Assembly (NCBI GenBank): GCA_012512855.1
Contig: JAAZDK010000158.1
Span: 1 to 52,287 of the forward strand
Direction of reading: 5' to 3'
DNA length: 52,287 bases
From: Clostridiales bacterium
GTDB lineage: Bacteria; Bacillota; Clostridia; Lachnospirales; Lachnospiraceae
A program made the position numbers and the translations under genes. Every line of letters starts with the position of its first letter. Positions within the stretch are counted from its first letter, which is position 1. Shown piece by piece: positions 1-52,287 of the stretch. Under the pieces are notes generated by a model. It was not told the DNA's origin. It did no database searches and was given only the letters and a program-made list of their open reading frames with translations.

Positions 1-14
1 GCATTTGCTCTAAT

Positions 15-929
15 TTGTCCGAAATTGTTAAGCTGGCACATCAGTATAATATGAAGGTATTGGTTGATGAGGCACATGGAGCGCATTTTTATTTCGGGGA
101 TGGGCTTCCGGCAAGCGCAATGGCCGCCGGAGCCGATATGGCGGCTGTCAGTATGCATAAAACCGGTGGCTCACTGACCCAAAGCTCCTTCCTGCTGTGC
201 AATAATGATATTGATCCCGGCTATGTAAGGCAGATTATTAATCTGACCCAGACCACAAGCGGCTCTTATTTGCTGATGGCATCCCTGGATATAGCCCGCA
301 AGTACATGTATTTCAATGGCAAAGAGCTGGTAAGAAAAATACTGGAGCTGTCTGAATATGCAAGGGGAGAGATTAACAGGCTGGGAGGTTATTATGCATT
401 TTCGACAGAGATAGTGGACAAGGATGCCACATTCGACTTTGATAGAACAAAGCTGTCTGTCAATACATTAGAAATCGGTCTTGCCGGAATTGAGGTATAT
501 GATCTTTTAAGGGATGAATACGATATACAGCTGGAGTTTGGAGATATCGGCAATTTCCTCGCTGTAATATCAGCCGGAGATCGGCTTTTTGAAATAGAAC
601 GCCTTATTTCGGCCTTGTCTGAGATTAAGCGTATTTACGGTAAAGAAAAGGTTGGTATGCTCAATCATGAATATATTGACCCCGAGGTTGTATTCACACC
701 GCAGAAGGCATTTTATCATGATAAGAAATCGGTTTTGCTGAAGGATAGCGTCGGTCATATAGCCGGAGAATTTGTTATGTGTTATCCGCCCGGTATTCCG
801 ATACTGGCCCCCGGCGAACGTATAACAAAGGAAATAGTTGAGTATATCAGGTATGCAAAGGAAAAGGGAAGCTCAATCACCGGTCCCAAGGATATGAATA
901 TAGAGTACATTAATATCATAGATTTTTAG
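15..929 (+). CDS. speA: Orn/Lys/Arg decarboxylase (PLP fold-type I, likely arginine decarboxylase), N-terminus cut by window edge
   Basis: Translation has VDEAHGAHF and SMHKTGGSLTQSS (PLP-lysine region) typical of bacterial Orn/Lys/Arg decarboxylases; followed by speE and speB. Confidence 0.85.
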   Translation: MSEIVKLAHQYNMKVLVDEAHGAHFYFGDGLPASAMAAGADMAAVSMHKTGGSLTQSSFLLCNNDIDPGYVRQIINLTQTTSGSYLLMASLDIARKYMYFNGKELVRKILELSEYARGEINRLGGYYAFSTEIVDKDATFDFDRTKLSVNTLEIGLAGIEVYDLLRDEYDIQLEFGDIGNFLAVISAGDRLFEIERLISALSEIKRIYGKEKVGMLNHEYIDPEVVFTPQKAFYHDKKSVLLKDSVGHIAGEFVMCYPPGIPILAPGERITKEIVEYIRYAKEKGSSITGPKDMNIEYINIIDF

Positions 930-1003
930 CCGGACTGTATTATGTATATATTTAGCCGGACTGTACTTTGCATACCGGTCATAAAGAAAGGTGTGATAAG
1001 CTT

Positions 1004-1855
1004 ATGGAATTATGGTTTTCTGAATTCCATTCCAAATACGCCAAGTTTTCAATTAAGGTTAAGGAAGAGCTGTATAACAAAAAGAGCGATTTTCAGCATG
1101 TTGTGATAATGGATACCTTTGAATTTGGCCGTGTGTTGGTTCTTGACGGTTTTTTAATGGTAACCGAAAAGGATGAATTCATATATCATGATATGATAGT
1201 CCATGTTCCGATGGCGGTCAATCCCGATGTAAAAAGGGTTCTGGTTATCGGTGCGGGAGACGGCGGTACAATAAGGGAGCTTTGCAGATACCCTACAATA
1301 GAACATATAGATATGGTAGAAATAGATCCCATGGTTGTGGAGGCCTGCAGGCAGCATTTGCCCCGGACCGCCTGCAGCCTGGATGACCCCAGGGTAAATA
1401 TTTATTTTGAGGACGGCCTTAAATATGTACGCCGTAAGCAAAACGAATATGATTTGATATTGGTGGATTCGACTGATCCCTTTGGACCGGGCGAGGGCTT
1501 GTTTACCAGGGAATTTTACGGTAACTGCTATAAAGCCCTCAATGACAGGGGAATACTGGTTAACCAGCATGAAAGCACCTTTTATGATGAATACGTTGAC
1601 AAAATGAGTCATGTTCAGCATATGCTAAAGGAGATATTCCCCAAGGTTAATGTATATCAGGCCCATATTCCGACTTATCCTTCAGGCCACTGGCTGTTTG
1701 GATATGCTTCAAAGCATTTCGATCCGATTAAGGATTTGCAGGCAGACAGATGGAATGGGCTTGGTATAAAAACCAAATACTATAATACGGAGCTTCACCT
1801 TGGGTGTTTTGCGCTCCCTAATTATGTAAAGGAGCTGTTGAGCAGGAATGAATAA
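1004..1855 (+). CDS. speE: spermidine synthase-type aminopropyltransferase
   Basis: MELWFSEFHSKYAKFSIKVKEELYNKKSDFQHVVIMDTFEFGRVLVLDGF and VLVIGAGDGGTIRE motifs; start trimmed from the ORF track to the ATG at 1004. Confidence 0.9.
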   Translation: MELWFSEFHSKYAKFSIKVKEELYNKKSDFQHVVIMDTFEFGRVLVLDGFLMVTEKDEFIYHDMIVHVPMAVNPDVKRVLVIGAGDGGTIRELCRYPTIEHIDMVEIDPMVVEACRQHLPRTACSLDDPRVNIYFEDGLKYVRRKQNEYDLILVDSTDPFGPGEGLFTREFYGNCYKALNDRGILVNQHESTFYDEYVDKMSHVQHMLKEIFPKVNVYQAHIPTYPSGHWLFGYASKHFDPIKDLQADRWNGLGIKTKYYNTELHLGCFALPNYVKELLSRNE

Positions 1856-2690
1856 AAACATACACACTTTTATAGGCTGTGACAGCGATTATGACAGCAG
1901 CGATATTGTTATTTTCGGTGTTCCCTTTGACGGGACCACCTCCTACAGGCCCGGTACCAGATTTGCCAGCGCAGCCATCCGCAATGAAAGCTACGGAATT
2001 GAGACCTACAGTCCTTATCTTGACAAGGATTTGCTGGACATTAAGGTATTTGATGCAGGTGATCTGGAAATCGGCTTTGGCAATACAGAGAAGGTTCTTG
2101 AGGCCATTGAAGGCATGACGGGCATGCTCCTGGATGATAATAAAAAGCCTCTTATGATAGGGGGCGAACACCTTGTTACCCTGGGATGTGTAAGGGCTGT
2201 GGCAAAAAAATATCCTGGTGTTCATATTGTACATTTTGATGCCCATGCTGATCTGAGAAATGAATATTTGGGTGAGAAGCTTTCACATGCCTGTGTTATG
2301 AGACGTTGCCACGATATTATCGGTGATGACAGAATTTATCAGTTTGGAATCAGAAGTGGCGACAGGGAAGAGTTTGAATGGGCTAAGGATCATGTGTTTA
2401 TGCAGAAATTTAATTTGGACAGGCTTGATGCGGTTATAGAAATACTAAGGAACAAGCCGGTTTATCTCACTATAGATCTGGATGTCCTTGATCCTTCTGT
2501 ATTTCCCGGAACCGGTACACCTGAAGCAGGAGGCATAAGCTTTAATGAGCTTCTTGCCGCCATAAGCAAGGTGTTTACGCTGAATATTGTTGCCGCTGAC
2601 ATTACGGAGCTGTCACCGGTATATGATCAGAGCGGTGTATCCACAGCGCTAGCCTGCAAGCTGCTGCGGGAAATGCTGCTGCAGATGTAA
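1848..2690 (+). CDS. speB: agmatinase / ureohydrolase
   Basis: GGEHLVTLG, HFDAHADLR and TIDLDVLDPS metal-binding motifs; overlaps the speE end by 8 nt. Confidence 0.9.
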   Translation: MNKNIHTFIGCDSDYDSSDIVIFGVPFDGTTSYRPGTRFASAAIRNESYGIETYSPYLDKDLLDIKVFDAGDLEIGFGNTEKVLEAIEGMTGMLLDDNKKPLMIGGEHLVTLGCVRAVAKKYPGVHIVHFDAHADLRNEYLGEKLSHACVMRRCHDIIGDDRIYQFGIRSGDREEFEWAKDHVFMQKFNLDRLDAVIEILRNKPVYLTIDLDVLDPSVFPGTGTPEAGGISFNELLAAISKVFTLNIVAADITELSPVYDQSGVSTALACKLLREMLLQM

Positions 2691-2801
2691 GAAAAGGCAG
2701 CACAGAATTTTATATTGACATGCCTTAAGGGCAGAATGCATGAACGGTAAAAGTAGATTTATGCATAAGCCTATGTGATTATAGATTAGGAGGAATATAA
2801 T

Positions 2802-4007
2802 ATGAGCAGAGCATTGATTATCGGTGCAGGCGGCGTAGCCGGTGTGGTTGTCCACAAATGCTGCCAGAATTCAGAGCTTTTTAAGGAAATCTGCATAGCC
2901 AGCAGAACCAAGTCCAAGTGCGATGCATTAAAGGCACAGGTGGAGGCAAAGGGCTATAAAACTGTTGTTACTACGGCACAGGTTGATGCTGATAATACTG
3001 AGGAGCTAATTAAGCTGATAAATAATTATAAACCCGAAATCGTAATTAACGTGGCTCTTCCTTATCAGGATTTAAGCATAATGGATGCATGCCTTGCAAC
3101 AAAAACCCATTATCTTGATACGGCAAATTATGAGCCAAAGGATACTGCAAAGTTTGAATACAAGTGGCAGTGGGCTTACCGTGACCGCTTCAGGGAGGCA
3201 GGCATAACCGCTGTTCTTGGCTGCGGCTTTGATCCCGGTGTAACCGGTGTTTTCTCAGCCTATGCCCTGAAGCATTATTTTGATGAAATTCATACCTTGG
3301 ACATTTTGGACTGCAATGCCGGTGACCATGGCTATCCCTTTGCCACCAATTTCAATCCTGAGATTAATATCCGTGAGGTTACGGCTCCCGGCAGCTATTA
3401 TGAAAACGGCAGCTTCCATGAGACGGCACCGCTTGAAATCAAGAGAGTGTATAATTTCCCTGAAATAGGCCCCAAGGATATGTATTTGTTGCATCATGAG
3501 GAGCTTGAATCTCTGGCAATCAATTTACCTGGAATTAAAAGAATTCGTTTCTTTATGACCTTCTCGGAAAATTACCTGACTCACCTCAGGGTACTTCAAA
3601 ATGTAGGCATGACCTCAATCGAGCCTATTGATTATGAGGGTCATAAGATTGTTCCTCTTCAGTTTTTAAAGGCCGTCTTGCCCGATCCTGCATCTTTAGG
3701 CCCCCGTACAAAGGGCAAGACCAACATAGGATGTATATTTACAGGAGTAAAGGACGGCAAGCCTGTAAAATACTATGTATATAATGTATGCGATCATCAG
3801 GAATGCTATAGGGAGGTAGGCTCCCAGGCTATTTCATATACCACAGGTGTTCCTGCCATGATTGGAGCCATGATGGTACTCACCGGCAAGTGGAAGAAGC
3901 CGGGTGTATGTAATGTAGAAGAATTTGATCCGGATCCATTCATGGATGCTTTAAACAAATGGGGCCTGCCATGGAAGGAAAGCTTTGATCCGGAGCTGGT
4001 GGACTAA
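2802..4007 (+). CDS. saccharopine dehydrogenase-family protein, likely carboxynorspermidine synthase
   Basis: N-terminal Rossmann motif ALIIGAGGVAGVVVHKC; adjacent to carboxynorspermidine decarboxylase. Confidence 0.85.
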   Translation: MSRALIIGAGGVAGVVVHKCCQNSELFKEICIASRTKSKCDALKAQVEAKGYKTVVTTAQVDADNTEELIKLINNYKPEIVINVALPYQDLSIMDACLATKTHYLDTANYEPKDTAKFEYKWQWAYRDRFREAGITAVLGCGFDPGVTGVFSAYALKHYFDEIHTLDILDCNAGDHGYPFATNFNPEINIREVTAPGSYYENGSFHETAPLEIKRVYNFPEIGPKDMYLLHHEELESLAINLPGIKRIRFFMTFSENYLTHLRVLQNVGMTSIEPIDYEGHKIVPLQFLKAVLPDPASLGPRTKGKTNIGCIFTGVKDGKPVKYYVYNVCDHQECYREVGSQAISYTTGVPAMIGAMMVLTGKWKKPGVCNVEEFDPDPFMDALNKWGLPWKESFDPELVD

Positions 4008-4071
4008 AACAGATATGAATATACAGTCAAATGTAAAAGCTATTCAGTCATATGCAAAAGTATAAGTAGGA

Positions 4072-5214
4072 ATGATGAATATGTACTTTGATATAAAAGC
4101 TGTCCCTACTCCGGCCTATGTGGTGGAGGAAAGGCTTTTAAGGAAAAACTGCGAAATAATCAAATCGGTAATCGACAGGACAGGCTGTAAGATCCTGCTG
4201 GCACAGAAGGCCTTCAGCATGTATAGCACATACCCTCTGATAGGGCAGTATCTGAGCGGTACAACTGCCAGCTCCCTCTTTGAAGCCAGGCTGGGCTTTG
4301 AGGAAATGGGCAAGGAGGTTCATATATTCTCACCTGCTTACAGGGAGGATGAATTTGATGAAATTTTGTCCATATGCGATCATGTAGTTTTTAATTCAAT
4401 TAATCAGTGGAAGAGATTCAAGGATAAGATCAAAGCCTCGACCAGAAAGGTCTCCTGTGGCCTTCGAATCAATCCGGAGTATTCGGAGATAGAAGCAGCC
4501 ATTTACAATCCCTGTGTAGCCGGCTCCCGTTTCGGCATAAAAGCCTCACAGCTTGATGAAGCTGAGCTGGATGGTATAGAGGGGCTGCATTTTCATACTA
4601 TGTGCGAGCAGAATTCGGATGTGCTTAAGAGGACACTTGCGGTGGTGGAGGAGAAGTTCGGTCATCTGCTGCCGAAGATGAAATGGCTGAATTTCGGCGG
4701 CGGCCATCACATAAGCAGGGATGATTATGACATTGAAGCCCTGGTGCGCTGTATCAGGCATATACAGGATAAATATAAGCTGGAGGTTTATCTTGAGCCG
4801 GGGGAAGCAGTGGCCTTAAATGCCGGATATCTGGTAAGCACTGTTCTGGAGCTGGGTGAGAATGGCATGCAGCTGGCTATTCTTGATACATCCGCCAGCT
4901 GTCATATGCCGGATGTTATTGAAATGCCTTACAGGCCTAAGATTATAGGTTCAGGTGAGCCGGGAGAATATCCCTACACTTACCGTCTGGGAGGCCCTAC
5001 CTGTCTGGCGGGTGATGTGATAGGAGATTATTCCTTCCGAGAGCCGCTTAAAGTAGGGGAGAGGCTGGTATTTTGCGATATGGCAATCTATACAATGGTT
5101 AAAAATAATACCTTCAATGGCATAAACCTTCCGGCAATAATCTATAATACGGAAAAGGAAGGCTTAAAGATAATCAGGCAATTTGGTTATGAGGATTTTA
5201 AAGGAAGGCTTTAG
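4072..5214 (+). CDS. nspC: carboxynorspermidine decarboxylase
   Basis: Alanine-racemase-fold decarboxylase: TPAYVVEERLLRKNCEII, LLAQKAFS, LNFGGGHH, EPGEA, GPTCLAGDVIGDY. Confidence 0.88.
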   Translation: MMNMYFDIKAVPTPAYVVEERLLRKNCEIIKSVIDRTGCKILLAQKAFSMYSTYPLIGQYLSGTTASSLFEARLGFEEMGKEVHIFSPAYREDEFDEILSICDHVVFNSINQWKRFKDKIKASTRKVSCGLRINPEYSEIEAAIYNPCVAGSRFGIKASQLDEAELDGIEGLHFHTMCEQNSDVLKRTLAVVEEKFGHLLPKMKWLNFGGGHHISRDDYDIEALVRCIRHIQDKYKLEVYLEPGEAVALNAGYLVSTVLELGENGMQLAILDTSASCHMPDVIEMPYRPKIIGSGEPGEYPYTYRLGGPTCLAGDVIGDYSFREPLKVGERLVFCDMAIYTMVKNNTFNGINLPAIIYNTEKEGLKIIRQFGYEDFKGRL

Positions 5215-5230
5215 ATAATAGCATATATTA

Positions 5231-5284
5231 AACACCCTCTCTTAGCAGGCATATCAAGCAAACTTTGCTTAGAGAGGGTGTTGC
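5231..5284. terminator. bidirectional intrinsic terminator between convergent nspC and the sortase gene
   Basis: Inverted repeat AACACCCTCTCT (5231-5242) / AGAGAGGGTGTT (5271-5282). Confidence 0.7.
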
Positions 5285-5289
5285 TTCAG

Positions 5290-7473
5290 CTAATTATTAT
5301 TTTTATCCGAGGAATCTGCTTCTTCAGCTAACGGCATTAGCTCCGGACCTGCATCATTCGCAATATCGCCATCATTAGTATCTGCATTATTTACATCGGT
5401 ACCTTTATTTACATCGTCAGCTTCTGTATCAGAAGCATTTGCTTCCTTATTATTAGTGACGTCATCTGATTCTGTCCCTACAGCCTCATTTGATTCAGTC
5501 TTTTTTGTCTCAGAACTTTTTAGCTCTGTCTCTGTTGCTTCAGTTTTTGACTTTTTACTTTTATCTGATTTAGTCTCTGACTTTTCAGTTGTATTACCTT
5601 CAGTCGCAGCTTTATTATCTTTAGTCGAAGCTTTATCCGTTTTTTTTCCTTCTGTTTTAGCTTTATCGGTCTTATTATCTTCATTCAAAGCTTTATCTGT
5701 TTTATTTACTTCGGACGCTGTTTTATCAGCTTTTCTTACTCCGATTTCAGTGTTTTTGCTTTCTCTTGCCTCAGCCTCTGCTTTAATAGTGTCGCTAACT
5801 TCGGCCTCTTTTTTATTGGTGTCGCCTGCTTCAGCATCAGTATTTTTATCCATCTCTACTTCAGTGTCTATTTTCTTGTCTTCAATAGCTTCAGGTTTGT
5901 CGTCTTCAGCCTTAGAAGCAGTCCCGGCCTGCTTCATTCTTTCCTCAAGCAGCTCAGGTGGTGTGTACCAATTAATCAGGCCGCTTTCCAATGCCTCCTC
6001 AAAGCTTTTTGGCAGCTTTGGGGCCTTACCTCCATAACGGTAATAGTAGGAAGCAGGATACAGAGGACTCATGTTAACTGTTACCGAATCCACATCTACC
6101 GAAGCATCTTCACCATCTCTTACCCTGCGGGCTACAATAACCGTTCTGTAGTTATCCACCTCATATGAGCAGGTTGACAATACCAGCAGCTGATCGGTAT
6201 CGGTGATGTCAACACAGTCAATATTCAGCTCTGAACGGATTCTTAACTGATAAACATAATTCAAAAAGTCGGATGTGTCCTTAAAGCTTGATCTCGTATA
6301 ATTAAAAAATTCATCCCTTTTATTGACTGAACCGTTGGTAATAAAAACTGAAAATATCTTCCATTGTCCGGTCTGATATATGGTGTCAAAATTAATTACA
6401 GGGTGCTCTTTATAAAAGTCAGGCACTTCGTTTTTGCTTTTACCTGATTTGGCAACCTTATATTTTGTCAGATCACGAAACATTTTCTCAGGAGTAGATA
6501 CCATATTATGGCCGTATATTGTGAGGCTTTTTGAATTATCCTCAACGGAGCATTTTACATCAAGGAAGAGGGTGCCTGCCTTGCTGTATTCGTGATAAAT
6601 ATCCTTGTCAAGATAATATTCAGGATTTTCCTTGTCTGACTGTACAACGACATAGTCGATATTGGTGTCAGGAATGGTAAGCCAACCCTTTACATCCTCA
6701 TTGACGGCCAAAAGCTCAGAAAACTGAAGCAGCCGCCCGAACTCATCACGGTTAGGATCAGGGCTAGGAGTTGGCGCCTGGCTTGGCTCGGAGACAGAAG
6801 CAGTCTCTTCTTCATCAGGCCTTGCTGTAGCCTCAGGCTTGATGTCAGCTTTTGGCGTGGGGATGCTTGCTTTATATAAATCTCTTGTTTTTTCTATTGA
6901 ATTTCTAATTCTTAACGGCTGGATTACAACCTCATCTATAAATAAGGCTGCAAATATAATAAAACCGATAACACACATTACTTGCAAAGCTTTATATACC
7001 AGGGATTTTTTTGATGACCTGGCCTCATCCTTTATATCTGCATTATTAACTGTGTCCTTCTGCGGCCGACTTTCGTCCGCAGCATCCTTATCTTCTCCGG
7101 TATTATCGGTATCAGCCCGTATCTCATCAGACTGCCGGGATATCATATCTTCATCGGAATTAATTATGCTATTATCACTGCCCTTATCATCACTGTAATT
7201 GTCAATGTCAGAGACAGTGTCGTATGCAGCTGAAAAATTTTCGTGTAAGATAGAGCTTAGGTCAGGATTTTCCGTGCCGTCCTCCAAGGCAAGATTATTC
7301 GTTTTGTCGTCCTCCAAGGCAGCATTATCAGCAGAATTACTGTCAGCTTTGTCTGAATTGATGTTATCGGAGCTTTCATGCTGTAAGCCGGCATCAGGGT
7401 ATGTATCATTAACTGCTTCATCAGCAGTAAATCTTTCAACCTCATGATTCTGATTATTTATACCATCGGTCAT
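5290..7473 (-). CDS. class B-like sortase with long acidic cytoplasmic N-terminus and low-complexity C-terminal tail
   Basis: Single TM segment (VYKALQVMCVIGFIIFAALFI), sortase core (WLTIPDTNIDYVVVQS, TIYGHNM, QLLVLSTCSYE catalytic Cys, VIVARR); about 200-residue K/T/E/D/N-rich tail. Confidence 0.85.
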   Translation of the reverse strand: MTDGINNQNHEVERFTADEAVNDTYPDAGLQHESSDNINSDKADSNSADNAALEDDKTNNLALEDGTENPDLSSILHENFSAAYDTVSDIDNYSDDKGSDNSIINSDEDMISRQSDEIRADTDNTGEDKDAADESRPQKDTVNNADIKDEARSSKKSLVYKALQVMCVIGFIIFAALFIDEVVIQPLRIRNSIEKTRDLYKASIPTPKADIKPEATARPDEEETASVSEPSQAPTPSPDPNRDEFGRLLQFSELLAVNEDVKGWLTIPDTNIDYVVVQSDKENPEYYLDKDIYHEYSKAGTLFLDVKCSVEDNSKSLTIYGHNMVSTPEKMFRDLTKYKVAKSGKSKNEVPDFYKEHPVINFDTIYQTGQWKIFSVFITNGSVNKRDEFFNYTRSSFKDTSDFLNYVYQLRIRSELNIDCVDITDTDQLLVLSTCSYEVDNYRTVIVARRVRDGEDASVDVDSVTVNMSPLYPASYYYRYGGKAPKLPKSFEEALESGLINWYTPPELLEERMKQAGTASKAEDDKPEAIEDKKIDTEVEMDKNTDAEAGDTNKKEAEVSDTIKAEAEARESKNTEIGVRKADKTASEVNKTDKALNEDNKTDKAKTEGKKTDKASTKDNKAATEGNTTEKSETKSDKSKKSKTEATETELKSSETKKTESNEAVGTESDDVTNNKEANASDTEADDVNKGTDVNNADTNDGDIANDAGPELMPLAEEADSSDKNNN
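5629..5748 (-). repeat. 30-nt (10-aa) tandem repeat in the sortase tail
   Basis: AGCTTTATC-type units at 5629, 5659, 5689 and a divergent one at 5719; protein period xNKTDKAxxx. Confidence 0.65.
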
Positions 7474-7655
7474 ATTTTCACCTCCGTATATCAGGCTAAT
7501 TCATTATAACTCTATTATTTTTACTAGTAAAGTCAAAATGTATAATCAGCACTTATAGGGTAAGGATAAGAGTATATTAATTAGCTTTAATAAATACATG
7601 CAGCATGAATATTCTGCTGTTCCTACAATAAATTTATTGTAAGGAATATTTTGGG

Positions 7656-8987
7656 ATGATGCACAATATGAAAATAAAGCCGAGAAATCTGCCATTGCTG
7701 TTTTCTCTTATAATTTGCTGTATATTCAATTCATTAAGTGTAAAGGCCTTATATGATGAGATTGTTAATGCCACGGGACTTATCAGTGATCTGGAGGAGG
7801 AGGTAAGCCGTGAAAATAATCAGGCAAGGCAAAATAATGATGAATATCGCAGGCTGCTGGAAGCTGAGGAGGGTATAAAAAGCAGTGAAATAAAGGAAGC
7901 TGCGGATAAGGAGCTGGAAAAGCTGAAGCTTTATGCTGTTTCCGCCCTGCTGATGGATGCTAAAAACAATCGGGTGCTCTATGAAGAAAATGGAGAGAAA
8001 AAGCTTCCCAATGCCAGTACCACCAAAATCATGACCTGTATTATAGCACTTGAAAATGCTGACCCAAATGATATTGTAACAGTTTCCTCCTATGCCGCTT
8101 CTATGCCCGATGTTCAGCTGAATATAAGAAAGGGAGAGCAGTATTATCTGAAGGATTTAATGTATTCACTAATGCTGGAAAGCCATAATGATACCGCTGT
8201 GGCAATAGCCGAGCATGTAGGCGGCTCTGTTGAAGGCTTTGCAACCATAATGAATGACAAGGCAAAAGAGCTGGGCTGCTTAAGTACCAATTTCATAACT
8301 CCCTCCGGCCTTGATGCCCAGGGACATTATACTACCGCCAAAGATCTTGCGGCTATAGCCAGTTATGCCATTAAAAATGAGGATTTTATCAGAATAACAA
8401 ATACAGCCAGCCATACATTTTCCGAAATCAAAAGCGGCCGAAGATTTACCGTAACCAATAAGAACAAGTTTCTTTATTTGATGGATGGGGCTATCGGGGT
8501 AAAAACCGGCTTTACCAACGGGGCAGGATATTGCTTTGTGGGGGCCATAAGGAAGCCTGATCGTGAATTGGTTTCAGTTGTCCTGGGCAGCGGCTGGCCT
8601 CCCCATAAAAATTACAGATGGTCGGATACAAAGGAATTGATGAACTTTGGCATTAAAAACTTTGAACTAAAGAAAATATTTGAGAAGAAGAAATTTGATC
8701 CGGTCTTTGTCCAGGACGGCCAAACAAGGTATGAACAGCTCCTTATGAAGGATAATAACGAGCTTACCATGCTTATAGGCAAGCATGAAACCGTCAGGGT
8801 TGAATATCAGCTGCCCGAAAAGCTTATGGCACCCATAAAGGCTAATACAGTGGTGGGAAGCGCCAAATATTATATAAATGATATTCCATATAAAGAAGTA
8901 CCTATATATACGGCATATGATATCAAAAAGATAGATTTTGGATTTTGCCTGAAGGAAATATTTAAGCTATGGTGTGGCCAATTCTAG
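7656..8987 (+). CDS. D-alanyl-D-alanine carboxypeptidase (PBP5/DacF family)
   Basis: N-terminal signal/TM; SxxK in NASTTKIMT, SHN in LESHNDTAVAIAEH, KTG in GVKTGFTNGAGYC. Confidence 0.9.
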   Translation: MMHNMKIKPRNLPLLFSLIICCIFNSLSVKALYDEIVNATGLISDLEEEVSRENNQARQNNDEYRRLLEAEEGIKSSEIKEAADKELEKLKLYAVSALLMDAKNNRVLYEENGEKKLPNASTTKIMTCIIALENADPNDIVTVSSYAASMPDVQLNIRKGEQYYLKDLMYSLMLESHNDTAVAIAEHVGGSVEGFATIMNDKAKELGCLSTNFITPSGLDAQGHYTTAKDLAAIASYAIKNEDFIRITNTASHTFSEIKSGRRFTVTNKNKFLYLMDGAIGVKTGFTNGAGYCFVGAIRKPDRELVSVVLGSGWPPHKNYRWSDTKELMNFGIKNFELKKIFEKKKFDPVFVQDGQTRYEQLLMKDNNELTMLIGKHETVRVEYQLPEKLMAPIKANTVVGSAKYYINDIPYKEVPIYTAYDIKKIDFGFCLKEIFKLWCGQF

Positions 8988-9158
8988 AAATATATGCTTT
9001 AGCAGAGTATAAAAGCTTAACAAGTATAACAATAGCCTGCCGTCTTATCCTTTAATATAAATTCCCAAAAACGTGATTTGAATCATAGTCTTATGCAAAT
9101 CATATCTATATACTTTAATCATGATATGAAACAAGCAAAGCAAACAGGAGGATGAAAA

Positions 9159-10349
9159 ATGGGAATTAAAATAACTGATAAGGTAACCTGGGTAGGCAAG
9201 ATTGATTGGGAGCTAAAACATTTTCATGGCAACGAGTATTCTGTTCGCAGGGGCTCCTCATACAATTCCTATTTGATAAGAGATAAGAAAAATGTATTGA
9301 TTGATACGGTCTGGTCACCTTATGACAAGGAATTTGTAAGCAAGCTGAAGAATGAAATCGATCTAAAGGATATTGATTATGTGATTGTAAATCATTCCGA
9401 GCCGGATCATAGCGGAGCGCTGAGCGAGCTGCTTAGGGAAATTCCAGATGTGCCGGTGTATTGTACTGCCAATGGAGCGAAAATGCTTAAGGGACAGTAT
9501 CATCAGGACTGGAATTTTATAACCGTAAAAACCGGCGATACTCTGGAAATAGGTGAAAGTACATTAACCTTTATAGAGGCGCCCATGCTGCACTGGCCCG
9601 ATTCAATGTTTACTTATATGTCAGGGGATAATATTCTTTTCAGCAATGACGCATTTGGACAGCACTATGCCACCGAATCCCTCTACAATGATAAAACCGA
9701 TCAGTGTGAGCTTGAAGCGGAGGCGATAAAATATTATGCCAACATTCTTACTCCATTTTCAAAGCTGGTGACAAAAAAGATTAATGAGGTACTGAGCTTT
9801 AACCTGCCGCTTGACATGATATGCACCAGCCATGGGGTTATATGGAGAGAAAAGCCTGAGCAGATTGTATTAAAGTATCTGCAGTGGGCGGATGACTATC
9901 AGGAAAAGCAAATTACCGTAATCTATGATACTATGTGGAACGCCACAAGAAAGATGGCTGAGGCAATAGCAGAAGGCATAAAGTCGGCTGCACCAGATTA
10001 TACGGTTAAGCTTTTGAATTCCTCTGTCGAGGACAAAAACGATATTATTACTGAAATCTTCAAGTCAAGAGGAATTTTGCTGGGAGCGCCTACAGTAAAC
10101 AATGCCTGCCTGCATTCAATAGGTGGTTTGCTGGAGATGGTCTACGGCCTTAAGTTCAGGAAAAAATATGCAGCAGCCTTCGGCAGCTACGGCTGGAGCG
10201 GAGAATCCGTCGGTTTGATATCTGAGGGTCTGAAAAAGGCAGGCTTTAAGCTTGTTAGTGAAGGTCTCAAATATATGTGGGTTCCTGACGAGGAAGGTAT
10301 TAAGGCCTGCTATGACTTTGGAGCAGATTTCGCAAATCAGATAAAATAA
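9159..10349 (+). CDS. flavodiiron protein (FprA-type, metallo-beta-lactamase plus flavodoxin)
   Basis: VNHSEPDHSGALSELL metal-binding motif, FSNDAFGQHYA, C-terminal flavodoxin domain YDTMWNATRKMA. Confidence 0.92.
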   Translation: MGIKITDKVTWVGKIDWELKHFHGNEYSVRRGSSYNSYLIRDKKNVLIDTVWSPYDKEFVSKLKNEIDLKDIDYVIVNHSEPDHSGALSELLREIPDVPVYCTANGAKMLKGQYHQDWNFITVKTGDTLEIGESTLTFIEAPMLHWPDSMFTYMSGDNILFSNDAFGQHYATESLYNDKTDQCELEAEAIKYYANILTPFSKLVTKKINEVLSFNLPLDMICTSHGVIWREKPEQIVLKYLQWADDYQEKQITVIYDTMWNATRKMAEAIAEGIKSAAPDYTVKLLNSSVEDKNDIITEIFKSRGILLGAPTVNNACLHSIGGLLEMVYGLKFRKKYAAAFGSYGWSGESVGLISEGLKKAGFKLVSEGLKYMWVPDEEGIKACYDFGADFANQIK

Positions 10350-10467
10350 GTACAAAATATATCAAAAAAAATCTTTTGCTGCGATACTGCTGATGAAGAG
10401 ACTATTGACTTGCCGGGTAAATGGTTTTATACTTCATTGTAAATTGTACAGCAAAGGAGAGAGTGTG

Positions 10468-11490
10468 ATGGCAAAGGTTGTTACGCTGGGCGAAATCATG
10501 TTAAGGCTTTCAACACCCGGCTATCAAAGGATAATCCAATCCGACAGTTTTGATATAAACTATGGCGGCGGCGAAGCAAATGTTGCCGTATCGTTGGCAA
10601 ATTACGGACATGATGCATATTTTGTTACCAAGGTTCCTAAAAATCCTATAGGTGACAGCGCTGTAGCTACCCTGAGAAAATATAATGTAAATTGCGATTT
10701 TATCGCCAGAGGAGGAGAAAGACTGGGCATCTATTTCCTGGAAACCGGTGCTTCCATGAGAGCCTCCAATGTTATTTACGACAGATCCCATTCAGCTATT
10801 TCAGAGGCTGATCTATCAGATTTTGATTTTGACAGGATCTTTGAGGGTGCAGACTGGTTCCATTTTACCGGTATTACTCCTGCATTAAGCGAAAAGGGCG
10901 CCCTTCTTACCGAAGAGGCATGTAAGGTGGCTAAAAGAAAGGGACTGACAGTATCCGTTGATCTAAACTACAGAAAGAAGCTCTGGTCACCTGAGAAAGC
11001 AAAGAAGGTTATGACAAATCTCATGCAGTATGTAGATGTTTGCATCGGTAACGAAGAGGATGCGGAAAAGGTACTGGGATTTAAGCCGGGAAATACCGAT
11101 GTAACCAGTGGAGAGCTGGAGTTGGCCGGTTTTCAGGATATTTTTAAGCAGATGGTGGACAAGTTCGGCTTTAAATATGTTGTCAGCTCCCTGAGAGAAA
11201 GCTATTCTGCATCCGATAACGGCTGGTCGGGCTGCATATATGACGGCAAGACATTCTACCATTCCAGAAAGTATAACATCAGGATTGTTGATCGAGTTGG
11301 CGGAGGAGATGCATTTGCCGGCGGACTGATCTGCGGACTGCTAGAGGGCAAGTCCATGGAGGATGCCCTTGAGTTTGCCGTAGCAGCATCAGCGCTGAAG
11401 CATACCATACCCGGTGATCTCAATCTGGTAAGCAGGGCAGAGGTGGAGGCCCTCATGGCAGGAGACGCTTCGGGAAGAGTGCAAAGATAA
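10468..11490 (+). CDS. kdgK: PfkB-family sugar kinase, likely 2-dehydro-3-deoxygluconokinase
   Basis: MAKVVTLGEIMLRLSTPGYQRI start; GGGEANVAVSLANYG; VGGGDAFAGGLICGL C-terminal PfkB signature; start trimmed to the ATG at 10468 after AAAGGAGAGAG. Confidence 0.8.
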   Translation: MAKVVTLGEIMLRLSTPGYQRIIQSDSFDINYGGGEANVAVSLANYGHDAYFVTKVPKNPIGDSAVATLRKYNVNCDFIARGGERLGIYFLETGASMRASNVIYDRSHSAISEADLSDFDFDRIFEGADWFHFTGITPALSEKGALLTEEACKVAKRKGLTVSVDLNYRKKLWSPEKAKKVMTNLMQYVDVCIGNEEDAEKVLGFKPGNTDVTSGELELAGFQDIFKQMVDKFGFKYVVSSLRESYSASDNGWSGCIYDGKTFYHSRKYNIRIVDRVGGGDAFAGGLICGLLEGKSMEDALEFAVAASALKHTIPGDLNLVSRAEVEALMAGDASGRVQR

Positions 11491-11548
11491 GCAAAGGTAT
11501 TACAGAGCTGGGCAGGAATAATAAATTTGACATAACTAACTGATAAAT

Positions 11549-11598
11549 CACCCTGTTAGTGAGTATTAATACTCATCAGCAGGGTGTTATATTTTTTC
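11549..11598 (+). terminator. intrinsic terminator
   Basis: CACCCTG...gagtaTTAAtactc...CAGGGTG followed by TTATATTTTTT. Confidence 0.8.
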
Positions 11599-11716
11599 AT
11601 GAAGATGTTTATTTTTACGTTATATTTGCAAATCATAATAAAATAGACTTGATTATTTTACTGTTAAATATTATGATAGAGAATGTCTGAAAACCATATC
11701 TAGTGGAGGAGTAATT

Positions 11717-12259
11717 ATGGCAAAAAATAAAAATAACAAGACCGAATCTAAAAGTCTAATCAATTCCTTATTTGATTCAAAGGCTAAAATAATCACAGCA
11801 AGTATTATTGCTGCTGCTATTATATTAGTAATAATTTTTCTGATAATCAGGGAAAGTAGCTATGGCAAGCTGATTATTGCCAATAACACCGATATTGATA
11901 TTGAGTATGTAAAGACCTCCTTTGTAAACGAGGAGGGTATAGTAGATAACGGGCTTCAGACAGGAAAAATTGCTGCAGGCAATAAATTAAAGTCAGCCCT
12001 TGAGCCTGTTGATCTTGAATACACCGAATCCAACCTGGAGGTAGCCTTCAAGCTGGCAGGACAAGATGAGATGTTTACCGATGTGGGATATTTTAACCAG
12101 AGATTTTACGGTAATATCAAAATCAGCTTCAATAAAACGGATGATCCCGATATTATAACCATAAAAATTAAGGCGGGTAACGGACTTTTCCAAAGCAGCA
12201 GTGTATACTGCAATGAGGAATATGAGATAGATCTGAAGGAAGGCATTATATTAGACTGA
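11717..12259 (+). CDS. hypothetical membrane-anchored protein with single N-terminal TM
   Basis: Hydrophobic [31 protein letters not shown]; no family recognised. Confidence 0.7.
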
Positions 12260-12290
12260 TTTTGTACTTAGGAGGAAGGGTAAAAAGGAT

Positions 12291-14573
12291 ATGATCAGGT
12301 TATATGACAAAGGTGTTTATTTGCTGAATGGTTCAGAAATAGTGGAGGACGTCGCTGATGCCTCTGCCATATTAGCTGCAAAAACCGGGCAAAGCATATC
12401 AAAGGATGAGGCAAGAAAGGGCACCATTGCCTATGGTATCTTAAACAGCCACAATACTTCAGGTGATGATAAAAAGCTTAAGATTAAATTTGATAAATTA
12501 ACATCCCACGACATAACCTATGTGGGAATTATTCAGACAGCAAGAGCCAGTGGTCTGACAGAGTTCCCCATTCCTTATGTTCTTACCAACTGCCATAACA
12601 GCCTGTGCGCAGTTGGAGGCACGATTAATGAGGATGACCATATGTTTGGTCTGTCCTGCGCAAAAAAGTACGGCGGAGTATTTGTACCGCCTCATCAGGC
12701 GGTTATACATCAGTATGCAAGAGAAATGCTGGCTGCGGGCGGCCAGATGATACTTGGCAGCGACAGCCATACCAGGTATGGAGCATTGGGAACAATGGCT
12801 GTTGGCGAAGGCGGCCCTGAGCTGGTAAAGCAGCTTTTGAACAAAACCTATGATATAAATATGCCAGAGGTTATAGCCGTATATCTGACAGGAAGCCCCC
12901 GCAAGGGAGTAGGTCCTCAGGACGTTGCCCTGGCTATAATTGGGGCAGTGTTTGCAAACGGCTATGTTAAAAATAAGGTTATGGAATTTGTGGGTGACGG
13001 AATCGGCAGGCTGACTGTTGATTTCAGGATAGGCATTGATGTGATGACCACCGAAACGACATGTCTGTCATCCATTTGGGTAACCGATTCACAGGTAAAG
13101 GATTATTACGAAATCCATAACAGAGCTTACGACTATAAGGAGCTTAAGCCCGCACCCGTTGCTTATTATGATGGCATGGTATATGTGGATCTGTCGGAAA
13201 TCAAGCCGATGATAGCAATGCCCTTCCATCCCAGCAATGTCTACACTATAGATGAGCTGAATGCAAACCTTTATGATATACTGGATGAGGTTGAGAAGAA
13301 GGCCCTGGTAAGTCTGGACAATAATAAGGTTAAGTTCACCCTGAAGGATAAGATCAGAAACGGCAGACTTTATGTTGAACAGGGTACCATAGCAGGCTGT
13401 GCCGGCGGCAGCTACGAAAATATATGTGATGCTGCCGACATACTGGACGGCAAATACATAGGTAATGACGAATTTTCATTAAGTGTTTATCCTGCAAGCC
13501 AGCCGATATTTATGGAGCTGGTTAAAAACGGCAGCATAACAAAGCTTATGGCCAGCGGAGCCACAATTCGAACTGCTTTTTGCGGACCTTGCTTCGGAGC
13601 AGGGGATGTGCCTGCCAATAACGGCTTCTCAATACGCCATACCACAAGAAACTTCCCCAACAGGGAAGGCTCCAAGATTACAAATGGCCAGATAGCATCG
13701 GTTGCTCTGATGGATGCCAGGTCTATTGCTGCGACAGCGGCTAACAAAGGCTATCTTACATCTGCTGAGGATATTGATGTTAATTTCACAAGACCCAAAT
13801 ATTATTTTGACGGCTGAATTTATGAGAATCGTGTTTATAACGGTATCGGCAAGGCTGACCCTGAAGTCGAGCTCAAATTCGGTCCGGGTAGTGTTGACTG
13901 GCCTGTGATGACAGAATTGACAGATGATATAATTCTCAAGGTTGTTTCAGAAATCCATGACCCTGTAACAACCACAGACGAGCTTATACCTTCCGGTGAA
14001 ACAAGCTCCTACAGATCAAATCCTCTTAAGCTTTCGGAATTTGCCTTGTCCAGAAAGGATCCTGCGTATGTTGGCAGGGCTAAGGCGGTACAAAAGGCTG
14101 AAAAGGCCAGAATTGCTGGAGAAGATATACTGGAGGCGCTTCCTGAGCTGAAGGATATATATGATGCAATCCGGAGCAATTTTGATATTGATATTAAGGC
14201 AACCCAGATTGGAAGCACCATATTTGCTGTAAAGCCTGGCGACGGTTCGGCAAGGGAACAGGCGGCAAGCTGCCAGAAGGTACTAGGTGGCCTGGCTAAT
14301 ATAGCAAATGAATATGCAACCAAGCGTTACCGCTCAAATCTTATAAACTGGGGTATGCTGCCTTTTATTTACAAGGGAGAGCTTCCATTTGCAAATGGTG
14401 ATTATATTTTCATAAAGGATATAAGAAAGGCCATTATTGATAAAGCTTCCGAAATAAAAGCATATGTTGTAAACAAGGGAATGAAGGAATTTAGCCTGCA
14501 GCTGGGCGAACTGACAGATGATGAAAGAGAGATTATCCTTAAGGGCTGCCTGATTAATTACTATAAAGGTTAG
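12291..14573 (+). pseudogene. aconitase-family hydratase interrupted by one in-frame TGA (13815-13817)
   Basis: ORFs 12291..13817 and 13905..14573 are in the same frame. The 12291 ORF has aconitase features ([37 protein letters not shown]); the downstream part has the swivel-domain-like ELIPSGETSSYRSNPLKLSEFALSRKDPAYVGRAK. Translation continues as ...YYFDG*IYENRVYNGIGKADPEVELKFGPGSVDWPVMTEL... Confidence 0.65.
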
Positions 14574-14631
14574 CAGGAAAAACTTAAGCAAATATAAGCC
14601 CCGGATGATTGATAATAATTTTGCTTGATAT

Positions 14632-14703
14632 GCTGGAAGAAAAAGAATGAGGCTTTTAGAACTAAGCAGTAAAAGCTCTGTCTTTTTCTTTCAGCTTTTT
14701 TTC
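14632..14703 (+). terminator. long intrinsic terminator
   Basis: GCTGGAAGAAAAAGA (14632-14646) / TCTTTTTCTTTCAGC (14681-14695), inner AGGCTTTTA/TAAAAGCTC, then TTTTTTT. Confidence 0.75.
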
Positions 14704-14935
14704 AGTTGAAATTCATTTATATGTCATTAAATAGTAAATGTCAGAAATACTTCTTGTGGTATTTTCAATAATCCAGTAAAATATATAAAGGCAGGCAAAA
14801 TTTTGTCCGAAATTTACCAGCCTGATATTATAGGGTCATATCCGGTTAAATTGACCGTAGACAAGCTTATTTAATATCCGGGTGTGTTTGGCTTATCCGG
14901 TATGAATAAATATTTTGAACGGGAGTGTAAGTATT

Positions 14936-15769
14936 ATGGCTTTAGTAATTGATGGTAAAAAAATATCCAATGAGATCAAGGACGAATTGAAGCTTAAGGT
15001 AGAAAAGATGAAGGAAGAGGGCAAACAGGTTACCCTGGCTGTGGTGCTGGTAGGAGATGATCCGGCATCCAAGGTGTATGTTGCAAATAAGAAAAAGGCA
15101 TGTGAGTACATCGGAATCAGATCACTGTCCTATGAGCTTCCTGAGCAAACCAGCCAGGCAGAACTGCTGGCGCTTGTTGAAAAGCTGAATAATGACACGG
15201 ATGTAAACGGTATTCTGGTACAGCTGCCTCTTCCGGCTCATATAGATGAAGAAGCGGTGCTGGCTGCAATATCCCCTGCCAAGGATGTGGATGGCTTTCA
15301 TCCTATGAATGTCGGCAAATTAAGTATCGGACAAAAGGGAATGGTATCCTGTACTCCGGCAGGAGTTATAGAGCTGCTGAAACGCTCAGGTATAGGCATC
15401 GAAGGTAAGGAATGTGTTATAATAGGAAGAAGCAATATCGTCGGCAAGCCTATGGCTTTACTGATGCTTAAGGAAAATGCTACTGTAACTGTTTGTCATT
15501 CAAGAACGAAAAATTTGAAGGAAGTGGCCAAAAGGGCGGATATACTTATTGTAGCCATGGGTAAACCCCGCTTTGTTAATAAGGAATATGTCAAAGAGGG
15601 AGCTGTCGTTATTGATGTAGGAATACATCGTGACGAAAACAACAAGCTGTGCGGCGATGTTGATTATAATGATGTGGTGGATCATGTAAGTGCCATAACT
15701 CCTGTGCCAGGAGGTGTGGGACCCATGACTATAGCTATGTTAATGAAAAACTGTGTGGAATCAGTATAA
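14936..15769 (+). CDS. folD: bifunctional methylenetetrahydrofolate dehydrogenase/cyclohydrolase
   Basis: [69 protein letters not shown]. Confidence 0.95.
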
Positions 15770-15785
15770 AACCGGGAGGGGTTTT

Positions 15786-16370
15786 GTGGTCTCCGAGCAA
15801 AAGATAATATATAAGGATAAAGAGTATAAAATAATTGCAGCAGAACAGGAGTTTATTATCCATCCTGCTGCACTTGGAATATTGCCTCTTGCCAAGGCAA
15901 GCTTCACATGTAATTTTAGCGCAGAATATTTTCTGGACGGCTATAAGCTTTATCTTGACAGGATTAAGCTGCTTGATGATGCTTCTGAGAAGGAGTATGT
16001 TCTGAAGGATTGCAGGCTTTACTACAACGGTTCAATTCTTATTGCTGCCGACTTGGTAAATGAATTCCGAGTTAAAGGCAGCAATCCGGCATGCTTTTCA
16101 TATCAGAATGTAAAGGAGCTCATATTCAATGACGGTGTTCTTGTAACCGGAATTGATCAGAACAGGGCAATGCACAGGATAAGAAAAAATCTTGAGCTTG
16201 GCCTTCGCAGGATTAGCAACAGCAAGGATGTAAGATGCATCAATCGTTTTCTTGATTCTGCCTTTGTTGGAGATTACAGGCCTTTCAGATTGACCTATAA
16301 CAGATTCAGATATATTAAAAAAATGAAAAGCTGTTATGACAAGGTAAAGCCGGTTTATGTAATGCCATGA
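15786..16370 (+). CDS. hypothetical protein, GTG start
   Basis: ORF in track begins at an ATG inside folD; a better start is the GTG at 15786 after GGGAGGGG; no family recognised. Confidence 0.65.
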   Translation: MVSEQKIIYKDKEYKIIAAEQEFIIHPAALGILPLAKASFTCNFSAEYFLDGYKLYLDRIKLLDDASEKEYVLKDCRLYYNGSILIAADLVNEFRVKGSNPACFSYQNVKELIFNDGVLVTGIDQNRAMHRIRKNLELGLRRISNSKDVRCINRFLDSAFVGDYRPFRLTYNRFRYIKKMKSCYDKVKPVYVMP

Positions 16371-16389
16371 AATATACAGGGATTTTATG

Positions 16390-16415
16390 AAAGATAAAAG
16401 GGGTATCTTTTTTTA
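16390..16415 (+). terminator. short intrinsic terminator
   Basis: AAAGATA aaagggg TATCTTT followed by TTTTT. Confidence 0.5.
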
Positions 16416-16510
16416 CAAAAAGCTGATACAATAGTTCTTGATCTGCAAAAAGAACATTAAAAACAGAAAAGCAATTTTAGTTTTTACAGCATGAGATGAC
16501 GGAGGAAGAA

Positions 16511-17836
16511 ATGAACATATATTTTGTTTCGCTGGGTTGTGACAAGAATCTTGTTGACAGCGAAAATATGCTGGGTATTCTGCATGAGGCAGGACACAAA
16601 ATAACCAATGATGAAAATGAAGCCGACATAATAATTATTAACAGCTGCTGCTTTATAAATGATGCCAAGCAGGAGTCTATAAATACTATACTGGAGATGG
16701 CCGAGTACAAAAAGAGCGGACAGGTAAAGGCATTAATTGTTGCAGGATGTCTGGCCCAAAGATACAAGGATGAAATATTAAAGGAAATTCCGGAGGTTGA
16801 CGCCTTGCTGGGAGTCACAGGCCAAAGCGAATTACTCAAGCTGCTTGATGAATTGTCGGATGGAAAGCAGCATGCACATTTTGGGCCCCTGGACAGTCAA
16901 CCACAGCCGGCAGGCAAGCGCCTGCTTACAACAGGAAGCCACTTTGCATACCTGAAAATTGCAGAGGGCTGCGACAAGCATTGTACCTATTGCATAATAC
17001 CTCAGGTACGTGGCAATTATAGAAGCGTACCAATGGAGGATTTACTCAGTGAAGCCGGCTATCTGGCAAAGCAGGGAGTAAAGGAATTAATTCTGGTAGC
17101 TCAGGAAACCACATTATATGGTGTGGATTTGTATGGCAAAAAAACCTTGCCCGAGCTTCTTGAGAGGCTGTGTACAATCGACGGTATTGACTGGATTCGC
17201 ATCATGTATTGCTATCCGGAGGAAATAACCGATGAGCTGATTGAACTAATGAAGCAGGAAGCTAAAATCTGCCATTATCTTGATATACCGATTCAACACG
17301 CCTCGGACCGGATACTTAAGCTGATGGGAAGAAGAACCAGCAAGGAAGACCTGGTTAAAATAATCAGCAAATTACGGAACAACATACCGGATATAATTCT
17401 GAGGACCACCCTGATTACGGGCTTTCCTACCGAAACAGAGGAGGAACATAAGCAGCTGCTGGATTTTGTAAAGGAAATGAAATTTGATCGTCTCGGTGTA
17501 TTTACCTATTCAAGGGAAGAAAACACACCGGCAGCCAGATTAAAGCCTCAGATATCCTCCAGGGTAAAAAAGCAAAGGCAAAAGGAGCTTATGGAGCTTC
17601 AGCAGAAAATAACCTTTGAAAAGACAAAAGGTTTAACCGGCAAAATTTTTGACGTAATGATTGAAGGCAGATTGGCTGATGAGGATGATGTATACATTGG
17701 GAGAACCTATATGGATACACCGCAGGTTGACGGATATATATTTATAAGTGCTGATGCCATGCTTATGTCCGGTGATATAGTTAAGGCAAAGGTAACAGGT
17801 GCCAGAGGCTATGATCTGATCGGAGAGTTGGCATAA
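16511..17836 (+). CDS. rimO: ribosomal protein S12 methylthiotransferase
   Basis: MNIYFVSLGCDKNLVDSENML; radical SAM CDKHCTYCIIP; C-terminal TRAM domain. Confidence 0.95.
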   Translation: MNIYFVSLGCDKNLVDSENMLGILHEAGHKITNDENEADIIIINSCCFINDAKQESINTILEMAEYKKSGQVKALIVAGCLAQRYKDEILKEIPEVDALLGVTGQSELLKLLDELSDGKQHAHFGPLDSQPQPAGKRLLTTGSHFAYLKIAEGCDKHCTYCIIPQVRGNYRSVPMEDLLSEAGYLAKQGVKELILVAQETTLYGVDLYGKKTLPELLERLCTIDGIDWIRIMYCYPEEITDELIELMKQEAKICHYLDIPIQHASDRILKLMGRRTSKEDLVKIISKLRNNIPDIILRTTLITGFPTETEEEHKQLLDFVKEMKFDRLGVFTYSREENTPAARLKPQISSRVKKQRQKELMELQQKITFEKTKGLTGKIFDVMIEGRLADEDDVYIGRTYMDTPQVDGYIFISADAMLMSGDIVKAKVTGARGYDLIGELA

Positions 17837-17883
17837 ATTATAAAAAGCTAATTGCCAAATAGTAATAGCATGGAGGAATTGTT

Positions 17884-18423
17884 ATGAATCTACCTAATAA
17901 AATAACGATTTTTAGAATGCTTATGGTGCCTTTATTTGTCGTGTTTATGCTGGTTCCTAAAGTACCATATGGAAATTATTATGCTGCTGCTGTGTTTATA
18001 ATAGCTGCTTTATCGGATCTTCTGGATGGTTATATAGCAAGGAAAAATAATCTTGTAACCAATTTCGGTAAGTTTATGGATCCGATAGCCGATAAGCTGC
18101 TGGTATGCAGCGCATTGATTTGCTTTGTAGAGCTTAAGCTGCTGCCGGCCTGGGTGGTAATTATAATAATTGCCAGGGAATTTATCATCAGCGGCTTCAG
18201 ACTGGTGGCCTCCGATAGTGGTGTCGTTATCGCTGCCAGTTATTTTGCCAAGCTTAAAACAAATGTACAGATGGTAATGAGCGTAATGCTTATCATTAAC
18301 CTGGATAACTATTATATTAATCTTTTGGAGCAGATAAGCATTTATCTGGCAGTTGCTCTTACTGTCATATCCCTGATCGAATATATTATCAAGAACAGAA
18401 ATGTAATTATTGATAAGCTTTAA
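17884..18423 (+). CDS. pgsA: CDP-diacylglycerol--glycerol-3-phosphate 3-phosphatidyltransferase
   Basis: CDP-alcohol phosphatidyltransferase motif SDLLDGYIARKNNLVTNFGKFMDPIADK. Confidence 0.93.
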   Translation: MNLPNKITIFRMLMVPLFVVFMLVPKVPYGNYYAAAVFIIAALSDLLDGYIARKNNLVTNFGKFMDPIADKLLVCSALICFVELKLLPAWVVIIIIAREFIISGFRLVASDSGVVIAASYFAKLKTNVQMVMSVMLIINLDNYYINLLEQISIYLAVALTVISLIEYIIKNRNVIIDKL

Positions 18424-18453
18424 ACATTTGATTTTGGGAATAAGCCTTTAGTC

Positions 18454-18504
18454 AACACTATTTAGTTGCTGTGGTATCCGCTGCAATTATAATAGTGTTT
18501 TTTC
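18454..18504 (+). terminator. intrinsic terminator after pgsA
   Basis: AACACTATT (18454-18462) / AATAGTGTT (18491-18499) followed by TTTTTCT. Confidence 0.65.
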
Positions 18505-18606
18505 TAAAATTAACAGGTGCGGCATGTACTTAATAAGCTTTGCATTATAAGCCGGCATATTGTACAGGCCGGTTTTAAAGATTTTGCAGAAAGGTCTGGT
18601 AGAAGA

Positions 18607-19866
18607 ATGGTTGCAGAATTAATCAGTGTGGGAACAGAGCTGCTGCTGGGCAACATAGTCAATACCAATGCTTGCTTTTTGTCCCGCAAATGCGCTGAGC
18701 TGGGATATACCTTATATCATGAAAGCACTGTAGGTGATAATGAGGCCAGATTATGTGAGGCTATAAATACAGCTCTGACCAGGGCGGATGTTATCATCCT
18801 GACGGGAGGTCTTGGCCCGACCAGCGATGATATAACCAAGGAGGCTGTCGCCAAGGTTCTTAACAGACAGCTGGTGATGGATGAGGAATCCAGAAGAAAA
18901 ATCGAGGAATATTTCAAATTCCGTTATCATAATAATCCCAAGCATACCGTCAGTGAAAACAACTGGAAGCAGGCTCTTAAGATTGAAGGTTGCATAGTAG
19001 TAAATAATAATAACGGAACTGCACCAGGCTATATTGTTGAGCATAATTCCAGGATTATAATTCTGCTGCCCGGACCTCCTTCAGAAATGGTTCCCATGTT
19101 TGAAGAATCCATTATGCCATATCTGCAGAAAAAGCAAAACAAGGTTATCCATTCTGCGATGGTTAAAATATGCGGAATAGGAGAAAGCAGGGCTGAAACG
19201 GATATAATGGATCTTATTGAAGGCCAGACCAATCCCACCATCGCCCCGTATGCCAAGAGTGGAGAGGTGCATTTCAGTATTACCGCCTCCGCCGACAACG
19301 AAGAAGAAGCAAAAAAACTGATAACACCTGTAGTGGATGAGCTGGTAAAAAGGTTTGGAAATAATATATACGCAATTGGTGAGGAAGAAAGCCTTGAATC
19401 TGTTCTGGTAAAGCTGCTGAAGCAGTACAGGCTGACTCTTGCTACTGCTGAATCCTGTACAGGAGGGCTGTTGGCAGGCCGTCTTGTTAATGTCAGCGGA
19501 GTATCGGAGGTCTTTGGCGAGGGCTTTATAACCTATTCCAATGAAGCTAAGATAAAATACCTGAATGTTAAAGAGGAAACCCTAAAGCAATATGGTGCCG
19601 TCAGCTCACAAACAGCATCCGAGATGGTTGCAGGAGCGGCAAAGGCGGCCTCAGTAAATGCAGCGCTGGCTATTACAGGAATAGCAGGGCCTGATGGCGG
19701 AACGGAGCAAAAGCCGGTGGGCTTGGTGTATATTGCAGGCTATTTGAACGGTTCTGTTACCGTAAATGAATATCATCTTAAGGGAAACCGGCAGAATATC
19801 AGAGAGCTGTCGGTAATATATGCAATGGATCTTTTAAGACGAATGATACTGGCTCAGTATGAATAA
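18607..19866 (+). CDS. cinA: competence/damage-inducible protein CinA (with PncC-like C-terminal domain)
   Basis: MVAELISVGTELLLGNIVNTN; TGGLGPTSDDITKEAVA; C-terminal ATAESCTGGLLAGRL and ITGIAGPDGG; start trimmed. Confidence 0.93.
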   Translation: MVAELISVGTELLLGNIVNTNACFLSRKCAELGYTLYHESTVGDNEARLCEAINTALTRADVIILTGGLGPTSDDITKEAVAKVLNRQLVMDEESRRKIEEYFKFRYHNNPKHTVSENNWKQALKIEGCIVVNNNNGTAPGYIVEHNSRIIILLPGPPSEMVPMFEESIMPYLQKKQNKVIHSAMVKICGIGESRAETDIMDLIEGQTNPTIAPYAKSGEVHFSITASADNEEEAKKLITPVVDELVKRFGNNIYAIGEEESLESVLVKLLKQYRLTLATAESCTGGLLAGRLVNVSGVSEVFGEGFITYSNEAKIKYLNVKEETLKQYGAVSSQTASEMVAGAAKAASVNAALAITGIAGPDGGTEQKPVGLVYIAGYLNGSVTVNEYHLKGNRQNIRELSVIYAMDLLRRMILAQYE

Positions 19867-20001
19867 TCTGAAAACTAAGGCATAAGATATTCTTTTTATA
19901 GCAAAAACTTTCATAATAACATAAGATTGACACATTATTATCCTATGTTGTAATTGTTAAATCAAGCTGGTAATGTTTTTTTAGTTATTATGGAGGTTGT
20001 T

Positions 20002-20703
20002 ATGAAAGCTATTATAAAAAGAATTATATTGCTTATAACGGTAACCGGTATACTCACCTTGACCGGATGCGATAAAGTAAAAATTGGTTTTTTTGACGCC
20101 TCTGACGAAAATACTGGCTCTGTCAGTATATCAGAGAACGCTGAGATAAATAATGAAGAAAAAGATGATGATAAGGCTAAGGAGGCTTCTGGCGGCAAAA
20201 AGGATGCTTCTGCTAAGGATAATAGCAAAAATAATGATGAGGGAAAAAAAGATCAGACCTTAGCTTTTGATACTAAAAAAGAAGACAGCAAATCGTCATC
20301 TCCGACGCCGATTCAGCCTAATCCAACTATAGATTTGCAGATATATACGGTCAATGGAGCAACGGCTGAAATAGAGCCTGTGACTGCATTAATTCCTCAG
20401 GATGCCAGGATAACAGCTGAACTGATAGTTAATACAGTTGTAGAATCCCTGGCCGACCAGTCAATTATAGTACAGATTGACAGTGTTACAACAGAAAATG
20501 ATAAAGTTATCGTAAGCTTTAAGAAGGATAAAGCGCCTTATTCGGATATGGGTTCGGGTTATGAAGCTGCCATTCTTGATGCGATTGCCCAAAGCCTGAT
20601 TGATAATCTTAAGGAATATAAGAAGGTTATTTACAGAGTAGAAAATAAGCCTTATGTAAGCGGTGCCTTTGAATATGGAATTGACGAGCCTCATTTGGAA
20701 TAA
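20002..20703 (+). CDS. lipoprotein with GerMN-like C-terminal domain
   Basis: Lipobox LTLTGC after signal peptide; charged linker; C-terminal TVVESLADQSIIVQIDSVTTENDKVIVSFKK resembles GerMN domains. Confidence 0.6.
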   Translation: MKAIIKRIILLITVTGILTLTGCDKVKIGFFDASDENTGSVSISENAEINNEEKDDDKAKEASGGKKDASAKDNSKNNDEGKKDQTLAFDTKKEDSKSSSPTPIQPNPTIDLQIYTVNGATAEIEPVTALIPQDARITAELIVNTVVESLADQSIIVQIDSVTTENDKVIVSFKKDKAPYSDMGSGYEAAILDAIAQSLIDNLKEYKKVIYRVENKPYVSGAFEYGIDEPHLE

Positions 20704-20737
20704 ATTAAGATTATCAATACTATAGAGAGCTACTCAC

Positions 20738-20783
20738 AGGTAATTGCGATACTTTGCAGGTATTCGTCAATTACCTTTAATTA
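20738..20783 (+). terminator. intrinsic terminator
   Basis: AGGTAATTG / CAATTACCT arms with inner CGATAC/GTATTCG, then TTTAATT. Confidence 0.5.
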
Positions 20784-20945
20784 TATTGATTAGATCTGCT
20801 GATAATATCCTATATGAAAATAATAAGTTAAAGTCAGGATGCAGTATTTACATCCAGCCGGGCATTGCTTTATTATAATAAATAGCAAATTACTTTCAAA
20901 TTATCTTACGTTAATTTACTTGTGACAGAAAGAGGATAAAGCTTT

Positions 20946-22181
20946 ATGAGCAAGGTTTTAGTGGTGGGGGGCGGAGCGGCAGGAATGATGGCGGCAATTG
21001 CAGCCGCCAGAAATGGTCATTATGTTTGCTTGCTGGAGAAGAATGAAAAGCTGGGAAAAAAGCTTTATATTACCGGAAAGGGCAGATGCAATCTTACCAA
21101 TGCCTGTGATCGGAATACATTCTTTTCTCAGGTGGTAAGCAACCCCAAGTTTTTATATAAGGCCTTCAGCACTTTTGACAATATGGCGGTCATGGACTTT
21201 TTCGAAGAGCTGGGTCTCCCCTTAAAAACCGAAAGGGGAATGAGGGTTTTTCCTGCATCGGACAAATCCTCAGATGTAATAGCTGCCCTGAGGCGTGAAC
21301 TGGAGCGAAGAGGAGTAGAGATCAGATATAATAGTACGGTATCTGAAATAATAATAAAGGATAATGCCTTTTTTGGTCTGAGGATAAAAGGCATGACAGA
21401 TATCCTGAGAGGTGATGCCGTAATTATTGCCACCGGAGGCCTGTCATATCCCTTAACCGGTTCAAACGGTGACGGCCTGAACTTTGCCAGAGCCATGGGG
21501 CACACCATAACAGATTTGCATCCATCCCTGGTTCCGCTTCATACGAAGGAGGATTTTGTAAAGGATTTAATGGGGCTGTCCCTGAAAAATATAAAAATTA
21601 CAGTTTTTGCAGGCAATAAAATAATATATAATGATTTTGGAGAAATGCTCTTTACCCATTTTGGAGTAAGCGGTCCGGTTATACTGAGTGCCAGCAGCTA
21701 TATTATACCCTATCTTAATAAACAGGAGCCAATAATTCTTTCGATTGACTTAAAGCCGGCCCTGACCCTTGAGCAGCTTGATGCAAGAATTCTGAGAGAC
21801 TTTGAGGAATTTAAAAACAAGCAGTTTAAGAATTCTCTGGACCATCTATTGCCAAATAAGATGATTGATGTTATCATTCGACTTAGCGGTATAGACCCCT
21901 GTAAAAAGGTCAATTCCATAACCAGACAGGAGCGCAAAAAGCTGCTTGAGCTGTTGAAAAATTTTTCACTTGAAATAAGCGGACTTAGCGACTACAGCCA
22001 GGCTGTTATAACCAGGGGAGGCGTAAGCATAAAGGAAGTCAATCCCTCCACAATGGAATCAAAGCTGGTCAGGGGTGTATATTTTGCCGGAGAGGTTCTG
22101 GATCTTGATGCCCTGACAGGAGGCTTCAACCTGCAGATAGCCTGGTCAACCGGTTATCAGGCGGGTATTTCGGTAGATTAA
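20946..22181 (+). CDS. NAD(P)/FAD-dependent oxidoreductase (HI0933/BaiN family)
   Basis: VVGGGAAGMMAAIAAARNG, KLGKKLYITGKGRCNLTNAC, YFAGEVLDLDALTGGFNLQIAWSTG. Confidence 0.92.
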   Translation: MSKVLVVGGGAAGMMAAIAAARNGHYVCLLEKNEKLGKKLYITGKGRCNLTNACDRNTFFSQVVSNPKFLYKAFSTFDNMAVMDFFEELGLPLKTERGMRVFPASDKSSDVIAALRRELERRGVEIRYNSTVSEIIIKDNAFFGLRIKGMTDILRGDAVIIATGGLSYPLTGSNGDGLNFARAMGHTITDLHPSLVPLHTKEDFVKDLMGLSLKNIKITVFAGNKIIYNDFGEMLFTHFGVSGPVILSASSYIIPYLNKQEPIILSIDLKPALTLEQLDARILRDFEEFKNKQFKNSLDHLLPNKMIDVIIRLSGIDPCKKVNSITRQERKKLLELLKNFSLEISGLSDYSQAVITRGGVSIKEVNPSTMESKLVRGVYFAGEVLDLDALTGGFNLQIAWSTGYQAGISVD

Positions 22182-22281
22182 AGTGAATATAAAAACCGGA
22201 TTTATCCGTCATCTGTTATTTATTATATTAGCTATTTCTAAAAAGCATTTATAATTTTTTAGGAAAGGGACGGTTCAGTAA

Positions 22282-22956
22282 ATGTCTTATTTCAGCATAG
22301 CAATCGACGGACCTGCAGGTGCGGGAAAAAGCACCATAGCGAAGCAGATTGCCAGGAGGCTTGGATTTATATATGTTGACACCGGCGCAATGTATCGGGC
22401 AATGGCTCTTTATTTCTTACGCAGGCAGATAGATGCCAGTGATAACGAAAATATCGAAAAGCATTGTGATGGGATCAATATTACGATTGAATATATGGAT
22501 GGAGAACAGATAGTGCTGCTGAACGGGGAAAATGTCAACGGCCTTATCCGCACCGAAGAAGTAGGCAATATGGCAAGCGCCGTTTCGGTTAACAAAACAG
22601 TAAGACTTAAGCTGGTGGAGCTTCAAAGGCAGCTGGCAAGAAAGAATAATGTAATAATGGATGGAAGAGATATCGGAACCTATGTGCTGCCGGATGCAGA
22701 TTTAAAGATTTATCTTACCGCCAGCAGTAAGGTACGGGCTATGAGACGGTATAAGGAGCTGAAGGAAAAGGGTATAGAGGCCGATATTACAATTATAGAG
22801 CAGGATATCATTGAACGTGACAGGCGGGATATGAACAGGGAATTTGCTCCCTTGCGTCAGGCGGAGGATGCAATTTATCTGGACAGCTCGGATATGGCCA
22901 TAGATGAGGTTGTTGATTATATTATTGGGCTTTATAATAATAAAAAGGATAACTGA
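22282..22956 (+). CDS. cmk: cytidylate kinase
   Basis: AIDGPAGAGKSTIAKQIARRLGFIYVDTGAMYRA; DGRDIGTYVLPDA. Confidence 0.95.
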   Translation: MSYFSIAIDGPAGAGKSTIAKQIARRLGFIYVDTGAMYRAMALYFLRRQIDASDNENIEKHCDGINITIEYMDGEQIVLLNGENVNGLIRTEEVGNMASAVSVNKTVRLKLVELQRQLARKNNVIMDGRDIGTYVLPDADLKIYLTASSKVRAMRRYKELKEKGIEADITIIEQDIIERDRRDMNREFAPLRQAEDAIYLDSSDMAIDEVVDYIIGLYNNKKDN

Positions 22957-23057
22957 TTTATTTTATCAATTTAAATTATGCCACAGCTTTGATTGTGAAT
23001 TTTCTATATTCTTTAAGTTATTGAATATTCAAATATAATATAAAGAGGGTTTTAGCT

Positions 23058-25001
23058 TTGAAAATAACAATAGCCAAAAGCGCAGGCTTCTGCTTTGGTG
23101 TTAAGAGGGCCGTTGATACGGTTTATAAGGAAATAGAAGCAGGAAAAAATGTTTACACCTACGGACCGATAATTCATAATAATGAAGTGGTGTCCGATTT
23201 AGCTGACAAGGGTGTGCTTGTTGTCAATTCCCTTGAAGAATTAAATACTTTGCCTGAGGGAACAATAATCATACGTTCCCATGGAGTTTCAAAAAATATT
23301 TTAGATGAGCTTTCGGCTTTAGGACACAAAATTGTAGATGCTACCTGTCCATATGTGAAAAAAATTCATAAGGCGGTAATGGAAAACAGCAGTGCGGGAC
23401 AACATATCATAATAATAGGCAACAGCAAACACCCTGAGGTTGAAGGTATTGTAGGCTGGTGTGTCGGCCCGGCCGGCTGCAGCATAATTGAGAGTGAAGA
23501 GGATGCCCGAAAGCTTGATTTGCCTGTAAATACAAGGCTTTGCATAGTTGCCCAGACGACATATAATTACAAGAAATTTCAAGAATTAGTTGAAATTATA
23601 GAAAAAAAGGGTTATGATATATTTGTTTTAAACACAATTTGCAAGGCCACAGAAGAAAGACAATTGGAAGCATATGAACTGGCAAGAAAGTCGGATGCGA
23701 TGATTGTAATAGGTGGAAGCGATAGCTCAAATACCGGAAAGCTATATGAAATCTGCAAAAATGAATGTGAAAATACTTACTATATACAAACAGTCGATGA
23801 CTTGGATTTAATGAAAATTAAATCTTATCATAATGTAGGTATTACAGCAGGGGCTTCGACCCCAAACAATATTATCAAGGAGGTCTATACCGCAATGAGC
23901 GAAAAAAGCTTTGAGCAATTATTAGAAGAAGAAAAGGTGATTGAAATAAACAACGGTGACGTTGTGGAAGGAACTGTTTTGCTTGTAAAAGAAGATGAAG
24001 TCATCTTGGATATAGGTTACAAGTCGGAAGGTGTTATCACCAGGAATGAGTTTACCAATACACCTAATGCCGATTTAAGGACCATGGTAAAGGTTGGCGA
24101 TGTCATTCAGGCAAAGGTTCTTAAGGCAAATGACGGAGAGGGTCAGGTTGCTTTAACCTATAAGAGGCTTGCTGCAGAAAGAATCAACAAAAAGCTTGAA
24201 GAAGCTTTTAAGAACCATGAGATTTTATCCGGCAAGGTAGCTGCTGTACTTAATGGCGGACTTAGTGTGCTTATAGATGAAGCAAAGGTATTCATTCCTG
24301 CAAGTCTTGTTTCAGATACCTATGAAAGGGATCTTGGCAAGTACCAGGGAGAGACAATTGAATTTGTAATTACTGAGTTCAATCCTAAAAAGAGAAGGAT
24401 TATTGGTGACCGTAAGCAGCTTATAGTTGCTAAGAAGGAAGCTATGAAGAAGGAGCTGATGGAGAAGATCCAGGTTGGCATGACTATAGAGGGCACCGTT
24501 AAGAATATTACCGATTTTGGTGTATTTATCGATCTGGGCGGCGCTGACGGTCTGCTTCATATTTCCGAAATGTCATGGGGCAGGGTGGAAAATCCCAAGA
24601 AGCTGTTCAAGGTAGGAGACAAAGTAAAATCCTTTATTAAGGATATACAGGGCGATAAAATTGCTCTCAGCATGAAGTTTGAGGAGACAAATCCCTGGAA
24701 CAATGCCGATGCCAAATATGCTGTTGGCAATATCGTAACGGGTAAGGTTGCCCGTATGACTGATTTCGGTGCATTTATCGAGCTGGAGCCCGGTATTGAT
24801 GCCCTTCTGCATGTTTCCCAGATTTCAAGGGAGCATGTTGACAAGCCTGCTGATGTCCTGAAAATTGGTCAGGAAATTACAGCCAAGGTTGTTGAATTAA
24901 ACAAGGAAGAGAAAAAGATCAGCTTAAGCATTAAGGCAATGACAGCCCCAGAACCGGTCCAGGAAGAGAAGGCTGAGGAAACAGAAGCAACTAATGAATA
25001 A
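23058..25001 (+). CDS. ispH: IspH (HMBPP reductase) fused to S1 domains (ribosomal protein S1-like)
   Basis: N-terminal KITIAKSAGFCFGVKRAVDTV and VDATCPYVKKIHKAV; C-terminal four S1 repeats (e.g. GTVKNITDFGVFIDLGGADGLLHISEMSW). Confidence 0.93.
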   Translation: MKITIAKSAGFCFGVKRAVDTVYKEIEAGKNVYTYGPIIHNNEVVSDLADKGVLVVNSLEELNTLPEGTIIIRSHGVSKNILDELSALGHKIVDATCPYVKKIHKAVMENSSAGQHIIIIGNSKHPEVEGIVGWCVGPAGCSIIESEEDARKLDLPVNTRLCIVAQTTYNYKKFQELVEIIEKKGYDIFVLNTICKATEERQLEAYELARKSDAMIVIGGSDSSNTGKLYEICKNECENTYYIQTVDDLDLMKIKSYHNVGITAGASTPNNIIKEVYTAMSEKSFEQLLEEEKVIEINNGDVVEGTVLLVKEDEVILDIGYKSEGVITRNEFTNTPNADLRTMVKVGDVIQAKVLKANDGEGQVALTYKRLAAERINKKLEEAFKNHEILSGKVAAVLNGGLSVLIDEAKVFIPASLVSDTYERDLGKYQGETIEFVITEFNPKKRRIIGDRKQLIVAKKEAMKKELMEKIQVGMTIEGTVKNITDFGVFIDLGGADGLLHISEMSWGRVENPKKLFKVGDKVKSFIKDIQGDKIALSMKFEETNPWNNADAKYAVGNIVTGKVARMTDFGAFIELEPGIDALLHVSQISREHVDKPADVLKIGQEITAKVVELNKEEKKISLSIKAMTAPEPVQEEKAEETEATNE

Positions 25002-25046
25002 CTAAAACAACTTAAGCAAAAATACAGATGATAAGGGAGATTGGCT

Positions 25047-25826
25047 GTGCTAGGCAGTTATGAAAGCTTCAAGGAAGCCGTTTTCAGTTTAACCGGAATA
25101 GATCTGAATTCCTATAAGGAACGACAGATGAAGCGACGTATCGAAGCTTTGATTACAAAAAATGGAATTGCTTCGTATGCAGATTATGCATTTTTATTGA
25201 AGCATAACAAGAGCATGCTGGATGAGTTTGTGAATTATATTACCATCAATGTCTCTGAATTTTATCGTAATCCTGAGCAGTGGCATGTTCTTGAGAGAGA
25301 GGTTATTCCATATCTTATAGATCGCTTTGGCAAGGATTTGAAGATTTGGAGTGCGGCCTGCTCGACAGGTGATGAACCTTATTCATTGGTAATGCTTTTG
25401 TCTAAGTTTCTTCCTCTGAACAGAATTAAGATAATAGCTACCGATATAGACAAAAATGTGCTGCATAAGGCTGAATTGGGAATATATAACGTCAAAAGCC
25501 TTAAGGATCTTCCACAGGAATTTGTCGATAAGTATTTTATTAAGCTGAATGATAAGTCATATCAGATAACTCCGGCAGTAAAGGAATGTGTAAGCTTCAG
25601 GCAGCATGATCTGTTGAAGGATATATATCCGGACAATTGTGATTTGATTGTATGTCGAAATGTATTGATTTATTTTACAGATGAAGCAAAGAGCAAGGTA
25701 TATTCGAAATTCCATAGTGCATTGAAGAAGGATGGGCTATTGTTTGTCGGAAGTACAGAGCAAATAATGCAGGCAGCTCAAATTGGATATGTCGGATTTA
25801 AACCCTTCTTTTACAGAAAAGCATGA
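25047..25826 (+). CDS. cheR: CheR-type protein-glutamate O-methyltransferase (start GTG 25047 or TTG 25041)
   Basis: CheR-N helices plus IWSAACSTGDEPYSLVMLL and CDLIVCRNVLIYFTDEAKSKVY. Confidence 0.9.
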   Translation: MLGSYESFKEAVFSLTGIDLNSYKERQMKRRIEALITKNGIASYADYAFLLKHNKSMLDEFVNYITINVSEFYRNPEQWHVLEREVIPYLIDRFGKDLKIWSAACSTGDEPYSLVMLLSKFLPLNRIKIIATDIDKNVLHKAELGIYNVKSLKDLPQEFVDKYFIKLNDKSYQITPAVKECVSFRQHDLLKDIYPDNCDLIVCRNVLIYFTDEAKSKVYSKFHSALKKDGLLFVGSTEQIMQAAQIGYVGFKPFFYRKA

Positions 25827-26131
25827 CCTTAGGGAACTGTTGTATAATTCAAAACGGACATATAGGGTATTTCCATCAGCAATTGATGTAAATTTCGTCT
25901 ATTGTCGTTTGATAATTCAACAGTTCCTTTTGTCCGAAGATAGGCAGATCCTGTCTTGAATATAAAGTAATGCACTTTCATGGACGGATTTGAATTAAGC
26001 TAATCTGTCAATTATTGAACTATGGGACAGAAAAAATATGGTTGATTTTTATAATGATATCTTGTATATTGTTCTATATATTTATAGTTACTACCTACGT
26101 AAGCCAGAAAGCATGGAGGATATTACCGTTT

Positions 26132-27145
26132 ATGATTACTGTTGCGGTTGATGCAATGGGAGGAGATAATGCTCCTTCCGAAATAATTAAAGGAGCCCTG
26201 CTGGCAACCCAGGAAAAAAATGATATAAAGGTTGTATTAACAGGTGATGAAAATGTCATAGCCGGAATTTTGTCTGAGTATAATTATGACAAGAACCGAA
26301 TAACTGTTGTTCATGCCCCGGAGGTAATCAGCAATAATGAGGCACCGGTTATGGCCATCAGAAGAAAAAAGGACTCATCGATAGTAGTGGCTTTGAACAT
26401 GGTAAAAAGGGGTGAAGCCGATGCTTTTGTATCTGCCGGAAGTACAGGTGCTGTACTGGCAGGCGGCCAGCTTATAGTAGGTCGTATTAATGGTGTCGAA
26501 AGACCTCCGTTAGCCCCTCTGATACCTACCTTGAAGGGGGTATCCTTGCTGGTGGACTGTGGTGCGAATGTTGATGCAAGACCTTCCCATCTGGTTCAAT
26601 TTGCCCAAATGGGATCCATATATATGGAAAATGTGGTGGGAATCAAAAATCCGCGTGTTGCTATTGTTAATATAGGAGCAGAAGAGGAAAAAGGTAATCA
26701 GCTGGTAAAGGATACATTTCCCCTGCTGAAAAGCTGTCCGGGTATAAACTTTGTGGGCAGCATAGAGGCAAGGGATATTCCTTACGGAGAGGCAGACGTA
26801 TTGGTCTGTGAGGCATTTGTTGGGAATGTTATTTTAAAGCTGTATGAGGGGCTTGGTTCTGCGCTGATATCCAAGATCAAAGGCGGCCTGATGAGCTCAT
26901 TTAAGGCTAAGATTGGTGCCTTGCTTTGCAAGAGTGCTTTGAAGGAAACGCTTAAGGATTTTGATTCCTCAAAATATGGTGGAGCGCCGCTGTTAGGTTT
27001 GAAGGGATTGGTTGTAAAAACCCATGGAAATTCCAAAAGTGTGGAGGTTAAGAATTCCATTATTCAGTGTGTAACATTCACTGAGCAAAAAATAAATGAA
27101 AAAATCCAGAATAATCTTTATCAGAACAATGAAAAAACTATATAA
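26132..27145 (+). CDS. plsX: phosphate acyltransferase
   Basis: MITVAVDAMGGDNAPSEIIKGA; SAGSTGAVLAGG; start trimmed to ATG 26132. Confidence 0.95.
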   Translation: MITVAVDAMGGDNAPSEIIKGALLATQEKNDIKVVLTGDENVIAGILSEYNYDKNRITVVHAPEVISNNEAPVMAIRRKKDSSIVVALNMVKRGEADAFVSAGSTGAVLAGGQLIVGRINGVERPPLAPLIPTLKGVSLLVDCGANVDARPSHLVQFAQMGSIYMENVVGIKNPRVAIVNIGAEEEKGNQLVKDTFPLLKSCPGINFVGSIEARDIPYGEADVLVCEAFVGNVILKLYEGLGSALISKIKGGLMSSFKAKIGALLCKSALKETLKDFDSSKYGGAPLLGLKGLVVKTHGNSKSVEVKNSIIQCVTFTEQKINEKIQNNLYQNNEKTI

Positions 27146-27160
27146 AGAAGGGTGAATATT

Positions 27161-27394
27161 ATGGAATTTGAAAAACTGCAAAAAATTATAAGTGAAGTAC
27201 TTAACGTCGGAGAAGATGAAATCACAATGGATACTACTTTTGTTGATGATCTTGGTGCTGACTCTCTTGATATTTTCCAAATCATCATGGGTATTGAAGA
27301 GGAATTCGATATCGAGATTGCTAATGAAGATGCTGAGAATATAGTTACTGTAGGAGATGCGGTAGAACAGATCAAAAAGGCTCTTAACTCCTAA
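27161..27394 (+). CDS. acpP: acyl carrier protein
   Basis: FVDDLGADSLDIFQIIMGIEEEFDIEI phosphopantetheine motif (DSLD). Confidence 0.97.
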   Translation: MEFEKLQKIISEVLNVGEDEITMDTTFVDDLGADSLDIFQIIMGIEEEFDIEIANEDAENIVTVGDAVEQIKKALNS

Positions 27395-27500
27395 TAAACG
27401 TATATTTTGCTTCCGGTTAATCTGGTAGTTCTTAATGGGTGGTTTTTTTTGTACAAGACCCGCAGGTACGATAATAATGCTATAATATTTATTAAAGCAT

Positions 27501-27541
27501 GAAAGCCCTTATGATAAGGTCCACCTTATTAAGGGCTTTTC
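27501..27541 (+). terminator. intrinsic terminator after acpP
   Basis: GAAAGCCCTTATGATAAGGTCCACCTTATTAAGGGCTTTT. Confidence 0.8.
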
Positions 27542-27697
27542 ATATAATGCCTGTATTGCCACAGGAATGAAGCATCCTGCCATTTATAATTAATATGCCG
27601 AATGCGCACCTGCCGGTTATTTGTCGGATCAGCTTAACTTAGGCATCCCAAACTGTTGCTACATAATCCGCTGTATATAGAAAGGCATGGTATTGTT

Positions 27698-28405
27698 ATG
27701 AAAACAGACAAATTAACTGATGATAAATTATTATCATTGGAAGAAAAAATCAATTATCATTTTTCAAATCCTGACTTGCTATTTAATGCATTGACCCACA
27801 GCTCCTATGCAAACGAAATGAAGCTTGACAAATCAAAAAATAATGAAAGGCTTGAATTTTTAGGAGATGCGGTTCTGGAGCTGGTGACCAGTGAATATGT
27901 TTATCAGGAATATGCCACTCTCAATGAAGGAGAACTGACAAAGCTTCGTGCAAGTATTGTATGTGAGCAAAATCTCTCCTTCTGCGCACGGCAGCTTCAG
28001 CTGGGACAATATCTGCTTCTTGGCAAGGGAGAAGATATAACAGGTGGCAGGGAGCGCGACTCCATCCTTTCCGATGTACTGGAGGCCCTTATAGGCGCTA
28101 TATATCTGGACGGTGGTTTTACTAATGCAAAAGAGTTTATCAGAAGCTTTATCCTGGCGGATCTGAACCATAAGGAGCTCTTTTTCGATAGCAAAACTAT
28201 CTTGCAGGAAATAGTGCAGAACGACAGCAGCAAGCAGAAGCTGCGCTATAAGCTGATATCCGAGGAGGGGCCTGATCATAACAAGACATTTACCGTAGCC
28301 GTTTGCATCGGCAATGATGAATTGGGTGTCGGAAGCGGAAAGACCAAAAAGGCGGCAGAACAGGAGGCGGCTTATCAGGCTCTGAAGAAAATGAAAAAGA
28401 AATGA
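27698..28405 (+). CDS. rnc: ribonuclease III
   Basis: NERLEFLGDAVLELVTSEY; C-terminal dsRBD GSGKTKKAAEQEAAYQALKKM. Confidence 0.96.
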   Translation: MKTDKLTDDKLLSLEEKINYHFSNPDLLFNALTHSSYANEMKLDKSKNNERLEFLGDAVLELVTSEYVYQEYATLNEGELTKLRASIVCEQNLSFCARQLQLGQYLLLGKGEDITGGRERDSILSDVLEALIGAIYLDGGFTNAKEFIRSFILADLNHKELFFDSKTILQEIVQNDSSKQKLRYKLISEEGPDHNKTFTVAVCIGNDELGVGSGKTKKAAEQEAAYQALKKMKKK

Positions 28406-28448
28406 TATGACCTTAATAGCTACTATAAGAGAAGATGGGAGACTGTAA

Positions 28449-31400
28449 ATGTATCTGAAAAGTATTGAAGTGCATGGCTTTAAGTCATTTGCCAATAAAA
28501 TCACTCTGCAATTTCATGACGGAATTACAGGAATTGTAGGACCCAACGGAAGCGGCAAAAGTAATGTTGCGGATGCGGTGCGCTGGGTTTTGGGTGAGCA
28601 AAGCGCCAAGCAGCTCAGAGGATCAAAGATGGAGGATGTTATATTCTCCGGCACCCAGACCAGAAAGCCCCTCAGCTATGCCTATGTATCCTTAACCATG
28701 GATAATTCGGACCACAAGCTGCCTATAGATTATGAGGAAGTGACGGTAACCAGGCGGGTATATCGCTCCGGTGAAAGCGAATATCTTATTAACGGCTCAG
28801 TTTGCCGTCTTAAGGATATAAATGAGCTTTTCCTTGATACCGGTATCGGAAAGGAAGGCTATTCAATAATTGGTCAGGGACAGATTGACAAAATACTCAG
28901 CTCCAAGCCGGAGGATCGACGTGAGCTCTTTGATGAGGCGGCTGGTATTGTAAAATATAAACGGAGAAAAAGTGAAGCTGAAAAAAATCTTGAGGAAGAA
29001 AGACTCAATTTATCACGTGTAAGTGATATTATCAGGGAAATTGAAAATCAGCTGGCTCCATTGGAAAAGCAATCAGCGGTCGCAAAGGTTTATCTGAAGC
29101 TTAAGGAGGAGCTTAAAGGGCTTGAGATAAGCCAGTTTCTAATGGAATATGACAAGCTGCAGGCATCCATGACGGAGCTGGATGAAAAAATAAGGATTGC
29201 CACTGCAGATTTGGAAAGACACAATGCAGAATATGACAATACCAAGGAGGAATACCAGAGGCTGGAAGAGCAGCTGGAGGAAATAGACGCGGCCATAGAA
29301 GCCAATAAAAACAGTCTGAACCAGTTAAGGCTGGATACCGAAAAGGCTGAAGGTGAGATAAAGCTTTTACAGGAGCAGATTAGCTCAATTCTTCAGAATG
29401 ATGAATATGTTCGCAATAGGCTCGCTGTAAACTCAAAGGAAATTGAAGAAAAAAAGGCGCAGCAAAAAAAGCATGCCGACGTGATGGGAGCTATAGACGA
29501 CAAGATTGCAAGGGTAGACGATTTACTTACCCTTGCCCTTGATGCGCTTAGCAAAATCAGAAGCAATATCACGCAGTATTCAAAGGAAATTGAAGAATGC
29601 AACAACAGTATATTTGAGCAGCTTAATACAAATTCCGGCATAAAGAGCAACATGCAGCGATATGAGACTATGCTGGAGCAAAACAATATAAGAATAGCAG
29701 AGCTGAATCAAAAGCTTTTAAATATCAAAAGCGAGGCATGCGATTTTGATGAAGCAATTCTGGCTCTGCAAAAGGAGCTTGAAGAAATTGAAAAGCTTTT
29801 GCTTGAGCAAACAAAGGAAAGCAACCGATTGGATGAAGAAATAGCTGCCACCCAGGCCGAGATAGACAATATCAGTCAGGAATACAATACTGCTCAAGCT
29901 GAGTACCTGAGTGAAAAATCCCGGCTTGAAGCCCTGGTGAATCTGACAGAGCGGTATGAGGGATATGGCAACAGCATTAAAAAGGTAATGGAGCTGAAAG
30001 CAAGCACACCCGGAATTATAGGAGTTGTTGCTGATATCATCAAGGTGGATAAGGCTTATGAAACAGCTATTGAAACCGCACTGGGCTCATCAATCCAAAA
30101 TATAGTTACCGACAATGAAGCAACTGCCAAAAAGCTTATATCATACCTGAAGCAAAACAAGCTCGGCAGGGCTACCTTTCTCCCGTTAACCAACATAACA
30201 CCGGGACAGAGCCATATAAATGAAAAAATATTTAAGGAAAAAGGGGTTATCGGACCTGCATCCCGCCTGGTGGAGGCTAATGCTCAGTTTTCAGCATTAA
30301 TCGAATATCTGCTGGGAAGAATTATAGTAGCTGATCATATAGATAATGCAACCGCCCTGGCAAGAAAATATAACTTTAGCTTAAGAATAGTTACCCTCGA
30401 AGGGGAGCTTCTGACGCCGGGCGGAGCCATTTCCGGAGGAAGCTATAAAAATGCCAGCAATCTTTTAGGAAGACGCCGTGAAATAGAGGAATGTGAAGAA
30501 AAGGTTAACAGGCTCAAAAACAGAACCAATGATTTGTTCAGATTGAAGGAGGAAAAGAAGGAATATAAATCAAAGCTTAGAAACGACCTTGAAGTTCTAA
30601 AAAAGCAGCTGCAGGAAACTTATCTGAAGCAGAATACCGTTAAAATGAGCCTGGATCGGGAAATGTCAAGAAGGGATCAGGCAGAGGCTATAAGCAATGA
30701 ATATATCAGGGAGCTGCATGAAATAGAGCTTCAATCCGTTGAGCTGAAGAAGAATCTTAATAAGCTTAATGAAGAGCTTGAAGGAAACCTTCAGCTTAAC
30801 AAGGAAAGGGAGCATCATATAGAGGAGCTTTCAGGCCGGCTGGAGCAGGAGCGCATATCAGAGCAGACTGCATCCGATGAGGTTAACAGGCTGAAGATGG
30901 AGCTGTCAAATCTGGAGCAGAGCAAGCAATTTGAACTGGAAAATATTAGCCGAATTAAAAAGGACCTTGAACGTTTATATGAGGAGGAGGCTTCCCTGAA
31001 GGCGGATAGCAAAAGGGCCTTATCCCTGAAGGATGAAAAGGAGGAGGCTATCCGTATAACAAAGGAGGCAATAGAGGCTTATCACAAGGAAATTGCCCTG
31101 CTTGAGAAAAAAATAATCAGTCAGACATCTGATAAGGAACAGATTAACAGTAAATATAAGAGCTTTTTTGACAAGCGGGAGGAGCTGTCAAAGCTTATAA
31201 ACGAGCTGGACAAGGAAAGCTACCGCTTAAGCAGCCAGAGGGAGAAGCTCTCGGAGCAGTCCGATAGCCTGGTTAATTATATGTGGGAGGAATATGAGCT
31301 TACATACTCCGAGGCGGCAAAATATCCTGCCAAGGTAGAAATAAACCTGATACAGGCTAAAAAGCAAATATCCGAGCTCAGACAGAAGATAAAGGAACTG

Positions 31401-32009
31401 GGTGATGTTAATGTAAATGCCATTGAGGATTACAAAAAGCTTCTGGAGCGTTACGAATTCCTCAAGAACCAGAAGGAGGATTTGATTAAGTCGGAGGCTG
31501 CTCTGTTGGAGATTATCAATGATTTGGACAATGAGATGAGAATTCAGTTTGCTGAAAGATTCCAGGCAATCAATGAGCAATTTGACATAGTATTCAAGGA
31601 ACTGTTCGGCGGTGGAAAGGCAAGCCTTGAGCTAACCGACAGTGAGGACATACTTGAGGCCGGAATCCGCATTAATGCCCAGCCACCGGGTAAAAAGCTC
31701 CAGAATATTATTCAGCTTTCTGGTGGTGAAAAAGCATTAACCGCCATTTCCCTGTTATTTGCAATTCAAAATCTCAAGCCGTCGCCATTTTGCCTGCTGG
31801 ACGAGATAGAGGCTGCTCTTGATGATTCCAATGTCAAGCGCTTTGCCAATTATCTTCATAAGCTGTCAAAGGAAACACAGTTTATTATAATTACCCACAG
31901 AAGAGGAACCATGGCGGCTGCCGATGTACTCTATGGTATAACTATGCAGGAAAAGGGTGTATCAACCCTGGTATCTGTCAGCCTTATTGAGGATGAGCTG
32001 GATAAATAG
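28449..32009 (+). CDS. smc: chromosome segregation protein SMC
   Basis: [36 protein letters not shown]; coiled coils; hinge; [27 protein letters not shown]. Confidence 0.97.
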
Positions 32010-32143
32010 ACAAGGGTTTTTAGTATTGGCCTGAGGGAAATGATAAGATTTTAAGTGATTTAAAAGTTAAAAATTTATAAAATAGATCTTGTATTTTTAT
32101 AAATTTGTATTAATATTAATTGATATATGATGTGGAGGAAATT

Positions 32144-33076
32144 ATGGAAGAAAAGAAGAAAGGTTTTTTCGGGAGACTGGTGCAGGGGCTTGCAAAGACC
32201 CGAAGCAATATAGCCCACGGAATAGATGCAATTTTCAGCGGATTTTCCAGCATTGACGACGAATTCTATGAAGAGCTGGAAGAGATGCTGATTATGGCGG
32301 ATTTAGGAATTAATACTACTACGGCTGTGATAGAGGATCTTCGCAAAAAGGTTAAGGAAAACAAAATAAAGGATCCGGCCCAGTGCAGACAGCTTCTGAT
32401 AAACAGCCTGAAGGAGCAGATGCAGCTTAAGGAGGAGGCCTTTGATTTTGAAAATCAAAAATCCGTAGTATTGCTCATAGGTGTCAACGGAGTAGGCAAG
32501 ACTACATCTGTAGGAAAGCTTGCAGCCTATTTAAAGAACCAGGGAAGGAAGGTTTTGGTGGCAGCTGCCGATACCTTCAGGGCTGCCGCAATAGAGCAGC
32601 TTACCGAATGGGTTCACAGAGCCGGTGTAGATCTGATAGCCCAAAAGGAGGGATCAGATCCAGCTGCAGTTGTGTATGATGCAATTTCAGCCGCAAAGGC
32701 AAGGCAGGCAGATATTCTCCTTTGTGATACGGCCGGCAGGCTCCATAACAAGAAGAATCTTATGGAGGAGCTGAGAAAAATAGATCGTGTTATTGAAAGG
32801 GAATATCCCGAGGCATATAGGGAGACCCTTTTGGTTTTGGACTGTACGACCGGGCAAAATGCCCTGGCACAGGCCAAGGAATTTAACGAGGTGGCCGATA
32901 TTACAGGCATTATTCTTACCAAGCTGGACGGCACAGCAAAGGGTGGAATAGCCATAGCAATACAGGCGGAGCTTGGTATACCTGTAAAATTTATCTGTAT
33001 TGGTGAAAAGCTTGATGATATTCAGAAGTTTGATGCAGATGATTTTGTAAATGCCCTTTTTGAGAGAAATGATTAA
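32144..33076 (+). CDS. ftsY: signal recognition particle receptor FtsY
   Basis: GVNGVGKTTSVGKLA, DTFRAAAIEQL, DTAGRLHNK, LTKLDGTAKGG. Confidence 0.96.
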   Translation: MEEKKKGFFGRLVQGLAKTRSNIAHGIDAIFSGFSSIDDEFYEELEEMLIMADLGINTTTAVIEDLRKKVKENKIKDPAQCRQLLINSLKEQMQLKEEAFDFENQKSVVLLIGVNGVGKTTSVGKLAAYLKNQGRKVLVAAADTFRAAAIEQLTEWVHRAGVDLIAQKEGSDPAAVVYDAISAAKARQADILLCDTAGRLHNKKNLMEELRKIDRVIEREYPEAYRETLLVLDCTTGQNALAQAKEFNEVADITGIILTKLDGTAKGGIAIAIQAELGIPVKFICIGEKLDDIQKFDADDFVNALFERND

Positions 33077-33231
33077 TCAGCCTGCAGGGCCTTTGTTTTT
33101 ATTCAATCAGGAAGTTTTGCAGGGCTTTCTGTTAGAAAAACCTTCAATTACAAATGAGCAAAGGATAATTTAAAATGCAATGCAGAAAAATAAACAACGT
33201 GCTATACACGTAGAAAGAAGGATATGACATG

Positions 33232-34446
33232 ATGACCCTTGATAAATTTGAGGAGGCTGCCGAGATCGTCAAAAAAGTAATACTTCGTACGGATCTGGTA
33301 TACAGTGACTATTTTAGCGAGCAGACCGGTAACAAGGTTTATTTTAAGCCGGAAAATATGCAGTTCACAGGTGCATATAAGGTACGTGGCGCATATTACA
33401 AGATCAGCACTCTGTCTCAGGAGGAAAGGGAACGAGGCCTTATTACTGCATCTGCCGGCAACCATGCCCAGGGAGTTGCCTATGCAGCAAAGCTCTACAA
33501 TGCCAGGGCAATTATTGTTATGCCTTCAACAACACCGCTTATTAAGGTGAACAGAACCAAGAGCTATGGTGCAGAGGTAATTCTGTACGGAAATGTATAT
33601 GATGAAGCTTATCAGTATGCCTTGAAGCTGGCGGAGGAAAACGGCTATACCTTCATACACCCCTTTAATGATGAGGTAGTGGCTACAGGGCAGGGAACCA
33701 TTGCTATGGAGATTTTCAAGAACCTGCCTACAGTTGATATCATCCTTGTTCCTGTTGGTGGGGGAGGCCTTCTGGCAGGTGTTGCAACGCTTGCAAAAAT
33801 GTTAAATCCCAATATTAAGGTTATCGGAGTGGAGCCTGCAGGCGCAGCCTGTATGAAGGAATCCTTAAAGGCCGGTCATATTGTTACCCTGCCGGATGTA
33901 GATACCATATCGGACGGTACTGCGGTTAAAACGCCGGGAGATGTTATTTTCCCTTATATTCAGAAATACTGTGATGAGATAATAACTGTAGAGGATCATG
34001 AGCTTATCGTAAATTTCCTGGATATTATCGAAAACCATAAGATGGTGGTTGAGAATTCAGGTTTGCTTACAGTAGCAACCCTTAAGCATTTAAAATGCAA
34101 GGATAAAAAGGTGGTAGCAATATTAAGTGGCGGTAATATGGATATCATTACAGTATCCAGTGTCGTCCAGCACGGACTTATCCAAAGGGGAAGAGTGTTT
34201 ACGGTATCGGTGCTTTTACCCGACAGACCCGGCGAGCTGGTGAATGTAGCTTCAATTATAGCCAAGAAGCAGGGCAATGTTATAAGGCTCGATCATAACC
34301 AGTTTGTCAGCATAAACCGCAATTCAGCGGTTGAGTTGACCATAACCATGGAAACCTTCGGACATGAGCACAAGCAGGAGATATATCAGGCATTGGTTGA
34401 CCATGGCTACAATCCAAAAATATGCATGCCCAACAAGCTTTATTGA
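33232..34446 (+). CDS. ilvA: threonine ammonia-lyase (ACT-domain containing)
   Basis: YFKPENMQFTGAYKVRGAYYKI (PLP lysine region), SAGNHAQGVAYAA, GGGGLLAGVA, C-terminal ACT-like domain. Confidence 0.9.
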   Translation: MTLDKFEEAAEIVKKVILRTDLVYSDYFSEQTGNKVYFKPENMQFTGAYKVRGAYYKISTLSQEERERGLITASAGNHAQGVAYAAKLYNARAIIVMPSTTPLIKVNRTKSYGAEVILYGNVYDEAYQYALKLAEENGYTFIHPFNDEVVATGQGTIAMEIFKNLPTVDIILVPVGGGGLLAGVATLAKMLNPNIKVIGVEPAGAACMKESLKAGHIVTLPDVDTISDGTAVKTPGDVIFPYIQKYCDEIITVEDHELIVNFLDIIENHKMVVENSGLLTVATLKHLKCKDKKVVAILSGGNMDIITVSSVVQHGLIQRGRVFTVSVLLPDRPGELVNVASIIAKKQGNVIRLDHNQFVSINRNSAVELTITMETFGHEHKQEIYQALVDHGYNPKICMPNKLY

Positions 34447-34720
34447 TTATGTAACAATAATGTAACCAAATTCAGATTGAATGAGTTTACATAAAGCACA
34501 AAATATTAAAAAAGCGTTAGTACAAAAAGCTGAAAAACAAATTCGGATTGAAATGACTGTACTTAAATTTATTTGATTTTAACTTCAAAGATTTGGTTCC
34601 ATAAGAAAAACCTGAGACAAAAACCTGAAGAAAAATTCACTTTTATATGCTTTTATATAAGTTCGTTATTCTATATAAAATTTATTTAAAAATTCGTGAT
34701 TTTAACAATATTACAAAATG

Positions 34721-34749
34721 TTTACAGAATATGAGGATATTGCTATAAT
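34721..34749 (+). promoter_or_regulatory. sigma-A promoter with extended -10, enclosed by an inverted repeat
   Basis: TTTACA (34721-34726), 17-nt spacer, TGC-TATAAT (34741-34749); IR arms ACAGAATATGA (34724-34734) / TCATATTCTGT (34760-34770). Confidence 0.6.
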
Positions 34750-34754
34750 ACAAA

Positions 34755-34955
34755 TATCTTCATATTCTGTTATTTATGAATAGCAAATATCCGCGGATAA
34801 TCTGAAAGGCCCATGTGTTTCTTTGTGGTAGCTCTCTGTATTCCCTAATAGCTTCTGTTATACAAATTCGGAATAAGCCATTTGTAAAGGTTGAAGCCAA
34901 ACAGGCCAGACAAATATCAATAATATTATGTAATATGAATAAGAAATATTTTTCT
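34755..34955 (+). ncRNA. candidate ~200-nt rod-like ncRNA (6S-like)
   Basis: Downstream of the promoter at 34721; closing helix TTCATATT (34759-34766)/AATATGAA (34932-34939), nested GTGGT/GCCAT, TATTCC/GGAATA and TAATAG/CTGTTA helices, and a 3' T-rich end (AAATATTTTTC). Confidence 0.4.
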
Positions 34956-35039
34956 GATGCCTGCATTGTATAATATAAGCATTGTATAAGACTTTGGCGG
35001 AAAATTTGATACAGTAATGTGAGAGGCTATATATTTTTA

Positions 35040-35066
35040 TTGACTTTCTTGCTTAAATGATATAAT
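35040..35066 (+). promoter_or_regulatory. recA promoter
   Basis: TTGACT (35040-35045) and TATAAT (35061-35066); spacer is short (15 nt). Confidence 0.5.
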
Positions 35067-35076
35067 ATGAATACAA

Positions 35077-35088
35077 GAACGTTAGTTC
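35077..35088. promoter_or_regulatory. LexA/DinR SOS box
   Basis: GAAC-GTTA-GTTC just downstream of the recA -10; matches the Gram-positive GAACN4GTTC SOS box. Confidence 0.75.
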
Positions 35089-35110
35089 GAAACGGGAGGT
35101 TATTTGATTT

Positions 35111-36139
35111 ATGGCAAAGGATGATAAATTAAGAGCGTTGGAATCTGCCATAGCGCAGATTGAGAAGCAATATGGCAAGGGTTCGGTTATGAAGCTGGGG
35201 GATACGAATTCCAATATGAATATCGAGACGGTTCCTACAGGTTCTATTAGTCTTGATATCGCATTGGGACTTGGCGGAGTGCCAAAGGGCAGAATTATGG
35301 AGATATACGGTCCGGAATCCAGCGGTAAAACAACTGTTGCCCTTCATATGGTCGCTGAAGTGCAAAAAAGAGGCGGTATAGCAGGCTTTATAGACGCCGA
35401 GCATGCCCTGGACCCTGTATATGCCAAGAATATCGGTGTTGATATTGACAATTTATATATATCACAGCCTGACAACGGAGAGCAGGCTCTGGAAATTACG
35501 GAAACTATGGTCAGATCCGGAGCAGTGGATATAATTGTTGTAGACTCTGTAGCAGCCTTGGTACCGAAGGCTGAAATAGACGGAGAGATGGGAGACTCCC
35601 ATGTCGGATTGCAGGCAAGGCTTATGTCTCAGGCTCTGCGCAAGCTTACTGCGGCAATTAGCAAGTCCAACTGTATTGTAGTATTCATTAATCAGCTGCG
35701 TGAAAAGGTTGGGGTTATGTTTGGTAATCCTGAAACCACTACAGGCGGACGGGCCTTAAAGTTTTATGCCTCAATCAGGCTCGATGTCAGAAGAATTGAA
35801 TCTATCAAGCAGGGCGGAGATGTGGTTGGCAGCCGCACCAGAATAAAGGTTGTCAAGAACAAGATTGCACCGCCGTTTAAGGAAGCGGAGTTTGACATAA
35901 TGTTTGGTAAAGGCATCTCAAGGGAAGGTGATGTTCTTGATCTTGCGGCAGATTGCGGAATAGTAGTCAAGAGCGGTGCATGGTACGCATATAATGATGT
36001 AAAGATAGGTCAGGGCAGGGAGAATGCCAAGCAGTACCTTGTTGAAAACCCTGAAGTATTTGCTGAAATTGAGGATAAGGTAAGACAGAATTTTATGCTT
36101 CCGACTGCAATAAATTATAATAATCAGACTTTGGAATAA
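35111..36139 (+). CDS. recA: recombinase RecA
   Basis: [67 protein letters not shown]. Confidence 0.98.
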
Positions 36140-36143
36140 TATA

Positions 36144-36196
36144 AAATTCCTTGTTGTATGGCAAAGCGGCATATAACAGGGAATTTATTTTTAATT
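36144..36196 (+). terminator. intrinsic terminator after recA
   Basis: AAATTCC (36144-36150) / GGAATTT (36180-36186) with inner TGTTgTATGgC/GCATATAACA, then ATTTTTAATTATTTTT. Confidence 0.65.
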
Positions 36197-36387
36197 ATTT
36201 TTACATTAAATTAATCCTGATTAAACTTTCCTGATAAAGCTGGCATTTTTATAGACATCAGGTATTTTTTAAAATATATTTTATTTTGACATACGATATT
36301 TAATTAATGGATACCGGTATTTATTGCAGCTCAAATTATTGCAACTCAAACCGGCACTACTTTATTGAAAGACGAGGAATATAATCT

Positions 36388-37017
36388 ATGATTATTACAG
36401 GACTGCAGGCAGATAAGGCAAAAAGGGTAAGAGTGTTTATTGATGGCAAATATGCCTTTTCCTTAAGCATAAATGAGCTAAATAATAACATGCTTACGGA
36501 GGGACAGGCAATTGATGATGGGCTGTATAATAAAATAATAGATGAAATTGTCTATCCACAGGCTAAAGCAAAAGCCCTGATGATACTTGAGCGTTCTGAC
36601 AAAACAGAGACAGAGCTCAGATTCAGGCTTGCTCATGCAGGCTTTTCGGATGATATAATTTTTAAGGTTATGGATTATCTTAAGTCATATGGATATATTA
36701 ATGATGAAAGATATGCCAGGATTTATATTTCTGCAAATAAGCAGAAAAAAAGCAGGCTTGCTATCAGATCCGGACTGCTGCAAAAGGGCGTAGCGCCTGA
36801 ACTCGCAGATAAGCTTTTATACCTGGAGTATAATGAAGATGAAGCTGTTGATTATGAGCTGGAAGCCATTAGAAAGGCAATAGCAAAAAAAGCTTCATCG
36901 ACTGATATATTTGATGACAGGAAGAAACAGAAGCTGATTGCTGCTTTGTGCCGAAAAGGCTTTGAGCTTGGGAAGATATTGAAGGTGATTGACTATGAAT
37001 ATAAAGAGGATATATAA
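36388..37017 (+). CDS. recX: regulatory protein RecX
   Basis: RSDKTETELRFRLAHAGFSDDIIFKVMDYLKSYGYINDERYAR; directly downstream of recA. Confidence 0.93.
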   Translation: MIITGLQADKAKRVRVFIDGKYAFSLSINELNNNMLTEGQAIDDGLYNKIIDEIVYPQAKAKALMILERSDKTETELRFRLAHAGFSDDIIFKVMDYLKSYGYINDERYARIYISANKQKKSRLAIRSGLLQKGVAPELADKLLYLEYNEDEAVDYELEAIRKAIAKKASSTDIFDDRKKQKLIAALCRKGFELGKILKVIDYEYKEDI

Positions 37018-37308
37018 GCATTCTGTCTGAAAAAGTATATAAATACTGCCTGTTTCTACTAAACAGCAATATATAATTTTCGCAACTGTTCTGTTGATTT
37101 TTTGTGAAAACTACACTGATATTTTCTACGAAAGTGCTAGAAAAAAAGGATTTTGACAAAAAAATTGTATAATTTAACATATATATCTGTTAAAAAAATA
37201 ACATATTTATTCACTTTTAAGCTTGCCTTTTACAAAAAGATATAATAAAATTAAAATCGGCAGAGAATGGTTTTAATATTAACTATAGAAAAAAATGGAG
37301 GGCTGAAA

Positions 37309-38745
37309 ATGAGCAGTACAGCACAACTGTCAGCAAGAGAGAGAATTACTTCTTTACTTGATGACAATAGTTTTGTAGAAGTTGGTGCTCTGGTTACAAA
37401 AAGAACTACCGACTTTAATCTACAGCAGACAGAAGCACCTGCTGACGGTGTAATTACCGGTTATGGCTTAGTTAATGGTAATCTGGTATATATATACAGC
37501 CAGGATGCATCCTCATTAGGTGGTTCAGTCGGTGAGATGCATGCAAGGAAAATCACAAATCTGTATGATTTGGCGCTTAAGGTTGGTGCACCGGTAATTG
37601 GACTTTTGGATTCAACAGGTTTAAGATTGCAGGAAGCCACTGATGCACTGAATGCTTTTGGTGAGATTTATAAAAAAGCAGCATTGGCATCCGGTGTTAT
37701 ACCTCAAATCACAGCCGTATTCGGTAATTGTGGTGGTGGACTTGCACAGCTTGCCGCTTTAAGCGATTTTTGCTTTATGGAAGGAAAGCAGGCAAGATTA
37801 TTCATAAATTCCCCTAATGCTTTGGCTGGCAATTATAAAGAAAAGAATGATACAGCAAAAGCTGCCTATCAGTCCAAATCCGGCCTGGTAGATTATGTGG
37901 GCGATTCTGAAGCAGATGTTCTGAACAAAATTCGCGATCTGTTAACCATTCTACCTTCCAATAATGAAGAGGATTCTTCCTATGATGAATGTTCAGATGA
38001 TCTTAACAGGTTGCTTCCCAATTTCAGTTCAGAGATAGCAGATTCCAAAAAAGCTTTGATAGATATATCTGACAATAATTACTTCTTTGAAATTAAAGCC
38101 GATTATGCAAAGGAAATGGTTACCGGCTTCATCCGTCTGAATGGTATGACTGTCGGCGCCATAGCCAACCGCACAGAGCTTACTGACGATTCCGGCAAGG
38201 TAATAGAGCGCTTTGACGGTACGCTTACAACAGCCGGCTGCTACAAGGCTGAGAGCTTTGTAAACTTCTGTGATGCTTTTAATATCCCTGTTCTTACTCT
38301 GACCAATGTAAACGGATATAAGGCAACAGTTGAAGAAGAAAAGAGCATTGCCATCGCTGCGTCAAAATTGACATATGCATTCAGCGAGGCAACAGTTCCC
38401 AAGGTTAACATTATTGTGGGCAAGGCATACGGAACAGCATATGTTACCATGAACTCCAAGCATATAGGCGCAGATTTGGTATTTGCCCTTCCTCAGGCCC
38501 AGATTGGCATGATGGAGCCGGATTTGGCGGCGCAGATTATGTATGAAAAGGAAGCTGAAGGAGTAAGGAAGGAAAAGGCCGCCGAATATGCAGCATTGCA
38601 ATCCAGTGCCGAGGCTGCGGCTAAGCGTGGTTATGTTGACAGTATAATCGAGCCCGAAACTGTCCGCAAGCATGCCATCTACTCATTCGAAATGCTGTTT
38701 ACCAAAAGTGAGTCTAAGCCGTACAAGAAGCATGGCACAGTATAG
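37309..38745 (+). CDS. mmdA: carboxyltransferase (MmdA / 12S-type decarboxylase alpha subunit)
   Basis: SARERITSLLDDNSFVEVGALV, GGSVGEMHARKI, GGGLAQLAALSDF, C-terminal carboxyltransferase domain. Confidence 0.88.
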   Translation: MSSTAQLSARERITSLLDDNSFVEVGALVTKRTTDFNLQQTEAPADGVITGYGLVNGNLVYIYSQDASSLGGSVGEMHARKITNLYDLALKVGAPVIGLLDSTGLRLQEATDALNAFGEIYKKAALASGVIPQITAVFGNCGGGLAQLAALSDFCFMEGKQARLFINSPNALAGNYKEKNDTAKAAYQSKSGLVDYVGDSEADVLNKIRDLLTILPSNNEEDSSYDECSDDLNRLLPNFSSEIADSKKALIDISDNNYFFEIKADYAKEMVTGFIRLNGMTVGAIANRTELTDDSGKVIERFDGTLTTAGCYKAESFVNFCDAFNIPVLTLTNVNGYKATVEEEKSIAIAASKLTYAFSEATVPKVNIIVGKAYGTAYVTMNSKHIGADLVFALPQAQIGMMEPDLAAQIMYEKEAEGVRKEKAAEYAALQSSAEAAAKRGYVDSIIEPETVRKHAIYSFEMLFTKSESKPYKKHGTV

Positions 38746-38759
38746 GATGAGGTGAGCAT

Positions 38760-39176
38760 ATGGATATATTATTAAACAAGACAGTTAATCAGGCAGTGCT
38801 ACTGGTTGGAAATGCGGATAAAAATTTGGGAGAGGAAATAAAGTATGCCGCACTGAATACACTGGTCGGTATGTCTGTAGTATTTGGAGTATTAATATTA
38901 CTTATAATTGTGATTTCACTCTTTAAGTTTATACCGGCTCTTCAGAGCAAGTTCAGTAAAAAAGCAGAAGATACTTCCGAAGGTGAAGCAATTGATGCCG
39001 AGCAGGCTCAGTTTGTATCACAGGAAGCAGAAGAGGAAGAGCTTGTTGACGATTATGAGCTTGTTGCTGTAATTACCGCAGCCATATATGCTTCCATGGG
39101 TACTGAAGTACCTGCAGATGGTCTGGTGGTAAGATCCATCAGAAGAATAGGCAAAAGAAACCGGCTTAATGCTTAA
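38760..39176 (+). CDS. OadG-family sodium pump decarboxylase gamma subunit
   Basis: Single TM (LVGMSVVFGVLILLIIVISLFKF), acidic linker, ELVAVITAAIYAS. Confidence 0.85.
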   Translation: MDILLNKTVNQAVLLVGNADKNLGEEIKYAALNTLVGMSVVFGVLILLIIVISLFKFIPALQSKFSKKAEDTSEGEAIDAEQAQFVSQEAEEEELVDDYELVAVITAAIYASMGTEVPADGLVVRSIRRIGKRNRLNA

Positions 39177-39218
39177 GTAACAATATTCGTGATGACAAAT
39201 AACAAGGAGGATTCAATA

Positions 39219-39620
39219 ATGAAGACTTATACAATAACAGTTAATGGCAATGTATATAATGTTACAGTAGAAGAGGGGACTGTAAGTGCTCCTGCCGCTG
39301 CAGCTGCTCCTGTAGCTCAGGCTGCCCCGGCACCTGCACCCGCACCCGCTCCCAAGGCCGCTCCTGCAGCACCTAAAGCTGCTCCTGCAAGCGGTGGCGC
39401 TGCAGGCAATATCAAGGTTAACTCACCCATGCCCGGCAAAATTATATCCATTAAAGCCAATATCGGTGACAAATTAAAGAAAGGTGATGTTATCCTTATT
39501 CTTGAGGCAATGAAGATGGAGAACGAGATAGTAGCTCCTTCCGATGGTACAGTTGCCAGCATCAATGTTACTCCAGGACAGGCAGTTGAAGCCGGAACTT
39601 TGCTTGCCACATTAAATTAA
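39219..39620 (+). CDS. biotin carboxyl carrier protein with Ala/Pro linker
   Basis: ILEAMKMENEIVAPSDGTV biotinylation motif; APAPAPAPKAAPAAPKAAPA linker; start trimmed to ATG 39219. Confidence 0.95.
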   Translation: MKTYTITVNGNVYNVTVEEGTVSAPAAAAAPVAQAAPAPAPAPAPKAAPAAPKAAPASGGAAGNIKVNSPMPGKIISIKANIGDKLKKGDVILILEAMKMENEIVAPSDGTVASINVTPGQAVEAGTLLATLN

Positions 39621-39686
39621 TCGGGTTTTGCATTATCTTATTAAGATTACAGCAATTTACCCCAGAAAAATGGGAGGAGTCGACAA

Positions 39687-40844
39687 ATGTCTTACTTTTT
39701 AGATGCAATATCCAGACTTATAGATAATTCTGCATTTTCAATGCTAACCTATAAGAATGTAATAATGATATTAGTAGCTTGTTTTTTCCTTTACCTGGCA
39801 ATCAGAAAGGGATATGAGCCTTTACTATTAATACCTATTTCCTTTGGAATGCTGCTGGTAAATTTGTTTCCCGGAATAATGGCGCCGGCCGTTTACAATC
39901 CGGATGGCAGTTTACAGACACCTGCAGGTTTATTGCATTATTTCTACCTGGGTGATGAGCATGGTATATGGCCATCCCTCATATTCCTTGGTGTTGGTGC
40001 CTTAACCGATTTCGGCCCCTTGATCGCCAATCCGATAAGTCTTTTATTGGGAGCAGCAGCCCAGTTCGGTATATATGCAGCTTACTTCATTGCCGTATTG
40101 TTAGGCTTTAATGGTGGAGAAGCAGCTTCAATAGGTATTATCGGTGGTGCAGACGGTCCTACATCCATTTATCTTGCAACCAGACTGGCACCCCATCTCT
40201 TAGGGCCGATAGCTGTATCAGCATATTCTTATATGTCGCTGGTTCCTATTATACAGCCACCTATTATGAAATTATTGACAACCAAAAAAGAGCGTGCCGT
40301 CAAAATGGAGCAGTTAAGACCGGTATCCAAGCTGGAGAAGATCTTATTCCCGATTATAGTTACAATCGTAGTTGTTCTCTTGCTGCCAGATATGGCACCC
40401 TTGATTGGTATGCTGATGCTGGGTAATCTTTTCAGAGAATGTGCTGTGGTTGATCATTTAACTGAAACCGCATCCAACACTATGATGTATACAGTAGTTA
40501 TATTGCTTGGTACATCCGTTGGAGCTACAACAAGCGCTGAAGTGTTCCTTACCCTGGATACATTAAAGATTCTGGGACTTGGCCTTGTTGCATTCGGCTT
40601 CGGTACGGCGTCAGGCGTCTTGTTAGGAAAGGTAATGTGCAAATTATCCGGCGGTAAGATCAACCCGTTGATCGGTTCGGCCGGTGTATCTGCGGTTCCT
40701 ATGGCAGCTCGTGTGTCACAGAAGGTGGGTGCTGAGACTGATCCTACAAACTATTTATTGATGCATGCTATGGGTCCGAATGTTGCCGGTGTTATAGGTA
40801 CAGCGGTAGCAGCCGGAGTATTCCTTGCCATATTTGGTAAATAA
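39687..40844 (+). CDS. sodium ion-translocating decarboxylase beta subunit
   Basis: Polytopic; GIIGGADGPTSIYLATRLAPHLLG, SAGVSAVPMAARVSQKVGAETDPTNYLLMHAMGPNVAGVIG. Confidence 0.95.
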   Translation: MSYFLDAISRLIDNSAFSMLTYKNVIMILVACFFLYLAIRKGYEPLLLIPISFGMLLVNLFPGIMAPAVYNPDGSLQTPAGLLHYFYLGDEHGIWPSLIFLGVGALTDFGPLIANPISLLLGAAAQFGIYAAYFIAVLLGFNGGEAASIGIIGGADGPTSIYLATRLAPHLLGPIAVSAYSYMSLVPIIQPPIMKLLTTKKERAVKMEQLRPVSKLEKILFPIIVTIVVVLLLPDMAPLIGMLMLGNLFRECAVVDHLTETASNTMMYTVVILLGTSVGATTSAEVFLTLDTLKILGLGLVAFGFGTASGVLLGKVMCKLSGGKINPLIGSAGVSAVPMAARVSQKVGAETDPTNYLLMHAMGPNVAGVIGTAVAAGVFLAIFGK

Positions 40845-40879
40845 TAATTGTTTTATTTGAAAATTCAGGAGGTAGAAGA

Positions 40880-42292
40880 ATGGCAGACCAAGTAAAAAGA
40901 CCGGTTAAAATAACCGAGACGATATTACGTGATGCCCACCAGTCCCTGATTGCCACAAGAATGTCTACTGAAGATATGCTTCCGATTCTTGAGACAATGG
41001 ACAAAGTTGGTTATCATGCAGTGGAATGCTGGGGCGGTGCAACCTTTGACGCTTCCCTGCGTTTCTTAAAGGAAGATCCATGGGAAAGGCTTCGCAAAAT
41101 AAGAAAAGGCTTTAAAAATACAAAGCTCCAGATGCTGTTCAGAGGACAAAACATCCTCGGATACCGTCACTATGCAGATGATGTAGTTGAATATTTTGTA
41201 CAGAAATCAATAGCAAACGGAATAGATATAATCCGTATATTTGATGCACTTAATGATCTTCGCAACCTTGAATGTGCGGTAAGGGCCACCAACAAGGAAA
41301 ATGGCCATGCGCAGATTGCTATATCATATACCCTCGGAGATGCATATACCGTTGATTATTATGTAGATCTTGCCAAGAAAATTGAAGAGATGGGTGCATC
41401 CTCCATATGTATCAAGGATATGGCAGGTCTTTTGGTACCTTATGAGGCCACCAAGCTTGTTAGCGCTTTAAAGGCTGCAGTTAAAATACCGATTGATCTT
41501 CATACACATTACACCAGCGGTGTTGCCAGCATGACCTACATGAAGGCAGTAGAGGCCGGCTGCGATATTATTGATACAGCTATTTCACCCTTCGCTTTGG
41601 GTACAAGCCAGCCTGCAACAGAGGTTATGGTAGAAACCTTCAAGGGAACTCCATACGATACAGGTATTGATCAGAATCTCCTGTCACAGATTGCTGAGTA
41701 TTTCCGTCCAATCCGTGACAAGGCACTTGAAACAGGCCTGTTAAATCCCAAGGTTATGGGTGTTGATATCAAGACCCTCCTGTACCAGGTACCTGGCGGT
41801 ATGCTTTCCAACCTTGTATCACAGTTAAAGGAAGCCCATCAGGAGGATAAGTATTATGAGGTACTGCAAGAGGTTCCTCGTGTTCGTAAGGACTTCGGTG
41901 AGCCTCCGCTTGTTACTCCTTCAAGCCAGATAGTTGGTACACAGGCAGTACTTAACGTTATTGCCGGTGAACGTTACAAGATGGTAACAAAAGAAACCAA
42001 GGCCTTGTTGTCAGGTGAATATGGCCAGACTGTTAAGCCCTTCAACAAGGAGGTTCAGAAGAAGGTTATCGGTGATAAGAAGCCTATTACCTGCCGTCCG
42101 GCCGATTTAATAGAGCCTGAGCTTAAGAAGATTGAAAGCGAAATTGCCGAATGGAAGCAGCAGGATGAGGACGTTCTGACCTACGCCCTGTTCCCTCAGG
42201 TAGCACTTGATTTCTTTAAGTATCGTCAGGCACAGCAGACAGGTGTTGATGTAAACGCTGCAGACAAAGAAAATAAAGCGTATCCGGTTTAA
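40880..42292 (+). CDS. oxaloacetate decarboxylase alpha / transcarboxylase 5S-type carboxyltransferase lacking a biotinyl domain
   Basis: KITETILRDAHQSLIATRMSTEDMLPI, FDALNDLRNLE, SICIKDMAGLLVPYEA; no MKM motif at C-terminus. Confidence 0.9.
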   Translation: MADQVKRPVKITETILRDAHQSLIATRMSTEDMLPILETMDKVGYHAVECWGGATFDASLRFLKEDPWERLRKIRKGFKNTKLQMLFRGQNILGYRHYADDVVEYFVQKSIANGIDIIRIFDALNDLRNLECAVRATNKENGHAQIAISYTLGDAYTVDYYVDLAKKIEEMGASSICIKDMAGLLVPYEATKLVSALKAAVKIPIDLHTHYTSGVASMTYMKAVEAGCDIIDTAISPFALGTSQPATEVMVETFKGTPYDTGIDQNLLSQIAEYFRPIRDKALETGLLNPKVMGVDIKTLLYQVPGGMLSNLVSQLKEAHQEDKYYEVLQEVPRVRKDFGEPPLVTPSSQIVGTQAVLNVIAGERYKMVTKETKALLSGEYGQTVKPFNKEVQKKVIGDKKPITCRPADLIEPELKKIESEIAEWKQQDEDVLTYALFPQVALDFFKYRQAQQTGVDVNAADKENKAYPV

Positions 42293-42313
42293 TAATATAG
42301 CTATGTTTATTAG

Positions 42314-42344
42314 AGGGATAGGTAAAAGCCTATCCCTTTATTTA
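42314..42344 (+). terminator. intrinsic terminator of the Na+-pump operon
   Basis: AGGGATAGG TAAAAG CCTATCCCT TTATTT. Confidence 0.8.
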
Positions 42345-42419
42345 TATGCCCATACTGGCGCAACCCCTCTCCATTGCTTTGTATATAACAATTTAAATAT
42401 GTAAAGAATAGTTATAATA

Positions 42420-42458
42420 AAATATGCAATTGCATATTTCATATCTATGTGTTAATAT
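42420..42458 (+). promoter_or_regulatory. candidate promoter of the ABC-F leader with overlapping 20-bp palindrome
   Basis: TTGCAT (42430-42435), 17 nt, TAATAT (42453-42458); palindrome AAATATGCAATTGCATATTT (42420-42439). Confidence 0.5.
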
Positions 42459-42493
42459 AAACGAAAATAAAGCAAATTAATTTCAAAGCAATC

Positions 42494-42530
42494 GGAAGGA
42501 GTTGTAAGGATGATTATTCTTTCTTGCTAA
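42494..42530 (+). CDS. leader peptide MIILSC with RBS (ORF 42510-42530)
   Basis: GGAAGGAG (42494-42501), 8-nt spacing, ATG ATT ATT CTT TCT TGC TAA. Confidence 0.65.
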
Positions 42531-42715
42531 TTTAAATAAATAAAAGCATAACCTTTAGTCAGCGTATATACTAAGCAGTATTTACGCGTGCTTGTTATGC
42601 TTAAGCAAGAAAGTATAATCCCAACTCAGGCTGTCATCCTTGATGGATGGATAGATGTGCTGTAATCATGTCCGTAAGCTGTAAGATATACTTTCTTGCA
42701 GCTTATTTTTATTTC
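42512..42715 (+). promoter_or_regulatory. transcription attenuator (anti-antiterminator / antiterminator / terminator) of the ABC-F gene
   Basis: Segment 1 (42512-42527) pairs with segment 2 (42605-42620), 15 of 16 bp; segment 2 (42605-42617) pairs with segment 3 (42687-42699), 13 bp; terminator arms 42674-42686 / 42694-42706. Confidence 0.7.
42674..42715 (+). terminator. attenuator terminator
   Basis: GTAAGCTGTAAGA-TATACTT-TCTTGCAGCTTAT followed by TTTTATTT. Confidence 0.75.
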
Positions 42716-42856
42716 AGGAATTCAGAGAATTCCTTTGAGTAAAAGTGCGCCTTTCTTTTTTAGAAAATTGTAAGAACCTCTGAATTAACTTCTGAACTAA
42801 AATGAAAATTAGCATATGAAAACAACACATTCTAGTCTTTCAGGGAGGAAGAATAA

Positions 42857-44422
42857 ATGTCTTTAATAAATGTAAGCAACCTTACCTTCTCATATGAAGG
42901 CAGTTATGACAATATTTTTGAAAATGTAAGCTTTCAGATAGATACCGACTGGAAATTAGGCTTTGTTGGCAGAAACGGTAGAGGGAAGACTACATTTTTA
43001 AAGCTCCTTCTAGGTGAGTATGAATACAGCGGAAAAATAACGGCAAGTGTTAATTTTGAGTATTTTCCCTTTCAGATAATTAATAAATCGAATAAAATTA
43101 ACGCTTCTGCACCAAATAATTATTTTCTGCAGGGACAGCCTTCAAAGCCTTATATTGATGCTGAAAGCAATTCAGATGAAAACATGACTATTGATATCAT
43201 ATATAATATATATCCGGATCTGGAGCAATGGAGACTAATCAGGGAGCTTTCTTTGCTTGAGGTAGATGATGATGTACTTTACCGACCTTTTAAATCATTG
43301 TCATTCGGTGAGCAGACAAAGGTTCTTCTTGCGGTATTGTTTCTTAAGGAAAACAGCTTTCTTCTGATTGACGAGCCGACCAATCATCTGGATATGCACG
43401 GAAGAAAGCTGGTCAGTGATTACCTTAACAGCAAAAAGGGCTTTATACTGGTATCCCATGACAGAGCCTTTCTTGATAATTGCGTTGATCATGTTTTATC
43501 AATAAACAAAACAAATATTGAAATCCAGAAGGGAAATTTTTCAAGCTGGTGGGAAAATAAAAGACGGCAGGATAATTATGATCTTGCTCAAAATGAAAAG
43601 CTAAAAAAGGATATTCTTCGCCTTAAGGAGGCGGCAAGACGGGCAAAGGACTGGTCGGACAAGGCGGAAAAGGTCAAATATGACGGCAGCTTTCAGGGAT
43701 TTAAGGACAGGGGCTATATAGGCCATAAGGCTGCAAAAATGATGAAGCGCTCCAAAAGCATAAAAGCCAGGCAGGAGGCTGCAATTGAAGAAAAATCCAA
43801 GCTTCTGAAAAATATTGAAAGCTCTGAAAAGCTTAAGCTGACCCAGCTGGATTTTCACAAAAGTAAATTTATTGAGATGGAAGGGATTTCAATATATTAT
43901 GGTGAAAAGCAAATATGCAGAGACATCAGCTTTACTGTAAACAAAGGCGACAGAATTGCGCTGATGGGAAAAAACGGCTCCGGAAAATCAAGCCTGCTAA
44001 AGCTTATTTGCGGTGAAGCTATTTCATATGAAGGCATTTTCAGGCGGGCCGCACAGCTGAAAATTTCCTATCTGCCCCAGGGAACTTCCCATCTGTCTGG
44101 GAATTTGGATGATTATGCCTATGCTGGTGGTATTGATCTGAGCCTGTTTAAGGCTATCCTTAGGAAGCTGGATTTTTCAAGAGAGCAATTTGACAAGGAT
44201 ATGTCCTGCTTTAGCGCAGGACAGAAGAAAAAGGTCCTGATTGCCAAAAGCCTGTGTGAAAAGGCGCATCTGCATGTCTGGGATGAACCTCTGAACTATA
44301 TAGATATAATATCAAGGATGCAGATCGAGGACCTGATACTGGAATATCAGCCAACCCTGCTTTTTGTAGAACACGACAGGAGTTTTTGCAGTAACATAGC
44401 AAGCAAAATACTGGAATTATAA
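42857..44422 (+). CDS. ABC-F ATPase, Lsa/CplR-like antibiotic-resistance (ribosomal protection) type
   Basis: Two ABC domains without TM; NWKLG-like DWKLGFVGRNGRGKTTFLKLLLGEY, LLIDEPTNHLDMHGRKLV, FILVSHDRAFLDNCVDHVL, VWDEPLNYIDIISRMQIE; resembles Lsa-family proteins. Confidence 0.85.
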   Translation: MSLINVSNLTFSYEGSYDNIFENVSFQIDTDWKLGFVGRNGRGKTTFLKLLLGEYEYSGKITASVNFEYFPFQIINKSNKINASAPNNYFLQGQPSKPYIDAESNSDENMTIDIIYNIYPDLEQWRLIRELSLLEVDDDVLYRPFKSLSFGEQTKVLLAVLFLKENSFLLIDEPTNHLDMHGRKLVSDYLNSKKGFILVSHDRAFLDNCVDHVLSINKTNIEIQKGNFSSWWENKRRQDNYDLAQNEKLKKDILRLKEAARRAKDWSDKAEKVKYDGSFQGFKDRGYIGHKAAKMMKRSKSIKARQEAAIEEKSKLLKNIESSEKLKLTQLDFHKSKFIEMEGISIYYGEKQICRDISFTVNKGDRIALMGKNGSGKSSLLKLICGEAISYEGIFRRAAQLKISYLPQGTSHLSGNLDDYAYAGGIDLSLFKAILRKLDFSREQFDKDMSCFSAGQKKKVLIAKSLCEKAHLHVWDEPLNYIDIISRMQIEDLILEYQPTLLFVEHDRSFCSNIASKILEL

Positions 44423-44592
44423 AATAAATAAAGCTTTTTACTTTAATATTAGTAATTATTATAATTGGGTGAGTTTAAAGAGTTAAATTCACTTTGAATA
44501 TATAAAGGTGGCAGCTCCGAAGTATTAAATTCCATGTCTGAGTGGAATTTAACTTTGCAATCAACATTATATAGTAATGTCAATATAAAAGC

Positions 44593-44621
44593 TTGACAAA
44601 TAAAGTTATATCGGATATACT
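44593..44621 (+). promoter_or_regulatory. strong sigma-A promoter for ylxM-ffh
   Basis: TTGACA (44593-44598), 17-nt spacer, TATACT (44616-44621). Confidence 0.7.
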
Positions 44622-44624
44622 AGC

Positions 44625-44655
44625 ACCTGTAAAGAAAATTTCTTTACAGGTATTT
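44625..44655 (+). promoter_or_regulatory. near-perfect 27-nt palindrome/hairpin at the predicted transcription start
   Basis: ACCTGTAAAGAAA-A-TTTCTTTACAGGT followed by ATTTTATTA. Confidence 0.7.
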
Positions 44656-44805
44656 TATTACTATAATCAGCATATTTATAGCAAATAACGAAATAGCAAC
44701 AGTGAAAATTGATTAATACAAAAGCAAATTTAAATATACTTTTAAAGCTTATTCTATAATCAATCGTTATGGGCTCGCTCCGTAAGCTTTGTTTTGGAGG
44801 TTGTT

Positions 44806-45192
44806 ATGCAAAGCAATTCTTTGCTTGATAAGCTGGACGAAATTGTCCAGTTATCAATATTATATGATTTTTACGGCGAACTGCTAAGCGAACATAAGAA
44901 GCAAATATTTGAAGATTATGTACTGAATGATCTTTCACTTAGTGAAATAGCCCAGGAGCGGGGCCTGTCCAGACAAGGGGTACACGATATAGTAAAACGC
45001 TGTGCCATACAGCTTAGGGAGTACGAGGATAAGCTGGGCCTTATCAGGAAGTTTCACAGTATTAAAGATAAGGTCGAAAAAATCAAGACTATTTTATCCA
45101 ATATAAGCGATAAAGGAGAAATGGGCAGCACAGACACAAAGGATTTGGAATTAATTCAAACCCTGGCTGATGATATTTTAAAGGAGTTATAA
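44806..45192 (+). CDS. ylxM: YlxM-family HTH protein (SRP-associated)
   Basis: LYDFYGELLSEHKKQIFEDYVLNDLSLSEIAQERGLSRQGVHDIVKR; directly upstream of ffh; RBS GGAGG. Confidence 0.9.
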   Translation: MQSNSLLDKLDEIVQLSILYDFYGELLSEHKKQIFEDYVLNDLSLSEIAQERGLSRQGVHDIVKRCAIQLREYEDKLGLIRKFHSIKDKVEKIKTILSNISDKGEMGSTDTKDLELIQTLADDILKEL

Positions 45193-45195
45193 TTT

Positions 45196-46551
45196 ATGGC
45201 AGCTTTCGAAAATTTATCCGATAAATTGCAGAATATTTTCAAAAGCCTTAGAGGAAAGGGAAGGCTTTCAGAGTCAGATGTTAAAAGCGCATTAAGGGAA
45301 GTTAAGATTGCCTTGCTTGAGGCTGATGTAAACTTTAAGGTTGTAAAGAATTTTATCAGCGCCATACAGGAAAGGGCTGTAGGACAGGATGTGCTTAACA
45401 GCCTGACCCCAGGTCAGATGGTTATTAAGATTGTTAACGAGGAAATGATCAAGCTGCTGGGTGAGACTGCAACGGAGCTTCAGCTTAAACCTGCAAATGA
45501 AATAACTGTGATAATGCTTTGCGGTCTGCAGGGCGCAGGTAAAACCACAGCAGCGGCAAAGCTTGCCTCAAAGCTTAAGTCAAAGGGACGTATGCCGCTT
45601 CTGGTTGCCTGCGATATTTACAGGCCTGCGGCAATAGAGCAGCTGCAGATAAACGGCAGCAAGGTTGGTGTAAATGTATTTTCCATGGGTGATAAGCATA
45701 AGCCCGTTAACATAGCTAAGGCTGCCATGGAGCATGCTGCAAAAAACGGCCATAATGTGGTTATAATAGATACAGCCGGTCGTCTTCATATTGATGAGGA
45801 ATTGATGAATGAGCTGCAGGAAATCAAGGCCAATATTGACGTACACCAGACAATTCTTGTGGTGGATGCGATGACAGGCCAGGATGCGGTTAATGTTGCT
45901 GAAAGCTTTAATGAAAAATTATCAATTGACGGAGTAATTCTCACCAAGCTTGATGGTGATACCAGGGGTGGTGCGGCTCTCTCCATCAGAGCCGTTACAG
46001 GTCGGCCGATTATCTTTGCAGGTATGGGCGAAAAGCTCACTGATCTTGAACAGTTCTATCCCGACAGAATGGCTTCCCGTATCCTTGGAATGGGTGACAT
46101 ACTTACCTTAATTGATAAAGCCCAGGCTGAATTTGATGAGAAAAAGGCCAAGGAGCTGGAAAGAAAGCTTAAGAAGGCCGAGTTTGATTTCAATGATTTC
46201 CTTGATCAGATGAATCAGGTTAAAAGGATGGGAAGCTTAACCGATATTATCAGCATGATTCCCGGTATGGGAAAGCATCTTAAGGATTTGAAGGATGCTG
46301 ATTTGGATCAGAAGGCGCTTTCCAGAACTGAGGCAATAATTTATTCAATGACCAAGGAGGAAAGAGCCAATCCTGATATTCTCAATCCCTCCAGAAAGAG
46401 AAGGATTGCAGCCGGAGCAGGCGTGGATATCAGTGAGGTCAATGCCCTGGTTAAGCAGTTTGATCAGGTTAGGAAAATGATGAAGCAATTTTCAGGTATG
46501 ATGGGTAAGGGTGGAAAACGTGGCAAATTCCGTATGCCCTTTGGCTTCTAA
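45196..46551 (+). CDS. ffh: signal recognition particle protein Ffh
   Basis: GLQGAGKTTAAAKLA, DTAGRLHIDEELM, LTKLDGDTRGGAAL, methionine-rich M domain. Confidence 0.97.
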   Translation: MAAFENLSDKLQNIFKSLRGKGRLSESDVKSALREVKIALLEADVNFKVVKNFISAIQERAVGQDVLNSLTPGQMVIKIVNEEMIKLLGETATELQLKPANEITVIMLCGLQGAGKTTAAAKLASKLKSKGRMPLLVACDIYRPAAIEQLQINGSKVGVNVFSMGDKHKPVNIAKAAMEHAAKNGHNVVIIDTAGRLHIDEELMNELQEIKANIDVHQTILVVDAMTGQDAVNVAESFNEKLSIDGVILTKLDGDTRGGAALSIRAVTGRPIIFAGMGEKLTDLEQFYPDRMASRILGMGDILTLIDKAQAEFDEKKAKELERKLKKAEFDFNDFLDQMNQVKRMGSLTDIISMIPGMGKHLKDLKDADLDQKALSRTEAIIYSMTKEERANPDILNPSRKRRIAAGAGVDISEVNALVKQFDQVRKMMKQFSGMMGKGGKRGKFRMPFGF

Positions 46552-46652
46552 CAGTCAGCAATGCATGCGTCATGCGGCATATTGATATTTTACATCCAAG
46601 ATGCAGTATGCGCAATTTGCATATATAGCAGCAAATTAAGGAGGTGAAGAAG

Positions 46653-46895
46653 ATGGTAAAGATCAGATTAAAGAGAATGGGACAGAAGAAGTCTCCTTTC
46701 TATAGAATTATAGTAGCTGATGCAAGATCACCACGTGATGGAAGATTTATCGATGAAATCGGCACCTATGATCCTCGTCAGAATCCCAGCGTTTTCAAGA
46801 TTAATGAAGAAGCAGCCAAGAAATGGCTTGCTAATGGTGCACAGCCTACCGATACTGTAAGCAAAATATTCAAGCTTGCCGGTATCATAAAATAA
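46653..46895 (+). CDS. rpsP: 30S ribosomal protein S16
   Basis: [41 protein letters not shown]. Confidence 0.98.
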
Positions 46896-46949
46896 GCAAT
46901 GCAAAGTCAGTAAGCCTTTATGGCTTACCGCTGACGATGGAGGTAGGGA

Positions 46950-47180
46950 ATGAGGGAATTAGTCGAAGTAATCGCTAAATCACTGGTAGATCATCCCGAT
47001 GAGGTAGTTGTTACCGAAAAGGAAACCGATAAGGCTATTGTTGTGGAATTGAAGGTTGCTGCAGATGATATGGGGAAGGTTATCGGCAAACAGGGCCGTA
47101 TAGCAAAATCCATCCGTACTGTAGTTAAAGCTGCCGCAACAAAGGATGATAAAAAAGTAATTGTTGAAATTCTGCAGTAA
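46950..47180 (+). CDS. khpA: KH-domain RNA-binding protein KhpA (YlqC)
   Basis: VAADDMGKVIGKQGRIAKSIRTVVKAAA; between rpsP and rimM. Confidence 0.93.
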   Translation: MRELVEVIAKSLVDHPDEVVVTEKETDKAIVVELKVAADDMGKVIGKQGRIAKSIRTVVKAAATKDDKKVIVEILQ

Positions 47181-47210
47181 TTAGCTGCAGATTTTCCTAT
47201 GCAAAATCGG

Positions 47211-47262
47211 GAAGCTGTCTGTTATGTTCATGTACAAGACATAGTAGAACAGCTTCTTTTTG
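47211..47262 (+). terminator. intrinsic terminator after khpA
   Basis: GAAGCTGT (47211-47218) / ACAGCTTC (47250-47257) followed by TTTTT. Confidence 0.65.
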
Positions 47263-47438
47263 CAGGGAATTCGCTTCAGAGGAGCAGCTATCAATAATAG
47301 TAGCTAATAATAGCTATATATTTGGCGAACAGAATTAAATAAAATTAAAGCTGTTTAGATTAATATACTAGTATTAGGCTAGCTCAGTTCAAAAACGCAG
47401 GTTAGAATTTTATCACAAGCTATTTGGCAGTTCAAGAT

Positions 47439-47484
47439 AATTTAAACTAAGATATTTTCACAATTTAAATTAAGATATTTTCAC
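47439..47484. repeat. 23-nt tandem duplication upstream of rimM
   Basis: AATTTAAACTAAGATATTTTCAC / AATTTAAATTAAGATATTTTCAC, one mismatch. Confidence 0.9.
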
Positions 47485-47499
47485 AAGCAGGTAAGGAAA

Positions 47500-48006
47500 A
47501 TGGAAAATTATTTGAGAGTTGGCGTTATTACATCTACACACGGAATCAAGGGTGAAGTCAAGGTATACCCTACCACAGAGGATCCGCAGCGCTTCAGACA
47601 GCTGGAGCAGGTAATTCTTGATACCGGCAAGGAATTAATCCCTCTTGATATAGAGGAGGTTAAATTCTTTAAGCAGATGGTTATATTAAAATTTAAAGGG
47701 ATAGACAATATTAATGATGTCCAAAAATACCGCAATATGGATTTGCTGGTAACAAGAGAAAATGCCATCAAGCTGGAGGAGGGCGAATACTTCATATGTG
47801 ATTTGATAAACTGTGAGGTATTTACCGAAAGCGGAGAAAGGCTGGGGATTCTTACAGAGGTCATGACCAATGCGGCAAATGACGTATATGTTGTCCAAAT
47901 GGATAACGGTAAGGAAGTATTGCTGCCTGCAATAAATGATTGCATTCTTAATATAGATGTGGAGAATAAAAAGGTAATCGTGCATTTAATGAAGGGATTG
48001 CTTTAA
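47500..48006 (+). CDS. rimM: ribosome maturation factor RimM
   Basis: [31 protein letters not shown]-barrel domain. Confidence 0.95.
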
Positions 48007-48031
48007 GAACAAATAAGGAGTACATTTTTAT

Positions 48032-48811
48032 ATGAATTTTCATGTACTGACGCTTTTTCCGGATATGATAATGCAGGGCCTAAATACCAGTATTATCGGA
48101 AGGGCTATTGAAAAAGGACTTATCAGCATTAACACCATCAATATAAGAGATTTCAGCGAAGATAAGCACAAACGGGTGGATGACTATCCTTATGGCGGAG
48201 GAGCCGGTATGGTAATTAAAGCCGAACCGGTGTACAAGGCCTATGAGCATCTGGTAAATCAAATAAAGCAATCCAGGCCTGAAGGCTTTGCTGAGTACAA
48301 GCCCAGGCTTATTTATGCGACTCCGCAGGGCAGGGTGTTTAGCCAGACTATGGCTGAGGAGTTTGCCCGACTGGATGATCTAATCATCCTGTGTGGCCAT
48401 TATGAAGGAATTGACGAAAGAGTCCTTGAGCTGATTGTAACCGATAATGTATCAATAGGAGATTATGTACTGACAGGTGGAGAGCTGCCTGCCATGGTGA
48501 TGATAGATGCTGTTGCAAGGCTCATTCCAGGGGTACTCAATAATGACATATCCTCAGAATTTGAATCCTTAAGGGATAATCTTCTGGAATATCCCCAGTA
48601 TACCAGACCTGAGCTATTTATGGGCATGAAGGTTCCTGAGGTTTTGCTGTCAGGTCACCATGCCAATATAGAGGCCTGGAGAAGAGAGCAATCTATTATC
48701 AGGACATATGAAAGACGCCCTGATCTGCTGGAAAAAGCCCCGCTTAACAAGGCTGAAAGCGAATTTCTCAAAAAATATATAAATCAGAGTCAGTCAGATA
48801 CAGAGCAATAG
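48032..48811 (+). CDS. trmD: tRNA (guanine37-N1)-methyltransferase
   Basis: [60 protein letters not shown]. Confidence 0.97.
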
Positions 48812-48982
48812 ATGTATAAGTGCGGCAGACTCTATCCGCTAAAAAGAACTGGAGGGGCTCTGACAGAATATAAAAAAACATATTTTACAAATAAATATTC
48901 AATAATAATGATTAAATATTATAAATATATCTTATTTTAGGCTTGCATAATATAATTTTTTATGTTAAAGTATTTTATTGTG

Positions 48983-49036
48983 AGATGGGATGGTCCTCTG
49001 ACGCATGGCAATAGCCAAACCGTGTCAAGAACATCT
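48983..49036 (+). promoter_or_regulatory. structured 5' leader of rplS, possible r-protein L19 leader
   Basis: AGATG (48983-48987)/CATCT (49032-49036) closing stem, inner GACGC/GTGTC and TGGC-AATA-GCCA hairpin immediately upstream of rplS. Confidence 0.5.
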
Positions 49037-49058
49037 TAAATGATTAGGAGGTCACAAA

Positions 49059-49406
49059 ATGAACGATATTATTAAGAGTATTGAAGCAGAACAAATGAAG
49101 TCTGATATTACAGATTTCGCTGTTGGCGACACCATCCAGGTATATGCCAAGGTTAAGGAAGGTAACCGTGAAAGATTACAGGTATTTGAAGGTACTGTAA
49201 TAAAGAAGCAGCATGGTGGAGCCAGAGAATCCTTTACCGTAAGAAAAACATCAAATGGTATCGGAGTAGAAAGAACCTGGCCATTGCACAGTCCTAGCAT
49301 CGACAGGATTGTTGTCGTAAGAAAAGGTAAGGTAAGACGTGCCAAGTTATTCTATTTGCGTGATAGAGTTGGTAAGAAGGCTAAGGTTAAGGAGCAAATC
49401 AGATAA
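49059..49406 (+). CDS. rplS: 50S ribosomal protein L19
   Basis: [58 protein letters not shown]. Confidence 0.97.
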
Positions 49407-49412
49407 TTACCG

Positions 49413-49446
49413 AAGGGACAATACATATTGTAATTGTCCCTTTTTT
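49413..49446 (+). terminator. intrinsic terminator after rplS
   Basis: AGGGACAAT-acatattgta-ATTGTCCCT followed by TTTTT. Confidence 0.85.
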
Positions 49447-49515
49447 CACCTCATTGAAATGTAAAATAACATTCGCAACCGGGCTGCAAAAGAAGTATGG
49501 CATTTATGCGCAACT

Positions 49516-49573
49516 AAGTGTACAATTATATAAAGCCTACAATAAAGTGTACAATCATATTAAGTCCACAATC
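49516..49573. repeat. 29-nt tandem duplication upstream of lepB
   Basis: AAGTGTACAATTATATAAAGCCTACAATA / AAGTGTACAATCATATTAAGTCCACAATC. Confidence 0.75.
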
Positions 49574-49630
49574 AATATTAAGATCAAGGCAATATAAAAA
49601 TCGTCTGATAAGCTAATATGCCTAACCAGC

Positions 49631-49701
49631 ATAATTTGCCTTTCATGCAAATTATGTCTGACAGGCTAAGTTTGCCTACAGGCAAAGTTTTCTGTCAGAC
49701 A
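49631..49701. repeat. nested inverted repeats upstream of lepB
   Basis: ATAATTTGC/GCAAATTAT (49631-49655) then TGTCTGACAG (49655-49664)/CTGTCAGACA (49692-49701) enclosing TTTGCC-TACA-GGCAAA. Confidence 0.8.
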
Positions 49702-49737
49702 AACATATAAAACGGGAATCGGAAGGATAAGCAGGCT

Positions 49738-50328
49738 ATGGATTTTGATTTTGATAAGGAAAGCAAACGTCCTTTGGTCAAAAGGATTATAATAGAAATA
49801 TTCATATGGGCGGCTCAGATTGCTGCCGTTATTTTCCTTGCTTATTTTATAATATATTATGCCCTTGAAAAAACCGAGATGCCGGGAATATCGATGGAAA
49901 ACACCCTGTTTGATGGGGAGCCCATCATAATCAATAAATTATCCTATCGATTTTCTGATCCGAAACGCTTTGATGTAATTGTATTCAAGCAAACCGGAAG
50001 GGAACACAGCTATTACAATATAAAACGCATAATTGCCCTGCCCGGTGAAACCATACAGATAAAAGACGGCATAATATTTATAAACGGAGAAGCTATAGAG
50101 GATATTGTCAATGTAGAAGAAATGAAAAATTATGGTCTGGCTGCTGAGCCTCTGACTCTGGAAGAAAATGAGTACTTTGTACTGGGAGATAACAGAAACA
50201 ACAGTGAGGACAGCAGATTTGCCAGTGTAGGTATGATTCGCAGGGAAGAGATCATCGGAAAAGCATTCATACGCTTAAAACCCTTTAACTTTGTTAATAA
50301 GCTCAATCTTAAAACAGACAACGATTAA
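49738..50328 (+). CDS. lepB: signal peptidase I
   Basis: N-terminal TM; MPGISMENTLFDGEPI (Ser), FDVIVFKQ, YNIKRIIALPGETIQI (Lys), YFVLGDNRNNSEDSR. Confidence 0.95.
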   Translation: MDFDFDKESKRPLVKRIIIEIFIWAAQIAAVIFLAYFIIYYALEKTEMPGISMENTLFDGEPIIINKLSYRFSDPKRFDVIVFKQTGREHSYYNIKRIIALPGETIQIKDGIIFINGEAIEDIVNVEEMKNYGLAAEPLTLEENEYFVLGDNRNNSEDSRFASVGMIRREEIIGKAFIRLKPFNFVNKLNLKTDND

Positions 50329-50358
50329 AATATTATACAGACAGAACGGAGAATATGC

Positions 50359-51228
50359 ATGCAGTATCAATGGTATCCTGGCCATATGGCCAAAGCAAAG
50401 AAAATTATGCAGGAGGATATGAAGCTCATAGATGTGGTTATTGAGCTTCTTGATGCGCGCATACCCTATTCAAGCAAAAATCCTGACATTGATCAGCTTA
50501 CCAAAAATAAATCCAGGGTAATTCTTCTCAATAAGGCGGATATGGCAGATGCCCGTGTAAATAGCCTTTGGAAGGAATATTTTGAGTCAAGGGGCTTTTT
50601 CGTTGCCATGGTTAATTCCAGGGAAGGGACAGGTATAAGACAGGTACAGGATATTGTAAACAAGGCTTGTGAGGAAAAACGGGAACGTGACAGAAAAAAG
50701 GGCATATTATACCGGCCTGTACGCGCCATGATAGTGGGCATACCCAATGTTGGCAAATCCACCTTTATAAACAGCTTTGTAGGCAGGGCAACCGCAAAAA
50801 CAGGCAATAAGCCTGGTGTCACAAAGGGCAAGCAATGGATTAGACTGGACAAATATACAGAGCTGCTTGACACGCCGGGAATTCTCTGGCCGAAGTTTGA
50901 GGAACAGACGGTTGGCCTGCATTTGGCGCTTGTCGGCTCAATTAATGATAATATCCTTGATACAGCAAATCTGGCTCTGGAGCTGATTCTTAAATTGAAC
51001 AAAAGCTATCCTCAGGCATTAACAGACAGATATAATATAAACCAGCCCCCGGCTGAGCTTGATCTTAAGGAGGCCGGCAAAATACTTGAGGAAATTGCCA
51101 TAAAAAGAGCCTGTCTGCAAAAGGGTGGAGAAGCCGATACGCAAAAGGCGGCATACCTGCTCCTGGATGATTTCAGAAATGCAAGGCTTGGCAATATCAC
51201 ACTTGAATATCCCAAGTATGTTCCTTAG
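50359..51228 (+). CDS. rbgA: ribosome biogenesis GTPase RbgA/YlqF
   Basis: QWYPGHMAKAKKIMQEDMKLIDVVIELLDARIPYSSKNP; circularly permuted G motifs NKAD...GIPNVGKSTFINSF; DTPGILWPKFE. Confidence 0.96.
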   Translation: MQYQWYPGHMAKAKKIMQEDMKLIDVVIELLDARIPYSSKNPDIDQLTKNKSRVILLNKADMADARVNSLWKEYFESRGFFVAMVNSREGTGIRQVQDIVNKACEEKRERDRKKGILYRPVRAMIVGIPNVGKSTFINSFVGRATAKTGNKPGVTKGKQWIRLDKYTELLDTPGILWPKFEEQTVGLHLALVGSINDNILDTANLALELILKLNKSYPQALTDRYNINQPPAELDLKEAGKILEEIAIKRACLQKGGEADTQKAAYLLLDDFRNARLGNITLEYPKYVP

Positions 51229-51361
51229 GAACAAGTATGATCCCAAGTAACAAGTCTCTTCCAAAGGAACAAGCATATTTCTTGGGATCAAGCCTGATAT
51301 ATGTGTTATATAATAAAATATATAATTTAAATATCGTAATCAGGAAATGGAGATAAATAAG

Positions 51362-52144
51362 ATGAATAAAAATACTGAAGAAAACAGCCAAAAAAAGGTA
51401 GCGCATATAAAGCTTGAATTCATGCAGGCTGATATTTCTGAAATTCCATCCTTGCTTGAGAAATATGCTGATGATGACAGAAGCGGTGTTATTACCATCT
51501 GCAGGCAGTATAAAACAAAGCTGGATGCCTACAGGGAGGAGTGTGCCCGGCTGGAGGGTATGAAGCAGTATGAAAGGGAATATGCCGACTACCAGTATAT
51601 CTGCGGGATTGATGAGGTGGGACGCGGTCCCCTGGCCGGACCTGTTATAGCCTGCGCAGTTATACTTCCAAAGGATTGCAATATTTTATATATAAACGAT
51701 TCTAAGCAGCTGTCAGCCAGGAAGCGTGAGGAGCTGTATGATGAAATCATTAAATCAGCCGTTTCCTTTGGAATAGGAAGTGTGCCGCCAAATCAGATTG
51801 ATGAAATGAATATTCTGCAGGCCACCTATGAGGCTATGCGAAAGGCTATCGGCAATCTGACTGTAAAGCCTGATATAATTTTAACCGATGCGGTAACCAT
51901 ACCGGGGATTGATATAAGGCAGGTACCTATTAAAAAGGGAGACGCAAAAAGCATTTCAATTGCTGCCGCCAGTATTGTGGCCAAGGTCACCAGAGACCGC
52001 CTGATGATGGCTTACGACAAGGTATTTCCCGGATACGAATTTGCCAGCAACATGGGTTATGGTTCCGCAAGGCATATTGAAGCTATCAGGAAGCTGGGCC
52101 TGTCGCCTATACATAGAAGAAGCTTTGTGACAAATTTTATATAA
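51362..52144 (+). CDS. rnhB: ribonuclease HII
   Basis: YICGIDEVGRGPLAGPVIACAVIL, DSKQLSARKREELYDEI, SIAAASIVAKVTRDRLM. Confidence 0.95.
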   Translation: MNKNTEENSQKKVAHIKLEFMQADISEIPSLLEKYADDDRSGVITICRQYKTKLDAYREECARLEGMKQYEREYADYQYICGIDEVGRGPLAGPVIACAVILPKDCNILYINDSKQLSARKREELYDEIIKSAVSFGIGSVPPNQIDEMNILQATYEAMRKAIGNLTVKPDIILTDAVTIPGIDIRQVPIKKGDAKSISIAAASIVAKVTRDRLMMAYDKVFPGYEFASNMGYGSARHIEAIRKLGLSPIHRRSFVTNFI

Positions 52145-52287
52145 ATCAAGAAGCTTAATAACTATATCGATAATGATGTTTAACAGGCTGTATGAATAAA
52201 TCCTTATAGGCTTATAATACTCGACCAATTTGGTGCTTATTTAAGATTATTAAACGGCTTTTTCGTATGAAAGATTCTTATTATATA

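Follow-up and report, generated by a model that had tools for sequence, protein, structure and literature searches.

A conserved leader predicted to act as a ribosome-sensing transcription attenuator of Lsa-like ABC-F resistance genes

Positions 42494-42715 of the window (the whole stretch of DNA analyzed, 52,287 nucleotides from a Clostridiales bacterium, contig JAAZDK010000158.1) very probably attenuate the transcription of an Lsa-like ABC-F resistance gene in a ribosome-mediated manner, as judged from folding models and from the comparison of related leaders. In the proposed mechanism, segment 1 would pair with segment 2 as long as the upstream open reading frame (uORF) is free, the terminator at 42674-42706 would fold, and RNA polymerase would stop near 42715; helix 1:2 would also conceal the uORF's own ribosome-binding site (RBS). 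If a ribosome were instead held on or close to the start codon of the uORF, it would mask segment 1, leaving segment 2 to pair with segment 3, and the terminator would then be prevented and the ABC-F gene transcribed. The inducers are presumably the drugs against which this ABC-F group protects, namely pleuromutilins, lincosamides, and streptogramin A, which would hold ribosomes at the uORF start codon, and the switch is expected to operate in the cell. A broader proposal, to which we give slightly less than an even chance, is that the leader represents an undescribed RNA family whose reading frame serves only as a landing pad and in which the AUG-stop uORF of the Paenibacillaceae reports initiation-trapped ribosomes. 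The features of the region are as follows.

42311-42340, + strand: terminator of the upstream carboxylase gene (terminator search; gene end 42292)
42494-42501, + strand: uORF Shine-Dalgarno GGAAGGAG (sequence; 8 nt 5' of the ATG at 42510)
42510-42530, + strand: uORF MIILSC followed by a stop, ATG ATT ATT CTT TCT TGC TAA (sequence)
42512-42528, + strand: segment 1, 5' arm of the anti-antiterminator, within the uORF (pairs at 16 of 17 positions with 42604-42620)
42544-42602, + strand: hairpin inside helix 1:2 (present in every constrained and free fold)
42604-42620, + strand: segment 2, the shared arm, with core GCAAGAAAGTATA at 42605-42617 (pairing search, folding, and alignment)
42622-42627, + strand: CAACTC, off-state partner of the uORF Shine-Dalgarno region 42499-42504, GAGTTG (MFE structure)
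42674-42706, + strand: intrinsic terminator stem-loop (13 pairs, 9 of them co-varying)
42687-42699, + strand: segment 3 TATACTTTCTTGC, shared by the antiterminator (as its 3' arm) and the terminator (13 of 13 pairs with 42605-42617)
42707-42714, + strand: terminator U tract TTTTATTT (sequence)
42843-42849, + strand: ABC-F gene Shine-Dalgarno GGGAGGA (sequence)
42857-44422, + strand: Lsa-like ARE ABC-F gene, 521 aa, Walker and signature motifs intact (profile and structure matches)

The RBS, the uORF, the three segments, and the terminator named in an earlier, sequence-only reading of this DNA were all found in the sequence at the positions it had given. Its count of 15 of 16 pairs for helix 1:2 is correct for the shorter span that it considered, the full span having a single mismatch, T.T, and the perfect 13-bp pairing that it described between segments 2 and 3 was recovered completely. 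In the MFE fold, the off-state helix 1:2 extended over the uORF's own RBS, pairing 42499-42504 with 42622-42627. In a consensus-free search for helix pairs with an arm in common, the score of this double helix was reached by 0 of 200 dinucleotide shuffles and, later, by 1 of 5000, and folding of the whole leader gave a z score of -5.6. The GGAG/GAGG of the uORF Shine-Dalgarno was kept in relatives in the leader alignment, and the core of segment 1, TTTCTTGC (42520-42527), showed almost no variation among them. The peptide MIILSC was identical in two Sporomusaceae loci (L061 and L067).

The main gene downstream of the leader is, by profile and structure matches, an ARE ABC-F gene, and its description as Lsa-like in the earlier reading was borne out. 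The protein scored 480.6 bits against NCBIfam NF000355 (cut-off 380), and its best PDB match was LsaA (7nhk, E 1.7e-123); because its 725.3 bits against the Lsa profile NF000167 narrowly missed the cut-off of 750, it is called Lsa-like rather than Lsa. The closest relatives found, from Brevibacillus, Paenibacillus, Cohnella, Sporomusa, and Clostridium, were 64-70% identical, and relatives from the window's own genus were mostly 56-59% identical, the best reaching 67% over partial length. Compared with relatives of 69% identity, the window protein carries about 29 extra residues (about 77-105, in the first nucleotide-binding domain), giving 521 versus 492 codons. Since the carboxylase gene upstream stops at 42292 and has a terminator of its own, we infer that the leader is a separate transcription unit. 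A consensus scan found no strong sigma-70 promoter, and candidate sites were no more numerous than in shuffled sequence; a weak candidate, TTGCAT-17-TAATAT at 42430-42458, may be one but has no support.

Constrained folding reproduced both the off and the on states of the earlier reading, without and with a ribosome-sized block, respectively. Transcripts from 42465 to 42706 or 42714 were folded, with the ribosome mimicked by a block of 33 nt at the uORF start; these folds describe thermodynamic equilibrium, co-transcriptional kinetics lying outside the model. With no ribosome, the probabilities were 1.0 for the core of helix 1:2, 0 for helix 2:3, and 0.99 for the terminator. Blocking 33 nt at the uORF start, with RNA polymerase just past the terminator stem, gave 0.94 for helix 2:3 and 0.02 for the terminator, and when the block was slid along the leader, the flip occurred only with block starts from 42495 to 42505. 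In the model, the antiterminator and the anti-antiterminator were thus mutually exclusive and were switched by the position of the ribosome on the uORF. When the same mask was applied to 71 non-redundant relatives, the off-state terminator formed in all 71 and 51 flipped, the remaining 20 showing no flip under this crude 33-nt mask.

The element was sought in leaders from 138 ABC-F genes. By pairing alone, in a consensus-free test, helices 1:2 and 2:3 together with the terminator were detected at p<=0.01 in 94 of the 138, against an average of 6% of shuffled leaders with any such layout. The leaders with the element spanned Clostridia, Negativicutes, and Paenibacillaceae, and their genes were orthologous Lsa-type ABC-F genes. 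A total of 102 leaders could be anchored, 4 of which were apparently spurious and were left out, and a recognizable copy was absent from about a quarter of the 138. From an alignment of 56 leaders, RNAalifold predicted just two helices, the core of 1:2 and the terminator, and two-sided changes in the terminator occupied 38 cells versus 14.8 in shuffles, affecting 9 of its 13 pairs. For the helix extensions, where MAFFT gaps break the register of 1:2 and 2:3, arm-swap permutations were used. Own arms paired better than swapped arms in the 1:2 extension (-15.9 versus -12.1 kcal/mol; 0 of 5000 permutations as good), in the 2:3 extension (4.8 versus 4.2 of 7 pairs; 0 of 2000), and in the terminator (-18.8 versus -14.3 kcal/mol; 0 of 5000), with the proviso that the shuffle and swap statistics correct only partly for relatedness. 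The effect held inside both uORF groups for 1:2 and also for 2:3, being weaker in one group for the latter (45 of 5000). The segment cores showed little covariation because they are so strongly conserved. The helices therefore co-vary by arm swaps, RNAalifold, and terminator changes alike, and the uORF and the pairings, on whose conservation in close relatives the earlier reading had staked its case, are conserved. Its switch logic is supported by the constrained folding, by this covariation, and by wide conservation before orthologous ABC-F genes.

Control might instead be mainly translational, a downstream structure hiding the ABC-F RBS and the terminator being minor or a plain stop. The vmlR and cplR leaders do attenuate both transcription and translation (PMC9226507, PMC10201436), and when the full leader is folded, the region around the RBS of the window's ABC-F gene takes part in a long-range helix. 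However, that RBS follows the terminator at a distance of about 140 nt, whereas in cplR the terminator stem holds the RBS, and the terminator is the best co-varying helix of the leader; control that is mainly translational is therefore very unlikely.

Equally improbable is peptide-specific arrest, in which the nascent MIILSC and a drug in the tunnel would together stall the ribosome in the style of ermCL or msrDL. A uORF is present, and the erm and msrD systems are precedents (e.g., MsrD, PMC10314930), but the peptides varied freely while the RNA layout stayed constant (MIILSC, MINLSC, MYNFSC, MRNFSC, MKTTSC, MDISC, MF, MK, and M), six residues have little reach into the exit tunnel, and some relatives have no peptide at all. 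An AUG followed immediately by a stop was found in 39 of 98 leaders, mostly of Paenibacillaceae (TAA in 24, TGA in 8, and TAG in 7), and no codon followed the AUG in 22 of the 71 non-redundant leaders, whose RNA layout was unchanged. The uORF peptide sequence is thus probably not read.

Sensing of charged tRNA, in the manner of a classical amino-acid attenuator responding to cysteine or serine shortage at TCT TGC, is less likely still. In many uORFs Ser-Cys immediately precedes the stop, as such a sensor would have it; yet the leaders with no codon after the AUG, and others encoding only MF or MK, keep the same layout, so that a conserved run of regulatory codons is absent, the start-stop, MF, and MK members lacking Ser-Cys codons. 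Moreover, conservation of TTTCTTGC was no weaker in leaders where it lies out of frame than in those where it is in frame (mean mismatches of 0.14 versus 0.35), implying that the codons follow the pairing and that Ser-Cys is its by-product, and the gene that comes next encodes a ribosome-protection ABC-F protein rather than a biosynthetic enzyme.

Among the 98 leaders, the uORF began with ATG in 96 and GTG in 2, and in the start-stop group the AUG was kept despite its U being paired in just 32% of predicted duplexes, which favors a real start codon. Two caveats apply: the Shine-Dalgarno-AUG spacing was long in this group, mostly 11-12 nt versus 7-8, and the triplets after the AUG in the start-stop class (TAA/TGA/TAG/TGG, 24/8/7/1) are compatible with pairing alone, so that the stop could have arisen as a consequence of pairing with UUAC. 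The sequence-only reading had a ribosome stalled on the leader: switching by ribosome position stood, whereas MIILSC proved not to be conserved and Ser-Cys is imposed by pairing, and so what is sensed would be where the ribosome sits, on the start codon or close to it, rather than the nascent peptide. These comparisons point to an element that senses ribosomes held at initiation, at or next to the start codon.

A covariance model of the element, R1, had matches in 28 of the 200 genomes scanned from the window's family and in 13 of 34 from its genus; in the family scan, all matches lay directly 5' of Lsa-type ABC-F genes save one at a contig end. Overall, the gene 3' of the element was an Lsa-type ABC-F gene in nearly all cases, the exceptions being contig ends, a truncated ABC-F gene (L143), and one match without an ABC-F gene (L181, E 8e-4), which is inside a rubrerythrin-like gene and is probably false. 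At the truncated locus (L143:1489-1941, genome G388), an intact-looking attenuator with the uORF MRNFSC is followed by an ABC-F gene reduced to about 78 codons, a switch outlasting its gene. A strict pattern of the element occurred in 7 of 399 genomes of the phylum and a reversed-pattern control in 0 of 399. A rival in which the pairings are accidental and the long leader holds just an ordinary terminator, for which the A/T-rich sequence and a shared segment of merely 13 nt might speak, is barely conceivable in the face of this control, the 1 in 5000 shuffles, and conservation with covariation across several classes.

In Rfam 15, no family matched the leader above the gathering threshold, and relaxed-threshold matches were to plant microRNA and animal models, by chance. 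Three loci of the Paenibacillus amylolyticus/pabuli group (L115, L117, and L126) have an Lsa-type ABC-F gene without the element; their leaders share a different short uORF, MFMWTC(QRT/HWI), accompanied in L126 by a terminator-like hairpin, and are possibly a second, unrelated attenuator type.

The element was also found on two Clostridium tagluense plasmids, on one Paenibacillus urinalis plasmid, and directly upstream of the Enterococcus faecium plasmid gene lsa(E) (L184, NZ_CP023426.1; R1 score 113.6 bits; uORF MYNFSC). Three loci of the window's family (L004, L005, and L006; genomes G018, G162, and G110) carry the lsa(E) plasmid region with the attenuator, into the lnu(B) side, and their identity to L184 of 99.7-99.8% over 3.4-3.6 kb suggests that the region moved recently between these genera and enterococci. 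In another locus (L148, genome G045), the element at 1501-1732 lies directly 3' of a large serine recombinase gene (2-1384) at the contig end, and on the enterococcal plasmid lsa(E) is preceded by what is left of the 3' end of a similar serine recombinase gene, which hints at how lsa(E) was mobilized. In four genera of one family (L014-L017; genomes G005, G138, G124, and G155), ABC-F gene and leader were near-identical, with the uORF MINFSCK, a likeness suggesting that the whole cassette recently spread horizontally.

If the attenuator operates as proposed, inducible control would explain silent carriage and drug-triggered switching of resistance in many commensal and soil Firmicutes, and the same would apply to the mobile lsa(E) found on enterococcal and Listeria plasmids; assays run in the absence of inducer could then underestimate resistance. 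The naturally occurring uORFs, which range from six-residue peptides down to AUG-stop frames, lend themselves to a clean test of whether a ribosome on the AUG is all that such sensors read, the peptide being ignored. If the AUG-stop uORF does report initiation-trapped ribosomes, we know of no smaller antibiotic-sensing uORF.

The kind of mechanism is already known, because the predicted logic is that of vmlR, in which a drug-held ribosome on a tiny uORF blocks the anti-antiterminator and termination is prevented (PMC9226507). The suggestion in the sequence-only reading that the architecture may be undescribed therefore holds for the leader family, which seems new, but not for the type of mechanism, described for vmlR and cplR (PMC9226507, PMC10201436). 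No account of this family, of the leader preceding lsa(E), or of any start-stop antibiotic sensor in bacteria was found in the open-access papers searched, which does not establish absence; the conserved leader family thus appears undescribed. Start-codon arrest by drugs of the pleuromutilin/lincosamide/streptogramin A group has been reported (PMC12421871), and uORFs listed for comparable genes are MIN (vmlR), MRI (cplR), MK[LQ] (vmlR2), and MAGN (lsaA, predicted) (PMC10201436).

As in vmlR of Bacillus subtilis (PMC9226507), an ARE ABC-F gene is preceded by a very short uORF within the 5' arm of an anti-antiterminator, and a uORF-held ribosome is predicted here to free an antiterminator that breaks the intrinsic terminator. 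The vmlR features include NusG pausing and an RBS-sequestering SL-4 (PMC9226507). Unlike vmlR, with which no common leader sequence was recognized, the present leader uses the uORF itself as the 1:2 arm, a near-exact repeat of the terminator 3' arm (TTTCTTGC), and its helix 1:2 reaches over the uORF's own RBS. In cplR of Clostridioides difficile and in vgaL/lmo0919 (PMC10201436), a tiny uORF likewise governs an ABC-F gene via a terminator, with drug-induced stalling shown there; the cplR terminator stem, however, contains the RBS of the gene and so exerts dual control, whereas here the RBS is well downstream. The lsaA gene of Enterococcus faecalis (PMC10201436) shares the Lsa protein family and a predicted short uORF, but its consensus, MAGN, differs from the MxxxSC or start-stop frames here, lsaA being compared by its published uORF alone. 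The enterococcal plasmid gene lsa(E), whose product is 61% identical to the window protein, carries the same element as the window.
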